Shown here: positions 1 to 64,000 of the stretch, in pieces
Numbering within the stretch: the first letter of the stretch is position 1
How the letters are laid out: every line of letters starts with the position of its first letter
Assembly (NCBI RefSeq): GCF_013282745.1
Contig: NZ_CP054044.1
Coordinates: forward strand, 682,001-746,000
Direction of reading: 5' to 3'
Length of the DNA: 64,000 nucleotides
DNA from: Yersinia bercovieri ATCC 43970
GTDB lineage: Bacteria; Pseudomonadota; Gammaproteobacteria; Enterobacterales; Enterobacteriaceae
Translations under genes and position numbers: made by a program
Notes under the pieces: generated by a model
Told to the model about the DNA's origin: nothing
Seen by the model: the letters and a program-made list of their open reading frames with translations, nothing else
Databases searched by the model: none

Positions 1-466
1 CTCGTCGCCTCAACCGAGCAGGAGGGCAGGCCGGCCCTCCTGCACCTGCGGCTTGCGCGAAATATTGCCCTGCGGGTAAACCTCCCACGTCTTTCGGGCT
101 GACGAGCCAGCGCGATGGGCATCCCTGCCCAAGCGCGCTTTTCGCGGGCGTCCTGCCCGCTCACTCTACCCTCCATCCTCGTCGGCAATATTCCTGATTG
201 CGCTCAAGGTTAAAAGCACATTTGAGCTGCCGAGTGAAGAGTGGAGGTAGGACGCGAGGCATGGATGCCGAGCGAGCCGTGCTTGAGCAGGAGCGAATCA
301 CGGCGGTCCGTCAGCCGAAACGATGATTGAGGGAACCTGCGAAGCAGGCAAGCGATACGTGCGCTAGCGCAGGGGTTCCAAGGGGGTTACGCGCTTGTAA
401 CCCCTTTGGCGGTTGGAGCATCGGAGGCAAGGTGAACACTGAAGCTTTAACAACCGAACCAATCAC
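1..466. repeat. Left copy of large inverted repeat flanking fepDGC
   Basis: This stretch is matched in inverted orientation by the segment between fepC and fes (about 3574-4083). Shared blocks include the GCCTCAACCGAG end, the block around 60-115, the block around 160-245, and 340-466 ending in CAACCGAACCAATCAC. Differences are substitutions, a 33-bp block missing here, and divergent sequence around 246-335. No transposase is encoded. It may continue left of the window. Short open frames inside it are probably not genes. Confidence 0.85.
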
Positions 467-494
467 CAAACTGAACCAAACTGTACCAAACTGA
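465..494. repeat. Three tandem 10-bp repeats upstream of fepD
   Basis: The unit ACCAAACTGA/T is repeated three times with exact 10-bp spacing, between the end of the large repeat and the Fur-like site. Spacing is close to one helical turn. It may be a slippage product or a binding array; nothing else supports a function. Confidence 0.6.
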
Positions 495-571
495 ATTGTA
501 ATAAATCCCCCTGCCCTCCCACCATAACTCGTGCTAACATAACCCCAGCAAATAATAATGATAATCAAATC

Positions 572-590
572 GATAACAATAATCATTTGT
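572..590. promoter_or_regulatory. Fur-box-like operator upstream of fepD
   Basis: The 19-mer GATAACAATAATCATTTGT matches the Fur consensus GATAATGATAATCATTATC at 14 of 19 positions. It lies 15 bp upstream of the fepD start codon in an AT-rich promoter region, with a second GATAATC-like half just upstream at 560-566. Iron-repressed expression is inferred from this site and from the gene content. Confidence 0.7.
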
Positions 591-605
591 TAAAAAAGAG
601 TAACA

Positions 606-1673
606 ATGCCAGCTGCTTATTCCTCAGATCAATCGTCAACAACAGCGCTGAAACCAGCCCCCACTCCAGGTGCGCAAACGCAGCGCCGACACGCCCTGTT
701 ACTGCTTCTCAGCCTCCTTATATTGATGCTGGTGATGGCGGCCAGCCTGATGTTCGGGGCCAAAGCTATCCCCTTATCCGTGGTGTGGCAAAGCCTGCTC
801 GGTGAGAGCCACAATGCCGATAGCATTTTGATATTGGAATCACGCCTGCCGCGCACCCTGATCGGGGTGCTCGCGGGTGCTGCCTTGGGGTTATCAGGTG
901 CGGTGATCCAAGCGCTGACCCGCAACCCGCTGGCTGATCCCGGTATTCTCGGGGTGAATGCAGGGGCCAGTTTTGCTGTGGTCATCGGCATAGTGGTGTT
1001 TGGCGTGCACGCCATTTACGGCTATATGATCTCGGCATTTATCGGCACCCTGATCACCACTCTGGTGGTCTATTGGGTCGGCGCAACCGGCGGCGGGCGG
1101 GTGAATCCTCTGCGCCTGACACTCTCTGGCGTCGCCATTGGTGCGGTATTAACCGGCATCACTTCCGGTATCTCGCTGACCCATCCACAGGTTTACGATA
1201 GTGTCCGCTTCTGGCAAGCGGGATCGCTGGATATCCGTAACATGGCGGTGGTGATAGCCGTCGCCCCACTCATTCTGCTCGGTTGCATCATTGCCCTGCT
1301 ACTGGCGCGGTCACTAAATGCCATACATATGGGGCAGGATCTGGCGGCGGCGATGGGGGCGCGTATTGCCCGCACCCAATTTTGGGCGGTAATCACCATC
1401 ACTCTATTATGTGGTGCGGCGACCGCGGCCGTCGGCCCTATCGCCTTTGTTGGCCTGATGGTGCCACATATTGCGCGCTGGATTGTCGGGCCAAATCAGG
1501 TCTGGATTTTACCATTTACGCTGGTAATGACACCTATCCTGCTATTGGCATCCGATATTGTTGGGCGCTTTTTGGTGCCGGGCGAATTGCGGGTTTCCAT
1601 CGTGACCGCATTTATTGGTGCGCCCCTACTGATCTGGCTGGTACGGCGTAACAAAAGGATGACCACACTATGA
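606..1673 (+). CDS. fepD: Ferric-enterobactin ABC transporter permease FepD-like
   Basis: A 355-residue FecCD-family inner-membrane permease that would form half of the channel importing ferric siderophore from periplasm to cytoplasm. A long hydrophilic N-terminus is followed by many hydrophobic segments. FecCD-family traits include a RLPRTLIGVLAGAALGLSGA-type segment near residues 80-100 followed by QALTRNPLADPGILGVNAGA, and a GPIAFVGLMVPHIAR segment near residue 280, the region that contacts the ATPase. The ATG follows an AAGAG Shine-Dalgarno sequence by five bases. Its stop overlaps the next start as ATGA, so the three genes are translationally coupled. A Fur-like site lies directly upstream. 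FepD rather than another siderophore permease is inferred from gene order and the nearby fes. Confidence 0.85.
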   Translation: MPAAYSSDQSSTTALKPAPTPGAQTQRRHALLLLLSLLILMLVMAASLMFGAKAIPLSVVWQSLLGESHNADSILILESRLPRTLIGVLAGAALGLSGAVIQALTRNPLADPGILGVNAGASFAVVIGIVVFGVHAIYGYMISAFIGTLITTLVVYWVGATGGGRVNPLRLTLSGVAIGAVLTGITSGISLTHPQVYDSVRFWQAGSLDIRNMAVVIAVAPLILLGCIIALLLARSLNAIHMGQDLAAAMGARIARTQFWAVITITLLCGAATAAVGPIAFVGLMVPHIARWIVGPNQVWILPFTLVMTPILLLASDIVGRFLVPGELRVSIVTAFIGAPLLIWLVRRNKRMTTL

Positions 1674-2713
1674 AACCCGCCACACCCACGTGGCTATTGG
1701 GGCGTCCTGATGGCCCGGTAAACTTACGTGTCCGGTCACGCAGTTTGATGGTAGGCGCTCTGCTATTACTGGCTTGCTTACTGAGTGCGCTGTTGGCATT
1801 AATGGCCGGCACGCTGTCGTTATCTCCCGAGCAGGTGGTGAATGCCTTGCTCGGCAATAGCCATGGCACTGTGGATATTATCGTCAATCAATGGCGCTTA
1901 CCCCGTGCTGTGATGGCGCTAATTTTCGGGGCGGCGCTAGGTGTTAGTGGCGCAATATTTCAATCATTAGTGCGCAACCCACTGGGCAGCCCAGATGTCA
2001 TCGGCTTCAATGTGGGGGCCTATACCGGCGCACTGGTCGCCATCACGTTGTTTAATGGCAACTATTTTGAGATTGCCAGTAGCGCACTGGTGGGGGGGTT
2101 ACTCTCCGCCATTGCGGTCTATTTACTGGCATATCGGCAGGGGATTCAGGGCTTTAGGCTGATTATTGTCGGCATTGCCATGGGTGCAATGCTGACGGCA
2201 TTCAATACCTGGCTGACGATCACCGCGTCACTGGAGTCTGCCATGACCGCCGCGGCCTGGGGGGCCGGTTCACTCAATGGCCTGACTTGGGCGAAAAGTC
2301 TGCCTTCGGTGCTGTTTATCACTATCGCCATGCTGGTTGCGATACTACTTAGCCGCCGTATGCCGTTGCTCGAAATGGGTGATGATGCTGCGGGTGCTTT
2401 GGGTGTGCCAGTGGAGAGAACGCGCCTGAGCCTAATGGCGATTGGGGTGATTCTGATGGCTGCCGTCACCGCCGCCGCTGGGCCAATCTCCTTTATTGCC
2501 TTAGCCGCGCCACAAATTGCACGGCGTCTGGCGGGAACATCATCAGTGACCTTCACCGCCTCGGCGTTGATGGGGGCGTTTCTGTTGATCGCAGCGGATC
2601 TCTGCGCCCAACACCTGTTTTTACCTAATCAACTGCCAGTCGGTGTTATCACTATCAGTATTGGTGGGCTGTATCTTATTTGGCTTTTAATCCGGGAGTC
2701 CGGGCGATCATGA
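1670..2713 (+). CDS. fepG: Ferric-enterobactin ABC transporter permease FepG-like
   Basis: A 347-residue second FecCD-family permease subunit, paired with the upstream FepD-like protein. It has the family segments RLPRAVMALIFGAALGVSGA, RNPLGSPDVIGFNVGA and GPISFIALAAPQIARRL, plus about ten hydrophobic stretches. It starts with ATG overlapping the previous stop, and its own stop overlaps the fepC start. The cytoplasmic N-terminus (about 25 residues, basic) precedes the first membrane segment. The substrate is inferred to be ferric enterobactin or a related catecholate, from the synteny fepD-fepG-fepC and the fes gene 600 bp downstream. Confidence 0.85.
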   Translation: MKPATPTWLLGRPDGPVNLRVRSRSLMVGALLLLACLLSALLALMAGTLSLSPEQVVNALLGNSHGTVDIIVNQWRLPRAVMALIFGAALGVSGAIFQSLVRNPLGSPDVIGFNVGAYTGALVAITLFNGNYFEIASSALVGGLLSAIAVYLLAYRQGIQGFRLIIVGIAMGAMLTAFNTWLTITASLESAMTAAAWGAGSLNGLTWAKSLPSVLFITIAMLVAILLSRRMPLLEMGDDAAGALGVPVERTRLSLMAIGVILMAAVTAAAGPISFIALAAPQIARRLAGTSSVTFTASALMGAFLLIAADLCAQHLFLPNQLPVGVITISIGGLYLIWLLIRESGRS

Positions 2714-3531
2714 CTATTGTTAACCCAGCGAGCAGCACCCCCCGTTTGCAGGCTGATGCCCTGACACTGGGCTATGACGGCAAGGTAATCAGCCAAAATT
2801 TGAGTGTCGCCATTCCTGATGGTGAGTTTACGGTGATAGTCGGCCCCAATGCTTGTGGTAAATCGACATTGCTGCGCGCATTGAGCCGTTTGCTGAAACC
2901 GCAGGCGGGCCAGGTGATTTTGGATGGCAAGAATATCGCCAGCCTTGATACTCGCCACGTCGCACGCCATTTGGGCTTATTGCCGCAAAGCTCGCAAGCA
3001 CCGGACGGTATCAGCGTATTGGATCTGGTGGCGCGGGGCCGCTATCCCCATCAGAAGCTATTACAGCAGTGGACACAGGCTGATAAACGGGCAGTCAGTG
3101 AAGCGATGCAGGCCACTGGCGTCAGTGAACTGGCTGACCGGTCAGTCGATGCCCTATCTGGCGGGCAGCGCCAGCGAGTCTGGATCGCCATGGTACTGGC
3201 GCAGCAAACACCGCTGCTGCTGTTGGATGAGCCAACCACCTATTTGGATATCGCCCATCAGATTGATTTACTTGAGTTATTCAGCCACCTGAATCAGCAC
3301 AATAACCACACGCTGGTTGCTGTCCTGCATGATCTCAACCACGCCTGCCGCTACGCCAGCCATATTATCGCCATGCGCGACGGGCAGATAGTGACGCAAG
3401 GTAAACCGCGCGAGGTGATTACCGCCCAGTTGGTAGAACAGGTGTTTGGTATGCCGTGTTTGATTATTGATGATCCGGTGTCGGGGACGCCGTTGGTGAT
3501 CCCGAGGGGGAGATTTAGGGTTTCGGTTTAA
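2710..3531 (+). CDS. fepC: Ferric-enterobactin ABC transporter ATPase FepC-like
   Basis: A 273-residue ABC ATPase that powers siderophore import through FepD/FepG. It shows a complete nucleotide-binding site: Walker A GPNACGKST near residue 46, signature LSGGQRQR near 150, Walker B LLLLDEPTTYLD near 170, and the switch histidine in AVLHDLNHA near 205. The ATG at 2710 overlaps the fepG stop (ATGA) and is preferred over an in-frame upstream ATG lying inside fepG. The gene is followed by a short GTTTAA repeat and then the right copy of the large inverted repeat. No binding-protein gene (fepB) follows. Confidence 0.88.
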   Translation: MTIVNPASSTPRLQADALTLGYDGKVISQNLSVAIPDGEFTVIVGPNACGKSTLLRALSRLLKPQAGQVILDGKNIASLDTRHVARHLGLLPQSSQAPDGISVLDLVARGRYPHQKLLQQWTQADKRAVSEAMQATGVSELADRSVDALSGGQRQRVWIAMVLAQQTPLLLLDEPTTYLDIAHQIDLLELFSHLNQHNNHTLVAVLHDLNHACRYASHIIAMRDGQIVTQGKPREVITAQLVEQVFGMPCLIIDDPVSGTPLVIPRGRFRVSV

Positions 3532-3573
3532 GTTTAAGTTTAGTTAGATCGGATCAGGTTTCGGTTGATAGCG

Positions 3574-4083
3574 GCTCAGGCGATCGGTTCGGTTGACATG
3601 AGATCGGCGTTCACTTGGCCTCCAGCGCCTCAACCGCCAATGGGGTTACAAGCGCGTAACCCCCTTGGAACCCCTGCGCTTGCGCACGTATCGCTTGCCT
3701 GCTTCGCAGGTTCCCTCGACTCATCCTTTCGCTGGCGGGACGGCTTTATTCGCATCCCTGCTCATGACGCCTAAATCCGCCGTCCATGGCGGATTTCCCT
3801 TGCTCCACTCTTCACTCGGCAGCTCAAATGTGCTTTTAACTTCAACACCTAAAACAAAGAAGAGGGTTTTGATGTTGAGCGCAATCAGGAATATTGCCGA
3901 CGAGGATGGAGGGTAGAGTGAGCGGGCAGGACGCCCGCGAAAAGCGCGCTTGAGCATGGATGCGAATCGCGCTGGCTCGTCAGCCCGAAAGACGTAGGAG
4001 GTTTACCCGCAGGGCAATATTTCGCGCAAGGCGCGGGTGTTGGGCCGCCGCCCTGCGGCCCGACTCGGTTGAGGCGTCGAGGG
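3574..4083. repeat. Right copy of large inverted repeat flanking fepDGC
   Basis: It fills the gap between fepC and fes and is the reverse complement of most of 1-466. The CGATCGGTTCGGTTGAC end corresponds to 451-466, and the CTCGGTTGAGGCGTCGAG end (4064-4082) corresponds to position 1. This copy is longer and holds 33 bp absent from the left copy near 3845-3880. A 78-codon open frame on the minus strand (3721-3957) has no recognisable domain and is not called as a gene. Confidence 0.85.
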
Positions 4084-4134
4084 TCAGGTGATCACTGAAC
4101 GAATATCAACCGAAACCAGATCCAATCTCAATCA

Positions 4135-5439
4135 TCAACCACCACACCGTGCTCCCAGCAATCGCCCTAATCCCTCAATCAGCCCCCCTCGCCAACAGAG
4201 TGAATCATGCCCGCCGCAATAAACCCGATACTGTAATCGATGCCCGGCACGGCGTAGCGCTTCACTCATCACTTCATTGACCTGATAAATCACATCCTCG
4301 TGGCGGCCTGCTTCCATAAATATATTCAACGGCTGGTTAGCCCCCAACCCTTGCAACACCTGCTCAGTCAACCAGCCCTGACGCTCGACCGTACCGGCGG
4401 TTAACCCCTTAACATGGTCGACGTCCGGCCACCAAAAAGAACCCGATTGGCTCAGCACGCAGCCAAAACGCTGTGGCCAGTGTAATCCGGCATACAGCGA
4501 TGCCAAGCCGCCAAAACTTTGCCCCGCCACCACGGTGCGAGATGGCTGCTCGGTAAAGGGTTGCAGCAAGGCCACTTGCGGTAACAGCTCCGTTTGCAAC
4601 GCCTGCCAGAAATCCTGATTGCAGGGCAGTTCCTGTGAACGATGCTTTTGGTCAATGATATCTACCAACACATACACAGTGGCAGGAAGGCGGCCCACAG
4701 CGGTTTCATTATCCAGTACGCCAAACAGTGGCTGTCTCTCCGCCCAATACTGCCCATCGAGCAAGATAGCTAATGGCCGCTCGGCCAGAGCTTCAGCACT
4801 GCCCGTAGAGTAAATCCACACCTTGCGGCTGTTAGCTAATAACGGGCTGTCCCAAGTGATCAGTTGCAGCCGTTGTGGATCGGGCGGGAGTGGTTGGCCT
4901 GCATCAATGGGGTGCCAGGCGGGCTGTGGCAGAGCATCGGCTAAATGTATCGCCGAGAGCGCCATCCCCCGATAACTAGCATGGGCGGCAGTGTGGTTTA
5001 GCGGGTCGTTTTCCGCCAGATCCATTAATGAGATCCACCAATTACGCTGTGCCAGACGCCGCTCCTGCCGGCTGCCTGCCGGCAAACACAAACACGTCTC
5101 GCCAGTGACGGGAATAAAGCTGTAGCTGCCGCGAAAATCAGACTCCACCTCCGCCTGCCAATACCAGACATCGGTCTGGCCCAACCGCTGGAGGGTTTCA
5201 GGATTGACACTGTGGTGATCAGTTACACCGTTGACGTCGATATATACCCGGCTAACCACAGCATCGCGCGCCCTACCCTGCCGATCACGCCAGAGAAATG
5301 TCAGCTTTACTTTGCCCTCACCCAGCGGTTCAGCCAGTGGAGTGCCCCACTGTGCAATCTGCTGCCACCAGCCGTCACTGCCGGCCGAAGGTGAGTGTAA
5401 CAACTGCTGACTATCTGGATATCGGTTCACCACGCTCAC
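4135..5439 (-). CDS. fes: Enterobactin (enterochelin) esterase Fes
   Basis: A 434-residue cytoplasmic esterase that hydrolyses the trilactone of ferric enterobactin so iron can be released. The N-terminal half is the enterochelin-esterase N domain. The C-terminal half is an esterase-D-like alpha/beta hydrolase with nucleophile elbow GQSFGG near residue 315 and a late histidine in CGGHDS near 410. It is somewhat longer than E. coli Fes (about 400). The start is GTG at 5439-5437, with AAGGA ten bases upstream. It is convergent with fepDGC across the repeat, so it has its own promoter. With no biosynthesis genes visible, the cell probably uses enterobactin made by others (inference). Confidence 0.9.
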   Translation of the reverse strand: MSVVNRYPDSQQLLHSPSAGSDGWWQQIAQWGTPLAEPLGEGKVKLTFLWRDRQGRARDAVVSRVYIDVNGVTDHHSVNPETLQRLGQTDVWYWQAEVESDFRGSYSFIPVTGETCLCLPAGSRQERRLAQRNWWISLMDLAENDPLNHTAAHASYRGMALSAIHLADALPQPAWHPIDAGQPLPPDPQRLQLITWDSPLLANSRKVWIYSTGSAEALAERPLAILLDGQYWAERQPLFGVLDNETAVGRLPATVYVLVDIIDQKHRSQELPCNQDFWQALQTELLPQVALLQPFTEQPSRTVVAGQSFGGLASLYAGLHWPQRFGCVLSQSGSFWWPDVDHVKGLTAGTVERQGWLTEQVLQGLGANQPLNIFMEAGRHEDVIYQVNEVMSEALRRAGHRLQYRVYCGGHDSLCWRGGLIEGLGRLLGARCGG

Positions 5440-5570
5440 GGACTATCCTTTTTGAGTAGGCTCAGAATTATTAATATTACCGATAATTGATTAAAGAAAA
5501 GTAAATTTTTACCTCGATTCGCGCCATTTATGCCTCGCGTTTTAAAAAAAACAGAATAAATTCAGTGTGC

Positions 5571-5610
5571 TAACCTTTATGTAACCTTTCCATTCAATCA
5601 GCGTAACCGG
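5571..5610. promoter_or_regulatory. Phased TAACC repeats upstream of copper operon
   Basis: TAACCTTT occurs at 5571-5578 and 5582-5589, exactly 11 bp apart, and TAACCGG recurs at 5604, another 22 bp on. Such helically phased direct repeats upstream of a promoter resemble binding arrays of OmpR-type response regulators. A possible -10 element TATACT lies at 5643-5648 with a weak -35 (TTCTAA, 5620-5625), consistent with an activated promoter for the following operon. The regulator is not in the window. Confidence 0.45.
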
Positions 5611-5691
5611 ACAAAACCATTCTAAAAACAGGGGGATAGCCCTATACTCGCTGACAGCATAATTTCATACCGCCACTCATTCGGGTTAAAA

Positions 5692-6150
5692 ATGCCAGTA
5701 TTCATGGGAATATCACAGCTTATGCATCGGATGCGCGCCAGTAAAAAGCGCATGTGCGGTATGCTGCTGATTGCCTGCTGGTTGATCCTCAATGCGCAAT
5801 TGGCGGTTGCCAGCCATCAATGTGATATCACGCCTGCCGCCTCGCCAGTCTTTACTCAGCACCAAGGCCATTTGCAGAACCAAGGTCATTTGCAGAACCA
5901 GATGCATGACATGCCATCGATGATGAATATGTCCCATGGTCAGGCGCAAAACTCACTGTGCGAAAAGCACTGCATCCCTGACTCAGTGCAGTCTGACAGC
6001 GGTATGCTGGTACTGGCAGCCCTGCCGACCCATACTGAATTAGTGCTGGCAGATGTGCAGCAAAACCCGCGCATTCACCGCCTTGACTGGCAAACACCCC
6101 CAATTGTTGGCCCCCCCACCGAAATCGTTTTCTGCCGATTTAGAGAGTAA
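5692..6150 (+). CDS. His/Met-rich exported protein leading the copper operon
   Basis: I do not recognise a named family. The protein has up to 152 residues, with a basic N-terminus and hydrophobic segment (MLLIACWLILNAQLAVA) like a signal peptide ending near residue 40. A mature part rich in His and Met follows, with a GHLQNQ motif repeated twice, then HDMPSMMNMSHGQ and a Cys pair in CEKHC. This composition suggests periplasmic binding of Cu(I)/Ag(I). ATG 5692 lies about 44 bp after a possible -10 element; ATG 5704 and 5722 are alternative starts with better signal-peptide proportions. It sits 80 bp before cusF and probably shares its promoter. The role as a metal-binding accessory protein is inferred. 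Confidence 0.65.
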   Translation: MPVFMGISQLMHRMRASKKRMCGMLLIACWLILNAQLAVASHQCDITPAASPVFTQHQGHLQNQGHLQNQMHDMPSMMNMSHGQAQNSLCEKHCIPDSVQSDSGMLVLAALPTHTELVLADVQQNPRIHRLDWQTPPIVGPPTEIVFCRFRE

Positions 6151-6230
6151 CTCCAGACCTAGCTGATCGCATTTTTCAGGCCGCCTTAGTGCGGTGCGTT
6201 GCGCTTATTTTATGTTTTGGAGTTATTCCT

Positions 6231-6620
6231 ATGAGTTTCTTATCTAATGCCCTCTCCGCGACTGCGGCTGTTGTACTTTCTGCGGTGACTCTGTTCTCTG
6301 CCCCCCTGTTTGCCGCGACTCAACCAATGGCAGACAGTATGCCGATGTCCCACCCTCATGGGGCGATGATGGCGGATAGCGCCGCTACTGACGCCGATAA
6401 TTACCACTCGCGCGGGCAGATTAAAGCCTGGAGTGCTACCAGTGTCTCCATCGCCCATACCGCCATTCCGGCGCTGAACTGGCCACCGATGACCATGAGC
6501 TTCGACCTGCCGGAGAGTTTGGTCGCAGCCCCCTTGCCGGTCGGCACGCCGGTGACATTCAGCTTTCGCCAAACCCCTCAGGGCTATCAGTTGACCGCCA
6601 TTTCAGCGCAGCAGCCGTAA
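6231..6620 (+). CDS. cusF: Periplasmic copper/silver-binding protein CusF
   Basis: A 129-residue periplasmic metallochaperone that hands Cu(I)/Ag(I) to a CusCBA-type pump. The signal peptide ends at about APLFA, residue 28. The mature protein has a Met/His-rich linker and then the CusF OB-fold with the metal motif LNWPPMTMSF, which supplies the Trp and two Met ligands (W44, M47 and M49 in E. coli CusF). The fourth ligand, His, is probably the one in IAHTAIPALNW. The start at 6231 is chosen for the GGAG 12 bases upstream and a clean signal peptide; the frame is open 42 bases further. It lies 13 bp before the outer-membrane factor gene. Confidence 0.85.
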   Translation: MSFLSNALSATAAVVLSAVTLFSAPLFAATQPMADSMPMSHPHGAMMADSAATDADNYHSRGQIKAWSATSVSIAHTAIPALNWPPMTMSFDLPESLVAAPLPVGTPVTFSFRQTPQGYQLTAISAQQP

Positions 6621-6633
6621 GGCGGGAGTCACC

Positions 6634-7932
6634 ATGAACTCATCACTTAATCACCCGCCACAGGGGCGGCCCACGGCTGCATGGCGTTTAGGATTTGTCA
6701 GTTGGTTGATGGCAGCGGCGTTCACTCTGCCCGCAGTGAGCCACGCGGCAGACATCACGCTGGAACAGGCGCTCACCTCCGCTGAGCGCTATTCGGCTGA
6801 GCTGTCTGCTAACCAGCATCAGGTTAATGCGCTGGAAAATATGGCCAGTTCCGCCACCCAATTACCTGATCCTAAACTGAAATTCGGCATTGAAAACCTG
6901 CCCGTCGGAGGCAACAATGCCCGCCGCTTTACCCGTGAGGGCATGACCATGCAGCGCGTCGGCATCATGCAGGACTATATCAGCAGCGATAAACGGCAAA
7001 GAAAGGCCGATACCCTCAGCGCTGAAGCACGTAAAACCGCCGCGGGTAGTGAAACCATCCGCACCCGGCTGCAAAAAGAGGCCGCGCAGGCATGGCTGGA
7101 TCTGGCCCTAACTGAGCAGGCGGTCAGTGATGCCAAGGTGCTGGTGCAGGAGAGCGAAAAACAGGTGGCGCTGCAACGGGCGGGAGTTGCCAGCGGTGGC
7201 GCACTACCCAGCAGTGTGCTTGATGCCCGCCTGGCCCTCTCATCGATGCAGGACAGATTGACCACCGCCTTGCGGGATGTCGCCCTGGCGCAAACCCAGT
7301 TGACCCAGCTGACCGGCATTGAGGTCAATCACATCAGCGGCCCCTTGCCCCATTTCACCCGTCTGCCTGCCGAGATAACCCTGTTGCGCGAGGCCATCAA
7401 CCAACACCCGGAGGTGTTGCTCGCCAGCCGTGAAGCGGATGTTGCCAAAGCCCGCTCGGCGCAATCGGCTATTGCCGCCACCCCCGATATTGGGATTGAA
7501 GTCTATTACGCCAAACGGGCGGACGAATATGAGGATATGGCGGGCGTGATGGTGACCGTCGATCTGCCGCTGTTCCGCTCACAACGGCAGGACAAAGATT
7601 ACGCCGCTGACCTCTCGCGCTCCATGGAAGCCAATGACCAACTGACCTTACTGACCCGCGATCATCGGGCGCAGCTCGACACACTGTTGGCGCAGTATCA
7701 GGCCAGCCAGCAGTTATGGCATCGGCAAACAGCTGAGGTGTTACCGCTGCAAAAACAACGGGTTAATTTGGTGATGGCACAATATCAGGCCAATAAAAGT
7801 GATTTGGGCAGTGTGCTGGAAGCACGGCGCGCCCTGCTCGACAGCCAACTCAATGCCAGCAATGCCGCCAGAGAGTTAGCCCGCACTTGGGCTGCCATCC
7901 GTTATCTGACCCCGCAGGAGAGCGCGCAATGA
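6634..7932 (+). CDS. cusC: Outer-membrane efflux factor, CusC/CzcC-like (TolC family)
   Basis: A 432-residue TolC-family protein expected to form the outer-membrane duct of the copper/silver RND pump. The signal peptide ends at VSHA near residue 37. No lipobox cysteine follows, unlike E. coli CusC, so it is not lipidated and looks closer to CzcC-type factors. Two alpha-hairpin repeats are evident from long Ala/Gln/Leu-rich stretches (about 45-225 and 245-425). It starts 13 bp after cusF, with GGGAG upstream. The stop overlaps the cusB start as ATGA, so translation is coupled. The exact symbol is by position and family. Confidence 0.8.
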   Translation: MNSSLNHPPQGRPTAAWRLGFVSWLMAAAFTLPAVSHAADITLEQALTSAERYSAELSANQHQVNALENMASSATQLPDPKLKFGIENLPVGGNNARRFTREGMTMQRVGIMQDYISSDKRQRKADTLSAEARKTAAGSETIRTRLQKEAAQAWLDLALTEQAVSDAKVLVQESEKQVALQRAGVASGGALPSSVLDARLALSSMQDRLTTALRDVALAQTQLTQLTGIEVNHISGPLPHFTRLPAEITLLREAINQHPEVLLASREADVAKARSAQSAIAATPDIGIEVYYAKRADEYEDMAGVMVTVDLPLFRSQRQDKDYAADLSRSMEANDQLTLLTRDHRAQLDTLLAQYQASQQLWHRQTAEVLPLQKQRVNLVMAQYQANKSDLGSVLEARRALLDSQLNASNAARELARTWAAIRYLTPQESAQ

Positions 7933-9458
7933 AAAAGCAATTGAGTTTAACCTTGGTGGCGGTCGCGGTGATCAGTGGCCTTGGCGGTTATCTGTTAGGG
8001 CAACCGCCGTCAACTGCCCCAGCAGCAGCGGCAACCCACGCCGATGCAACAGCAGAAAATAGCCGCACCGTGCTCTATTGGTACGATCCGATGTCACCCG
8101 GTCAACGTTTTGATAAACCGGGTAAATCGCCTTTTATGGATATGGACTTAGTGCCGCGTTATGCCGGTGAAACCACTGACGATGGCGGCGTGACCATCAG
8201 CGCGCGTCAACAGCAAAATCTGGGGGTTCGCACTGCGCCAGCAGAGATGCGCGCGCTCAACTATCGCCTGCATGGTTACGGCACCGTCGCCACCGATGAG
8301 CGCACTCTGCAAGTGATCGCCGCGCGTGCTAACGGCATCATTGAACAGTTGTACGTGCGCGCCAATCAGCAACCGGTCACTAAAAACCAGCCATTAGCTC
8401 AACTCTGGGTACCCGATTGGAGTGCCGCCCAGCAGGAGTATCTGGCGATCCGCACCCTGGGTGATAGCCAACTGACCGCCGCCGCCCGCCAGCGGCTACA
8501 GCTGCAATTTATGCCCGAAGAGGTGATTCGCAGCGTGGAGAGAAGTGGTCAGCCGCAAACACGGGTGACACTGCGCTCCCCCTCTGATGGCTATGTGAAT
8601 AAGCTGGATATCCGCGTCGGCTCGCAAGTCACCGCGACACAATCACTGTTCGAGCTGGCGAGTCTTGATCCGGTATGGATCGTCGTCGATTATCCGCAAT
8701 CGCAAGCCAGTTTAGTCACTCTCGGCAGCACTATTGCGGCCACCACCGCCAGTTGGCCGGGTGAGACTTTTCATGGCAAAATCAGCGAGTTACTGCCCAA
8801 TATGGAGCTAGCCACCCGCACTCTCAAGGCGCGAGTGGTGCTGGAAAATCCGCAGCAGCAGCTCAAACCGGGTATGTACCTGAGTGTGCAATCAGCATCC
8901 GCAGATAAACTGCAATCAGTGCTAGCGATCCCGCAGGAAGCCTTGCTGATGAGCAGCAACCGCAACACCGTGCTACTGGCACAAGGGGAGGGTCACTTCA
9001 AGCCAGTCGAGGTGAGTACCGGGCAAACTCAGGAGGGTTGGGTAGAGATCAAATCCGGCTTGAATGTGGGCCAGTTAGTGGTCACCTCGGGTCAATTCCT
9101 GATTGATTCAGAAGCCAACCTGCAAAGCGCCCTGCCGCAAATGGATGACACTCCAGCAGCCGTCACGCCGCCAGCAGAGAGTGCAGCCGGCAGCCCAGTT
9201 GATATCTACTCGGTGCAGGGGGAGGTCAAAGCTATCAACGGCCAGAGCATCACCCTATCTCACGGCCCGATAGCCGCGCTGAAATGGGGGGCGATGACCA
9301 TGGATTTCCTGCTGCCCACGAGCAAGTTAGCACCGGAAATCGTGGTGGGCAGCCGGGTTAATTTCACCTTTACTCTCAGCGAACAAGGGGCGCAGATCCG
9401 CCAGATCCAGCCGATAAAATCAAATAGCAGTGCCGATATCCATGGAGGCCACTTATGA
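7929..9458 (+). CDS. cusB: Copper/silver RND adaptor CusB with C-terminal CusF domain
   Basis: A 509-residue periplasmic membrane-fusion protein linking CusA to the outer-membrane factor. After an N-terminal anchor or signal ([19 protein letters not shown]) comes a heavy-metal-binding segment [20 protein letters not shown] followed by MDMDLVP, which carries the three Met of the E. coli CusB metal site. The barrel-sandwich, alpha-hairpin and beta-barrel adaptor domains follow to about residue 400. The last 80 residues form a second CusF-like domain with [10 protein letters not shown], then a His-containing tail (DIHGGHL). Adaptor and metallochaperone are therefore fused although a free CusF is also encoded. 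ATG overlaps the previous stop; its stop overlaps the cusA start. Confidence 0.88.
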
Positions 9459-12400
9459 TTGCCGCCATTATCCGCTGGTCACTGCGCAACCGCCTGCTGG
9501 TGCTACTCGGCGCGGTGATGATGGCCGCGTGGGGAGTCTGGTCACTGCAACAGACCCCGCTCGATGCCCTGCCGGATCTCTCTGATACCCAAGTAATTAT
9601 TCGCGTCAGTTACCCCGGCAAAGCGCCGCAAGTGGTGGAGGATCAGGTCACCTATCCACTCACCACCACCATGCTCTCGGTGCCCGGCGCCAAAACCGTG
9701 CGCGGTTTCTCGATGTTCGGCGATGCCTATGTCTACGTGCTGTTTGACGATGGCACCGATCCCTACTGGGCGCGCTCACGGGTGCTGGAGTATCTCAGCC
9801 AGGTGCAATCTACCCTGCCCGCCGAGGCCAAAGCCGCACTGGGGCCGGATGCCACTGGTGTCGGCTGGATTTATGAATATGCCTTAATCGACAGAAGTGG
9901 CAAACACAGTTTGGCGGATCTGCGCGCACTGCAGGATTGGACGCTAAAATTTGAGCTGAAAACCGTGCCGAATGTCTCGGAAGTCGCCAGCGTCGGCGGA
10001 ATGGTGCGCCAGTATCAAGTGGTGCTCGATCCCGAACGGATGCGGGCGCTAAATCTCTCCCATCAGCAAATTGCCAACGCCATTACCGACAGCAATCAGG
10101 AGGGCGGGGGGTCAGTGCTGGAGATGGGAGCCGCCGAATATATGGTGCGGGCCAGCGGTTACCTGAAAACGCCAGCTGATTTCAGCAATATCGTGATCAC
10201 CAGCCGTGATGGCACTCCCATTTTACTCTCCGATGTCGCCAGTGTGCGCATGGGGCCAGAGATGCGCCGTGGCGTGGCGGAGCTGAATGGTGAAGGGGAG
10301 GTCGCCGGCGGCATCATTGTGATGCGCTACGGCAAAAATGCGCTGGAAACTATCAATGCGGTGAAAGAGAAGCTGCAACAGATTCAGCGCAGCTTGCCTG
10401 CTGGGGTGGAGATCGTGCCGGTTTATGACCGATCGCAACTGATCACCCAGGCCATCGACAGCCTGTCATTTAAGCTGCTGGAGGAGTTTTTAGTCGTCGC
10501 GGTCATCTGCTCACTGTTCCTGTTCCACTTCCGCTCAGCACTGGTGGCGATCATCACCCTGCCGCTGGGGATCCTCGGCGCCTTTATCGTGATGCACTAT
10601 CAGGGGGTCAATGCCAATATTATGTCGCTTGGCGGCATTGCCATTGCTATCGGGGCCATGGTGGATGCGGCGATCGTCATGATCGAGAACATGCACAAGG
10701 TGCTGGAGCAGTGGCGGCGGAGTCACCCCGGACAAACGCCGGCCAGCCAGGACTATTGGCGCATATCAGAGCAGGCAGCCATTGAAGTCGGCCCGGCTCT
10801 ATTTTGCAGCTTATTAATCATCACCCTATCCTTTATTCCGGTCTTTACCTTACAGGCGCAGGAGGGGCGGATGTTCTCCCCGCTGGCCTTTACCAAAACC
10901 TACGCCATGGCGGTTTCGGCGGGTTTAGCCATCACCCTGGTTCCGGTATTAATGGGCTATTTTATTCGCGGAAAAATTCCCGATGAGAGTGCCAATCCAA
11001 TTAACCGCGCCCTGATTACAATCTATCATCCGGTACTCACCGCCGTGTTGGCGCGGCCTAAAACCACCCTGGCGATTGCGGGTATGTTGCTGCTGGCAAC
11101 CCTCTACCCCCTCAGTCGCTTAGGCAGCGAATTTATGCCCGCGCTGGATGAAGGCGATTTGCTATATATGCCCTCCACCCTACCGGGGATCTCGGTACGG
11201 GAAGCCAGCCACTTGCTGCAACAGACTGATCGTCTGATCAAAACGGTGCCGGAAGTGGCGACAGTATTTGGTAAAGCCGGGCGGGCCGAGACAGCTACCG
11301 ACCCCGCGCCGCTCACCATGATCGAAACCACCATCCGCTTTAAGCCAAAGGATCAATGGCGACCCGGTATGACCATGGATAAGTTGATCGAGGAGCTGGA
11401 CGCCACTGTCAATGTCCCCGGCATTGCCAATCTGTGGGTGCCGCCGATCCGCAACCGTCTGGATATGCTGTCCACCGGCATCAAAAGCCCGGTCGGGATA
11501 AAAGTTAACGGCAAAAATGTGCAGCAGATCGAGCAGGTCGCACAACAAATTGAGCAGGTGGTGCGCAAGGTGCCCGGTGTCACTTCAGCACTATCTGAAC
11601 GGCTGACAGGGGGGCGCTATGTGGATATCGATATCGATCGCCTGCGGGCGGCCCGCTATGGGGTGTCAGTCAAAGAGCTACAATCACTGGTGGCAACAGT
11701 TATCGGCGGGCAAAACATCGGCGAAACCATTGAGGGGCGCGAGCGCTACCCCATCAATCTGCGCTATCCACGGGAAATTCGTGATTCACTGCAAAAACTG
11801 CGTGATTTACCGGTGGTGACGGCCAATGGTGGGCAAGTGGCGCTCTCCGAACTGGCTGACATAAAGGTGAGCGAAGGCCCACCGATGCTGAAAAGTGAAA
11901 ACGCGCGCCTATCCGACTGGGTGTATGTCGATCTGCGCGGGCGAGATTTGAAATCAGCGGTCACTGAGATGCAGCAGGCGGTGGCACAGCAAGTGAAGCT
12001 GCCGGAAGGGGTATCACTTGGCTGGTCTGGGCAGTTTGAATATCTGGAACGGGCGACGGCAAAACTGAAAATTGTGTTACCCGTCACCCTGATGATCATT
12101 TTCGTGCTGCTCTATGTCACCTTCAGCAGTGTGCGCGATGCCGCACTGATCATGGCCACTCTGCCCTTTGCACTGATTGGTGGTGTCTGGCTGCTGTATG
12201 GATTGGGATATAACTTTTCCGTTGCCGCGGCGGTAGGCTTTATCGCACTGGCGGGGGTCGCGGCGGAATTTGGTGTCATCATGGTGCTCTATCTCAATCA
12301 GGCCGTGAAAAAGCATCAACAACCCGGCATAACCATGACCGCCAGCCAGATGAGCGCCGCGATCCACGAGGGGGCCGTGCTACGAGTGCGACCAAAAGCC

Positions 12401-12586
12401 ATGACCGTCGCCACCATCATGGCGGGCCTGCTTCCAATCATGTGGGGTGGCGGGACTGGTTCAGAAGTGATGCAGCGCATTGCCGCACCCATGATCGGCG
12501 GAATGGTCAGTGCACCACTACTTTCGATGCTGGTTATACCGGCGGTCTATATGCTGCTGCATAAAAAATGTAACGAAACGCCATAA
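9455..12586 (+). CDS. cusA: Copper/silver RND efflux pump CusA
   Basis: A 1043-residue heavy-metal RND transporter of the inner membrane, using proton motive force to move Cu(I)/Ag(I) out through CusB and the outer-membrane factor. The three substrate methionines of E. coli CusA (M573, M623, M672) are conserved at residues 572, 622 and 671, in [15 protein letters not shown] and LDMLSTG. Proton-relay membrane segments such as [16 protein letters not shown] and [20 protein letters not shown] are intact. Full length matches the family (1047 in E. coli). It starts with ATG overlapping the cusB stop. A strong hairpin lies just downstream. Copper/silver rather than cobalt/zinc specificity follows from the methionine triad and CusF. 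Confidence 0.93.
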
Positions 12587-12608
12587 AACGGCAATAAAAA
12601 TCATCCTG

Positions 12609-12639
12609 GCCCTAACTCTTGCCTCAAAGGAGTTAGGGC
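12609..12639 (+). terminator. Hairpin after cusA
   Basis: GCCCTAACTC (12609-12618) is perfectly complementary to GAGTTAGGGC (12630-12639) with an 11-base loop, 23 bp after the cusA stop. It lacks a clear T-run, so it may act as a weak or factor-assisted terminator or as an mRNA 3' protector. Confidence 0.6.
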
Positions 12640-13140
12640 GCTCTCATTTGCTGTCATATCACTTCTCAGCACAACTGATGTAACCGAAAAGAAATTAATC
12701 CACTCAACACCAATAACCCGCACCATTTAGCGCCCACATAAGGGCTAAATAAGATATTGGCAGCGCCCTCTATTCTCTATTGATATCTCATAAAAACCAA
12801 ATATTATATTTTAAGGTATAAAAATAGAATGACTCGGCAGAAATAAAGAAGAACCATCTATTAACTGTAACTTAATTAAAAATGAAATTACATAAAATAT
12901 AATACAATAGAAAAATAATAAGAAAAAGAAACGATAAATAATAAACTTTAGGCTAACGATGCTCATCACAGACTTGTTAACAATAATTAATCCGTGCAAG
13001 AATATGCTGAGTAAACATTAGAACTGTTGAGATTTAGAATAAATCAGGCGCACAACATCTTAATGCTCTTACTACTATCATTAGATCGCAACAGAAACAG
13101 TAAAAACACTAAAATAATAAGCGTAACCCTTATAAAGGAT
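12640..13140. other. AT-rich intergenic region between copper operon and tad regulator
   Basis: About 500 bp with strongly AT-rich sequence from 12770 on and no convincing coding region. A small imperfect hairpin (TTTAGCGCCC with GGGCTAAA, 12726-12749) lies near its left end. It marks the change from GC-rich cus genes to the AT-rich tad locus. It presumably contains the promoter of the following regulator, but I cannot pick a confident -35/-10 pair. A 62-codon minus-strand frame here is Phe/Ile-rich low-complexity sequence and is not called. Confidence 0.5.
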
Positions 13141-13154
13141 AGGTGGCCGCCAAT

Positions 13155-13748
13155 ATGGAGACAAATGAGATTGTGTTTAAATTAGAAGGGACAGTGCTAT
13201 TCTCCCCTGCACAACGCTGCTTAAATGGGCCCAATGGGGCGATTGCGATATTAACTGAGAATAATATTAGGTTTTTAAAACTATTACTCAGCGGCGTGAC
13301 TGAAAAAGAGCAGATCATTAATCAGGTGTGGAAAGAACAACGGGGCGCGGTCAGCGAAAGCAGCTACTACGGGCAACTCTATATGTTGCGCAAAGCATTT
13401 GTTCAAGTCGGGCTGAAAGAGTCGCTGATCCATACTATTCCACGCAAAGGTGTGCGCTATATCGGTGCCGTCAACCAAATCACAACCTGTGATGAGGCGA
13501 CTGAACAGCCACAACAGAGTGAAACCAACATCCTAGCCACAGCAGCCCCCGCACCACTTGCCCTCTCCCCCTCGATGGCAAGTGTGGTTGCGCAAGTTGC
13601 GCTGCCGCCTACTAAACCGGGGTTTTTACAAAGCTACCGCTGGAAAAAATTAATCTCTCTGCTGGCATTTTTCTCTTTCTGCTGGCTCTCATTCCTCTCA
13701 GTCTTAGTCATAATTATATTATTTCATGGCGATACTCCTCATCCTTAA
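13155..13748 (+). CDS. ToxR/CadC-like membrane-anchored transcriptional regulator
   Basis: A 197-residue protein with an N-terminal OmpR/ToxR-type winged-helix DNA-binding domain (about residues 5-105; NGAIAILTENNIRFLKLLLS, then YGQLYMLRKAF and the wing IPRKGVRYIG). A Pro/Ala-rich linker leads to one hydrophobic segment near the C-terminus (LISLLAFFSFCWLSFLSVLV), with only about ten residues beyond it. It therefore looks like a ToxR/PsaE/CadC-style one-component regulator with almost no periplasmic sensor domain. The start at 13155 is chosen because AGGTGG lies eight bases upstream; a GTG at 13143 is possible. It sits 223 bp upstream of flp in the same orientation, so control of the tad genes is likely (inference). 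Confidence 0.8.
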   Translation: METNEIVFKLEGTVLFSPAQRCLNGPNGAIAILTENNIRFLKLLLSGVTEKEQIINQVWKEQRGAVSESSYYGQLYMLRKAFVQVGLKESLIHTIPRKGVRYIGAVNQITTCDEATEQPQQSETNILATAAPAPLALSPSMASVVAQVALPPTKPGFLQSYRWKKLISLLAFFSFCWLSFLSVLVIIILFHGDTPHP

Positions 13749-13889
13749 CACCATTAATCAGATAAGGATAATTTAACAAGATTAAATGATGATAATGAAA
13801 TGGCACTGGTGAAAAAAAAACAGTTAAATAGCTACCACTACGAACGAGGCGAATATAAACACATCGATTCGGCGAGTAGTAAAACACCC

Positions 13890-13914
13890 AACTAATCTAG
13901 TTAAGTATCTACTT
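13890..13914. promoter_or_regulatory. Twin palindromes upstream of flp
   Basis: Two adjacent short palindromes, AACTA-ATC-TAGTT (13890-13902) and AAGTA-TC-TACTT (13903-13914), abut each other with centres about 12 bp apart, 58 bp before the flp start. The sequence TAGAAT/TAAAAT just downstream could serve as a -10 element. They could be the operator of the adjacent ToxR-like regulator or of another factor; this is inference from position and symmetry. Confidence 0.4.
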
Positions 13915-13971
13915 AGAATAAAATAATGGGGAATACCCCCCACCACTTAAAAACTTAAAAGGAAAACGAAT

Positions 13972-14178
13972 ATGATGAACTTAATCACTAAAGGCTATAT
14001 CGCGACTCAACTGAAAACCGAAGAATTCATGAAAGATAATCGAGGTTCCATTATTGAATACGTCATGATTATTGCTTTAGCGGCTATCCTTATCGCGGCA
14101 GCCAAACAACCATTGGGAGATATGGTTAAATCCGTGATCGATACAGCCAAAGATGCAGTAAATATTCCTAATCAGTAA
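13972..14178 (+). CDS. flp: Flp pilin (type IVb prepilin)
   Basis: A 68-residue prepilin, the major subunit of Flp/Tad fimbriae that mediate tight adherence. A hydrophilic leader of about 25 residues ends in DNRG, followed by SIIEYVMIIALAAILIAAA, the hydrophobic Flp segment with the characteristic Glu-Tyr pair. The spacing from Gly to Glu-Tyr is one residue shorter than in the usual G|xxxxEY motif and than in TadE/TadF of this locus. The C-terminal part (QPLGDMVKSVIDTAKDAVNI) is a typical short amphipathic tail. Two ATGs in tandem; AAGGA lies about nine bases upstream. A stable hairpin separates it from tadV, as expected for a strongly expressed subunit. Confidence 0.88.
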   Translation: MMNLITKGYIATQLKTEEFMKDNRGSIIEYVMIIALAAILIAAAKQPLGDMVKSVIDTAKDAVNIPNQ

Positions 14179-14217
14179 CGCATTAGAGCTGAGAGGCAAC
14201 AGATATAAGTTTAATTA

Positions 14218-14250
14218 TTCAATATGGCAACCTTAGATTGCCATATTGAA
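14218..14250 (+). terminator. Intercistronic hairpin between flp and tadV
   Basis: TTCAATATGGCA (14218-14229) pairs perfectly with TGCCATATTGAA (14239-14250) around a nine-base loop. No T-run follows, so it is more likely a partial terminator or a 3' stabiliser that lets flp mRNA accumulate above the downstream assembly genes. It ends 11 bases before the tadV Shine-Dalgarno sequence. Confidence 0.65.
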
Positions 14251-14270
14251 CTTCTATATGAGGAGCCATA

Positions 14271-14693
14271 TTGGGAATTATTAATTTTTTGTTAACCAGC
14301 TTATTAATGCTACAGCTACTGCTAATTTGCTATAGCGACATCCGCCACCGTATCATTAGCAATAGGTTTATTATGACTATTGCAATCAATACATTAGCTT
14401 TAGGTTTTTTTCAATACCATAGGGTCAGTATCATTATTCCACTGTTCGCACTAGTGACTGGCTATATCCTATTTAATTTCAAACTGATTGGAGGTGGCGA
14501 TGTAAAGTTAATTACCGTATTACTATTAGCTTTAACCGCAGAGCAATCGCTAAATTTCATACTCTATACGGCAATCATGGGGGGAGTTGTGATGATTATA
14601 GGTATGCTTATCAACCGCGCTGATATTCAACAACGAGGAGTACCTTATGCTGTCGCCATTACTGGTGGTTTTTTATTATCTCTATTTACCTAA
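14271..14693 (+). CDS. tadV: Prepilin peptidase TadV (A24 family)
   Basis: A 140-residue membrane aspartyl peptidase that cleaves the leaders of Flp, TadE and TadF. It carries both catalytic aspartate motifs: CYSDIRHRIISN near residue 25 and IGGGDVKL near residue 77 (the GxGD motif). It lacks the N-methyltransferase domain of PilD, as TadV proteins do. The start is TTG at 14271 with AGGAG five bases upstream; the next ATG would remove the first membrane helix. It lies downstream of the flp hairpin and 43 bp before rcpC. Confidence 0.85.
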   Translation: MGIINFLLTSLLMLQLLLICYSDIRHRIISNRFIMTIAINTLALGFFQYHRVSIIIPLFALVTGYILFNFKLIGGGDVKLITVLLLALTAEQSLNFILYTAIMGGVVMIIGMLINRADIQQRGVPYAVAITGGFLLSLFT

Positions 14694-14735
14694 AAATAAA
14701 TAATTTGTCTCCCATAAGCATAGAGGTTAGCAATA

Positions 14736-15575
14736 ATGAACCGTAAACTTATTTTATTATTTTCACTTATCATTATAGCAATAGGTGCCGCAGGAGTATT
14801 GGGTAATAGGGAAGATGGCAGCAATACTCTCACTAATCTCGTCGAACCAAAAAAAGAGAAAATCGCCACTATTATGCTGGCACAATCAACACGCGACCTA
14901 TCTTCAGGCACCATCTTAACTAAAGATGATTATGCGCTAAAGACAGTGATGGTGCCAGAATCTAGCCAACTAATAAAAAGTGATCTATCAAACCCTGAAA
15001 ACATTAAAAGTCACTTATTGAAAACAAATATTCTTAGTGGCTCTTATATTACTAACGAGATGTTGGTCTCACCAGAGAGTAGTGAATTTGATCGCCTAAG
15101 CTTAAAAAAAGGTGAAGTCATTTATAAGTTTGATATAGAACAACAGGAGCAGCACTTACTTGATGTCTTAAATCTCGGTGATACCCTTTCGTTACAATTG
15201 AGAACCCTTGAGACAGATTTAAGAAAAGGAGTGGAAAATGGTATTGCTATTAACACCCAAGAGATGAATGACAGGAAAAAACAGAACTACTTATTAACTG
15301 AAGTCATTCCCAACATGCGAGTAATAAGGATAAAAAAGTACTCCGCCAACGAATTATCAGAAGAAAATAAGAAAAACCAAAAGACTAAAATCTCATTAGT
15401 TGGTTATATAGAGGTCATAATCAATACTGAGGAACTCAATATAATACACTTAGCGGAAAAGTCGGGTGACATATTTCTGATACCAGGCACTGAACTCCGT
15501 GATGAACATCATACATCAAAAAGCTTACATGACATTTTCCCCAAACTACGCACAATAAGAGAGCTAAGAGGATGA
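14736..15575 (+). CDS. rcpC: Flp pilus assembly protein RcpC/CpaB
   Basis: A 279-residue inner-membrane-anchored periplasmic protein thought to work with the RcpA secretin in Tad pilus export. It has one N-terminal membrane segment (LILLFSLIIIAIGAAGVLG) followed by an SAF-like domain (about residues 45-120: TRDLSSGTILTKDDYALKTV and SGSYITNEML), then the RcpC/CpaB C-terminal region. The AT-rich codon use matches the rest of the locus. GAGGT lies upstream of the ATG. The stop overlaps the rcpA start as ATGA. Confidence 0.82.
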   Translation: MNRKLILLFSLIIIAIGAAGVLGNREDGSNTLTNLVEPKKEKIATIMLAQSTRDLSSGTILTKDDYALKTVMVPESSQLIKSDLSNPENIKSHLLKTNILSGSYITNEMLVSPESSEFDRLSLKKGEVIYKFDIEQQEQHLLDVLNLGDTLSLQLRTLETDLRKGVENGIAINTQEMNDRKKQNYLLTEVIPNMRVIRIKKYSANELSEENKKNQKTKISLVGYIEVIINTEELNIIHLAEKSGDIFLIPGTELRDEHHTSKSLHDIFPKLRTIRELRG

Positions 15576-16891
15576 GATCAGTCAGAGCAAAATATCTAAA
15601 CTGGGATACATTGTTTTTTTTACTTATCATCACGGTGTTACAAATAGTAGTTAACAAAGCCAATGCAAAATCGGTTTATATTTCTCCAGGTGAATCATAC
15701 ATCATTAAAACAGAGGCAGAGATAGATACTGTTTTTGTCTCTTCGGCCGCTGTAGCTGACTATGAATTAGTCAATAAAAATAGCATTATTGTTTATGCTA
15801 AAAGTGAAGGAACCACAGAAATAATATTATTTGATGATAAACACCAGGTGCTCGCAAAGAAAACTATCTTGGTAAATAATATTATTAATGCGGCAAATAA
15901 GCGAGTACTGATTGAGTATCCCGACAGTAACATTGACATTGATAAAATTGGCGACAGCTACATCTTAACCGGGATAGTGGAGTCAGAAGAGGAGAAAGAC
16001 ACCCTCGCCACTATTGTTGGCGAGGCTATTGGTAGTCAAAAAGAGAAAACCAGCGAGAGACAATATCTCAGCACGCCAGATTATGCACACATCGTTAATA
16101 AGTTAAAACTGCCACAAGCTAATCAAGTCAATGTCAAATTAACCATTGCCGAAGTCACCAAGGATTTCACTGAAAATGTCGGGGTAGATTGGAGCACTAT
16201 GGGTGACGCCATTGGCTCTTTCCAGTTCGTTAAATTCAATGCCAATGGTATTAGTACATTAGTACATGCAATTAATGATGAATCTATTGCTCGTGTGTTA
16301 GCTGAGCCGAACCTCTCGGTATTATCAGGTGAGAGTGCATCATTTTTGGTTGGCGGTGAAATTCCTATTGCAAGTAACACTGAAAATAGTCAAACAGTGA
16401 CTTATAAAGAATTTGGCATCAAACTCAATATTGGTGCCAAAGTAAATGAGAAAAAACGGATACGCATTCTCTTAAATGAAGAAGTTAGCAGCATAGGTAA
16501 ATCATTTAGCATGGAAGGCGGCGATTCTTATCCTTCATTAAAAACACGTAAAGCCGCAACGACATTAGAGCTGGGTGATGGTGAAAGTTTTATCTTGGGC
16601 GGTCTTATCAGTAATAGCGAAAGAGAGTCGCTCAAAAAAATTCCATTTATAGGTGATATTCCTATATTAGGTGCTTTATTCCGCAATGCGCAAACTGAAC
16701 AAAGCCAAACTGAGTTGGTCGTGATCGCCACAGTAAACCTGGTAAAACCTGTCTCAAGAAAAGAGATCGAACTACCTGATTTTATGCATACCTCAACACT
16801 TGAACGCCTCTTTAACTTTACCCATATTATGGAAATAAAAAGAGAGAGGATGGCTAAAGAGTTCCTAAGCAAGGGAGGGTTTATTAAGTGA
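15572..16891 (+). CDS. rcpA: Tad secretin RcpA/CpaC
   Basis: A 439-residue outer-membrane secretin forming the pore for the Flp pilus. A signal-like hydrophobic N-terminus (about residues 14-30) precedes a pilus-assembly N domain (VYISPGESYIIKTEAEIDTV) and a BON-like segment around residues 105-165. The secretin domain follows (VNVKLTIAEVTKDF, then VLAEPNLSVLSGESASFLVG, GGEIPI and the terminal ELVVIATVNLVKP). The length is typical for RcpA/CpaC, which end soon after the secretin core. Start and stop both overlap neighbours (ATGA and GTGA). Confidence 0.88.
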   Translation: MRSVRAKYLNWDTLFFLLIITVLQIVVNKANAKSVYISPGESYIIKTEAEIDTVFVSSAAVADYELVNKNSIIVYAKSEGTTEIILFDDKHQVLAKKTILVNNIINAANKRVLIEYPDSNIDIDKIGDSYILTGIVESEEEKDTLATIVGEAIGSQKEKTSERQYLSTPDYAHIVNKLKLPQANQVNVKLTIAEVTKDFTENVGVDWSTMGDAIGSFQFVKFNANGISTLVHAINDESIARVLAEPNLSVLSGESASFLVGGEIPIASNTENSQTVTYKEFGIKLNIGAKVNEKKRIRILLNEEVSSIGKSFSMEGGDSYPSLKTRKAATTLELGDGESFILGGLISNSERESLKKIPFIGDIPILGALFRNAQTEQSQTELVVIATVNLVKPVSRKEIELPDFMHTSTLERLFNFTHIMEIKRERMAKEFLSKGGFIK

Positions 16892-17169
16892 AATTTTTAT
16901 TAATCAGTAGCACACTCTTACTACCTAATTTATCTCATGCCACAACAATAATTAAGCCTATAGAGAGTGATCGTTCATTTGTTTTAGTTAAAAAAGACAA
17001 ACTTACTGTAAACAGTAATAGTAAAGATGTCTATTATCTGAACAAAACTGTATATAGCCATTGTAAGTATAATCTTAATGACTATCGTGCATTAAAAAAC
17101 AAAGCTATAGGATGTGCTGTAAATAACAATAGAAAACGCTCTAGTGACAATGGTGATATATGCAACTAA
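16888..17169 (+). CDS. Small exported protein in the rcpB position
   Basis: A 93-residue protein that I cannot assign to a family. It has a clear signal peptide (MKFLLISSTLLLPNLSHA) and a short basic, Asn/Lys-rich mature part with three cysteines (SHCKY, IGCAV, ICN). The GTG start overlaps the rcpA stop and the end overlaps tadZ by ten bases, so it is embedded in the operon and very likely translated. In other tad loci this slot encodes RcpB, an outer-membrane accessory of RcpA, but that protein is longer and no similarity is evident by eye. An accessory role for the secretin is inferred from position only. Confidence 0.65.
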   Translation: MKFLLISSTLLLPNLSHATTIIKPIESDRSFVLVKKDKLTVNSNSKDVYYLNKTVYSHCKYNLNDYRALKNKAIGCAVNNNRKRSSDNGDICN

Positions 17170-18284
17170 TTCTCAACAAAGACTTAATCAGCAGAAAAGA
17201 GCATAAAATTAAAAATACCATTGTCATTATTTCCGAAAGAAACTGGGTAATTGAAAAAATATCTGAAAAAATACGACTGACGGACATAAATCAAATTAAA
17301 AGCGTCGAAAAGGATATTTTTAATGTGACAGCGGTAAATATTCCAGATCAGACTGTCGGAGTGATCCTTGACATCAGTGACAATGGTGATGTTGAAGATA
17401 TATTAAATTTAATAAAAAATCATGTCCCTCGTGACTGCTGGTGTGTTTTAGTCGGTGATATTGACTCAATCACTATTGCACAGCAGTTTACTGAATGCGG
17501 GCTACTCTACTTAAATATTCAGTCACAATCAGCTGAACTAACACAATATTTACTGAAAGGCATTCAGATAGAATCAGAAAGAAAAGCCTTTTTTATCAGT
17601 GTGCTCGGTTGTAAAGGGGGAATTGGCACCACACTACTCAGTTATCATTTAGCTCATGAAGTAACTCAATTAAGAAAATCCCCCACTCTACTGTTACAAG
17701 GTAGTCAAGGATCGCAAGATCTTGACCTGGTGACAGAAAAAAAGATGGGTGCAGAGCTAACTGAATATCAAAAAAACCTTGATCTGATGTTATGTAAAGA
17801 GAAGAAGTTAAGTGATATTAATTTTCATAAAACTAAAAAGCATAGTTTTATTGTATTCGATCAACCAATTTATAATACACCGAAAGAAAACTTAACAGAT
17901 TATATCGAATACTCTAACTGTATAGTTTTAATACTAGACAATAGCATGATATCAGTTCGGATCGCCAAAGAGTTTATTGATACTTATTCTCGTTTTAAGC
18001 GAGATAACAAGCGAGGTATTAAATTAATAATTTGCTTAAATGAGAGCCGTCCAGTCACTAAAGACATGCTAAACACCTCAGATGTGCAATCATTATTAGG
18101 ACGAACAATAGATATTAAAATACCTTATATAAGCAAAGGAAGTGATTCAATTAGTCACTCAAACTACTTTGGCCGTAGAAAGAGATCAATTACCGAATTA
18201 GCCAAACATGCACTTGGCATTCGTATTAATACATCGGTATATAACAAAATGTGGATTAATAAGATTATACAACTGCTAAAATAA
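17160..18284 (+). CDS. tadZ: Tad polar-localisation ATPase-like protein TadZ/CpaE
   Basis: A 374-residue MinD/ParA-superfamily protein with a receiver-like N-terminal domain (about residues 1-135), thought to place the Tad machine in the cell. The deviant Walker A is CKGGIGTTLLS near residue 157; the signature lysine KGG is present but the usual GK(S/T) lysine is replaced by Thr, as in the atypical TadZ group. FIVFDQPIYN is the probable Walker B equivalent. It overlaps the preceding small gene by ten bases and lies ten bases before tadA. Confidence 0.82.
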   Translation: MQLILNKDLISRKEHKIKNTIVIISERNWVIEKISEKIRLTDINQIKSVEKDIFNVTAVNIPDQTVGVILDISDNGDVEDILNLIKNHVPRDCWCVLVGDIDSITIAQQFTECGLLYLNIQSQSAELTQYLLKGIQIESERKAFFISVLGCKGGIGTTLLSYHLAHEVTQLRKSPTLLLQGSQGSQDLDLVTEKKMGAELTEYQKNLDLMLCKEKKLSDINFHKTKKHSFIVFDQPIYNTPKENLTDYIEYSNCIVLILDNSMISVRIAKEFIDTYSRFKRDNKRGIKLIICLNESRPVTKDMLNTSDVQSLLGRTIDIKIPYISKGSDSISHSNYFGRRKRSITELAKHALGIRINTSVYNKMWINKIIQLLK

Positions 18285-18294
18285 AAGGCTCATC

Positions 18295-19578
18295 ATGAAG
18301 ATACCATTATCTACACAAGAGTTAATCCGAGAAAAAATGCTAGCGAATATTGACACAGATAAGGTGGAACATCTGGTCAATGATTATAGCAGACTAATTA
18401 ATCTTATTTCTCAAACATACCATGAGCTATTTAATGATAATGAGCATCAACTAACGACTCAAGATCAGAAAAAAATAGTCGAAATGATAGCAGATGAAAT
18501 TACAGGATTTGGTCCACTAAGAGAGTTAATGGAAGATGACTCTATCAGCGACATTATGGTTAATGGCCCGGAGAAAATATTTATTGAGCGCTATGGGCTA
18601 ATAAGCTTAAGCGATCGCCGATTTATTAATAATACTCAATTGACTGATATTACCAAGCGCTTAATGCAACGTGTAAATCGCCGTATTGATGAAGGTAGGC
18701 CTCTGGCTGATGCCCGCTTAGTTGATGGTAGCCGCATCAATGCAGCAATAAGTCCTATTACCTTAGATGGCACAGCACTCTCGATCCGAAAATTTAGTAA
18801 TAATAAAAGAAAATTGGAAGACCTAGTCGATATGGGGGCAATGAGCAGTGATATGGCCAATTTTTTGATTATTGCCGCCAGTTGTCGGGTCAATATCGTT
18901 ATCTCTGGCGGCACCGGTTCCGGGAAAACGACATTACTCAGCGCACTATCAAAATACATCTCTGAAAATGAGAGAGTGATTACCTTAGAAGATGCAGCTG
19001 AACTCAATCTTGAACAACCCCATGTGGTGCGCATGGAGACACGCCTAGCGGGGTTGGAAAATACCGGACAGATCACGATGCGGGATTTAGTCATTAACTC
19101 ATTACGTATGCGCCCCGATAGGATCATTATTGGTGAGTGTCGCGGCGAAGAAACTTTTGAAATGCTCCAGGCGATGAATACTGGCCATAATGGATCAATG
19201 TCAACACTACATGCTAATTCACCTCGTGATGCCATAGCACGATTGGAGAGTATGATCATGATGGGGCCAGTTAATATGCCCATTTTTACTATTCGGCGTA
19301 ATATTGCCTCAGCAATCAATCTAATAGTACAGGTCTCACGGATGAATGATGGATCCAGGAAAGTCCGTTATATAAGTGAAATTATGGGGATGGAAGGTGA
19401 GAATGTCGTATTACAGGATATTTTTTCATTCAAGCCAGATAAAGAACGTGATCAACAAGGTAAAATCCAGGGGGACTTTATTAATCATGGCTTATTTAGC
19501 CGCTCCGCTGTCAGGATAAATGCTGATATCTATAACTTATCAAATGAGTTAAGTAGTATTTTTTCAGTGGTGAAATAA
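18295..19578 (+). CDS. tadA: Tad secretion ATPase TadA
   Basis: A 427-residue cytoplasmic hexameric ATPase of the VirB11/PilB superfamily that drives Flp pilus assembly. It shows Walker A GGTGSGKTTLL near residue 205, the Asp box ITLEDAAELNLEQPHVVRME, Walker B LRMRPDRIIIGECRG and the His box MSTLHANSPRDA. The N-terminal domain contains GFGPLRELMEDDSISDIMVN, characteristic of the TadA/CpaF branch. Full length for the family. The stop (TAATG) abuts the tadB start. Confidence 0.95.
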   Translation: MKIPLSTQELIREKMLANIDTDKVEHLVNDYSRLINLISQTYHELFNDNEHQLTTQDQKKIVEMIADEITGFGPLRELMEDDSISDIMVNGPEKIFIERYGLISLSDRRFINNTQLTDITKRLMQRVNRRIDEGRPLADARLVDGSRINAAISPITLDGTALSIRKFSNNKRKLEDLVDMGAMSSDMANFLIIAASCRVNIVISGGTGSGKTTLLSALSKYISENERVITLEDAAELNLEQPHVVRMETRLAGLENTGQITMRDLVINSLRMRPDRIIIGECRGEETFEMLQAMNTGHNGSMSTLHANSPRDAIARLESMIMMGPVNMPIFTIRRNIASAINLIVQVSRMNDGSRKVRYISEIMGMEGENVVLQDIFSFKPDKERDQQGKIQGDFINHGLFSRSAVRINADIYNLSNELSSIFSVVK

Positions 19579-20459
19579 TGACATACTATATAATATTATC
19601 ATCTGGTATTCTATTGTTGGTATTAAGCAGCTTGAAATGGATTAGAATAAAAAGATCCATTGACAACACTGAAAAAAGGACATTCAAAAAAAATCTTCAG
19701 ATCACAAATTTCTTTAGAGAAATATTATTAGAGTGGACTGGCTACTTATCTTATATAGTTAAAAATAAAAACAAAAAGCATATAGCCATTCCGATGATTT
19801 ACTTAATTTTTATATATTCAGTAAATTATAACTGGTTCCATATTAATATTTTTCTTATATCAGTATTTATCTTTATCAGTGTGATACTCCTCCAATTAAG
19901 GTTTTCGAGAAAAATGCATCATGCTATTTTTCATCAGGACTTTCCTGAGGTCATCTTGATGATAACCATGGCAGCCAGTAGTGGTGCAAGTATTAATCAA
20001 ATATTAGAGCGTTGTGGATATGAAATAAATGGCCCATTGGGTGATGAACTTACCCTTATTTGCCGAAAGCTTAATTTGGGTGAGTCACCTGAAACTGTTT
20101 TTTATGATGCCTATCAGCGTTTTCACTACCCCGAGTTTTATTTTCTTATCACTATAATATTACTTAATCTGCAACAAGGTGGGCAATTAAGGGAGCTGAC
20201 TAACCGCTTATCAAGCGTTATAGCGAAAAACAAAACATCTGAGCAGAAAAAAGCCGTAATGACCGCTCAGACTCGGATGTCAGTAAATATTATATCGTTA
20301 ATGCCGCTGGCATTCTCTCTTTTACTCTATTTTATTGATCCGACAACAATAGAGTCAATGTGGAATCATAGTATTGGTAAGCTTATTTTTTACTATATTA
20401 TCGCCAGTGAGTTAATTGGACTGGCATTAATAAGGAAAATGCTCAGGAAGACGTTATGA
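19578..20459 (+). CDS. tadB: Tad inner-membrane platform protein TadB
   Basis: A 293-residue type II secretion F-domain protein that forms the membrane platform for pilus assembly with TadC. Hydrophobic segments lie at about residues 2-16, 75-95 and at the C-terminal half (about 240-285). The cytoplasmic F domain contains DFPEVILMITMAASSGASIN and a QQGGQLRELTNRLSSVI segment. It overlaps tadA by one base (TAATG) and tadC by four (ATGA). Confidence 0.88.
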   Translation: MTYYIILSSGILLLVLSSLKWIRIKRSIDNTEKRTFKKNLQITNFFREILLEWTGYLSYIVKNKNKKHIAIPMIYLIFIYSVNYNWFHINIFLISVFIFISVILLQLRFSRKMHHAIFHQDFPEVILMITMAASSGASINQILERCGYEINGPLGDELTLICRKLNLGESPETVFYDAYQRFHYPEFYFLITIILLNLQQGGQLRELTNRLSSVIAKNKTSEQKKAVMTAQTRMSVNIISLMPLAFSLLLYFIDPTTIESMWNHSIGKLIFYYIIASELIGLALIRKMLRKTL

Positions 20460-21295
20460 AAATATATTTTCTTATTGCTATCCCTCTATTTTTGATTGCC
20501 ATGCTATTAAAGGAGAAATCAAAATCAAATAAAATCTCAGTATTTAATCGAGTAAATGGGCATGATAAAACACAAGAAAACAAAGAGAAGGTAAAAGAAG
20601 AGAAAGAGCAAGACGATAACTTAGCTCACTTTATAAAACTGCCAGCTATATTTTATAATATGGTTTATCTGAAGTTACTGATCATCATAATAGTCCTAGC
20701 AGTAGCTATTATATTGGTCGTGACAGGTACAATTACTATTAATCTGAACTCATTGATAGGGATTGGATTCATTACCATACTCGCGACCCTTTATCTGCCG
20801 AAAGTGATGATAAAAAAAATTATCGCCAGGCGAGTTGAATCTATACTTAAGTCGCTCCCATTCTTTATTGATATTACGGCCGCATGTGTGCAATCTGGAA
20901 TGACAATAGACAGTTCACTGAGTTATGCTGCAAGAAAATTTGAGTTAATAAACCCAGACTTGAGCTTAATAATTCTCAAAATGGCTAAACGGGCAGAAAT
21001 AAATGGTCTAGAAAGCGCAATTAAAGAGTTGCATCAATGCTCCACTGCAACTGAAATAAAAATGTTTTGTAGCACACTACAATACAGTATCAGTTTTGGT
21101 TCTACTGTTTATGACCAATTAATTAAGCTATCTCAAGATATAAGAGAAATGCAACTGTTAGTCACAGAAGAAAAAATAAGTAAATTGTCGACAAAACTGA
21201 CACTACCTTTGTTTATTTTTATTCTTATTCCCTTTGTCGTATTAGTTATCTCACCTAGTGTTCTGGAGTTAATCGCTTATGTACAACAAGTTTAA
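20456..21295 (+). CDS. tadC: Tad inner-membrane platform protein TadC
   Basis: A 279-residue second F-domain platform protein, paired with TadB. The T2SSF segment includes LPFFIDITAACVQSGMTIDS and a SISFGSTVYDQLIKLSQDIR helix. Membrane segments are visible near the N-terminus, at about residues 72-120 and at the end (LPLFIFILIPFVVLVIS). A Lys/Glu-rich stretch at residues 40-55 is probably cytoplasmic. ATG overlaps the tadB stop, and its end overlaps the tadD start by 17 bases. Confidence 0.88.
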   Translation: MKIYFLIAIPLFLIAMLLKEKSKSNKISVFNRVNGHDKTQENKEKVKEEKEQDDNLAHFIKLPAIFYNMVYLKLLIIIIVLAVAIILVVTGTITINLNSLIGIGFITILATLYLPKVMIKKIIARRVESILKSLPFFIDITAACVQSGMTIDSSLSYAARKFELINPDLSLIILKMAKRAEINGLESAIKELHQCSTATEIKMFCSTLQYSISFGSTVYDQLIKLSQDIREMQLLVTEEKISKLSTKLTLPLFIFILIPFVVLVISPSVLELIAYVQQV

Positions 21296-22031
21296 ATCTA
21301 TACTCGCCATCTCTCTGTTTACATTTATAATCACTGGTTGCTCTTCTAATAATCTGAGTAAAAAGGAGTTCTCTTATCGAGAAAGTATTTTACTTAAAGC
21401 TAATAACTATGGTGGGCTTATTAGCTTATATCGTGAACAACTAAAAACAAAAGAGAATGATGCAGTTAGGCTAAAATTAGCGAATGCATACTATCTTGCC
21501 GGCGATAGTCAGTCGTCTTTATATTATTCAAAGCCAATAGTCGATAAAGAAAATGAATCTTACTATATTTTGCAAACCAAGAATCTCATTAACAGCAATG
21601 ATAATGTTGCAGCAAAAATTGCGGTAAAAAAACTCCTCGCTATTTCACCGAAGAGTTCGGAGGCCCATAACTTGCATGGAATTATATTAGCTAATGATGG
21701 TGAGACCCATCAAGCTAAAATTGCTTTTGAACAAGCCCGCACTTTATTTATATCTGATGAAACCGCAATGAATAATCTTGCTGTCGTGGCAATGCTTGAT
21801 GAACGTTATACTGATGCGGTTAGAATACTCTTACCTGACTATCTGGCCGGAAATAAAAACCCACAATTATTACATAACCTGGTGTTTTCACTTATTCAAC
21901 TTGGTGATACTGCGTATGCAAAAAAGATAATTATTGCGGATAAAATGGCAACAGACCCTGATGAGCTAATATTAGCATTGAGTCAGGTGAGCCATCTTCG
22001 TCAAGAAAAATTAAGTTCCGAAGGTGTATGA
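21279..22031 (+). CDS. tadD: TPR lipoprotein TadD
   Basis: A 250-residue outer-membrane lipoprotein with tetratricopeptide repeats, the pilotin-like member of tad loci thought to help secretin assembly. The signal peptide ends with the lipobox IITGC, giving Cys near residue 21. TPR-like helices run through the rest (KLANAYYLAGDSQSSLYYSK, AHNLHGIILANDGETHQAKI, MNNLAVVAMLDERYTDAVRI). It overlaps tadC by 17 bases and tadE by four (ATGA). Confidence 0.85.
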   Translation: MYNKFKSILAISLFTFIITGCSSNNLSKKEFSYRESILLKANNYGGLISLYREQLKTKENDAVRLKLANAYYLAGDSQSSLYYSKPIVDKENESYYILQTKNLINSNDNVAAKIAVKKLLAISPKSSEAHNLHGIILANDGETHQAKIAFEQARTLFISDETAMNNLAVVAMLDERYTDAVRILLPDYLAGNKNPQLLHNLVFSLIQLGDTAYAKKIIIADKMATDPDELILALSQVSHLRQEKLSSEGV

Positions 22032-22501
22032 TGTGCAAGATAAAACGGCTATTTTTTCAATCAAATAGCGGCTCTGTTGCTATTGAGTTTTCAATACTCT
22101 TTATTCTGTTAATTTTCACACTGTTATTTTCAGCAGAAATCTCTCGCTTACTCTATATTTCTGCCAGCCTGGATCTGGCAGTTTCAGAAGCGGCAAAATC
22201 AGCTAAGAATAAGCAAGAAAATGATAGTGCAACTTATCAGTCGGTATTCCTTAATCGCCTAATGGCTCAGCAAGGTCTATTGGGGGCTTTTATAACCAAT
22301 AATAACGCGGTCACTGCTAGTGTAGAATTTAGTGATAACATATCAGATATCATCGCTAATAAAATGAGCAAAGTATATACAGATCAAAAACTAGCACGTT
22401 ATAGTGTTAGCTACACCTATAGTCCCCTTTTTTTCCCGATTCCCTCCGTCTGGTCTAATATATTGTTATCTCGCGAGGTGATTTTTGTACAAGAAAATTA
22501 A
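22028..22501 (+). CDS. tadE: Pseudopilin TadE
   Basis: A 157-residue minor prepilin-like protein processed by TadV. The leader ends with SNSG, followed by SVAIEFSILFILLIFTLLFS, the canonical TadE G|xxxxEF cleavage site with Glu at +5 and a hydrophobic stalk. The rest is a periplasmic domain. It overlaps tadD by four bases and tadF by 17. Confidence 0.85.
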   Translation: MMCKIKRLFFQSNSGSVAIEFSILFILLIFTLLFSAEISRLLYISASLDLAVSEAAKSAKNKQENDSATYQSVFLNRLMAQQGLLGAFITNNNAVTASVEFSDNISDIIANKMSKVYTDQKLARYSVSYTYSPLFFPIPSVWSNILLSREVIFVQEN

Positions 22502-23033
22502 GCGTAATAATTTTATTCTCAACTGCCATGGTTCGGTAATTATCGAATTCGCATTTGCGGTTTTTATTATTACACTGCTTATCAAAGTGTTGCTCTCAGT
22601 GGCAACATATCAATCAACAGTGGGTAAATTGGATCGTATCTCATACTCTATTGCCGGGATAGTAAGGGAGCGGAGTAAATTATATGGCAGTGACTATCGT
22701 CTGACTCAGATGCAAGTTGATGAGTTAAAACGTCTCGCTGAAAAAATGCTATTAAATACGGGTATGAAAAGTTCTAACTTGGCAATAACAATTGAGACAT
22801 TGCATTTTTTGCCGAGCAATCCTGAAATAAAAGATATTGATAATCAGAATACTGTTTCAGTTAGCCTCGGTTCATGCCAACCAATACGACCACTATCTAA
22901 GATGATAAATTTGTCACCCTATGCCCATACTGGCCGCTGGATACCACTGTATCAAGTCACATTATGTCTGCCGACCACAGGGGGAGGTTTGGCTATTCCG
23001 ATAACATCGTCAGCTGTGGCGATTGAACGCTAA
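22485..23033 (+). CDS. tadF: Pseudopilin TadF
   Basis: A 182-residue second prepilin-like protein. The cleavage region CHG|SVIIEFAFAVFIITLLI fits the TadE/TadF rule with Glu at +5. Cysteines in GSCQP and TLCLP lie in the periplasmic domain. The start is TTG at 22485, inside the end of tadE, with AGGTG four to five bases upstream; no ATG lies near enough to retain the leader. It is followed by an 18-base gap to tadG. Confidence 0.82.
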   Translation: MYKKIKRNNFILNCHGSVIIEFAFAVFIITLLIKVLLSVATYQSTVGKLDRISYSIAGIVRERSKLYGSDYRLTQMQVDELKRLAEKMLLNTGMKSSNLAITIETLHFLPSNPEIKDIDNQNTVSVSLGSCQPIRPLSKMINLSPYAHTGRWIPLYQVTLCLPTTGGGLAIPITSSAVAIER

Positions 23034-23051
23034 CGCCTAACTCATAGCAAC

Positions 23052-24644
23052 ATGATAATAAAATTAATAAGGAAGTTTATGCTCACTAATAGATCCATTT
23101 TTCGTCCCGGCAATCTACTATCTCTCTTTATAATAATAAGTCGGAAATTTATAAAAAATGATAAAGGAGCCATTTTATTACCCTTTATTATAATATTGCC
23201 ATTTTTCATTGCACTATTATTTCTGTCCTTTGAGATTTCGCAGCTATTGCAAAAAAAAGCTAAACTCTCTGATGCTATTGAGCAAGCGACATTAGCATTA
23301 ACGGTCGAGAATGATGACCTACCGGACGAACTTCAAATGAGAAAAAACGTTGATTTAGTCTCTAATTTTTCTAGTGCATATTTGCCATTAGAGCATTTCT
23401 CAGTACCGGAGATCGATATAAAAAATAATTGTGGCCAATTGACATATAATGCGAAGATTACCATGAGCTACTTTGCTAATTTCTTATCTAAAACAGCCAT
23501 GACAAATGCAATCACCACAATAGGCACTGAAGATAATGGTGCTGCCATAAAACAAGTATCTACAATTCAAGATAAAGCTACTGATGTCATCTTTGTGGCC
23601 GACTATTCTGGATCAATGAATGAGGGTTTTCATGGTAAAGTCCCAAGAGGAGAAAAAATAAATGCCTTAAGAGATGTATTTAACCGATTGAATGGTAGCA
23701 TCCTCAAAAATAGCAATATTAATCTTATTGGTTTCGTACCCTTCTCGTGGGGAACAAAAAGAATCGTAATAGAGAATAGTCAAGAAAAAAAGTATTGTCA
23801 TTTTCCTTTTGTGCCCAAGCAATATAGAGCAGATAATAACTACTTTCGGCAATACACTGTATCTGGACTAAAAAAATTCCCTGGACTGGAAGGATTGACT
23901 GATATTGATAAGATTAACTATGGGGAACTAACGTTGGGAGAATATAACACCCTTACTAACGTCATAAAAAACATGGCTAAACAGGAATATAGAAATAAGG
24001 CACTGGAGTTCCTCCGCATTACACTTAATATTCCAACATACATGCAACAAATGATATTTATAACGACTACCATTGATTATGACGCAACAATTAAATCAAT
24101 AAATTCAGATGCACAATATATCGATATTCCATTAGATGATATAATAAACGAATCTATTTGCCTGAATAACTCCAATGCATACTCACTAGATAGTCATAAT
24201 AGTCATGATGACCTCATAGATAAAATGATAGCTATGTCACCTTTGGGCCAAACACTCGTCAGTTCTGGGATATTATATGCCAACACCCTATTTAAAAAAG
24301 AAAGCAATAACAGTAATAATAAATTAATGGTAATTATCTCTGATGGTATTGATGTATTTATAAATGATACCACAATACAACAAAGTATTTATATATCCAA
24401 GACACTGATAGATAAAGGGATGTGCGAAAGAATCAAAGAAAATAATATTAAAATGGTTTTTATCGCCATCAAAGATGGCTCAAATGAAACTAACGAACCA
24501 GCAAATTATATTGATTGGAAAAAATGCGTCGGTGAGGATAATTATTACTACGTATCTGATGCCCACGAGCTAGAAGCCGCTCTCAGGCAGTCATTAACAA
24601 CAACCTCTAGCGAGGTAGTAGGCCGCAATATACCTAAGCATTAG
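23052..24644 (+). CDS. tadG: Tad protein TadG with von Willebrand A domain
   Basis: A 530-residue protein. It begins with a basic segment and then the TadG N-terminal region KNDKGAILLPFIIILPFFIA with one membrane helix (about residues 38-65), a pseudopilin-like start. The body carries a von Willebrand A domain with MIDAS motif VADYSGSMNEG near residue 182 and later KLMVIISDGID. It is thought to interact with the outer-membrane part of the pilus machine. Last gene of the locus; a hairpin follows within five bases of the stop. Confidence 0.85.
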   Translation: MIIKLIRKFMLTNRSIFRPGNLLSLFIIISRKFIKNDKGAILLPFIIILPFFIALLFLSFEISQLLQKKAKLSDAIEQATLALTVENDDLPDELQMRKNVDLVSNFSSAYLPLEHFSVPEIDIKNNCGQLTYNAKITMSYFANFLSKTAMTNAITTIGTEDNGAAIKQVSTIQDKATDVIFVADYSGSMNEGFHGKVPRGEKINALRDVFNRLNGSILKNSNINLIGFVPFSWGTKRIVIENSQEKKYCHFPFVPKQYRADNNYFRQYTVSGLKKFPGLEGLTDIDKINYGELTLGEYNTLTNVIKNMAKQEYRNKALEFLRITLNIPTYMQQMIFITTTIDYDATIKSINSDAQYIDIPLDDIINESICLNNSNAYSLDSHNSHDDLIDKMIAMSPLGQTLVSSGILYANTLFKKESNNSNNKLMVIISDGIDVFINDTTIQQSIYISKTLIDKGMCERIKENNIKMVFIAIKDGSNETNEPANYIDWKKCVGEDNYYYVSDAHELEAALRQSLTTTSSEVVGRNIPKH

Positions 24645-24648
24645 CATC

Positions 24649-24673
24649 AGGCGCGGTCACACTCACCGCGCCT
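24649..24673. terminator. Bidirectional hairpin between tadG and exbD
   Basis: AGGCGCGGT (24649-24657) pairs perfectly with ACCGCGCCT (24665-24673) around a seven-base loop, between the converging tadG and exbD genes. There is no strong T-run on either side. It marks the junction of the AT-rich tad locus with core chromosome. Confidence 0.7.
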
Positions 24674-24681
24674 AAGAGAGG

Positions 24682-25107
24682 CTATTTAGCGCCGCCCGCT
24701 TCCATGCCGACCAAACCAACCTTGAGATATCCTGATTTGCGTAGCGCATCCATCACGCTCATCAGGGTCTCATAATCCACCACTTTATCCGCCTGGAAGA
24801 AGATGGTGGTCTCTTTATTGGATTGAGTCACTTTATCTAGTGCCGCTGCCAGTGTATCGCGATCAACCTGCTGGTCACCGACATATAACTGGTTATCCGC
24901 TTTCACCGTCAGGAAGACCGGTTTCTCCGGCCGTGGCTGCGGCACCGCTGACGATGCAGGTAGATCCACTTTGATATCCACCGTGGCTAATGGCGCGGCC
25001 ACCATAAAGATAATCAACAAAACCAGCATGACATCGATAAACGGCGTCACGTTAATTTCGTGCAGTTCACCGCTTTCATCGAGGTTATCATTCATCCGCA
25101 TCGCCAT
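24682..25107 (-). CDS. exbD: TonB-system proton channel protein ExbD
   Basis: A 141-residue inner-membrane protein with a single N-terminal transmembrane helix (INVTPFIDVMLVLLIIFMVA) bearing the conserved Asp essential for proton-driven TonB energisation. A periplasmic domain follows. E. coli ExbD is the same length. The gene lies three bases after exbB in the same operon. It energises outer-membrane siderophore and vitamin B12 receptors, which links it functionally to the fep genes. Confidence 0.95.
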   Translation of the reverse strand: MAMRMNDNLDESGELHEINVTPFIDVMLVLLIIFMVAAPLATVDIKVDLPASSAVPQPRPEKPVFLTVKADNQLYVGDQQVDRDTLAAALDKVTQSNKETTIFFQADKVVDYETLMSVMDALRKSGYLKVGLVGMEAGGAK

Positions 25108-25110
25108 AGA

Positions 25111-26109
25111 TCACCCCGCACGCAGTTGATGAGGCTGCTTAGATGACTTTGCTTCACTGCTGCTATTCAGATCGAGGTCACGGCTTAACAGCAGTAGCAC
25201 CTGTGCCGCGACATCACCCACTTGTGCACGGTAAGAACCAATCAGGCGAGCAAAGATGTTGTAGATAACTACCGCTGGGATGGCGGCGACCAGACCCAGC
25301 GCTGTTGCCAGCAGGGCTTCAGCAATGCCCGGTGCCACGACCGCCAGATTGGTGGTTTGTGAATGAGCAATGCCGATAAAGCTGTTCATGATGCCCCAAA
25401 CCGTACCAAACAGCCCCACAAAGGGTGAAATTGCACCGATAGTGGCGAGGAAACCATTGCCTTTGCCCATTTGGCGGCCAATGGCTGCCACCCGACGCTC
25501 TAAGCGGAAAGCGGCACGCTCTTTAATGCCATTGTTGTCATTCGACTCTGCTGACAATAAACGTTCGTTCTGCGCTTCACGAAGCAATAGGCTGCTGATG
25601 CTATCTGAGGCAAATACCTCTGCACGCTCTGATGCGGTATCCAGATCCGTCACTGCGCCGATGACTTCATGCTCTTGCAGTAAGCGGCGGCGCGCGCGGA
25701 ATAGCTCGGTGCCTTTGGAGAACAAAATGGTCCAGGTGACAATTGATGCCAATACCAGGCCAATCATCACCCCTTTCACCACCACGTCGGCATGTTGATA
25801 CATTCCCCAGACAGATAAGTCCATCGCCAGCCCTTGTGGAACGGGTGCCGCTATTGGCTGAACTGTCGCCGCCGGGCTTGCTTCGCTGTTTACTGCTGTT
25901 GCAGCGACGGCAGTTAGCTCCGGTGCCGGTAGCGGGGTCGATGTTGCTGTTGTTGGTGCCGCAACAGATGAAGCAATGGCACTGCTGTTGCCAGGTGCTG
26001 CTTGTGCATGACCCGCTAAACCGGCCACTAGCAGTAATGCCACTACGCCTGTCATCATTCGGCTTTGCACGAATGATCTATCTTTAATCTCTTTGCCAGC
26101 TGTTTTCAC
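25111..26109 (-). CDS. exbB: TonB-system protein ExbB, long form
   Basis: A 332-residue MotA/TolQ/ExbB proton-channel protein. It is longer than E. coli ExbB (244) because of an N-terminal part with a hydrophobic signal-like segment (GVVALLLVAGLAGHAQA) and an Ala/Pro/Thr-rich stretch of about 60 residues before the first conserved membrane helix; Serratia has a comparable long ExbB. The conserved core includes FLATIGAISPFVGLFGTVWG and AEALLATALGLVAAIPAVV. The start is taken as GTG at 26109-26107 because GGAGG lies six bases upstream; an ATG at 26133 would add eight residues. A Fur-like site lies about 80 bp upstream. Confidence 0.93.
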   Translation of the reverse strand: MKTAGKEIKDRSFVQSRMMTGVVALLLVAGLAGHAQAAPGNSSAIASSVAAPTTATSTPLPAPELTAVAATAVNSEASPAATVQPIAAPVPQGLAMDLSVWGMYQHADVVVKGVMIGLVLASIVTWTILFSKGTELFRARRRLLQEHEVIGAVTDLDTASERAEVFASDSISSLLLREAQNERLLSAESNDNNGIKERAAFRLERRVAAIGRQMGKGNGFLATIGAISPFVGLFGTVWGIMNSFIGIAHSQTTNLAVVAPGIAEALLATALGLVAAIPAVVIYNIFARLIGSYRAQVGDVAAQVLLLLSRDLDLNSSSEAKSSKQPHQLRAG

Positions 26110-26185
26110 GCTGTGCCTCCACCCAATATACATATCAATTTAAGGACGAAATCAGCTACCGATCATATCAAACAAATGGGGGATT

Positions 26186-26204
26186 GATAGTAATTATCAT
26201 TAGT
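26186..26204. promoter_or_regulatory. Fur-box-like site upstream of exbB
   Basis: On the minus strand the 19-mer ACTAATGATAATTACTATC matches the Fur consensus at 15 of 19 positions. It lies 77 bp before the exbB start, consistent with iron-repressed exbBD expression as in E. coli. Confidence 0.7.
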
Positions 26205-26589
26205 GTTTACGCCGATTTTTTGCGAAAAAAAGAGAAATTGCCTGATATCAGGGACTACGCGACTTCGACGCACCAGATTGAGCTATTGGCTGTACAGCGG
26301 GAGTGCCATTAAGTGTAAAGATGGGAAATTGATTAATTGAGCGTCATAACACCTGCGCAACCTAAAATACCCCCGATTTATGATTCCTTAATAAATCTCC
26401 CATTTCGCGACTTCCGTAGCATTTTCCCATGACAAATCCACAGAAAACAGCGGGTCACCCTATTGAGTTTTTTTCATGCTAAAAGCTGCGCCTACACAAC
26501 AATCATCATGTTAACGTAAGAAATAATTTCCCCTATAAATGCTGCCAATGAAATCTGGGCATAGCTGATAAAAAGGTAACAACGCAATC
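26205..26589. other. Divergent intergenic region exbB/metC
   Basis: About 385 bp between the exbB control site and the metC start. It should contain the metC promoter and possibly MetJ sites. I did not find a convincing tandem AGACGTCT-type MetJ array by eye. No coding potential or stable terminator was seen. Confidence 0.45.
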
Positions 26590-27804
26590 ATGTCTGCAAA
26601 TAAGCCAACCACCGAAAAACTGGAAACCATCCTGGTCAGCGCGGGCAGGAGTAAAAGATTCACCCAAGGCTCGGTTAATACCGTGATTCAGCGGGCATCG
26701 TCTCTGGTTTTCGACTCCGTTAAAGCGAAAAAACAGGCCACCATCAATCGGGGAAATGGCGAGCTATTCTATGGCCGCCGCGGCACCTTAACCCATTTCT
26801 CCTTGCAGGAGGCGATGACTGAGTTGGAGGGTGGCGCGGGCTGCGTTCTCTATCCTTGCGGTGCGGCGGCGATCAGCAATGCAATTTTATCCTTTGTTTC
26901 AGCCGGCGATCATGTGCTGATGACCGGTTCGGCCTATGAGCCGGCTCAAAGTTTTTGCGATAAAATTTTATCGCGCATGAGTATCACCACGACCTATTTT
27001 GACCCGATGATTGGCGCGGGTATCGCCGCCCTGATCACCCCGCAAACCAAAGTGGTGTTCCTTGAGTCCCCCGGCTCTATCACCATGGAAATACAGGATA
27101 TTCCGGCGATGGTGAGGGCTATCCGCGCGGTGGCACCTGAGATAATCATTATGATGGACAATACTTGGGCGGCTGGTGTGCTGTTTAAAGCATTAGATTT
27201 TGATATTGATATCTCCATCCAATCAGGAACCAAATATATTATTGGTCACTCTGATGCCATGTTAGGAATTGCTGTTGCCAATGCGCGCTGTTGGGAGCAA
27301 CTGCGGGAAGACTCTTATCTGATGGGGCAGATGGTCGATGCTGACACCGCCTACCTTGCTAGCCGTGGGTTGCGCACTCTTAGTGTTCGCCTAAAACAGC
27401 ATGAGAAAAACAGTATCGAGATAGCCCACTGGTTGGCTCAGCGCCCAGAAGTTGCGGCGGTCTACCACCCGGCACTGCCTGACTGCAAAGGCCATGAATT
27501 CTACCTGCGGGACTTCACTGGCTGTAACGGTTTATTCTCCTTTGAACTAAAACAGGAGCTAACACAGCAGCAGTTAGAAGCCTATCTCGACCACTTCACT
27601 CACTTCAGCATGGCCTTCTCATGGGGCGGTTTTGAGTCCTTGATTCTGGGTTATCAACCCAAAGATATCCGCGCGATCCGCCGCTATGAGGGCGAAGGAA
27701 TTAACGGCACGTTATTCCGCCTGCATATTGGTCTGGAGAGTGTTCAAGATTTGCAAGACGACTTGGCGGCTGGCTTTGAGCGCATTAAAGCTGCGCAGGA
27801 GTAG
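26590..27804 (+). CDS. metC: Cystathionine beta-lyase MetC
   Basis: A 404-residue PLP-dependent enzyme that cleaves cystathionine to homocysteine, pyruvate and ammonia in methionine synthesis. The Cys/Met-metabolism fold is clear: an [20 protein letters not shown] substrate-site segment, the [12 protein letters not shown] phosphate-binding region, [11 protein letters not shown] with the PLP-binding Asp, and [13 protein letters not shown] with the Schiff-base lysine near residue 215. Length is close to E. coli MetC (395). Divergent from exbB as in E. coli. AAGGT precedes the ATG. Confidence 0.95.
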
Positions 27805-27814
27805 GTTCTGATCG

Positions 27815-27902
27815 GCATGACTTGTTTTAGTTTTATCGAAATGACTTGTTTAGTGAGGTGACTTGTTTTAGTGAGGTGACTTGTTTTAGTGAGGTCACTT
27901 GT
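27815..27902. repeat. Degenerate 18-bp tandem repeats downstream of metC
   Basis: The unit GTGACTTGTTTTAGTGAG occurs twice exactly at about 27858-27893, with degenerate flanking copies (ATGACTTGTTTTAGTTTT and ATGACTTGTTTAGTGAG to the left, GTCACTTGTT to the right). About four to five units in total lie between the metC stop and its terminator. Copy number probably varies among strains. Confidence 0.8.
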
Positions 27903-27903
27903 T

Positions 27904-27930
27904 AATGCGCGGTGACAATCTCCGCGCATT
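27904..27930 (+). terminator. metC terminator
   Basis: AATGCGCGG (27904-27912) pairs with CCGCGCATT (27922-27930) across a nine-base loop, followed by CATCCTCTTTT. A second small perfect inverted repeat (CTCTTTT-ACA-AAAAGAG) follows immediately. Confidence 0.75.
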
Positions 27931-28102
27931 CATCCTCTTTTACAAAAAGAGTATCAACAGCACATATATATCCCCTCAAAAATTCAGTTATTGAGGATAA
28001 GATCAATGTGGATCAGCGCCAATGCGGATACACTAGGTCACTCCACACCAACAGTTGTCCTTACCGACAATATCCTCACACGATAGGCAAACAGGAACAG
28101 AA

Positions 28103-28765
28103 ATGGATGTATTACGCGAAATCCTTCATGCCTTATGGCAGCAGGATTTTAGTAAACTTGCCGACCCGAATGTGATTTGGGTTATTTACGGCATACTCTT
28201 TACCACCCTATTTTTAGAAAACGGTTTGCTGCCGGCTTCTTTCCTCCCCGGAGATAGCTTGCTGCTATTGGCGGGTGCATTAATTGCCAAGGGGGTCATG
28301 GGGTTCTTGCCCACCATGATCATTCTGACCATTGCCGCTAGTCTGGGTTGTTGGCTGAGCTACCTGCAAGGGCTGTGGTTAGGCGATACTAAAGTGGTCA
28401 AAAAGTGGCTCTTGCAGCTACCGGTTCATTATCGTCAGCGCGCCCATACTCTCTTTGTACGCCATGGTCTGGCGGCCCTAATTATTGGCCGTTTTCTCGC
28501 TTTTGTGCGCACCTTATTGCCCACACTGGCCGGTATTTCTGGCCTAAATAGCGCGCGTTTTCAATTCTTTAACTGGCTCAGTGGGCTGCTGTGGGTTGGC
28601 AGTGTGGTGGGTTTGGGCTTCGCACTAAGCCAGATTCCCTTGGTTAAGCATTATGAAAATCAGGTTATGACCGCACTGATGATTCTACCCATTGTGTTGC
28701 TATTGGTGGGTTTGGTCGGCACCCTGGTTCTGGTGTGGTGCAAACGTAAAAGCGTGACTGAGTAG
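28103..28765 (+). CDS. yghB: DedA-family membrane protein YghB
   Basis: A 220-residue inner-membrane DedA/SNARE-associated protein, a family tied to membrane homeostasis and lipid-carrier or drug tolerance. Hallmarks are [22 protein letters not shown] near residue 35, [16 protein letters not shown] near 135 and several membrane helices. The start ATG at 28103 follows CAGGAACAG and gives the E. coli YghB length (219); an in-frame ATG 48 bases upstream lacks support. Synteny metC-yghB-yqhC is as in E. coli. It ends 14 bp from the convergent yqhC. Confidence 0.92.
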
Positions 28766-28779
28766 CAGAGCTGTCAACA

Positions 28780-29673
28780 TCAGTTAGCGCGCAGTTTGGC
28801 GACCTCTTCGCTCGGGGTATGGCCGAAATAGCGCTTAAATTCACGGCTGAACTGTGACGCGCTCTCATATCCCACCCTGTTTGCGGCGGTACTGGCCTTT
28901 AGGCCGTCGTGCAACATCATCATCCGCGCCCGATGCAGCCGGTAAGATTTCAGATATTGCAGCGGAGAGGTGTTGGTCACCGCTTTAAAGTTGTGATGAA
29001 ACGCCGAAACACTCATGTTCACATCGGCCGCTAGCTGCTCGACATTCAAGTTATCCGCAAATTGATGCTCAATCCGTCGCAATGTTTTGGTGATCTGATT
29101 GAAGTGCCCATGGCGGTTAACCAGCGCCTGCAAAGCCCCGCCGCACTGCCCACAGAGCACATAGTAGAGAATCTCACGCACAATTTGCGGGCCAAGCACT
29201 CTGGCATCACGGGGTTTGGACATCACATCCAGCAATCGCTCGGTGGCACACAACATTTCATCAGTCAGCGCAGACGAATTAACCCCCGAACTATTGCCGA
29301 AGGGTTTATCTAGCTCGTCATCACCTATATCGATAAGTAAATCCTGTAGCATTTGGCTGTCTATATGAATCGAAATCCCTGCCAGTGGTATCTCTGGGCT
29401 GGCGAAGGTTTCACATTCAAACGGCAGTGGCACCGTTAGAATCAGGTAGTTTTTCGGGTCATAACGAAAGACCTTACTGCCCAAATAACCCACTTTATGC
29501 CCCTGAAATATAATCACCACACTGGGGGTGTACATTACCGGGGTGCGCGGCTGATGGGTGGTGGAGTATAAAATTTTCACCCGTGGCACAGCTGAGGGGG
29601 TTAAGCCATTGCCCTGAGCCAGATGGCTAATCTTCTTCGCCAGCAGCACCTGAATATCATTAACCTCTACCAT
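28780..29673 (-). CDS. yqhC: AraC-family regulator YqhC
   Basis: A 297-residue transcription factor with an AraC-type N-terminal cupin-like domain (about residues 1-180) and two C-terminal helix-turn-helix motifs ([20 protein letters not shown] and [20 protein letters not shown]). In E. coli YqhC activates the divergent yqhD-dkgA genes in response to reactive aldehydes; the same arrangement is present here. The start is ATG, with AGGTGA a few bases upstream. Confidence 0.92.
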
Positions 29674-29869
29674 GGTGAGTTCACCTGTTTCTGTTATCTA
29701 GAGCAATCTATCATCGGAAACGATCTGACATAAATTGTGCTGTATTTACCGAGTTTTCTACAGTGCTTTGGAGAAATAGGCAAGAGCAAGGCAGAAATGT
29801 GCATTGAGATATGGTGCTAAGTTGCCGACAATGGCTACCAATGTCATTAATAACGATGGAATAAAAATA
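29674..29869. promoter_or_regulatory. yqhC/yqhD divergent regulatory region
   Basis: 196 bp between the two divergent starts. By analogy with E. coli it should hold the YqhC-activated yqhD promoter. I could not identify the exact operator by eye. Confidence 0.5.
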
Positions 29870-31027
29870 ATGCAAAACTTCACCCTCCACACCCCGACTA
29901 AAGTGCTGTTCGGTACTGGCCAGATAGCGCAACTGAGCAAAGAGATCCCCGCTGATGCCCGCATTTTAATCACCTACGGTGGCGGCAGTATTAAGCAAAA
30001 TGGCGTGTTGGACCAAGTCCATAACGCACTGAAAGGCTTTGATTTCCTTGAGTTTGGCGGTATCGAACCTAACCCAACCTATGAAACCCTGATGAAGGCG
30101 GTCGAGCTTATTCGGGCAGAAAAAATCAACTTCCTGCTGGCAGTCGGCGGTGGTTCAGTATTGGATGGCACCAAGTTCATCGCTGCCGCTGTTAACTATC
30201 CACAAGATCCATGGCACATTCTGGAAACCACAGGTAGCGATATCACTGAAGCGCTGCCAATGGGTTCCGTGCTGACCTTACCTGCCACCGGCTCTGAAAC
30301 CAACAGTGGCGCGGTGATCAGCCGCCGCAGCACTGGTGATAAGCAACACTTCTTCTCCCCGCATGTCCAACCGCTGTTTGCGGTGCTGGACCCGGTTGTT
30401 ACTTACAGCCTGCCGCCACGTCAGGTGGCGAATGGTGTTGTCGATGCATTTGTGCATACCATTGAGCAATATTTGACCTATCCGGTTGATGCGAAAGTGC
30501 AAGATCGCTTCGCGGAAGGGCTGCTCTTAACTCTGATTGAAGATGGCCCGAAAGCATTGACTGACCCAGAGAATTACAACGTGCGCGCCAATATTATGTG
30601 GAGCGCCACCATGGCATTAAATGGCCTGATTGGGGCCGGTGTCCCGCAAGACTGGGCAACACACATGCTGGGTCACGAACTGACAGCGCGCCATGGTCTT
30701 GACCATGCACAAACACTGGCGGTGGTACTACCTGCACTGCTGGTTGCCAAGAAAGAACAAAAACGCGCCAAACTGCTGCAATATGCTGAACGCGTCTGGG
30801 GCCTGCGTGAAGGGAGTGAAGAGCAGCGCATCGATGCCGCCATTGAAGCGACTCGTCATTTCTTTGAAAGCATGGGGGTCGCGACTCGCCTGTCCGCCTA
30901 CAAACTGGATGGCAGCTCTATTCCCGATTTAATCAAAAAATTGGAAGAGCACGGCATGACCCAACTTGGTGAACACGGTGATATCACACTAGCGGATAGT
31001 AAACGTATCTACGAAGCTGCGGTCTAA
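29870..31027 (+). CDS. yqhD: NADPH-dependent aldehyde reductase YqhD
   Basis: A 385-residue iron/zinc-type alcohol dehydrogenase that reduces short-chain and lipid-peroxidation aldehydes. Evidence includes the nucleotide-binding AVGGGSVLDGTKFIAAAV near residue 95 and the metal-binding histidines in WATHMLGHELTARHGLDHAQ (about residues 264-285). E. coli YqhD has 387 residues and begins with the same MNNFNLHTPT-type sequence, which fixes the start at 29870; upstream in-frame ATGs add 22 residues without homology. Located downstream of the divergent yqhC activator gene. Confidence 0.94.
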   Translation: MQNFTLHTPTKVLFGTGQIAQLSKEIPADARILITYGGGSIKQNGVLDQVHNALKGFDFLEFGGIEPNPTYETLMKAVELIRAEKINFLLAVGGGSVLDGTKFIAAAVNYPQDPWHILETTGSDITEALPMGSVLTLPATGSETNSGAVISRRSTGDKQHFFSPHVQPLFAVLDPVVTYSLPPRQVANGVVDAFVHTIEQYLTYPVDAKVQDRFAEGLLLTLIEDGPKALTDPENYNVRANIMWSATMALNGLIGAGVPQDWATHMLGHELTARHGLDHAQTLAVVLPALLVAKKEQKRAKLLQYAERVWGLREGSEEQRIDAAIEATRHFFESMGVATRLSAYKLDGSSIPDLIKKLEEHGMTQLGEHGDITLADSKRIYEAAV

Positions 31028-31329
31028 TAATTAGGTGTCATAGAGTCGGCAATCGCTGGCTCTATGTCATGACTGAAGGCAGCACTCCACTACTTTCATC
31101 TATTATAGTGGGCGTTATATTTATTTACTGCTAGGCTTTGGATTATTGCCACACATCACGCTACCCCTATCTCATTGGCAGGTCAGTGCCGACGATAGAC
31201 CTGTTCACCTTTGATGGTTCCCACACGCGATAAATACCAATCAAGCTAATAAATATGATGATCACAGCTAAACTTACACTATCGGTCACAGGGCTGGAAC
31301 AGCCCAGTTTGTAAGCTAAGGAGATAAAC
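31028..31329. other. Intergenic region yqhD-dkgA
   Basis: About 300 bp. A hairpin (CATAGAGTC, 31039-31047, with GGCTCTATG, 31058-31066) follows the yqhD stop and may act as a terminator, though no T-run is present. A perfect inverted repeat GGGCTG-GAA-CAGCCC lies at 31291-31305, close to the dkgA start, and may be a regulatory site. TAAGGAG at about 31317-31323 is the dkgA ribosome-binding site. Confidence 0.5.
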
Positions 31330-32163
31330 ATGGCGACGCAACCCATTATCAAATTGCACGATGGAAACCTGATGCCACAGCTTGGCCTTGGTGTTTGGCA
31401 GGCGAGCATTGAAGAGACACAGCTGGCAGTCAGTAAGGCGCTAGAGGTGGGCTATCGGTTAGTCGATACTGCGGCTATTTATAAGAATGAAGTGGGTGTT
31501 GGTCACGCGCTAAAAACGGCAGGCGTCGCCCGCGAAGAGCTATTTATTACCACCAAATTGTGGAATGACGGCCAGCGCTACCCAAAGCAGGGGCTGGAAG
31601 AGAGCCTGGAAAAACTTCAGCTCGACTACGTGGATCTCTATCTGATTCACTGGCCTGATCCCGCGCAGGATCGTTATGTCAGTGCCTGGCGTGAGCTTAT
31701 CACCTTGAAAGAGCAAGGTTTAGTTCGCAGCATCGGCGTCTGTAACTTCAATATCCCTCACCTGCAACGGTTGATTGATGAAACCGGGGTTGCCCCGACC
31801 CTCAATCAGATTGAGCTGCATCCGCTGTTACAGCAGCGCCAGTTACATGCCTGGAATGCTACCCACCATATTGCGACCGAATCCTGGAGCCCCTTGGCAC
31901 AAGGTGGCGAAGGTGTTTTCGATCAACCCGTTATCCGCCAGCTCGCGCAAAAATACAACAAAACAGCGGCTCAGATAGTGATCCGTTGGCACCTTGATTG
32001 CGGGCTAATCGTTATCCCTAAATCGGTAACGCCAGCGCGTATCAGAGAGAATTTTGAGGTGTTTGATTTTAAGCTGCACAAAGATGAACTGACGGCAATT
32101 TCGAAGCTAGATAGCGGTAAACGATTGGGGCCAGACCCGGATGTTTTCGGGTCTGACCGCTGA
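31330..32163 (+). CDS. dkgA: 2,5-diketo-D-gluconate reductase A (aldo-keto reductase) DkgA
   Basis: A 277-residue NADPH-dependent aldo-keto reductase, E. coli length 275, acting on methylglyoxal and other carbonyls. The AKR signature is clear: VGYRLVDTAAIYKNEVGVGH with the catalytic Asp and Tyr near residues 47-52, TKLWND with the catalytic Lys, LIHWPDP with His, GVCNFN, and the cofactor-binding IPKSVTPARIRENF near the end. A strong AAGGAG site precedes the ATG by about eight bases. It belongs to the YqhC aldehyde-response neighbourhood. Confidence 0.93.
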   Translation: MATQPIIKLHDGNLMPQLGLGVWQASIEETQLAVSKALEVGYRLVDTAAIYKNEVGVGHALKTAGVAREELFITTKLWNDGQRYPKQGLEESLEKLQLDYVDLYLIHWPDPAQDRYVSAWRELITLKEQGLVRSIGVCNFNIPHLQRLIDETGVAPTLNQIELHPLLQQRQLHAWNATHHIATESWSPLAQGGEGVFDQPVIRQLAQKYNKTAAQIVIRWHLDCGLIVIPKSVTPARIRENFEVFDFKLHKDELTAISKLDSGKRLGPDPDVFGSDR

Positions 32164-32180
32164 TTTAAGAACTTTTCAGC

Positions 32181-34451
32181 TTAATGAGGCTTGCTTTTAC
32201 CTTTGCTGGTGCCCGACGGCTTATTCAGCGGCGCTCTGTTGCCGCCGATTTTGCTGCCTGATGACTTAGACGCGGCCGGGCTATTGGCTGACTGCGGCCT
32301 CTTACCCGCTGGCACGGCCTGAGTTCGACTACCGGGCTGGCGCTGGCGGGTAATTGAGGTGTGCTTGGTCAACGCTGGCGTATGATGGCGCAACGCGCGG
32401 CGTGCTTCGCGCTGCTCTTCTATTGTCGCTGCCGGCACCAAACATTCACGACGGCTACCAATCAGATGCTGCAACCCCATATCGGCCAATGCGTCGCGAA
32501 TCATCGGCCAGTTGGCCGGATCATGATAGCGTAGTAATGCTTTATGCAACCGCCGCTGACGATCGCCTTTCGGCACCACCACCTCCTCACTCTTATAATC
32601 TACCTTCGACAGCGGGTTTTTACCGGTGTAATACATGGTGGTAGAGTTCGCCAGCGGCGAGGGATAGAAGTTCTGCACCTGATCCAAACGGAAGCGGTTT
32701 TTCTTCAGCCATAACGCCAGATTAACCATATCCTTATCCTCAGTCCCCGGATGGGCGGAGATGAAATAAGGGATCAGATACTGCTCTTTACCCGCCTGCT
32801 TAGAGTAGGTATCAAATAGCTCTTTAAAGCGCTGATAGCTGCCCATTCCCGGTTTCATCATTTTGGAAAGTGGGCCTTCCTCTGTGTGTTCCGGGGCAAT
32901 TTTCAAATAGCCGCCCACATGGTGGCTGGCTAACTCTTTGATATAACGCGGATCTTCGACTGCCAAATCGTAACGTACCCCGGAGGCTATCAGGATCTTT
33001 TTAATCCCCTTCAAATCACGCGCTCGTCGATACAGGGAGATCGTCGGTTCATGGTTAGTGTCCATGTGCTGGCAGATTTCAGGGTAAACACAAGAGGCAC
33101 GGCGGCATGTTTGCTCGGCGCGCGGTGATTGGCAGCGCAGCATGTACATATTGGCTGTCGGGCCACCAAGATCTGAAATAATGCCGGTAAAACCAGGGAC
33201 TTTGTCGCGAATCTCTTCGATTTCACGAATAATAGAATCTTCTGAACGGCTCTGAATTATGCGCCCTTCATGCTCGGTGATAGAGCAGAATGAACAGCCG
33301 CCATAGCAACCGCGCATGATATTGATTGAGAAGCGGATCATGTCATAGGCTGGGATCGGTGATTTGCCATAAACAGGGTGCGGCACGCGCTGGTAAGGCA
33401 GCGCAAAAACGCTGTCCATCTCTTCCGTACTGAGCGGGATCGCCGGCGGGTTAATCCAGATGTAGCGGTCACCATGTTTTTGCATCAAAGCCCGCGCACA
33501 ACCGGGATTGGTTTCATGATGCAAAATCCGCGAGGTGTGGGCATATAACACTTTGTCTGCCTTCACTTTTTCGTAAGAAGGCAGTAAGACATAGGTCTTT
33601 TCCCATGGTTTGGGTTTAGCGGCGCGTACCGTAATAGGTTTCGCCTCTGGCTCAGGGATATCATTGGTTGCACAGGGTAGATCTTCGCCATAGGGGTTGG
33701 GGATGGCTTCAATGCGCCCAGGGCTATCCAGACGGGTAGAGTCCACCCCGCTCCAGCCCGGTAGCGCCGTTTTGCGCATCACTACCGTGTTACGCACATC
33801 CTGAATATCGGCAATTTTCTCACCCGCCGCCAGACGATGTGCAACTTCAACCAATGGCCGCTCGCCATTACCGTAAACCAACATATCCGCTTTCGCATCC
33901 ACGATCACCGAACGGCGAACCGTGTCCGACCAATAATCGTAGTGGGCAATGCGCCGCAGACTGGCCTCGATCCCACCGAGTAATACCGGCACGTGGCTAT
34001 AGGCCTCTTTGCAGCGCTGGCTATACACCAATGTGGCGCGATCTGGTCGTTTACCACTTTGGTTATCGGGGGTATAGGCATCGTCGTGACGCAATTTTCG
34101 GTCAGCGGTATAGCGGTTGATCATCGAGTCCATATTCCCGGCGGTCACACCGAAAAACAGATTTGGCTCACCAAGGCGCATAAAGTCATTTTTATTAGTC
34201 CAATCCGGCTGGGCAATAATCCCCACACGGAAGCCTTGGGCCTCCAACATGCGGCCAATAATCGCCATACCAAAGCTTGGATGGTCAACATAGGCATCGC
34301 CAGTGATAACAATGATATCGCAGCTGTCCCAGCCCAATATGTCCATCTCCTCCCGTGACATCGGCAAGAATGGCGCAGTGCCATAGCATTCAGCCCAATA
34401 TGGCTGATAAGAAAACAGGTCACGCTCTGGTTGGATCAGGCTGGTACTCAT
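32181..34451 (-). CDS. ygiQ: Radical SAM protein YgiQ
   Basis: A 756-residue member of the UPF0313/YgiQ family of radical SAM enzymes with unknown substrate. The [4Fe-4S]-binding CxxxCxxC motif is [18 protein letters not shown], near residue 385. An N-terminal B12-binding-like Rossmann region ([19 protein letters not shown]) precedes it, and the YgiQ C-terminal domain follows, with a basic low-complexity tail rich in Ser/Pro/Lys. The start at ATG 34451 matches E. coli YgiQ (SLIQPDRDLF); a TTG at 34475 would add eight residues. It is convergent with dkgA and faces away from the repeat at 34601-34688. Confidence 0.93.
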
Positions 34452-34600
34452 GGCAACACTCTTTGAATTGGGCAAGTTGAGGTGGTTCGGGTTAAGAAAT
34501 CATCACCGGGCGGCGATTATACGCATTTATCCATGAGAAGAGGAAGGATATTGCTAGTTTTGGGATGAGTTTTAGGGATTAAGTGGCGTTAATAATGGGG

Positions 34601-34688
34601 GTGATTGGTTCGATTGACATGAGATTTATGCTCACCTTGGCTTAAATGCCTCTCTGCTAGCTTAAATGCCTCAACCGAACCGGATCAC
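34601..34688. repeat. Short terminal-inverted-repeat element related to the fep-flanking repeats
   Basis: This 88-bp unit begins GTGATTGGTTCGATTGA and ends TCAACCGAACCGGATCAC, inverted repeats of each other with few mismatches. The first 35 bases resemble the end of the large repeat at 3574-3620 (GATCGGTTCGGTTGACATGAGATC, then TTCAC and TTGGC). Internally GCTTAAATGCCTC occurs twice, 20 bp apart. It looks like a minimal non-autonomous form of the same repeat family, between ygiQ and ftsP. Confidence 0.65.
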
Positions 34689-34690
34689 CA

Positions 34691-36118
34691 TTAACCCACT
34701 GTTGGGGCTGCCACCGTCACCAACTGCCCCGCCGAGCCGCGATCCGCCATTTCTAGCGTCTGGCTGTGGAACAAGAATGGGAAGTGCTGCGAGGAAACCT
34801 GATTGAAGTAGACCAGTAGCTCCACATCACCATCGACCCATACTGTATCCTTCCAACCGCGATCCTCAGCCATCGCCGGCGCGCCATTAACACTCTTCAC
34901 CAAGAAAGAAACGCCTTGGATATGAAATGCTTGCGGCATATCTGCATGTAACGTCCAACGCTCCCAAGTACCTTGCTGCGCCTGCGCATCAACCCGGCTC
35001 ATATCCCAAATTGCACCATTGATTCCTGGCAGGGAATCCCCCAAACGGAACTCACGGGAACGAATCACATTGCCATCAAGAATCTGATCAGCAAGCAAAC
35101 GCATTGGCAGATTATCGGTGACTAACGGCAGCAAACCCGTGGGCTTTAAGGTCAAAACCAATGTGGAAATCAAAATACTCGATGGCTCAAATAAGCCACG
35201 CAGGCGATCCATAATTCCGGCAGAATCACCCGCCGTGATGGAAACTTCACTGCCCTGCGACATATCAATGACCACTTCACGCCGCTCACCGGGGGCAAGC
35301 GAGAGTTGCTGCACTGCCACCGGAGAGGGGAGGAACCCTTGGTCACTCGCGACAACATGTAGCGGGCGACCATCGCTAAGTTGCAGGGTATAGCAGCGGG
35401 AGTTGGAGGCGTTGAGCAAACGTAACCGCACCCAACCACGAGAAACTTCAACAAACGGACTTTGTACCCCGTTCACCAGCAGCGTATCACCGACGAAGCC
35501 ACCTTTAGCGGGCGGGTTATATTCCGGCACGCCAAAGTTATCCAGCCGCTTGTCCTGAATAATAATCGGGAAATCATCAACGCCGTAATGGTTCGGCAAA
35601 GGCATCGCTTTGCTGATTTCATCTTCCACCAACCACATACCGGCCAACCCATTATAAACGTGCGGTGCCATGCGGTTAGGGGTATTGGCATGATACCAAC
35701 AAGTCGCTGCCGGCTGGCGTACCGGCAATACCGGAGACCAATCAGCACCAGGCGAAATCATGCGCGCCGCACCGCCCATCAGCGTACCGGGGACTTGCAG
35801 GCCGCTGATCGTCATGGATACCGGCTCAGTCAAGCGGTTGCTGTAAATGAGTTTGACGTCATCGCCGCTAAAAACCCTGACTGTTGGCCCCAAATACATG
35901 CCGTTAACCCCCCATACGGCAGCTTTCTGACCACCACTAAATGCCCAGTGCGCCCGCTGTAAGGTCAAAAACAGCGGTTGACCGCGGCGGGACTCCAGTA
36001 AGGGTGGAACAGGTAGCGAGGGTTGTTGGGTACTATTAGCCTGTGCCCTCAATGGCAACGAACCAGCACCTAGCGCTAAGCCCGTAGCCTGAATGAACTG
36101 GCGACGACTGAGTGACAT
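34691..36118 (-). CDS. ftsP: Cell division protein FtsP (SufI)
   Basis: A 475-residue periplasmic multicopper-oxidase-like protein that stabilises the divisome under stress (E. coli 470). A Tat signal SRRQFIQATGLALG begins at residue 4. Cupredoxin domains follow, but the copper ligands of true oxidases are largely missing, as known for FtsP. The start ATG at 36118 places the twin-arginine motif correctly; an upstream in-frame ATG at 36202 adds 28 residues without similarity. It is upstream of ygiQ in the same direction, as in E. coli, with the short repeat element between them. Confidence 0.93.
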   Translation of the reverse strand: MSLSRRQFIQATGLALGAGSLPLRAQANSTQQPSLPVPPLLESRRGQPLFLTLQRAHWAFSGGQKAAVWGVNGMYLGPTVRVFSGDDVKLIYSNRLTEPVSMTISGLQVPGTLMGGAARMISPGADWSPVLPVRQPAATCWYHANTPNRMAPHVYNGLAGMWLVEDEISKAMPLPNHYGVDDFPIIIQDKRLDNFGVPEYNPPAKGGFVGDTLLVNGVQSPFVEVSRGWVRLRLLNASNSRCYTLQLSDGRPLHVVASDQGFLPSPVAVQQLSLAPGERREVVIDMSQGSEVSITAGDSAGIMDRLRGLFEPSSILISTLVLTLKPTGLLPLVTDNLPMRLLADQILDGNVIRSREFRLGDSLPGINGAIWDMSRVDAQAQQGTWERWTLHADMPQAFHIQGVSFLVKSVNGAPAMAEDRGWKDTVWVDGDVELLVYFNQVSSQHFPFLFHSQTLEMADRGSAGQLVTVAAPTVG

Positions 36119-36237
36119 ATCTTCTCCGTGAAAACCACAATCAAATCTACTGCAAAATTTTGCCTGACTGCGAATAACGCTGAAGCACGGCAAAACGCTC
36201 ACGACTAGAGTCGCTTAAATGAAAATCCAAAACTTTA

Positions 36238-36280
36238 CTTCAACTAAAATTCGCTTCAACCAAAATCCGCTTCAATTAAG
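36238..36280. repeat. 16-bp tandem repeat upstream of ftsP
   Basis: CTTCAACTAAAATTCG (36238-36253) is followed directly by CTTCAACCAAAATCCG (36254-36269) and a partial third unit CTTCAATTAAG. It lies between plsC and ftsP, about 120 bp before the ftsP start. Confidence 0.75.
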
Positions 36281-36335
36281 ACTGACGCCAATCATAACAA
36301 CCAGCGCACAATAACCTGCCCCTGGCAGCTAATGA

Positions 36336-37076
36336 TTATTTTTCAGTCGCGGTCTGTTGCGCCTCTTGGGCAATTTCTGCGTCGAGTTGCTCAATTTTAG
36401 CCAACATCAGATTGCGGCAGTGCTCAGACAACTCGCGCACCCGCTCTTTGCCATAGCCGGTGGTATCCACAGGCGGCATGATCTCTACGATGACTTTGCC
36501 ATTTGACCAACGATTTAAGTTGATATGATTCGTGCTGGAGACACAAATTGGCACAATCGGCACACCAGCGGCAATCGCTGCATGAAAAGCACCGGTCTTA
36601 AATGGCAACAAACCACGACCACGGCTACGGGTGCCCTCTGGGAACATCCAGATAGAGACATCTCTTTTTTTCACCTGCTCGACCACTTGAGCAATAGTGC
36701 CATGCGCTTTAGCGCGGTTATCGCGATCGATAAGCAAGTTACCGGTCAGCCAGTATAGTGGCCCAAATAATGGCACCCACAGCAGGCTCTTTTTGCCCAC
36801 AGTGACTGTACCAGACTGAACCACATTCGACATGGTGACCATATCGTAATTATTTTGATGGTTGGCAATATAGATACAGGTGCCGTAGCTGGCCGCTTCT
36901 TTAGGAATGCGTTGCTCAACCGTAATGCCAAACAGCACTGACATCCGACCAAACAGATGGGCGAAGGTCGCGAGATTACGCGGATTTCGCGGCCTAAATA
37001 GGCAATAAATCGAACCAAACACACACACCAGAACACAATAGAAAACGGCCAGTACCGTGCGCAAAATTAATAGCAT
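36336..37076 (-). CDS. plsC: 1-acylglycerol-3-phosphate O-acyltransferase PlsC
   Basis: A 246-residue inner-membrane enzyme making phosphatidic acid from lysophosphatidic acid (E. coli 245). The acyltransferase motifs are present: NHQNNYDM (HX4D) near residue 72, a basic GKKSLLWVPLFGPLYW segment, FPEGTRSRGRG near 145 and VPIVPICVS. An N-terminal membrane helix precedes them. GAGGGTG lies just upstream of the ATG. It lies between parC and ftsP as in E. coli. Confidence 0.94.
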   Translation of the reverse strand: MLLILRTVLAVFYCVLVCVFGSIYCLFRPRNPRNLATFAHLFGRMSVLFGITVEQRIPKEAASYGTCIYIANHQNNYDMVTMSNVVQSGTVTVGKKSLLWVPLFGPLYWLTGNLLIDRDNRAKAHGTIAQVVEQVKKRDVSIWMFPEGTRSRGRGLLPFKTGAFHAAIAAGVPIVPICVSSTNHINLNRWSNGKVIVEIMPPVDTTGYGKERVRELSEHCRNLMLAKIEQLDAEIAQEAQQTATEK

Positions 37077-37256
37077 AACACCCTCTTAAACACTGACTCT
37101 TAGAGACCTAATCGACGCTAGTATAACGGCTTAACCACAAAAAACCGCGCTGATTGCTTGCCATCATTATGTTACGCGACAGCGCGCGCAAAATGCGCGC
37201 ACCATCCGTTACATTTACGGTGGATGCCAACCTAAAAACGCCAACGATGCTGAATA

Positions 37257-39530
37257 TTAAGCTTCGCTATCTGTTGGTATCACTCGTGCTGGCGCATCAA
37301 TCTCAACACGATCAATGCGTTGCAAGCCGCGAGGCAGTGGTGAGCCTTTCCGCCCACGTTCGGCGCGGAATTTCTGCAAATCTTCAGGCCGCAAAGTTAA
37401 CTTACGTTTACCAAAGTGAAGTGTCACAGAGGTTTGAGGCGGTAAAACAAACAGCCATGCCAAACGATCTTCGCCTGCTGCGGCTTGCGCGCTAGGGATT
37501 GAGACGATTTTGTTACCCTTACCTTTTGATAACTCAGGTAAATCGGCGACTGGGAACATCAACATACGCCCAGCAGCCGTGATGGATAACAGCATGTCAT
37601 CCGGGCCATAAATCTCTAATGGCGGCAGGGCCTTGGCATTTTCCGGCAACGTAATCATCGTTTTACCGGCGCGGTTCTTGGCAACCAAGTCATTGAAAGT
37701 ACAGACGAAACCATAGCCCGCATCCGATGCCATTAATAATTTTTGGTCATCTGGTGCCATCAATACCTGTTCGATGGTCGCCCCTGGTGGTGGCGTCAGT
37801 TTACCGGTCAGCGGCTCTCCTTGGCCACGCGCAGATGGCAACGTCAGTGGATCTAACGCATAGCTGCGACCGGTTGAGTCAATAAACACTACCGGTTGGT
37901 TACTCATGCCCCGTGCTGCGGCACGGAAGCTATCACCCGCTTTATAGCTTAATCCACTCGGGTCGATATCATGGCCTTTCGCACTGCGCACCCAGCCCAT
38001 TTCAGACAGCACAATGGTCACTGGCTCAGAAGGCACGATGTCATGATCACTCATGGCCTTAGCTTCAGCACGTTCAGTCAACGGGGAGCGACGGTCATCG
38101 CCATAAGCCGCTGCGTCCGCCTGAATCTCTTTCTTTATCATAGTATTAAGCTTGCGCTCTGATGCCAGCAATGCTTGTAACTGATCACGTTCTTTGGCTA
38201 ATTCATCTTGTTCGCCGCGAATCTTCACCTCTTCCAGCTTGGCCAAATGGCGAAGTTTCAGTTCGAGGATCGCTTCAGCCTGCGTTTCAGAAATGGCAAA
38301 GTGCTGCATCAACAGCGGCTTTGGCTCATCTTCAGTGCGGATGATATGAATAACTTCATCGATATTCAGGAAGGCAATTAATAAGCCTTCCAAAATATGC
38401 AGCCGCTTCAGAACCTTTTCCAGACGGTAATTCAAGCGGTTACGGACGGTTTGGCGGCGGAATACCAGCCACTCGGTGAGGATCTCTAGCAGCCCTTTTA
38501 CTGTCGGGCGATGATCCAGGCCGATCATATTCATGTTGATTCGATAGCTTCTTTCCAGATCCGTGGTGGCAAACAGATGGTTCATCACCTGATCCAGATC
38601 GACACGATTGGTACGGGGAACAATCACCAACCGAGTAGGGTTTTCGTGGTCAGATTCATCACGTAAATCCTCAACCATCGGTAATTTCTTGGCGCGCATC
38701 TGGCTGGCAATCTGCTCCAGCACCTTGGCACCGGAAACTTGATGCGGTAACGCAGTAATGACTGCACTACCATCCTCTTTCTTCCACAAGGCGCGCATAC
38801 GAACAGAACCGCGGCCATTTTCGTAAATTTTACGAATCTCATTACGTGGCGTAATGATCTCGGCTTCCGTCGGGAAATCAGGCCCTTGCACAAATTCCAG
38901 CAACTCTTCGAGCGAGGTCGCAGGTTTATCAATCAGCGCAATCACCGCCTGAGCAATTTCGCGCACATTATGTGGCGGAATATCAGTTGCCATCCCCACG
39001 GCAATACCGGTGGTGCCGTTGAGCAGAATATTCGGCAGGCGCGCCGGCAGCATTTTCGGCTCCTGCATGGTGCCATCAAAGTTTGGCACCCAGTCAACCG
39101 TACCTTGGCCTAACTCACCCAGCAGCACTTCGGCATATTTGGACAAGCGGGATTCGGTGTAACGCATCGCCGCAAACGACTTAGGATCATCCGGCGCCCC
39201 CCAGTTCCCTTGCCCATCCACCAGCGGGTAGCGGTAAGAGAATGGCTGCGCCATCAGTACCATGGCTTCATAGCAAGCACTGTCGCCATGGGGATGATAT
39301 TTACCCAGTACGTCACCCACGGTACGGGCGGATTTCTTGAATTTAGCGCTATTGCTCAGCCCCAGTTCAGACATCGCGTAGACGATGCGCCGTTGCACTG
39401 GTTTCAAACCATCGCCGATAAATGGCAACGCCCGATCCATGATGACGTACATGGAGTAGTTCAGATAGGCGTTTTCAGTAAAGGTGTGCAGCGGTAAGCG
39501 CTCTGCACCGTCATGAGTCAAATCACTCAT
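37257..39530 (-). CDS. parC: DNA topoisomerase IV subunit A ParC
   Basis: A 757-residue DNA-breaking subunit of topoisomerase IV, which decatenates daughter chromosomes with ParE. The catalytic Tyr lies in [13 protein letters not shown] near residue 124. The quinolone-determining region [13 protein letters not shown] keeps the wild-type Ser and Glu (E. coli S80 and E84; here about 84 and 88), so no classical resistance mutation is present. A GyrA-like C-terminal beta-propeller follows. The protein is five residues longer than E. coli ParC (752). Transcribed alone, toward plsC. Confidence 0.96.
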
Positions 39531-39890
39531 TACTCAAATATCCTCAGACTCTGGAATGGCGATCACTGGGCGTCAGCGGATCGGCACCGCAAGTTTATTG
39601 TCGATTTCTGCCCGCGATAGTACCTCATCTGCGGGGTGACTGTCACAACCCACAGAGAATCTCGATCTTTCCCTCTGAGCAGGGCAAATTTCGGCTTCTG
39701 CAAACAACCAAAAAGGTACTAATCATCCTTAATCCATCCCTTTTGTTGCTTGCTGAGCAAGAGTGTTGTGCACTACTGCGCATTTTTCTCTGGCGTGGTA
39801 ACCGTTAGCATACTCAGTATTCCGGCTTGGCTACTCTCTTGTGCAACTAACAAGATGTAAACAAGCCCCCGCTTTACAAGGATTATATCA
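39531..39890. other. Divergent intergenic region parC/mdaB
   Basis: About 360 bp with promoters expected for parC (leftward) and mdaB (rightward). AAGGA lies eight bases before the mdaB ATG. In E. coli a longer block including qseBC separates these genes; none of it is present here. No RNA gene or stable terminator was recognised. Confidence 0.5.
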
Positions 39891-40484
39891 ATGAGTAACG
39901 TATTAATTATTAACGCAATGAAAGAATTTGCGCACTCCACCGGCGCACTTAATCTCACTCTCACTAACGTCGCTACCGAATTTCTACAGGAAAGCGGTCA
40001 TCAGGTTAAAATCACCACAGTTGACCAAGGCTATGATATTGAAAGTGAAATTGAAAATTATCTGTGGGCTGATACCGTTATTTACCAAATGCCAGCCTGG
40101 TGGATGGGCGAGCCATGGATTTTGAAAAAATATATTGATGAAGTCTTTACCTTTGGTCATGGCCGTTTGTATCAAAGTGATGGCCGTACCCGCTCCGATG
40201 CCACTAAAGGCTACGGTTCTGGCGGTTTAATTCAGGGTAAAACTTACATGCTTTCAGTGACCTGGAATGCTCCAGTTGAAGCCTTTACTGATCCTACCCA
40301 GTTCTTCGAGGGTGTCGGTGTTGATGGTGTTTATCTGCATTTTCATAAAGCAAATCAATTCCTTGGCATGGAACCATTGCCGACATTTATGTGTAATGAC
40401 GTGATAAAGCAGCCTGATATCGAAGGTGATATTAGCCGTTACCGTCAGCATTTAGCCGCACATTTTAACGGTCAGACCGCTTAA
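39891..40484 (+). CDS. mdaB: NADPH:quinone reductase MdaB
   Basis: A 197-residue flavodoxin-fold FAD enzyme reducing quinones by two electrons (E. coli 193). The N-terminal LIINAMKEFAHSTGALNLTL is the FAD-binding segment, followed by YQMPAWWMGEPWILKKYIDE near residue 65 and a Gly-rich KGYGSGGLIQGK segment. ygiN, whose product acts in a quinone redox cycle with MdaB in E. coli, follows but is disrupted. Confidence 0.93.
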   Translation: MSNVLIINAMKEFAHSTGALNLTLTNVATEFLQESGHQVKITTVDQGYDIESEIENYLWADTVIYQMPAWWMGEPWILKKYIDEVFTFGHGRLYQSDGRTRSDATKGYGSGGLIQGKTYMLSVTWNAPVEAFTDPTQFFEGVGVDGVYLHFHKANQFLGMEPLPTFMCNDVIKQPDIEGDISRYRQHLAAHFNGQTA

Positions 40485-40514
40485 TTTCACACCGTAACGC
40501 AATTTGGGGCAGCA

Positions 40515-40789
40515 ATGATTACTGTTTTTGCAGAAATAAAAGTCAAACCGGGACGCTGTTACCTGCGGTGTTGGCTGAGAAGGGTTGTAGCGGCTATCGA
40601 CCGATGAGTGACGTGCCCACCCAGCTCGACTGGCAGAAAAAATCGCCAGACTCCATTTTTATGCTGGAAAAGTGGCAGAGCGTTCACCATTTGGAATTAC
40701 ATTTGCAGATGGAACATATGCAGCAGCATCGTGAAAGAATCAAGGATGATGTGTTGGATGTGAATATTCACATCCTCGATAACGCTTAG
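40515..40789 (+). pseudogene. ygiN: Disrupted ygiN (quinol monooxygenase)
   Basis: Two overlapping fragments of a YgiN-like quinol monooxygenase. The first frame reads MITVFAEIKVKPGR, matching the start of E. coli YgiN, then runs out of frame to a TGA at 40605-40607. The second frame resumes as LLPAVLAEKGCSGY and continues through PDSIFMLEKWQSVHHLELHL to the normal end at 40789. About eleven to twelve codons after PGR are missing relative to E. coli and the frame is shifted, consistent with a small deletion that is not a multiple of three. No functional protein is expected unless this is a sequencing error. Confidence 0.8.
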
Positions 40790-40790
40790 C

Positions 40791-40822
40791 CTTCTTACTT
40801 GAAGTTGCAGCTGTGTTAGCCG
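40791..40822. repeat. Half-unit of TTGAAGTTGCAG repeat
   Basis: TTACTTGAAGTTGCAGCTG after the ygiN remnant resembles one arm of the palindromic element near 58632-58702. Only one arm is seen and the right end runs into the LysR gene. Confidence 0.4.
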
Positions 40823-41733
40823 CCATCCCGCAGCCAACTACTCCCCCGCAACTTAATCTGCTCACTGACATAGTCCAGAAAGCAGGTTATCCGCGCGGCA
40901 AGTTGTGTATTGCGATAATAAACGGCATTGATGGGCTGCCAGGTTTCCAAAATTTGGTCGGCCATCACCTCAACTAAGCGCCCCGCCAGTTGATCCTCGC
41001 GGGTCATAAAATCAGATAATTCAACGATCCCTTCCCCCTGCAAGGCCAATAAGCGCAGCGTTTCACCACTGGATGCGGCGAGATTGGGGATGATTGACCC
41101 ACGCCCTGCCGGCAAATGGGGCAGCGACCACTGATTCAGGGATTCTGGCTGAGTAAAGCCCAGCAGACTGTGGTTCGCCAACTCATCAATACTCTGTGGG
41201 GTGCCGTGGCGCTGGAGATAATCTGGGCTGGCAAGGATTCGCACCCGACTGGCACCGAGCAAGCGCGCATGGATCGTCGAGTCGCGCAACGTGCCGATAC
41301 GGATGGCAATATCGGTGCGCTGCTCAAGTAAATCGATATTAAGATCGTCGGTATTTAGCTCGAGATTGATTTGTGGATAGAGCGCCCGAAAACCGGTGAT
41401 CATTGGCACAATGACGTGCTGCATAAAAGGTGCAGCCGCATTCACCCGCAGCCGCCCCGCCGGTTTTAACCGCCGCAGGGCAATCTGCTCTTCGGCATCA
41501 TCTACCGCGCCGATAATCTGCCGCGCATGACTGAGGAACAACTCGCCCTCTTCAGTCAGTTCCAGCCGCCGCGTGGTGCGACGCAGTAGCGTAGTCGCCA
41601 GCTTTTTCTCCAACCGACTCAAGGCCCGACTGATACCGGAGGTGGTTTGGCTGCGCTGCTCTGCGGCTGCCGTAATCGAGCCGCAGTCGACCACCGAGGT
41701 AAACGCCTGCAACTCCTCTAACGTCACTTTCAT
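40816..41733 (-). CDS. LysR-family transcriptional regulator
   Basis: A 305-residue LysR regulator. The N-terminal winged helix is typical (LEELQAFTSVVDCGSITAAA, SQTTSGISRALSRLEKKLAT, LLRRTTRRLELTEEGELFL), followed by a periplasmic-binding-protein-like effector domain (about residues 90-295) of the DsdC/AaeR-type group. The ATG at 41733 has GGGG eight bases upstream; a GTG at 41757 overlapping the parE stop (GTGA) would add eight residues and couple it to parE. It occupies the space between ygiN and parE, which are adjacent in E. coli, so it is lineage-specific. Targets are unknown; mdaB, 330 bp away, is a candidate. Confidence 0.85.
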   Translation of the reverse strand: MKVTLEELQAFTSVVDCGSITAAAEQRSQTTSGISRALSRLEKKLATTLLRRTTRRLELTEEGELFLSHARQIIGAVDDAEEQIALRRLKPAGRLRVNAAAPFMQHVIVPMITGFRALYPQINLELNTDDLNIDLLEQRTDIAIRIGTLRDSTIHARLLGASRVRILASPDYLQRHGTPQSIDELANHSLLGFTQPESLNQWSLPHLPAGRGSIIPNLAASSGETLRLLALQGEGIVELSDFMTREDQLAGRLVEVMADQILETWQPINAVYYRNTQLAARITCFLDYVSEQIKLRGSSWLRDGG

Positions 41734-41753
41734 CGATTTTGCCCCATCATCAA

Positions 41754-43667
<1,914 letters not shown>

Positions 43668-43683
43668 CTAATGGATGGAAGCT

Positions 43684-44268
43684 TTAGGCAGTCGCTAGCC
43701 CTAAAAACGTGACAATCGGGGAGAAAAAGTGATCAAAACCAATAAAGGCATGATTCCCACCTGATTCTACTGTTTGCCGACAAGGGGTGTAATAGGCCAC
43801 CGCTTGACGGTAATCGAGGATTTCGTCCCCGGTTTGTTGCAATAACCAGAGTAAATCCGGCGATTCCAACTTTTCAATCTGCATGGCCTTCAGGTCATAA
43901 ATATGTCGAGACTCTAACACATATTGTTGCCCGGTGTAGGGGTTCTCATTTTCACCCAGGTAATCACTGAGCAGCTCGAATGGCCGCACCGCGGGGTTAA
44001 CCACCACCGCCGGAATGCTAAAGCGCTGGGAAAGCCAGGTGGCAAAATAGCCGCCAAGAGAAGAGCCAACAATGCCAATAGGCTGCCCAGCTTTATCCAT
44101 CACAATGCTTTCTAGCATCTCTGCGGCTTCTGCGGGATAAGGTGGCAGTTGTGGGGTTAGCATCTCAATATCAGGATGGTGTTGCTGCAGCCAGTTTTTA
44201 AAGGTGGTTGCTTTCGCCGAACTGGGAGAACTATTAAATCCATGAATGTATAGAAGCGTGCTCATCAA
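43684..44268 (-). CDS. yqiA: Esterase YqiA
   Basis: A 194-residue UPF0227-family alpha/beta-hydrolase esterase (E. coli 193). The oxyanion and nucleophile elements are [14 protein letters not shown] near the N-terminus and [12 protein letters not shown] near residue 68, with a late His in [10 protein letters not shown]. It overlaps cpdA by four bases (ATGA), so the two are translated together. Confidence 0.92.
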
Positions 44269-45092
44269 TAACCGTCCGCGTCCATGTCCGGGCAGAACTC
44301 ATCACTGGCTAACCGGCGAACCTCAGTTTCAAGTACTCCATTAGGCAGTAAATCGAGGTAGCGCCATCCCGGAGCCACAGTATCAAGGGTGAAATTAGTA
44401 CAGTGAGGTTTGAACTGCACACAGGTCGATGGGCTGGCTAGCAGGCGCTTACCATACCAATCGAGATCCAAATCCTGATGGATATGGCCGCACAATAAGG
44501 TGGTCACCCGCGGATAGCGGGTAAGAGTCGCCGCCAACATATGCGCATTACGCAAGCTGTGCTGATCAAGCCAGGTACAGCCCGATGGCATTGGATGATG
44601 ATGCAATAAAATCAGTGTATAGCGCGCTGGATATGCCTCCAGACAGCGCTCCATCCACTCCAGTTGATAGTCGCTCAACTCACCATAAGGAACACCAAAG
44701 ACCTGACTATCCAATAATAGAATTTGCCAGTTATCCCCCACCAAAACTTGCTTTGAAGGTGCTATACCCGCATCAGCCAGTGCATCAACCATCGCCGGTT
44801 GAAAATCATGATTGCCGGGTAGCCATAAGCAAGGTGCGGGCAAACGGGCGATGCCCTTCGCAAAATTTTGATAGGCAGCAACAGAGTGGTCTTGAGCCAA
44901 ATCACCAGTGGCAACAATAAGATCAAATGGGTGCTGCTCAGCAATAATCGCATCCAACACAGCGCGATAACTGTGGGAAGTATTGACACCCAGTAAGGTC
45001 TCATGTTCACCAGCGAATAGGTGGGTATCTGTTATTTGTAAAATTCTGACCTTGGCCCCACTCGCCATAGGCAGTTTAAACAGGCTTTCCAA
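44265..45092 (-). CDS. cpdA: 3',5'-cyclic-AMP phosphodiesterase CpdA
   Basis: A 275-residue class III cAMP phosphodiesterase that lowers cAMP and so affects CRP control. Calcineurin-type metal ligands are all present: TDTHLF, GDLAQD, GNHDF near residue 94 and LLCGHIHQD with the last His pair. The start is placed at TTG 45092-45090: AAGGA lies six bases upstream and the resulting N-terminus LESLFKLP matches E. coli MESLLTLP at exactly the same length (275). A further upstream TTG (45122) would add ten residues. Confidence 0.9.
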
Positions 45093-45161
45093 ATGGTGTC
45101 CTTGTTTTTGCACCTTGACCAACCCGATTTTGATCCTCGGTAGGCAAGGCTATAAGTCTGT

Positions 45162-45587
45162 CTAATAAACCGGAACTGCCACCGCTCCATGCGCCAAACA
45201 GTAGCGCAACCAGTCGGCAAGAAACTGGTTAATTTGATGCTTTTCGTCCCGCTGATGCAACTTTTTATTCGGATAATCATAGCTTGCTTTGAAGCGGGAG
45301 ATCTGCTGACTAGCACACACTTCCGCGACCTGTGCATCATGATAAAGCCTGACCACCATCGACGGTAGACCCCATTGACTGACGGCAGGCTCAGTTTGCA
45401 CAATCTCTACCACCGAAGTGTAGCGGGTAGACTCAATTATTGTCAGCCGATAACTGACACCATTAACCTGATAAGCAACATTTTCGCCCACTTCATCGAC
45501 CCGTGGTATCAAACGGCGCAATTGTGCGAAGTTAGTTTCGCATAACCGCATCATTTCAGGGAAATCAGGTGTGTAGCGTTTTATCAT
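45162..45587 (-). CDS. yqiB: DUF1249 protein YqiB
   Basis: A 141-residue conserved cytoplasmic protein (E. coli YqiB 140) of unknown function. It has no catalytic motif that I can name. Conserved segments are [20 protein letters not shown] near the start and [15 protein letters not shown] near the end. It sits between nudF and cpdA in the conserved operon order, 19 bp after nudF. Confidence 0.9.
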
Positions 45588-45606
45588 TATTATGCTCGCT
45601 TTCTCT

Positions 45607-46239
45607 TTACGGCTGCCATTCTGCTCTTAGCGATAAGTGGTGCAACGCCAGCCATTGTAATGCAATGATTGAGGCTGCGTTATCAATAGCACCCTCTTCC
45701 ACCCAACGACAAGCCTGTTCACGGCTGACAACATGCACTCGGATATCTTCATTTTCGTCGGCCAAACCATGAATACCGCTCGCCGTCGTCGCATCCACTT
45801 CACCCACCATAATGGATAGGCGCTCACTGGTGCCACCCGGGCTGGCTAAATAACTGAGCACCGGCTTGCAGCGACCAATATGAATTCCCGCCTCCTCCTC
45901 CGCTTCGCGACGCGCCACTCCCTCGACGGTTTCGCCCTCTTCAATCATTCCGGCGACCATCTCTAATAACCAAGGCGATGGGCTGCTGTCAATGGCTGCA
46001 ATGCGCAATTGCTCCACCAGCACCACCTCATCGCGCACCGGATCATAAGGTAATAACACGGCGGCATGACCGCGCTCAAAAATCTCGCGCTTAACTTCAC
46101 CACTCATTTCACCATTAAACAGACGGTGGCGAAAACGGTATAAATTCAATGAAAAAAAACCACTGTACAGAGTTTCACGTGCAATAATTTCCACATCGCT
46201 CTTGTCGAAGGTCACCGGTGAGGGTTGTGCTGATGACAT
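45607..46239 (-). CDS. nudF: ADP-ribose pyrophosphatase NudF
   Basis: A 210-residue Nudix hydrolase that splits ADP-ribose into AMP and ribose-5-phosphate (E. coli 209). The Nudix box [20 protein letters not shown], continuing AGI, is complete near residues 97-119. First gene of the leftward operon nudF-yqiB-cpdA-yqiA-parE, divergent from tolC. Confidence 0.95.
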
Positions 46240-46493
46240 AGACTTATTTCCTTACTAAGATTAGCGGTTTAAAAAGAGACTTTGATAAAGATTATTTGAC
46301 AAAGATGGCGCGATACAGATTAGTTGTCTGAACACACTTTTAGCTTTGTGATAGATTTAAGTAAATTAAGGCGAGATGGCACAATCAGCCACCTTATTCC
46401 ATTGGCAGACTCTGATAGAATCGGCAACAACTCGTCTATCGACAGCTACCATAGTAATATTGCTGCACAACTGCTGCACAACAAGGACTGCAA
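46240..46493. promoter_or_regulatory. nudF/tolC divergent promoter region
   Basis: 254 bp between divergent starts. AAGGA lies close to the tolC ATG (spacing about seven). I could not define a mar/sox/rob box by eye. Confidence 0.45.
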
Positions 46494-47969
46494 ATGAAGA
46501 AACTGCTCCCCCTTCTTATCGGGCTGAGTCTGGCTGGTTTCAGTACCATGAGCCAGGCAGAGAACTTGCTGCAAGTTTATAAGCAAGCCAGGGATAGTAA
46601 CCCGGATTTACGCAAATCGGCTGCTGACCGTGATGCCGCATATGAAAAAATTAATGAAGCTCGCAGCCCGCTGTTACCACAGCTCGGTTTAGGTGCGGGT
46701 TATAGCCATACCAATGGTTTCCGCGATGCCTCTAGCAACCCGGATAGCAACGCCACTTCAGGCTCTTTGCAACTGACTCAAACCATTTTTGATATGTCTA
46801 AATGGCGTGCTCTGACCTTGCAGGAAAAAGCGGCAGGTATTCAGGATGTAACGTTCCAAACCAACGAACAAGCATTGATCCTGAACACAGCAACAGCCTA
46901 TTTCAATGTGCTTAGAGCGATTGATAGCCTCTCTTATACTGAAGCACAGAAACAGTCGGTCTATCGTCAGTTAGATCAAACCACCCAGCGTTTTAATGTG
47001 GGTTTAGTCGCAATCACCGATGTGCAGAACGCCCGAGCCAGCTATGATACCGTATTAGCAGATGAAGTAACGGCGCGTAATAATCTGGATAATGCGCTGG
47101 AAAATCTGCGCCAGATTACTGGGGTTTATTACCCAGAATTAGCCTCACTGAATGTTGATCGCTTGAAGACAAAGCGCCCAGAGGCCGTTGCTAACCTGTT
47201 GAAAGATGCTGAGAAACGTAACCTTTCGTTACTTTCTGCCCGTTTGAGTCAAGATTTGGCCCGTGAGCAAATTAAATCGGCAGAAACCGGCTATATGCCA
47301 ACCATCGATTTGACGGCATCATCGTCTGTAACCAATACCCGTTACAGCGGCGGCACACCAAGCACTCAGCAAGTCAATAATGATGCCGGCCAGAACCAAA
47401 TTGGCGTGCAACTGAGCCTGCCACTGTATAGCGGCGGGGCCACCAATTCTGCGGTGAAACAAGCGCAGTACAATTTCGTGGGAGCCAGTGAGCAGTTAGA
47501 GAGCGCCCACCGTAGTGTGGTGCAAACTGTCCGCTCCTCATTCAACAATATCTCCGCCTCTATCAGCAGCATTAAAGCTTATGAGCAAGTGGTCATTTCT
47601 AACCAAAGCTCATTGGATGCAATGGAAGCGGGCTATCAGGTCGGTACTCGTACGATTCTGGATGTGTTGACTGCCACAACTAACTTGTATCAGTCCAAGC
47701 AACAGCTCGCTGACGCTCGTTATAACTATCTGATTAATCAGTTAAATATCCAGTCAGCACTGGGTACACTGAACATGAATGATCTGATGGAGTTGAACGG
47801 GGTACTGGATAAACCAGTTCCAACTTCAGCAACCGCTCTGGCACCAGATAATGCTAACCAGAATACTTATGCTGATGGCACTAACACTCAGGCAGCACCG
47901 CGTGTGACACCAGTAAGCCAGCCTTCAACCACCGCACCTGCACGTAACGGCAATCCATTCCGTAACTGA
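46494..47969 (+). CDS. tolC: Outer-membrane efflux channel TolC
   Basis: A 491-residue TolC (E. coli 493) forming the trimeric outer-membrane tunnel for AcrAB and other tripartite pumps and type I secretion. The signal peptide MKKLLPLLIGLSLAGFSTMS ends at SQA, residue 22. Two structural repeats contain the conserved NLLQVYKQARDSNPDLRKSA, QLTQTIFDMSKWRAL, GVQLSLPLYSGG and the VGTRTILDVLTATTNLY equatorial region. A Gln/Asn/Thr-rich C-terminal tail is present. A strong hairpin follows the stop. Confidence 0.96.
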   Translation: MKKLLPLLIGLSLAGFSTMSQAENLLQVYKQARDSNPDLRKSAADRDAAYEKINEARSPLLPQLGLGAGYSHTNGFRDASSNPDSNATSGSLQLTQTIFDMSKWRALTLQEKAAGIQDVTFQTNEQALILNTATAYFNVLRAIDSLSYTEAQKQSVYRQLDQTTQRFNVGLVAITDVQNARASYDTVLADEVTARNNLDNALENLRQITGVYYPELASLNVDRLKTKRPEAVANLLKDAEKRNLSLLSARLSQDLAREQIKSAETGYMPTIDLTASSSVTNTRYSGGTPSTQQVNNDAGQNQIGVQLSLPLYSGGATNSAVKQAQYNFVGASEQLESAHRSVVQTVRSSFNNISASISSIKAYEQVVISNQSSLDAMEAGYQVGTRTILDVLTATTNLYQSKQQLADARYNYLINQLNIQSALGTLNMNDLMELNGVLDKPVPTSATALAPDNANQNTYADGTNTQAAPRVTPVSQPSTTAPARNGNPFRN

Positions 47970-47988
47970 TTTTTACCGGTTCGGCTCT

Positions 47989-48015
47989 CCGGGCGCAGCA
48001 TCAGGCTGCGCCCGG
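47989..48015 (+). terminator. tolC terminator
   Basis: CCGGGCGCAGC (47989-47999) pairs perfectly with GCTGCGCCCGG (48005-48015) around a five-base loop, 20 bp after the stop, followed by CTTATTTCC. The very stable stem suggests a Rho-independent terminator despite the short T tract. Confidence 0.8.
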
Positions 48016-48211
48016 CTTATTTCCTGCCTCCCCTTTAATGACCAAGCATTTTTCGTCAATGAAAAAAGCGAAGCAACTCGCAACAGTTCGTATAGCTTTG
48101 TAAAGTCTGCCGCTGACCGCCCCTCACGCTTTAATTTTATACACGTTTCCCCTATCCTTAGGGTTCTTACTGGGAAAGGGCATTGAACGCCCGGAAATGA
48201 GACAAATAATG

Positions 48212-48904
48212 ATGAAACGGACTCAAAACATCAATCAAGAGACTTTCCGTAAATCCTGGCGCAGTTATCGCCTTGCGCCAGTAGCTTTTGCTGTCAGTGC
48301 CGTATTTATGCTGGCCGGCTGCGAAAAAACTGACGAAACTGTCTCTTTGTACCAAAATGCTGATGACTGCTCTGCGGCAAACCCGTCCAAGAGCGCTGAA
48401 TGTACCACTGCTTACAACACTGCCTTGCAGGAAGCGGCAAAAACAGCACCGAAGTATGCCACCCGCGAAGACTGCATAGCAGAATTTGGTGAGTCACAGT
48501 GTACTCAGGCCCCGGCACAAGCGGGCATGGTGCCAACATCGTCATCTTCAACTGAACAAACCACCGCCGCCGCACCGCAACAGAGCGGCGGTATGTGGAT
48601 GCCATTAATGGCCGGTTATATGATGGGTCGGATGATGGGCGGCGGCGCAAGCCAGCCACTATTCACCTCTAAAGCAGCAAATAGCCCCGCTAACGGCAAA
48701 TTTGTTGATGCCACCGGTAAAAACTTTGGTTCCGCCACTACAGGCCGCACCATGACAGTACCGCGCACCGCAATGGCGCCGAAGCCAGCCGTGACCAATA
48801 CCATCACCCGTGGCGGTTTTGGCGAGTCGGTGGCTAAGCAGTCCACTATGCAACGTAGCGCCGCAACATCATCCAAAACCAGCACGCGTAGCATGGGTGG
48901 CTAA
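48212..48904 (+). CDS. ygiB: DUF1190 lipoprotein-like protein YgiB
   Basis: A 230-residue protein of the YgiB/DUF1190 family of unknown function. An N-terminal signal with lipobox FMLAGC gives a probable lipid-attached Cys near residue 30. The middle is Ser/Gln-rich, with a Gly/Met-rich stretch ([20 protein letters not shown]), and the C-terminus is Ser/Thr-rich with basic residues. The start is placed at the MKRT form matching E. coli (ATG 48212; 48209 and 48197 are alternatives). It lies 10 bp before ygiC and is co-transcribed. Confidence 0.88.
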
Positions 48905-48914
48905 GGTCTGATTA

Positions 48915-50075
48915 ATGAAACGTTTAGCAATTAGCGAGCGCCCAGACTGGCGTGAAAAAGCCACCGAATTTGGTTTTCGTTTCCACACCATGTATGGCGA
49001 GCCGTACTGGTGTGAAGATGCCTATTACGAATTCACCTTAGCGCAAATTGAAGAGCTGGAAGAGACCACCGCAGAGTTACATCAAATGTGCCTGCAAGTG
49101 GTTGAAAAAGTGGTCAATAGCGATCAACTGATGGCGAAATTCCGCATTCCAAAACATTGCTGGGATTTTGTTCGTAGCTCCTGGCGAACCCATCAGCCCT
49201 CACTCTACTCTCGCCTTGATCTGGCCTATGATGGCGTCAATCCAGCAAAACTGCTGGAGAACAATGCCGATACCCCAACCTCACTGTATGAAGCCGCCTT
49301 TTTCCAATGGTTATGGTTGGAAGATCAGATCAATGCAGGCAATTTGAGTCAGGATTCTGACCAATACAACAGCATGCAAGAGAAGCTGATCGAGCGTTTT
49401 GTTGATCTGCATGATAACCATGGTTTTAGCTTGCTGCATCTGGCCTGCTGTCAGGACAGCGAAGAGGATCGTGGCACGGTGCAATATCTGCAAGATTGCG
49501 CACTGGAAGCGGGGCTGCCGACTGAATTCATGTTTATGGAAGAGATCGGCTTAGGGGAGAAAGGGCAATTTACTGATCTCGATAACCAAGTGATCAGTAA
49601 TCTGTTCAAGCTCTACCCGTGGGAATTTATGTTCCGCGAAATGTTCTCTACCAAACTGGAAGATGCTGGCGTGCGCTGGTTGGAACCCGCCTGGAAGAGC
49701 ATTATCTCCAATAAAGCTTTGCTGCCATTGCTGTGGGAAATGTTCCCGAATCACCCAAATCTGTTGCCTGCTTACTTTGCGGAAGATGATCATCCTGCGA
49801 TGGATCACTATGTCACCAAGCCGCTATTCTCGCGGGAAGGTGCCAATATTCAGATAGTGGAAAATGGCAAAGAGGTGGCGCGGGTTGACGGGCCATACGG
49901 CGAGGAGGGCATGATTGTTCAACAATTCCATCCGTTGCCTAAATTCGGGGATAGCTACACACTGATTGGTAGCTGGCTGGTAAATGATCAACCATGTGGT
50001 ATTGGTTTACGTGAAGATCGTGAGCTGATCACTCAAGATCTATCGCGTTTCTACCCACATATTATTTTGGGTTAA
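48915..50075 (+). CDS. ygiC: Glutathionylspermidine-synthase-like ATP-grasp protein YgiC
   Basis: A 386-residue protein, exactly the E. coli YgiC length, of the GSP_synth ATP-grasp family. These paralogues are not shown to make glutathionylspermidine; the substrate is unknown. Family segments include [20 protein letters not shown] near residue 95, [20 protein letters not shown] and [17 protein letters not shown], the probable ATP-grasp lysine region. It follows ygiB closely. Confidence 0.92.
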
Positions 50076-50090
50076 ACGCTCATTCATAAA

Positions 50091-50109
50091 GGAAGGTAAT
50101 CTACCTTCC
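50091..50109 (+). terminator. ygiC terminator hairpin
   Basis: GGAAGGT (50091-50097) pairs with ACCTTCC (50103-50109), loop AATCT, 16 bp after the ygiC stop. Confidence 0.6.
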
Positions 50110-50277
50110 CTTCAGACTGCTGACAAACCTCGACGACTCGATCTCAAAAGGTGAGGACAGGTAGAAGAGTAAAGCCTCCGCGCCACGAATGGCACGGTTC
50201 GAGCCATCAGGAATGATTTTACGGCATCTTTACGATCTGCCCGTTCTCTCCGCTCAGACGACTTTGTCATTAACCGC
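50110..50277. other. Unexplained region between two hairpins (ygiC/ygiD)
   Basis: About 170 bp bounded by hairpins, not coding in any convincing frame. It contains an ATGGC/GCCAT hairpin with loop ACGGTTCGA (about 50188-50206) and GC-rich CTCCGCGCC next to it. It could be a decayed repeat, a 3' UTR or a small RNA. Nothing decides between these. Confidence 0.35.
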
Positions 50278-50302
50278 AAGGGAAGGTAATATGCCTCCCC
50301 TT
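50278..50302. terminator. Hairpin downstream of ygiD
   Basis: AAGGGAAGG (50278-50286) pairs with CCTCCCCTT (50294-50302) with one mismatch and a seven-base loop. It lies 29 bp past the ygiD stop and probably terminates ygiD. Confidence 0.6.
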
Positions 50303-50330
50303 GTTTATATTCTAATGCTTACACTCTGGG

Positions 50331-51113
50331 CTAGTTAACCAGCACTGACAGCATACTCAACGACCCCATCTCAATTCCATCCGTTGGGATCGAAATTGGC
50401 GCTTTGCCATCCCAGCCCCCCAGCACATACAGCAGCGGTAGATAGTGCTCAGGTGATGGGTTAGACAACGCCGCCCCTTCATGCTGCATAAAGTTAACCA
50501 ATGGGTGGTTATCGCCCTGATAATTCAGGTTATCCCGCACGAACTGATTGAAAGATTCGGCCCATGGATACGGAGTGCTATCTCCTTGCCATCTCACCAT
50601 ACGCAAGTTGTGTACCACATTACCGCTGGCGACAATCATCACCCCCTGCTCCCGCAGCACCGCTAATTTGCGGCCTAATTCATAGTGATACTCTGCCGGT
50701 TGGGTGCCATCAATACTCAGTTGCACCACAGGAATATCAGCCTCAGGGTACATTTTAATCAATACCCCCCAGCTGCCATGGTCCAACCCCCACTCACTGG
50801 TATCCGCCCGCACGGCGATAGGTGCCAACAACTCTTGAATTTGTGCGGCAAGCGCAGGCGAACCCGGTGCAGGATACTCAGTATCGAACAGCGCCTGCGG
50901 GAAGCCGCCAAAATCATGGATAGTGCGAGGTTTCGCCATGGCCGTCACCGCCGTCCCACGGGTATACCAGTGGGCGGAAACCGCCAAAATTGCCTTAGGG
51001 CGCGGCAATGTCTCACCTAACGCACGCCATGCTTGGGTGTGACTGTTCTCTTCCAGCACGTTCATCGGGCTACCGTGGCCGAGAAACAGTGCAGGCATAC
51101 GAGGCGTGTTCAT
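50331..51113 (-). CDS. ygiD: 4,5-DOPA-extradiol-dioxygenase-like protein YgiD
   Basis: A 260-residue class III extradiol ring-cleavage dioxygenase of the LigB/DODA type (E. coli YgiD 262-271). Metal and catalytic histidines appear in FLGHGSPMN near residue 13, SAHWYTRG near 47, HDFGGFP, and the ASGNVVHNLR segment near 165. The physiological substrate in enterobacteria is not known. Transcribed alone, convergent with ygiC. Confidence 0.92.
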   Translation of the reverse strand: MNTPRMPALFLGHGSPMNVLEENSHTQAWRALGETLPRPKAILAVSAHWYTRGTAVTAMAKPRTIHDFGGFPQALFDTEYPAPGSPALAAQIQELLAPIAVRADTSEWGLDHGSWGVLIKMYPEADIPVVQLSIDGTQPAEYHYELGRKLAVLREQGVMIVASGNVVHNLRMVRWQGDSTPYPWAESFNQFVRDNLNYQGDNHPLVNFMQHEGAALSNPSPEHYLPLLYVLGGWDGKAPISIPTDGIEMGSLSMLSVLVN

Positions 51114-51388
51114 AGAAAATCCTTACTGTTAAGAAGAAGAGTGGCGCTTAAAATTATCTGCGCTTAAAACATAAGCAACACATTACGCGCTTTTTTTTCA
51201 TTACACAGCCGGATAACAGTGATGAAGATATTCAATAATTTTGAAGGGGAAATCAGAGGGGGAGAAGCAGTAATGGCATTCTATGGCGATGGGAAATAAC
51301 CGGGCCGCGATCTATTCAGAAAACTAGAGGCTACCCGGCGTTTAACACTCAGAATTAGCAGCTAATATTTAATAATATTGGCTCTCTG
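51114..51388. other. Intergenic region ygiD-ribB
   Basis: 275 bp upstream of ygiD and downstream of ribB. A weak AT-rich inverted repeat (AATATT-TAAT-AATATT type, near 51365) follows the ribB stop. The ygiD promoter should lie here. No coding potential was seen. Confidence 0.4.
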
Positions 51389-52027
51389 TTAGTGAGACTG
51401 GCGATACGCCACCAGATCTTCAATCGTCACAACCGGCATATTATGCAACTTAGCAAACTCAATCACTTCTGGCGCATGTGCCATGCTGCCATCGTCATTG
51501 GTCAGTTCACACAATACCGCAGCGGGTTTGTAACCTGCCAGTATTGCCAAATCGATAGAGGCTTCGGTGTGACCACGGCGGGATAAGACACCACCGGGCT
51601 GGCCGCGCAGTGGGAATACATGACCAGGGCGATTAAGGTCGCTAGGTTTTGCGTTATCAGCAATTGCCGCGCGGATAGTGGTCAAGCGATCTGCCGCAGA
51701 TACGCCGGTGGTGACGCCTTCAGCGGCTTCGATAGTCACGGTAAACCCAGTTTGGAACTGGCTGGTGTTGTTGGTCACCATCATTGGTAACTCAAGCTGC
51801 TGGCGGTGATCGTCGGTGATACACAGACACACAATGCCGCTACCGTGCCGGATAGTCAGTGCCATTTGCTCAACGGTCATGGCTTGTGCCGCAAAAACAA
51901 TATCGCCTTCGTTTTCACGGTTTTCGTCATCCAACACCATAACGCCACGGCCATTACGCAGAGCGTCGATAGCACGTTCTACACGCTCAACAGGCGTGCC
52001 AAAATCTGATAGAAGAGTCTGATTCAT
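51389..52027 (-). CDS. ribB: 3,4-dihydroxy-2-butanone 4-phosphate synthase RibB
   Basis: A 212-residue enzyme (E. coli 217) turning ribulose-5-phosphate into the four-carbon unit of riboflavin. It carries the acidic metal-binding segment [19 protein letters not shown] near residue 30, [27 protein letters not shown] and [20 protein letters not shown] with HTEASIDL. No GTP-cyclohydrolase II domain is fused. Expression is controlled by the FMN riboswitch in its long leader. Confidence 0.96.
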
Positions 52028-52164
52028 GGTAAAAAAAACCTCATTAAATTATGGATTACCAGAATCAGGGCGGTCTTGAGGAGTAACTGGCCGGTTTTTT
52101 ATCTATAAATGCATTGATCTAGAGATAGAAATAGCCGAAATAACGCAGGCGAGCTATACCCGAC

Positions 52165-52207
52165 AGCTTTCAAGTTGCATGTGTGTGTTGGCTACACCTT
52201 GAAAGCT
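52165..52207 (-). repeat. Palindromic element in the ribB leader
   Basis: AGCTTTCAAG (52165-52174) pairs with CTTGAAAGCT (52198-52207). The unit TACCCGACAGCTTTCAAGTTGC resembles the repeats near 58632 and 40791. It sits between the FMN aptamer and the ribB ribosome-binding site, so it becomes part of the ribB mRNA leader and could serve as a hairpin of the expression platform or be a neutral insertion. Confidence 0.6.
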
Positions 52208-52239
52208 AAACGTGCATAAACTCAGCAGATACCGTTAAT

Positions 52240-52416
52240 CTCTCCCATCCGGACTATAACCGTCGGCCCCGGAATTACACCGGATCTGCTGACCTCTACC
52301 CTGTTTTCTTTGAGAAGAGAAACAAGGTGAGCGCTCGCGGGCTTTTGCACCATGACGTTAGCACGCCACAACACAATTTACCGCCGGTGGGGACTTACAC
52401 CCCGCCCTGAGAATAA
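52240..52416 (-). ncRNA. FMN riboswitch (RFN element) of ribB
   Basis: Read on the minus strand it begins CTCAGGGCGGGGTGTAAG with TCCCCACCGGCGGTAAAT, then a variable stem, AGCCCGCGAGCG, GGTCAGCAGATCCGGTGTAA with TTCCGGGGCCGACGGTTATA, and closes with GTCCGGATGGGAGAGA. This is the conserved six-helix RFN consensus almost base for base. The variable stem (TTTCTCTTCTCAAAGAAAAC region) is about as long as in other enterobacteria. FMN binding reduces ribB expression. The aptamer ends about 210 bases before the ribB start. Confidence 0.97.
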
Positions 52417-52542
52417 GTGTATGACTATAGCGCTATTGATTCTTCTGAGCAATTACCAAAATCTAGATGTGCGGAGGTTTATACAATTGTCATCTGGCAT
52501 TACACTAGGGGGAGTCACTACACAGCTAATTAGGGAAATATC

Positions 52543-52839
52543 ATGATTGACCCGAAAAAAATTGAACAAATCGCCCGCCAGGTGCATGAGTCTATGCCGA
52601 AAGGTATTCGCGAATTCGGGGACGACGTCGAAAAGAAAATTCGGCTAGTGCTGCAATCGCAGTTAACCCGACTGGATTTGGTTAATCGTGAAGAGTTCGA
52701 TGTGCAGACTCAAGTGCTGCTGCGCACCAGAGAGAAACTGGCTTTACTGGAACAACGCATGGGTGAGCTGGAAGCTAAATTCAACAGCGCGCCAACCGCA
52801 ATTGAAGATAAAAAAAGCGATAACCAGACTGGCGAGTAA
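52543..52839 (+). CDS. ubiK: Ubiquinone biosynthesis accessory factor UbiK (YqiC)
   Basis: A 98-residue BMFP (brucella membrane fusogenic protein) family protein, needed with UbiJ for efficient aerobic coenzyme Q synthesis (E. coli 96-99). It is an amphipathic N-terminus ([20 protein letters not shown]) followed by a C-terminal coiled coil ([18 protein letters not shown]). It is divergent from ribB and convergent with the yjeH-type gene. Confidence 0.92.
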
Positions 52840-52883
52840 TGATTGATTAAATCATTATAAGTAAAACGTTATCGTTGATAATC

Positions 52884-52904
52884 AGGGTGCTTATGTAGCA
52901 CCCT
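52884..52904. terminator. Bidirectional terminator ubiK/yjeH
   Basis: AGGGTGCT (52884-52891) pairs with AGCACCCT (52897-52904) around a five-base loop, flanked by AAATTT to the right. It serves ubiK and probably the convergent transporter gene, whose stop is five bases away. Confidence 0.8.
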
Positions 52905-52908
52905 AAAT

Positions 52909-54159
52909 TTATGATGGTATTACCGCTCTTGGCATTCGGGATATCAATATCCATAGCAGAGCAAACATCAGTAGCGCGTATAAACTCTTCCAGCCAATCA
53001 TCACCAGCAAGAGACAACACAGCACACTACCAATCACCGACATCACCCGCGAGCGCCCGCTCAATAAACGAATCCCAGCCAACATGCAGAGCAAATAGAT
53101 CAGCACGAAAATGCCGTTGGCATAAACAATCAGTAAATCCAATGGTAGAGAGAGCCAGTAGATCAACAGCGCAAATGCCAGACAACTGCCCACCACCGCC
53201 GTCAGCGCATAAACCGGGGTTTGCCCAGCTGAAAGCTGCGCCAGCTTACTTTGTGGCCGCACTTGAGCTTGTGACCACACCATGCGGGCAAAGCTCTGGG
53301 TGTAGATATTGACGCTGGCAAAGCAGGCCAGATAGCCAATAATGCAAGCAATCCATAGCGCATGTTCGCCGAACAGTTGCACCACAATTCTGGGTAGCGA
53401 GGCTGCCGCGACCTGCGCTTCGCCATAGGCATGGAAGTGCAGCACGGCTACCGTACATCCCCAGTAGACCGCCCCCGCGACCAGTAGGCCCACCATCAAT
53501 GCTCGGGGGAAATCACGTTCGGGATGGCGAAACTCTGTCGCCAGATGCGCGAAAGCTTCCAGCCCGACAAAGCACCAAAACATCACGGCGAGCGCACTGA
53601 ACATATTTGGCGGGGAAATATCTTGCGGCGATGGCCAAGGTATCTGTGATGGGCGAATATCTCCCTGCCACCAAATAGCCACCACCAGCGCGATGACCAG
53701 CAGCGCAATCAGGGTCTGCACATTGGCACTGGAACCCGCACTGCGCGTCCCTAACAGCCAAATGACCAGCAAGGTCACCAGTTGCACCATTAACAGTTCA
53801 CTATCGCGCCAACCAAAGGTCGCCTGCCAAAAGCCAGCGGCAATTTGTAAGGCGGCAGGAAGACCGACGGGAATGACCGAGAGAAATAGCCAGCCGGTGA
53901 CTTTACCCAACTGCGGCCCGAAAGCCAGGGTGACGAAGTGAGCAGCACCACCGGCACTGGGGAAGTGGCGGCCTAAAGCAGCAAAAGCGATCGCGATCGG
54001 AAAAACCAGCACAATCAAAATTGGCCAGGCCCACAAGCTATCATCACCCGCCAGCATGGCCGCCAGTGCTGGCACGGCAAAAACGCCGGTGCCCAGCAGT
54101 GAAGTGGACAACAACCCGACTCCCTGTGCGAGACTTAACTCCTGTTTTAGTCCACTCAC
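52909..54159 (-). CDS. yjeH: Amino-acid exporter YjeH-like (APC family)
   Basis: A 416-residue APC-superfamily transporter with about twelve membrane helices, close to E. coli YjeH (418), which exports methionine and branched-chain amino acids. Shared segments: SGLKQELSLAQGVGLLSTSL, GTGVFAVPALAAM, GRHFPSAGGAAHFV, FWCFVGLEAFAHLATEFRHP and CIIGYLACFASVNIY. The start is the second of two tandem GTGs (54159), giving the E. coli N-terminus; 54162 is possible. In E. coli yjeH is elsewhere, so it has been transposed into the ubiK-hldE interval in this lineage. It lies 50 bp after hldE in the same direction. Confidence 0.88.
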   Translation of the reverse strand: MSGLKQELSLAQGVGLLSTSLLGTGVFAVPALAAMLAGDDSLWAWPILIVLVFPIAIAFAALGRHFPSAGGAAHFVTLAFGPQLGKVTGWLFLSVIPVGLPAALQIAAGFWQATFGWRDSELLMVQLVTLLVIWLLGTRSAGSSANVQTLIALLVIALVVAIWWQGDIRPSQIPWPSPQDISPPNMFSALAVMFWCFVGLEAFAHLATEFRHPERDFPRALMVGLLVAGAVYWGCTVAVLHFHAYGEAQVAAASLPRIVVQLFGEHALWIACIIGYLACFASVNIYTQSFARMVWSQAQVRPQSKLAQLSAGQTPVYALTAVVGSCLAFALLIYWLSLPLDLLIVYANGIFVLIYLLCMLAGIRLLSGRSRVMSVIGSVLCCLLLVMIGWKSLYALLMFALLWILISRMPRAVIPS

Positions 54160-54208
54160 CACTCACATCCTATGCAGCTAATATTGTCAGCACCCTTTTG
54201 GCGCTAAC

Positions 54209-55639
54209 CTAACCACGACCGTTTTTGATGGATTGAATAATATTGGTGGTAGAGACACCATCCTCAAAATTCAGCACCTTAACTTCACCACCGGCGGCCC
54301 AAACCTCGGCACTGCCCGCGATCTCATCTGGCTTATAATCACCGCCCTTCACCAGTAGGTCCGGCAAAATATCAGCGATTAAGCGCTGCGGGGTGTCCTC
54401 TTCAAACGGCACCACCCAATCCACGGCTTCCAGCGCACCTAATACGATCATCCGCTGATCCAGTGGGTTAACCGGGCGTTTTTCGCCTTTCAAGCGCTTG
54501 GTCGAGGCATCACTGTTCACCGCGACAATCAGGCGATCCCCCAGCTTGCGGGCATTAGCCAGATACGAGACATGGCCGGCGTGGAGGATGTCAAAAATGC
54601 CGTTGGTCATCACCACTTTCTCGCCACGCTGGCGAGCCTGCGCCACGGCTTTTTTCAGTTGTTGCTCATCCATCACCCCAAAACCGGTTTCGGCCCGGCC
54701 ACGGATGGCATTCTCCAGCTCAATCGGCGAAACCGTTGAGGTTCCCAACTTACCAACCACCACGCCAGCTGCGGCATTCGCGAGGAAGCATGACTCTTCG
54801 AGGCTGTTTCCAGCCGCCAGTGCCGCCGCCAACACGCCAATCACGGTATCACCGGCACCGGTCACATCGAAGACTTCCTGCGCCTGTGTTGGCAAATGTA
54901 ACGGCGGTTTACCCGGTTGCAGCAAGGTCATCCCTTGCTCCGAGCGCGTCACCAGCAGAGCGGAAAGTTCAAAATCGGCCACCAGCTTCATGCCTCGACT
55001 GACCAACTCCTCCTCGTTTTTGCAGTGACCCACTACCGCTTCAAATTCAGATAAATTAGGTGTCAGCAGGGTTGCGCCGCGATAACGCTCAAAATCGCTG
55101 CCTTTAGGATCGATCAGTACCGGAACTTTCGCTTTACGAGCCAATTGAATCATCGGCTGTACACTGTTCAATGCGCCTTTGGCGTAATCGGACAGCACCA
55201 GCGCGCCAATCTGTGGCAGCGCCTGTTGAATGCGCTCAAAGATAGGCTGAGGATCAACGCCATCAAAACCCTCTTCAAAATCCAGGCGGATCAGCTGCTG
55301 GTTGCGGGAAAGCACCCGTAATTTGGTGATGGTCGGGTGCGTGGGAACCGAGACAAAATCACAGCGCACCTGAACTTCATTTAGCTTGCTGGTCAGGGCG
55401 CGCGCGGCATCGTCGATACCGGTCAAGCCCACTAAGCGGGAGATGGCACCAAGGGAGGCGATGTTCATCGCGACGTTCGCCGCACCACCGGGGCGCTCCT
55501 CAATAGTATCAACTTTGACCACGGGAACTGGCGCTTCCGGTGAGATCCGGCTGGTTGGCCCATACCAGTAGCGGTCTAACATCACATCACCAACGACTAA
55601 TACTCCGGCGCGACGAAAATCAGGCAGCGTGACTTTCAT
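54209..55639 (-). CDS. hldE: Bifunctional heptose kinase/adenylyltransferase HldE
   Basis: A 476-residue bifunctional enzyme (E. coli 477) of ADP-heptose synthesis for lipopolysaccharide core. The N-terminal ribokinase-like domain carries [20 protein letters not shown], and [20 protein letters not shown] with the catalytic Asp near residue 265. The C-terminal cytidylyltransferase-like domain begins near 340 with [20 protein letters not shown] (HxGH) and has [11 protein letters not shown]. The ATG at 55639 follows GGGGG; an upstream frame adds five residues. Upstream gene glnE is co-directional as in E. coli. Confidence 0.95.
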
Positions 55640-55764
55640 ACGTTTGCCCCCCACTGTGAGCTGTTATTAACCCCGAAAACACGCATCCTTCGCTCCAATA
55701 TTGTGTTCATTATATGGCGCCAGATAATATCACAGACACCTTGCTTACCATTAATAACCGCAAC

Positions 55765-58617
55765 CTATGCATCAGTTGGCGTTGATATCAGCCATTTATG
55801 CCAACTAGCGACCACCTGTGCTCTCTCGGCGATAAAGCTATCGGCGGCCACCTTGCTGGATTGCTCCTGCAACGCCAGATGGTGGATCTCATCGCGCATG
55901 GTGACATAAGCACGGGTCAGCGCGGCGGCCTCATCCAGCGGCATAATATCGTTATTCGCCATCAGCTCAAAAATGCGCACATTATCTGACCAACGGGTCA
56001 AACGTGGCTCACTGGCGGCATAACGCAGCACCAGATATTGCGCGATAAACTCAATATCAGTGATCCCACCTTCGTCCGTTTTGATATCAAAAATATCGCG
56101 CTGTTTGCTGCCCAAATGATTGCGCATTTTCTCGCGCATTTCGCGCACTTCCTGCTGCAATTGCGGGGCATCACGGTGGCGGCATAAAATTTGCTGGCGA
56201 ATGGCGTCAAACTGCTGATGCAGCGCCGGATCGCCATAGACAATACGGGCGCGAACCAGCGCCTGATGCTCCCAAGTCCAGGCCTCATTTTGCTGATAAT
56301 CAGCGAAAGCCTCGACGGTGCTGACCAACATGCCAGCTTCACCGGATGGCCGCAGCCGGGCATCGACCTCATACAAAATACCTGACGAGGTGCGGGTGCT
56401 AAATAGGTGCATGACTCGCTGGGCCAAACGCAGATAGAACTGGCGGCCATCAATGCTGCGCTCGCCGTCGGTCATCACCTCTAGCGGGCAGTCGAGCAAG
56501 AATACTAAATCGAGATCTGAGCTGTAACCCAGCTCCCATCCCCCCAGCTTGCCATAGCCAATCACCGCGAAACCACGGCCTTCGCGCTGCTGCAAATGGC
56601 TCGGCTGACCATAGCGAGCCACCATCTGGTTCCAGGCTTGCTGGATAACCGCATCAATAATGGCCTCTGCCAGATAGGTTAAGTGATCGCTCACTTTCAT
56701 AACTGGCAGCGCCTCAGTGATATCACCGGCGGCAATGCGTAATTGCTGCGCCTGCTTAAACTGGCGCAACGCCTCCAACTGCTGCTCTTCGTCATCTTCC
56801 GGCACCCGCAGCAAATATTGGCGCAATTCATCGCGGTAAGCACCGGGTTCCAGCGGCTGATAGAAGGATTGTGGATCGAGTAATTCATCCAGCAGCAATG
56901 GGTAGCGAGCTAACTGGCTAGCCACCATCGGCGAGGCCGAACAGAGACGGATAACGTGTTTTAGCGCCGCATGGTACTCCACCAGCAATTCCAGATAAGT
57001 GGTGCGGGTAACGATGCTCAGCAGCAGTTGAATCAGCCGGCTAAGCGCAACATTAGCATCAGGACGCGGACAGACCTCAGCGAACAGCCGCGGCATCAGT
57101 TGATCCAGCACCTCACGGCCACGGGGGCCAATGGTGCGTTTATCCATATCGTGGCGGAACTCATTGATAGTGTTCAGTAATTGGCGGCGCGCGGCCTGGT
57201 CTAAATGCGGTGTCAGTGGAGCTAAATCACACTCTTCCAGCGCATCCTGCCATAAACTTTTGTACAGCCCATGGCTGGGATCTTCGCCAATATCGGGGGT
57301 ATCGTCGCCAATCAGGTCATCAAACACCCCACGCACCGCTTGCATATGCTGTTCCAGCGCCGCACTCATGGCGGCCCAATCCCCATACCCCATGCCCCAA
57401 GCCAATCGGGCCTGATTGAGCGCATCACCGGGCAAGGTCTGGGTTTGCTCATCAGCAATGGCTTGCAGCAGATTTTCCAGGCGGCGCAAAAACAGATAGC
57501 TGCCAATGAGATCCGCCACTTGCGGCTCCGGTAATAAGCCCAACTCCGCCACCGCCTGCAAGGTGGGCAGCAAAGCCCGCTCTTGTAGGCGCGGTTCGCG
57601 GCCACCACGAATCAGCTGAAACACCTGCGTAATAAACTCAATCTCACGAATACCGCCCGCGCCCAGCTTGATATTGTCTTTCAGGCCACGTCGGCGCACT
57701 TCACGGGCGATCATCCCCTTCATGTTGCGCAGTGATTGAATCACGCTGAAATCAATATACCGGCGGAAGACGAAAGGCCGCAGGGTCTGGCGCAGCTCCT
57801 TACTGTAGTGGTCTTCAGCGCCGCCCATCAGACGCGCTTTAACCATCGCATAGCGCTCCCAGTCACGGCCCTGTTCCTGGTAATAATCTTCCAGCGCCGC
57901 AAAGCTCAACACCAGGGGGCCGCTATCGCCAAACGGGCGCAGACGCATATCCACCCGATAGACAAAGCCGTCAATGGTTTGCTGATCGAGCGCCTTGATC
58001 AGCCGTTGGCCCAGGCGGGTAAAGAACTGGGCATTGTCCAACTGCCGCCGCCCCCCATGCGTTTGACCACTCTCTGGATAAGCAAAAATAAGATCGATAT
58101 CAGAGGAGAAATTCAGCTCACCGCCGCCTAACTTGCCCATGCCCAAAATCAGCAGCGGCTGCGCTACACCCTCACCATTGCATGGTGTGCCGAACTCACG
58201 ACAACATACCTGATAGAGCCAGTCGCGGGCCGCGATAATCAGGGTTTCAGCCAACCAACTGAGTTGCTGCAAGGTGTCAGTCGTGGCACTGCTTTGCAGT
58301 GCCTGTGACCAGGCGATACGTACCATAATCCGGCGGCGAAACAGCCGCAAAGCGGCTAACAGCGCAGCTTCATCCTGCACCTCGGCCAGCGCCTGGCTGA
58401 GCCACTGCGGATAAAGTTGCCACTCCTGCGGTTGCGGCGGCTGTTGATGCAACTCCACCAGCCATTCAGGGTGAATCAGGAGCATGTCACTGACAAAATC
58501 ACTCAACACCAATACAGCTATCTCTTCATCACCTAAGCTCAGCGGCGTCGGTAACTCATGAAAGCGCTGCTGTACATTCTGCGCCTGAATCTGTAATTCC
58601 GGGGGGAGTGGCAACAT
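55765..58617 (-). CDS. glnE: Glutamine synthetase adenylyltransferase GlnE
   Basis: A 950-residue bifunctional enzyme (E. coli 946) that attaches AMP to glutamine synthetase and removes it, under PII control. Two nucleotidyltransferase domains show their metal motifs: [14 protein letters not shown] near residue 180 in the deadenylylating half, and [13 protein letters not shown] near 700 in the adenylylating half, each followed by helical regulatory regions. It lies between ygiF and hldE; the short gap to ygiF holds a palindromic repeat. Confidence 0.96.
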
Positions 58618-58631
58618 AGCGAATTCCTTGG

Positions 58632-58702
58632 ATACCCATCGAACTTGAAGTCGCAGCGGCGTTTACTTATCACCTGCCTGCAACTTCAATGAGTTAGGGT
58701 AT
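58632..58702. repeat. Palindromic repeat unit between ygiF and glnE
   Basis: It begins ATACCCATCGAACTTGAAGTCGCAG and ends in the near-inverted CTGCAACTTCAATGAGTTAGGGTAT, about 71 bp in all. Terminal ATACCC and TGAAGTTGCAG arms resemble an intergenic element I recall as frequent in Yersinia and Serratia. It would be transcribed in the ygiF-glnE interval. Confidence 0.7.
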
Positions 58703-58710
58703 ATGTTCGA

Positions 58711-60018
58711 CTAACGGACAGCACCGTTCAGCCAAAAGGCTGCCTGCGCCAATGCTTCTTTACGGGCGGTATCGCGCCAATGGCCTTGACGCTCCATAAT
58801 TGCCAGCTGCAAACCAAACCAGCCATCAATATATGGGTGCCATTCACTCTGTGGATAGAAACCAGAGAGCAGCTGGAAGGTCATAATCTGCCGATTCAAA
58901 CGGGGGAGTTGGGCCAGATAGCCGTCGTCATCCATATGGTGAGCAAATGCCTCTTTCAGATCGGCGGCACTGCGGCTCAGCATGATGTCGCAGAAGCGCT
59001 TAAATGAGCCATCGAACTTCGCTTGCGCCTTGGCATCCATAAATGGCCGCCAGCCCGCAGTGACTAGCCACGATGTGAGCGCTAACTTACATTTCAGATA
59101 ATCGGTGCTATAACAGAGCTGCTCCGCCTTCACGTTTTTCGGTTCTAGCTGTGGCTCTAGCGCAATCAACAGCGCCCGCAGTTCGGTGCTGGCTTTGCGC
59201 GGCACTAATCCACCGAAAATCGCCAGAGTCTGACGCACCATAGCTAATGCTTCAATAATCATCGCCTTAGCCGCTGATTCGCCACCTAACCACAGCTCTT
59301 CATGGTATTGCCAGTGATCCAGCGCCATCTCCAGCCCGGCCACCATTCCCTGCTCGACAGTCGATTTTGGCGCTGGTTGCAGAACCAGCAATGGCCGCAG
59401 TTCGCGAGGAGGATTGCCTTGTGCCAGGTGGTAGCCGCGCGCCGCTTTACTCAGACTGCCCTGACGTAAACCGCCGATTTGCGCCAATTCAGTGGCCAGT
59501 GCCAGTAAATCAGCCTGATTACCTTGTTTCAGCTCAAGCTCAATTTCGCTCAATGGCTCAGACAGCTCACCAGCACTAATCGATCCTTGATCAAGAGCAA
59601 GCTCTATCTCGCTCTCACCGTAAGTGATTGCCCACTTCTCACGGGTGAAATCAGTGCGAAACAGCGGTTGTAACTCAGCTTGCAGCGCCTCAACCGACCA
59701 CCCTTCTGGCCAGATATCTGCCGGAAAACGCGCCAGATCGAGTTTGTCGCTATCAATATCGACATTGTATTCAGGCCGTTGATGTAAACCGCCGACCACT
59801 TTGCCACCACTCTTCACTGTCATTTCATAACGACCATCATAACCACGAATACGCAGGCCAATATCATGCTGGCGCAGGCGGTTATCTGCGGTCTCAAAAT
59901 AGATGTTCGCCAGTGTTTGCGGCGCTGAATGCTGGCTCTGCCAGGATGTGAGCCGCTCCGGCAACGCCGCGATGGCCGCAGGCGTAGCAATAAATTTTAG
60001 TTCTATTTCAACGGTCAT
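58711..60018 (-). CDS. ygiF: Inorganic triphosphatase YgiF (CYTH-CHAD)
   Basis: A 435-residue protein (E. coli 433) with an N-terminal CYTH domain that hydrolyses tripolyphosphate. The ExExK motif is EIELKF at residues 4-9, with further acidic and basic tunnel residues in RIRGYDGRYEMTVK and EIELALDQG. A C-terminal CHAD domain follows (about residues 220-420, His/Arg-rich helices). The start ATG at 60018 gives MTVEIELKF as in E. coli; the frame is open 34 codons further. Divergent from ygiM. Confidence 0.92.
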   Translation of the reverse strand: MTVEIELKFIATPAAIAALPERLTSWQSQHSAPQTLANIYFETADNRLRQHDIGLRIRGYDGRYEMTVKSGGKVVGGLHQRPEYNVDIDSDKLDLARFPADIWPEGWSVEALQAELQPLFRTDFTREKWAITYGESEIELALDQGSISAGELSEPLSEIELELKQGNQADLLALATELAQIGGLRQGSLSKAARGYHLAQGNPPRELRPLLVLQPAPKSTVEQGMVAGLEMALDHWQYHEELWLGGESAAKAMIIEALAMVRQTLAIFGGLVPRKASTELRALLIALEPQLEPKNVKAEQLCYSTDYLKCKLALTSWLVTAGWRPFMDAKAQAKFDGSFKRFCDIMLSRSAADLKEAFAHHMDDDGYLAQLPRLNRQIMTFQLLSGFYPQSEWHPYIDGWFGLQLAIMERQGHWRDTARKEALAQAAFWLNGAVR

Positions 60019-60319
60019 AATTTCATTCACACCGGTATGTTGCGAGATTACGGGCATTATGCCTTTTTCACGGTGATTTGCCTGTTTTACACAAAAAACC
60101 GCTCGGCAGCCCCAAGTCAAAGCCTATTTTAACCTGTTTTAGCCGATCTGCCCTAAGGCTTCATAATACAAATTTTCACTGCGGTAAAAATAGCCAATAA
60201 AGTGGCCCAGGCCGCGCTGGCTATGAGAGTAAGATAGTTCTCATTCCGGTTTATGCGTTGCGTCGGCAAACTGAACACACTACTATCGTTCCATAAATTC
60301 ACTCATAAATGACTCTCTA
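60019..60319. promoter_or_regulatory. ygiF/ygiM divergent promoter region
   Basis: 301 bp between divergent starts. No clear operator or RNA element was recognised. Promoters for both genes must lie here. Confidence 0.45.
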
Positions 60320-60940
60320 ATGCAGAAAATACGCCTAATTTGTCTCGCGGTGCTAAGTCTCACTCTCTCTTGGGGCGCGCACGCTGAAGAAAAACGTTAC
60401 ATCTCTGATGAGCTGGATACCTACGTTCATAGTGGCCCCGGTAATCAATACCGCATTGTTGGCACGCTAAAAGGTGGGGATGAAGTCACCCTGATAAGCG
60501 TTGATGAAGGCACAAATTATGGCCAAATCCGCGACAGTAAGGGTAAAACCACGTGGATCCCACTGAATCAGTTGAGTGAAACACCAAGCTTACGTATTCG
60601 GGTGCCAGACCTTGAACAGCAGGTCAAAACACTGACTGATAAACTGGCTAATATTGATAATAGCTGGAATCAGCGCACCGCAGAGATGCAGCAGAAAGTC
60701 GCTGCCAGTGATAGCGTCATCTCCGAGCTGCAAAAAGAGAATGAATCACTGAAAAACCAGTTAGTGGTTGCTCAGAAGAAGGTCAGCGCAGTCAATCTGC
60801 AATTGGATGATAAGCAGCGCACCATCATCCTACAGTGGTTTATGTATGGTGGCGGTGTCGCGGGGATTGGCTTATTGCTGGGCCTGGTGCTGCCGCATCT
60901 GATCCCAAGTCGTAAAAAGAATAATCGTTGGATGAACTGA
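60320..60940 (+). CDS. ygiM: SH3-domain membrane protein YgiM
   Basis: A 206-residue protein (E. coli 206). A signal peptide ends at AHA near residue 22. A bacterial SH3b domain follows (about residues 25-92; YISDELDTYVHSGPGNQYRI is typical), then a coiled coil (about 98-165) and a C-terminal membrane helix (WFMYGGGVAGIGLLLGLVLP) with a basic tail. It is probably an inner-membrane-anchored periplasmic protein; function unknown. It lies 33 bp before cca and is likely co-transcribed. Confidence 0.92.
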   Translation: MQKIRLICLAVLSLTLSWGAHAEEKRYISDELDTYVHSGPGNQYRIVGTLKGGDEVTLISVDEGTNYGQIRDSKGKTTWIPLNQLSETPSLRIRVPDLEQQVKTLTDKLANIDNSWNQRTAEMQQKVAASDSVISELQKENESLKNQLVVAQKKVSAVNLQLDDKQRTIILQWFMYGGGVAGIGLLLGLVLPHLIPSRKKNNRWMN

Positions 60941-60973
60941 TATCCGCTGTAACGTCAACAACGAAGGGTTTAC

Positions 60974-62212
60974 ATGGAAATCTATTTGGTCGGCGGTGCC
61001 GTCCGCGACAACTTATTAGGCCTACCGGTGACCGAGCGGGATTGGGTGGTGGTGGGCGCGGCGCCGGAACAGCTGCTGGCACAGGGCTACCAACAGGTGG
61101 GCAAAGATTTTCCGGTTTTCCTTCATCCAGTCAGCCATGAAGAGTATGCGCTGGCCCGCACCGAACGTAAATCAGGCCAGGGTTACACTGGTTTTACCTG
61201 CTATGCCGCTCCTGATGTGACGCTGGAAGAGGATTTACTGCGCCGCGATCTAACCATTAATGCCATTGCCCGCCGTGATAACGGTGAGTTAATCGACCCC
61301 TATCACGGCAGACAAGATTTAGAAAATAGGCTGTTACGCCACGTCTCCGAGGCATTTGGCGAAGATCCACTGCGTGTCCTGCGGGTTGCCCGTTTCGCTG
61401 CCCGCTTTGCTCACTTGGGCTTTACTGTCGCCCCTGAGACTCAATCATTGATGGCGGCAATGGCACAAAGTGGCGAGCTGTCTGCTCTAACGCCAGAACG
61501 GGTCTGGAAAGAGACCGAGAAAGCGCTGAAAACACAAAACCCACAGATCTATTTTCAGGTGCTGCGCGATTGCGGTGCATTGGCGGTGCTGTTCCCTGAA
61601 ATTGACCGCTTATTTGGTGTTCCTGCGCCGGAAAAATGGCACCCGGAAATTGATACCGGTATCCATACCCTGATGACGCTGGCTATCGCCGCTCAACTCA
61701 CTCCTGAGGTTGATATTCGCTTCGCCGCCCTTTGCCATGATTTAGGCAAGGGTCTGACGCCAAAAGAGTTTTGGCCACATCACCATGGACATGGCCCTGC
61801 GGGCGTCAAATTGGTTGAGCAATTGTGTCAGCGTTTACGCGTGCCTAATCCGGTGCGTGATTTGGCAAAACTGGTGGCGGAGTACCATGATCTCATCCAT
61901 ACAGTGAATAAGCTTCGCCCTGAAACTCTGCTCAAATTATTTGATGCGATTGATGTTTGGCGCAAGCCAGAGCGCCTTGAGCAGATGATCATGACCAGCG
62001 AGGCGGATGCCCGTGGTCGCACTGGATTTGAAGATAATCCCTACCCACAAGGGGATTATCTGCGAGCCGCATTCCAGATTGCCAATGGCGTATCGGTGCA
62101 GGAAGTGGTCGCCAGCGGGCTACAAGGGTTGGCGATTCGTGACGAACTGAAACGCCGCCGTCAACAGGCGTTGGCGCAATGGAAGCAAGCTCAGGAAATT
62201 GCGCCAGAATAA
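60974..62212 (+). CDS. cca: CCA tRNA nucleotidyltransferase Cca
   Basis: A 412-residue multifunctional enzyme, exactly the E. coli length, adding and repairing the tRNA 3' CCA end. The class II nucleotidyltransferase head is [20 protein letters not shown], with [12 protein letters not shown] and the [15 protein letters not shown] region (here [15 protein letters not shown]). The C-terminal HD domain with phosphohydrolase residues is present: [21 protein letters not shown] good terminator follows. Confidence 0.96.
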
Positions 62213-62231
62213 ACTCTGACCGCCATCAAAC

Positions 62232-62260
62232 AAAAAGCCCTGATTAATCAGGGCTTTTTT
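62232..62260. terminator. Bidirectional Rho-independent terminator cca/bacA
   Basis: AAAAAGCCCTGATT is followed directly by AATCAGGGCTTTTTT, a perfect palindrome with A and T tracts on both sides. It lies 19 bp after cca and 22 bp after the convergent bacA stop, so it can serve both. Confidence 0.92.
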
Positions 62261-62282
62261 ATGCTTCAAACTCATCACGCGG

Positions 62283-63101
62283 TTACATAAAGACCCAGTA
62301 CACCGCAGCGGCGACCACAAAGCGATAGATGGCAAAAGGTACAAAGGAGATGCGTTTAATCAGTGACAGGAAGGTTTTGATAGCAATCAGCGCGACAATA
62401 AATGCGGTGATGAATCCGACGGCAAACATCGGCAAATCACCCAGTGTCAGGAAGTGCAGACTCTTATATAAATCCAGCCCGCTGGCCCCCATCATCATCG
62501 GCACCGCCAAAATAAAGGAGAACTCAGAGGCGGCATAGCGATTAACGCCGACCAGCATCCCGCCAGAGATGGTAGCACCAGAACGGGAGAACCCCGGCCA
62601 CAGTGCCAGACACTGGAAGCAACCGATGGCAAAAGCCTGGCGATAGGTGATGTCATCCAGCCCGACGGCTTTCGCATTTTTAGGTTTGAACCACTCAGCG
62701 GTCAATAGCAGCAAGCCACCGGCAACCAAGGCATACATGACACTGTGCGGGTTAAATAGCGACTTGATGACATTGTGGAATACCAATCCCAGCCCCACAG
62801 CGGGCAGCATCGCCAGTAAAATATGGCCTAAGGTCAGATGGCCGCTGGTTTTCCCCTCATGAGGTACAGCGCCAAAATGGATGCCAATCAGGCCAAACAA
62901 CCGCCGCCAGAACACCACTACCACGGCCAGAATCGACCCTAGCTGAATAATGACTTCAAAGGTCTTGGCTTTGTCACCAGTAAAGCCCAGTAACTCGCCG
63001 ACAATAATCATATGCCCGGTAGATGAAACCGGCAGAAACTCGGTCAGCCCTTCTACTACACCCAGAACAAAAGCCACAAACAGCGAATACATATCCGTCA
63101 T
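62283..63101 (-). CDS. bacA: Undecaprenyl-diphosphate phosphatase BacA (UppP)
   Basis: A 272-residue inner-membrane phosphatase (E. coli 273) recycling the undecaprenyl carrier for peptidoglycan and giving bacitracin tolerance. Hallmarks: the Glu-rich motif [20 protein letters not shown] near residue 14 and [18 protein letters not shown] near 167. The start ATG at 63101 ([11 protein letters not shown]) matches the E. coli N-terminus; an upstream in-frame ATG at 63158 adds 19 residues. Confidence 0.96.
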
Positions 63102-63305
63102 CAACGATACCCAATGCCATATTATAGAAACCAAAAAAACGGCAATATTGAAAACCATAGGATTAACAAAACGATATGGTTAACAAAACAGTGCCGTTCA
63201 AATTTAATATTTAATTAACTTATCACGCTATCCAATGCAATCAGACCACATTATCGATGCAGCGTTGCACTTTTATGTCATCCCGGCGAAAAAATAGCCC
63301 ATCAC

Positions 63306-63665
63306 TCAGTCAGGACGTTGGCCACGCTCGATCACCACGCCGACATTTCTGGCTTGAGCCACTGCCCCCGGTTTGCTGACCTTAATTCGCACCCAAGGCG
63401 ACTTAAAGCGCTGTAGCAGCAGTTCGGCAACCTCTTCAGCCACCCGTTCGACCAAGGCAAAACGTTGTAATTCCACATGTTTTATGACGCTATCACTGAT
63501 ATCGGCATAACTCAGGCAATCATTCACATCATCACTGACGGCAGCTTTGCGATTATCCCAGCCCATTTCGATATCGAACACCAGCTTTTGCTGAATGGTC
63601 TGCTCCCAGTCATAAACACCGATGGTGGTTATGACGCTGAGTTCTTCAATAAATACGATATCCAT
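63306..63665 (-). CDS. folB: Dihydroneopterin aldolase FolB
   Basis: A 119-residue enzyme (E. coli 122) of tetrahydrofolate synthesis that cleaves or epimerises dihydroneopterin. The fold markers are [36 protein letters not shown] with the substrate-pocket Tyr, [14 protein letters not shown] with the Glu, and [19 protein letters not shown]. The ATG at 63665 gives the E. coli N-terminus; a GTG directly before it is less likely. Divergent from plsY. Confidence 0.95.
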
Positions 63666-63772
63666 CACGCCACTCTCTGTTTTTGTGCTCGCCGGATACC
63701 ACTTCCAGCCGAATATGCGTATTATCCACTGATGTGGGGATTAAAACGATCATTATTCAACAGGGCGGTGTT

Positions 63773-64000
63773 ATGAGTGCTATCGCGCTTGGCATGATTA
63801 TCTTCGCGTATTTGTGTGGCTCTATTTCCAGTGCGATCTTGGTCTGCCGGGTTGCCAAGCTGCCAGATCCGCGTGTGCATGGTTCCGGTAATCCCGGTGC
63901 CACCAATGTACTGCGCATTGGTGGCCGCGCTGCTGCCGCAACCGTCCTGATTTTTGATGTGCTGAAAGGCATGTTGCCAGTTTGGATAGCTTATCTGCTG
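63773..64000 (+). CDS. plsY: Glycerol-3-phosphate acyltransferase PlsY (partial)
   Basis: The first 76 codons of the acyl-phosphate:glycerol-3-phosphate acyltransferase, cut off by the window end (E. coli PlsY 205 residues). Shown are the first membrane helix with [20 protein letters not shown] and the glycerol-phosphate binding loop [16 protein letters not shown], then [11 protein letters not shown]. The folB-plsY divergent arrangement is as in E. coli. Confidence 0.95.

What the first reader, a model, noticed from the sequence alone, without database searches (positions are those of the whole stretch)
1..4083. fepDGC bracketed by two inverted copies of a large non-coding repeat
The stretches 1-466 and 3574-4083 are inverted copies of one another and enclose exactly the fepDGC operon. 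Neither encodes a transposase. Such an arrangement could allow inversion of the cassette with its Fur promoter, could be a non-autonomous composite element that carried the importer in, or could be a scar of rearrangement within the fep-fes cluster.
Basis: partly seen in the sequence, partly recalled or inferred. Interest (0 to 1): 0.7.

Follow-up and report, generated by a model that had tools for sequence, protein, structure and literature searches.

The report
Twin-hairpin repeats that switch orientation
The two inverted repeats around an iron-uptake operon are separate copies of an old, scattered non-coding DNA element made of two back-to-back RNA-like folds; between species the copies keep their places while their contents are swapped and turned round, and the operon itself is not a mobile cassette.

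Summary
The inverted pair is real. Each arm is a separate, complete copy of a ~560-bp non-coding element: 22 BLAST pieces in the own genome, about five near full length; at least one match in 25 of 25 genus genomes. Each of 79 fetched copies holds one divergent pair of homologous modules, L and R. R modules covary strongly (99.1% of cells paired; 142 double changes against 46 in shuffles). Modules match Rfam TwoAYGGAY, over its cut-off in 8 of 25 genus and 21 of 295 family genomes.

fepDGC is not a composite transposon: it is in 23 of 25 genomes and the flanking copies come, go and turn independently. New: of 21 sites shared between genomes, 10 carry the element in both orientations (at least 15 switches), and cores often differ although flanks are conserved. 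This points to orientation-blind exchange between copies (inferred). One clade has an entS-fepDGC block inverted with element pieces at its junctions: ancient rearrangement, no sign of switching. An RNA or CsrA role is only a hypothesis.

The parts
1..206 (-). left copy, R module (outward strand -); about 28 further bases lie left of the window
   Evidence: profile HMM hit L182:1973-2207, 231 bits; BLAST
206..469 (+). left copy, L module (outward strand +)
   Evidence: profile HMM hit L182:2207-2470, 238 bits
3578..3846 (-). right copy, L module (outward strand -)
   Evidence: profile HMM hit L182:5579-5847, 256 bits
3847..3875 (.). right copy, centre between the modules
   Evidence: gap between the two HMM hits
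3876..4110 (+). right copy, R module (outward strand +)
   Evidence: profile HMM hit L182:5877-6111, 231 bits
3546..3579 (.). terminal inverted repeat of the right copy, fepC side
   Evidence: I4, 82% complementary to 4095-4128
4095..4128 (.). terminal inverted repeat of the right copy, fes side
   Evidence: I4
89..168 (-). TwoAYGGAY-like fold in the left copy, R module
   Evidence: RF01731, 40.4 bits, gathering score 43
248..313 (+). TwoAYGGAY-like fold in the left copy, L module
   Evidence: RF01731, 30.0 bits, below the gathering score
3737..3800 (-). TwoAYGGAY-like fold in the right copy, L module
   Evidence: RF01731, 35.5 bits, below the gathering score
3886..4025 (+). TwoAYGGAY-like fold in the right copy, R module
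   Evidence: RF01731, 39.3 bits, below the gathering score
606..1673 (+). fepD (bystander)
   Evidence: Pfam FecCD; gene name by recalled synteny
1670..2713 (+). fepG (bystander)
   Evidence: Pfam FecCD; gene name by recalled synteny
2710..3531 (+). fepC (bystander)
   Evidence: Pfam ABC_tran; gene name by recalled synteny
4135..5439 (-). fes, neighbour beyond the right copy
   Evidence: Pfam Enterochelin_N and Esterase

Best explanation
The bracket is two separate copies of one dispersed, non-coding, MITE- or BIME-like element. SHOWN: each copy is a divergent twin of two homologous, structure-conserved modules (L and R) whose outer ends carry CAACCGAAAC-type repeats; copies sit between genes at sites shared by several species; at shared sites the core often differs from its positional counterpart in content and in orientation although the flanks are conserved. 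INFERRED: cores are overwritten by other copies through recombination or gene conversion between elements, and because the two ends are inverted versions of each other the new core can enter either way round. fepDGC is a bystander. Two close copies in inverted orientation can now and then be the substrate for inverting what lies between, as probably happened once to the entS-fepDGC block in one clade. The conserved folds suggest that the modules act as structured RNA, perhaps in read-through transcripts of neighbouring genes, or as hairpins needed for the element's own spread; which of these is not shown.
For: Genus-wide dispersed family. One divergent L/R pair in each of 79 loci, no convergent pair. 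The halves are homologous. Covariation in 27 R modules. Of 140 positional pairs 72 are same and 68 opposite in orientation, the label confirmed by BLAST strand in 140 of 140; 10 of 21 shared sites polymorphic. Opposite pairs have core identity 0.759 (68 pairs), like unrelated copies (0.754, 2,725 pairs), while copies within a genome average 0.813 (216 pairs). With flanks at 93% or more, same-orientation cores range from 0.710 to 1.000 (18 pairs) and opposite ones are 0.725, 0.773 and 0.866 (3 pairs). The right fep copy looks mosaic: L half like own copy L002, R half largely like the left fep copy. fepDGC is conserved with or without the copies.
Against: Many replaced cores have their best match in another genome, not the own one; only about 80 of several hundred pieces were fetched. 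Within-genome identity is higher than between-genome identity in 13 of 17 genomes and lower in 4, each with a single pair. Opposite pairs are still slightly closer than the baseline (+0.013, Wilcoxon p 0.03). At flank identities below 0.88 same and opposite cores hardly differ (0.758 and 0.736, 0.796 and 0.791, 0.732 and 0.739). No strain-level data, no donor-recipient pair caught in the act, no target duplication.
Confidence: 0.65

Rival explanations
1. In-place inversion: a recombinase, or recombination across the terminal inverted repeats, flips the element again and again; the low core identity is only fast intergenic evolution.
For: Inverted terminal repeats; L077 against L111 has flanks at 90% and 95% and the interior inverted between them.
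Against: Flipped cores differ more than their flanks and more than most unflipped cores at the same flank identity (0.866, 0.725 and 0.773 against a mean of 0.894 for 18 unflipped), and at the L048 site 77-86% with flanks at 94-97%. Replacement without a flip also occurs (L086 and L097, flanks 0.970, core 0.752).
Confidence: 0.15
2. Repeated transposition: a transposase acting in trans, not found here, re-inserts the element at preferred places such as older element ends.
For: Dispersed copies with terminal inverted repeats; in another genus a TwoAYGGAY hit lies between exact 18-bp inverted repeats (L229, by eye). The own genome has nine IS200-type Y1 transposase frames.
Against: The two presumed unique sites that I tested were occupied in the sister genome. 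None of the nine Y1 frames lies within 30 kb of the five near-full copies (positions), and no transposase or target duplication was seen.
Confidence: 0.13
3. fepDGC and its two flanking repeats form one unit, a composite element or a switchable cassette.
For: Two inverted copies enclose the operon; an entS-fepDGC block is inverted in one clade with element pieces at its junctions.
Against: fepC is present in 23 of 25 genomes and 10 of 23 loci have no element hit. The copies at the two sides vary independently; in G015 both lie in one orientation. The inverted state is confined to one clade.
Confidence: 0.03

Closest known systems
TwoAYGGAY RNA (Rfam RF01731, clan CL00106)
   Same: Both modules match its two-hairpin core on the outward strand; some hits pass the gathering score. 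A screen of 2010 listed it from human gut, gamma-Proteobacteria and Clostridiales (PMC2864571, one passage).
   Different: Here it is a dispersed repeat arranged as a divergent twin inside a larger fold. I saw no description of that arrangement in the passages read, which were few.
CsrB/RsmZ-type CsrA-binding RNAs
   Same: GGA motifs on the outward strand; TwoAYGGAY was proposed as CsrA-binding (PMC4333381, passages).
   Different: No transcript, promoter or binding shown; ANGGA counts are only modestly above dinucleotide shuffles (1.96 against 1.36, sd 1.11, and 2.70 against 1.71, sd 1.30).
Yersinia MITE-like repeats ERIC and YPAL
   Same: Dispersed, non-coding, hairpin-forming intergenic repeats (passages of PMC2267715 and PMC2847712).
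   Different: 127 and 167 bp in PMC2847712 against about 560 bp and two divergent modules here. Sequence was not compared directly.
REP/BIME repeats with RAYT transposases
   Same: Palindromic units combined into composite intergenic repeats (PMC3733652, passages).
   Different: The GTAG tag is not constant at the stem base in alignment A3 (GGGTAGAG in some rows, AGGCCGAA in others); no associated transposase seen; the module is about 235-270 nt, not 20-40.

Membership tests
TwoAYGGAY RNA (RF01731) | covariance-model score at or above the gathering score | tested here: met
   Met by at least one copy in 8 of 25 genus genomes and 21 of 295 family genomes; not met by the four modules in this window (30.0-40.4 bits against 43).
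TwoAYGGAY RNA (RF01731) | two hairpins with GGA loops, conserved with compensatory changes | tested here: met
   27 R modules: both hairpins covary (helices 7 and 8); whole structure 99.1% of cells paired, 142 double-change cells against 45.8 in shuffles.
CsrA-binding RNA | binding of CsrA | not testable with these tools
   Only indirect: GGA asymmetry and csrA in 25 of 25 genus genomes.
CsrA-binding RNA | transcription from a promoter of its own | tested here: inconclusive
   Consensus scan of window 1-5600 found 4 promoter-like sites against 4.1 expected; no expression data.
MITE | terminal inverted repeats, no coding capacity, many copies | tested here: met
MITE | target site duplication and a transposase acting in trans | tested here: inconclusive
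   No empty site found for the two sites tested; nine Y1 transposase frames in the genome, none near a near-full copy.
GTAG REP | GTAG at one end of a 20-40 bp palindrome | tested here: not met
   GTAG is present in only some rows of A3 and the modules are about 235-270 nt.
Composite transposon | paired terminal elements that travel together with the cargo | tested here: not met
   Cargo conserved without the elements; the elements at the two sides vary independently.

The most novel reading that the evidence does not exclude
The element is an orientation-symmetric RNA device. Its two outward TwoAYGGAY domains mean that read-through from either neighbouring gene, in either orientation of the element, gives a transcript that carries a CsrA-type double GGA hairpin. 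The dispersed copies together act as 3'-end regulators or as a distributed CsrA sponge. They are kept alike by orientation-blind cassette exchange, and the divergent twin layout is what makes that exchange harmless.
Probability: 0.2. Interest if true: 0.8.

Novelty: new variant of a known kind. Interest (0 to 1): 0.55.

Why it matters
Bacterial intergenic repeats are mostly explained as dead mobile DNA or as local hairpins. Here a repeat family keeps its places between species while its contents turn over and turn round, with strong conservation of a fold. That is a tractable natural case of concerted evolution of non-coding DNA in bacteria. It gives the orphan RNA family TwoAYGGAY a genomic setting (matches in 27 of 154 genera sampled in the family) and makes its proposed link to CsrA testable. 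It also shows how short inverted repeats may seed gene-order changes in a siderophore cluster.

Tried and rejected
Composite transposon or switchable fepDGC: rejected. Plasmid- or phage-borne element: no match in those two collections in 'distant' mode at E 1e-5. Strand test by G-U against A-C pairs: on the pairs shared by both strands' predicted structures 58:83 (right modules) and 65:18 (left), so inconclusive and not used. ANGGA counts are within one standard deviation of dinucleotide shuffles, and the GGA of ANGGA is fully unpaired in single-sequence folds in only 145 of 225 (right) and 123 of 273 (left) cases. Promoter and terminator scan of window 1-5600: 4 against 4.1 expected and 5 against 5.3. 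Mixed L and R alignments A1 and A2 aligned poorly; A2 gave 5 pairs, so A3 (27 R modules picked by hand for spread) was used. Target duplication: the two presumed unique sites tested, of eight, were occupied in the sister genome. The fepC-fes copy of G013 holds a run of N, so its orientation was not counted. Papers: ten searches brought up no account of this twin repeat or of its change of orientation; titles and abstracts of the listed papers and passages of five papers were seen, no paper in full. PMC2847712 reports 44 de novo repeat families in a supplement that I could not read, so this family may be listed there unnamed.
Full report
THE OBSERVATION. Two long inverted arms bracket fepDGC: 1-215 with 3867-4081 (90%), 329-467 with 3579-3717 (86%), 209-251 with 3798-3840 (95%). 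The left arm runs off the window: the window is G000:C1:682001-746000 and the left copy C1:681945-682467. The arms hold no long open frame. Between them lie fepD and fepG (Pfam FecCD) and fepC (ABC_tran); beyond the right arm is fes (Enterochelin_N, Esterase), and left of the left arm a Peripla_BP_2 protein taken as fepB. Gene names beyond the Pfam families rest on recalled synteny.

A GENUS-WIDE DISPERSED FAMILY. The right copy has 22 BLAST matches in the own genome, about five of them near full length, and 1 to 49 matches in each of 25 of 25 genus genomes. In 246 sampled family genomes 10 have a match, three of them in this genus. There is no match in the plasmid and phage collections. The own genome groups with G002 and G015 on an fepDGC tree; its species was not established.

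ANATOMY. The element is two homologous modules back to back. The outward strands of the two halves of the right copy align with score 140, against 70.6 (sd 7.2, maximum 94.5) for 200 mononucleotide shuffles. With profile HMMs of both modules, each of 79 distinct loci holds exactly one divergent L/R pair with a gap of 0-75 bp (median 37). The other 14 adjacent strong pairs are tandem copies of one module, and none is convergent. These 79 loci are the better BLAST hits of a whole-element query, so they are biased to full copies. G002 has tandem arrays of at least five and of four R modules. The outer ends carry TATCAACCGAAACCAGATCC-type repeats, inverted at the two ends and reiterated in many copies. 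The same divergent layout is seen at five loci in four genomes of other genera, G071 (two), G126, G235 and G040.

STRUCTURE AND RFAM. Cmscan finds TwoAYGGAY (RF01731) on the outward strand of all four modules of the window, each below the cut-off. Over the genus 17 of 25 genomes match at E 0.001 and 8 pass the cut-off; 0 of 14 control genomes match. Over the family 43 of 295 match and 21 pass, in 27 of 154 genera, with filters that lose weak matches. Of 20 of the 30 loci from that search, 17 hold one hit and 3 (L233, L235, L249) hold two, each time divergent. On 27 R modules a 56-pair structure has 99.1% of cells paired (shuffles 89.1, sd 0.5), 142 cells changed on both sides (45.8, sd 5.3) and a covariation score of 0.279 (0.108, sd 0.006). 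It collapses when slid by 1-3 columns; the number of further pair types does not exceed shuffles (35 against 34.8). The structure was derived from these sequences, and many double changes are blocks shared by 11-12 rows (two alleles of the outer hairpin), so events are fewer than cells. In 115 right and 101 left module sets, which overlap because the modules cross-hit, stems vary in the same way while GGA loops stay. GGA occurs 5.6 against 0.9 times (right) and 5.8 against 2.1 times (left) on the outward and inward strands, but the fuller motif ANGGA is only modestly above dinucleotide shuffles (1.96 against 1.36, sd 1.11; 2.70 against 1.71, sd 1.30). PMC4333381 (passages) proposed TwoAYGGAY as CsrA-binding; csrA is in 25 of 25 genus genomes. 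Against an RNA reading: no promoter or terminator excess, and the G-U test is inconclusive.

THE FEP LOCUS IN RELATIVES. fepC is present at 84% identity or more in 23 of 25 genomes; G017 and G022 have only homologues at 51% or less. Of the 23 loci read (the own and 22 relatives) 10 have no element hit at E 1e-4 and 13 have one or more. The element lies directly on both sides of fepDGC in the own genome (left -, right +) and in G015 (both -), so at the fepC-fes site it lies the other way round in G015. By eye, spacers of G002, G007, G011 and G024 hold short remnants. fepB precedes fepDGC on the same strand in 16 loci, is not in the stretch in 4, and in 3 (G012, G019, G023) follows it convergently. 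Of 13 loci mapped by ORFs, five (G005, G008, G009, G010, G021) show entC< fepB> <entS fepDGC> <NRPS, and the 3 show NRPS> <entS fepDGC> <fepB entC>, that is, the entS-fepDGC block inverted (entC and entS are supported by Pfam on one representative each, and NRPS was named by eye). In G012 element pieces lie at both junctions, inverted to each other (L167 1666-2171 and 6658-6787); G019 and G023 each keep one. The three are one clade, so one event suffices. This fits recombination between inverted copies but does not prove it.

ORIENTATION TURNS OVER AT FIXED SITES. The 79 elements fall into 29 sites, 21 of them shared by two or more genomes on both flanks of up to 1.4 kb. Of 140 positional pairs 72 have the element in the same and 68 in the opposite orientation. 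BLAST strand agrees with the label in 140 of 140, and among nine genomes whose chromosome is one contig the count is 20 opposite and 19 same, so assembly error is an unlikely explanation. Pairs are not independent. By site, 10 of 21 are polymorphic, and parsimony on the one-locus tree (without G017, which has no fepC) needs at least 15 switches, against 19.0 (sd 2.5) for random orientation. The sister pairs G013/G014 and G007/G011 agree in 11 of 11 pairs, whereas G004 and G018 disagree at the L077/L111 site, with flanks aligned at 90% and 95% and the interior inverted at 86%, and at the L048 site.

REPLACEMENT RATHER THAN MERE FLIPPING. Mean core identity is 0.813 within genomes (216 pairs), 0.817 for same-orientation positional pairs (72), 0.759 for opposite ones (68) and 0.754 for all other between-genome pairs (2,725). 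Against the non-positional baseline of the same two genomes, same pairs stand at +0.055 (61 pairs, the 11 sister pairs left out) and opposite pairs at +0.013 (68 pairs; above zero at Wilcoxon p 0.03); Mann-Whitney p between the two is 0.003, ignoring non-independence. With flanks at 93% or more, same-orientation cores range from 0.710 to 1.000 (mean 0.894, 18 pairs) and the three opposite ones are 0.725, 0.773 and 0.866; below 88% flank identity the two classes hardly differ. At the L048 site G018 and G004 have flanks at 94-97% and opposite cores at 77-86%. The window's right copy matches own copy L002 at 95-100% in the first four scan windows and the left fep copy at 94-100% in the four middle ones, then at 88% and 86% in the last two. 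This is what exchange between copies predicts. Within-genome identity exceeds between-genome identity in 13 of 17 genomes (for example G014, 0.842 against 0.749) and is lower in 4 (G001, G006, G007, G011), each with a single pair. Several replaced cores have their best match in another genome, which may reflect incomplete sampling or exchange between species.

CONTEXT AND FUNCTION. By site majority the neighbouring ORFs (120 aa or more, called mechanically) are convergent at 15, tandem at 13 and divergent at 1 of 29 sites, so the element tends to sit behind genes. At fepD it lies between fepB and the A+T-rich stretch before fepD, which carries a Fur-box-like sequence (recalled motif). Because the twin is divergent, read-through from either side meets one module in its outward sense. 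That geometry, the covariation and the GGA loops make an RNA role plausible, but nothing here shows transcription or binding.

VERDICT. The bracket is real, but the unit is the repeat and not the operon. It is a new variant of a known kind: a MITE- or BIME-like repeat built from TwoAYGGAY domains, with an unusual turnover at fixed sites that strain-level genomes can test.

Noticed in passing
L058:1846-3586 and L034:507-1754 (G002, Y. aleksiciae): Tandem arrays of the R module (at least five and four copies, about 336 bp apart) at two chromosomal places.
   Followed up: partly
L126:675-2350 (G126, another genus): A gene-sized stretch of about 1.1 kb with a 92-aa frame lies between two outward modules, with repeated centre pieces on both sides.
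   Followed up: no
L229 around 1380-1850 (G051, another genus): A TwoAYGGAY hit lies between exact inverted repeats of 18 bp (by eye), which suggests a MITE-like carrier in that genus too.
   Followed up: no
L073 (G003, Y. alsatica) and L042 (G024, Y. vastinensis): Cores at one site are 99.4% identical between two species although the sister of G003 (G009) differs and is reversed: recent exchange between species or strong constraint.
   Followed up: no
L240 around 1690-1860 (G044, another genus): Long run of an AACCCAC-type short tandem repeat next to a TwoAYGGAY hit.
   Followed up: no
G000 chromosome, nine places: Nine Y1 transposase frames of 171 aa with identical scores, an IS200-like element in many copies, two of them 0.7 kb apart.
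   Followed up: no
L041:2887-3010 (G006): Sub-threshold match to Rfam V_AS5 (42 bits, gathering score 96), E 9e-6, about 0.8 kb from the element.
   Followed up: no
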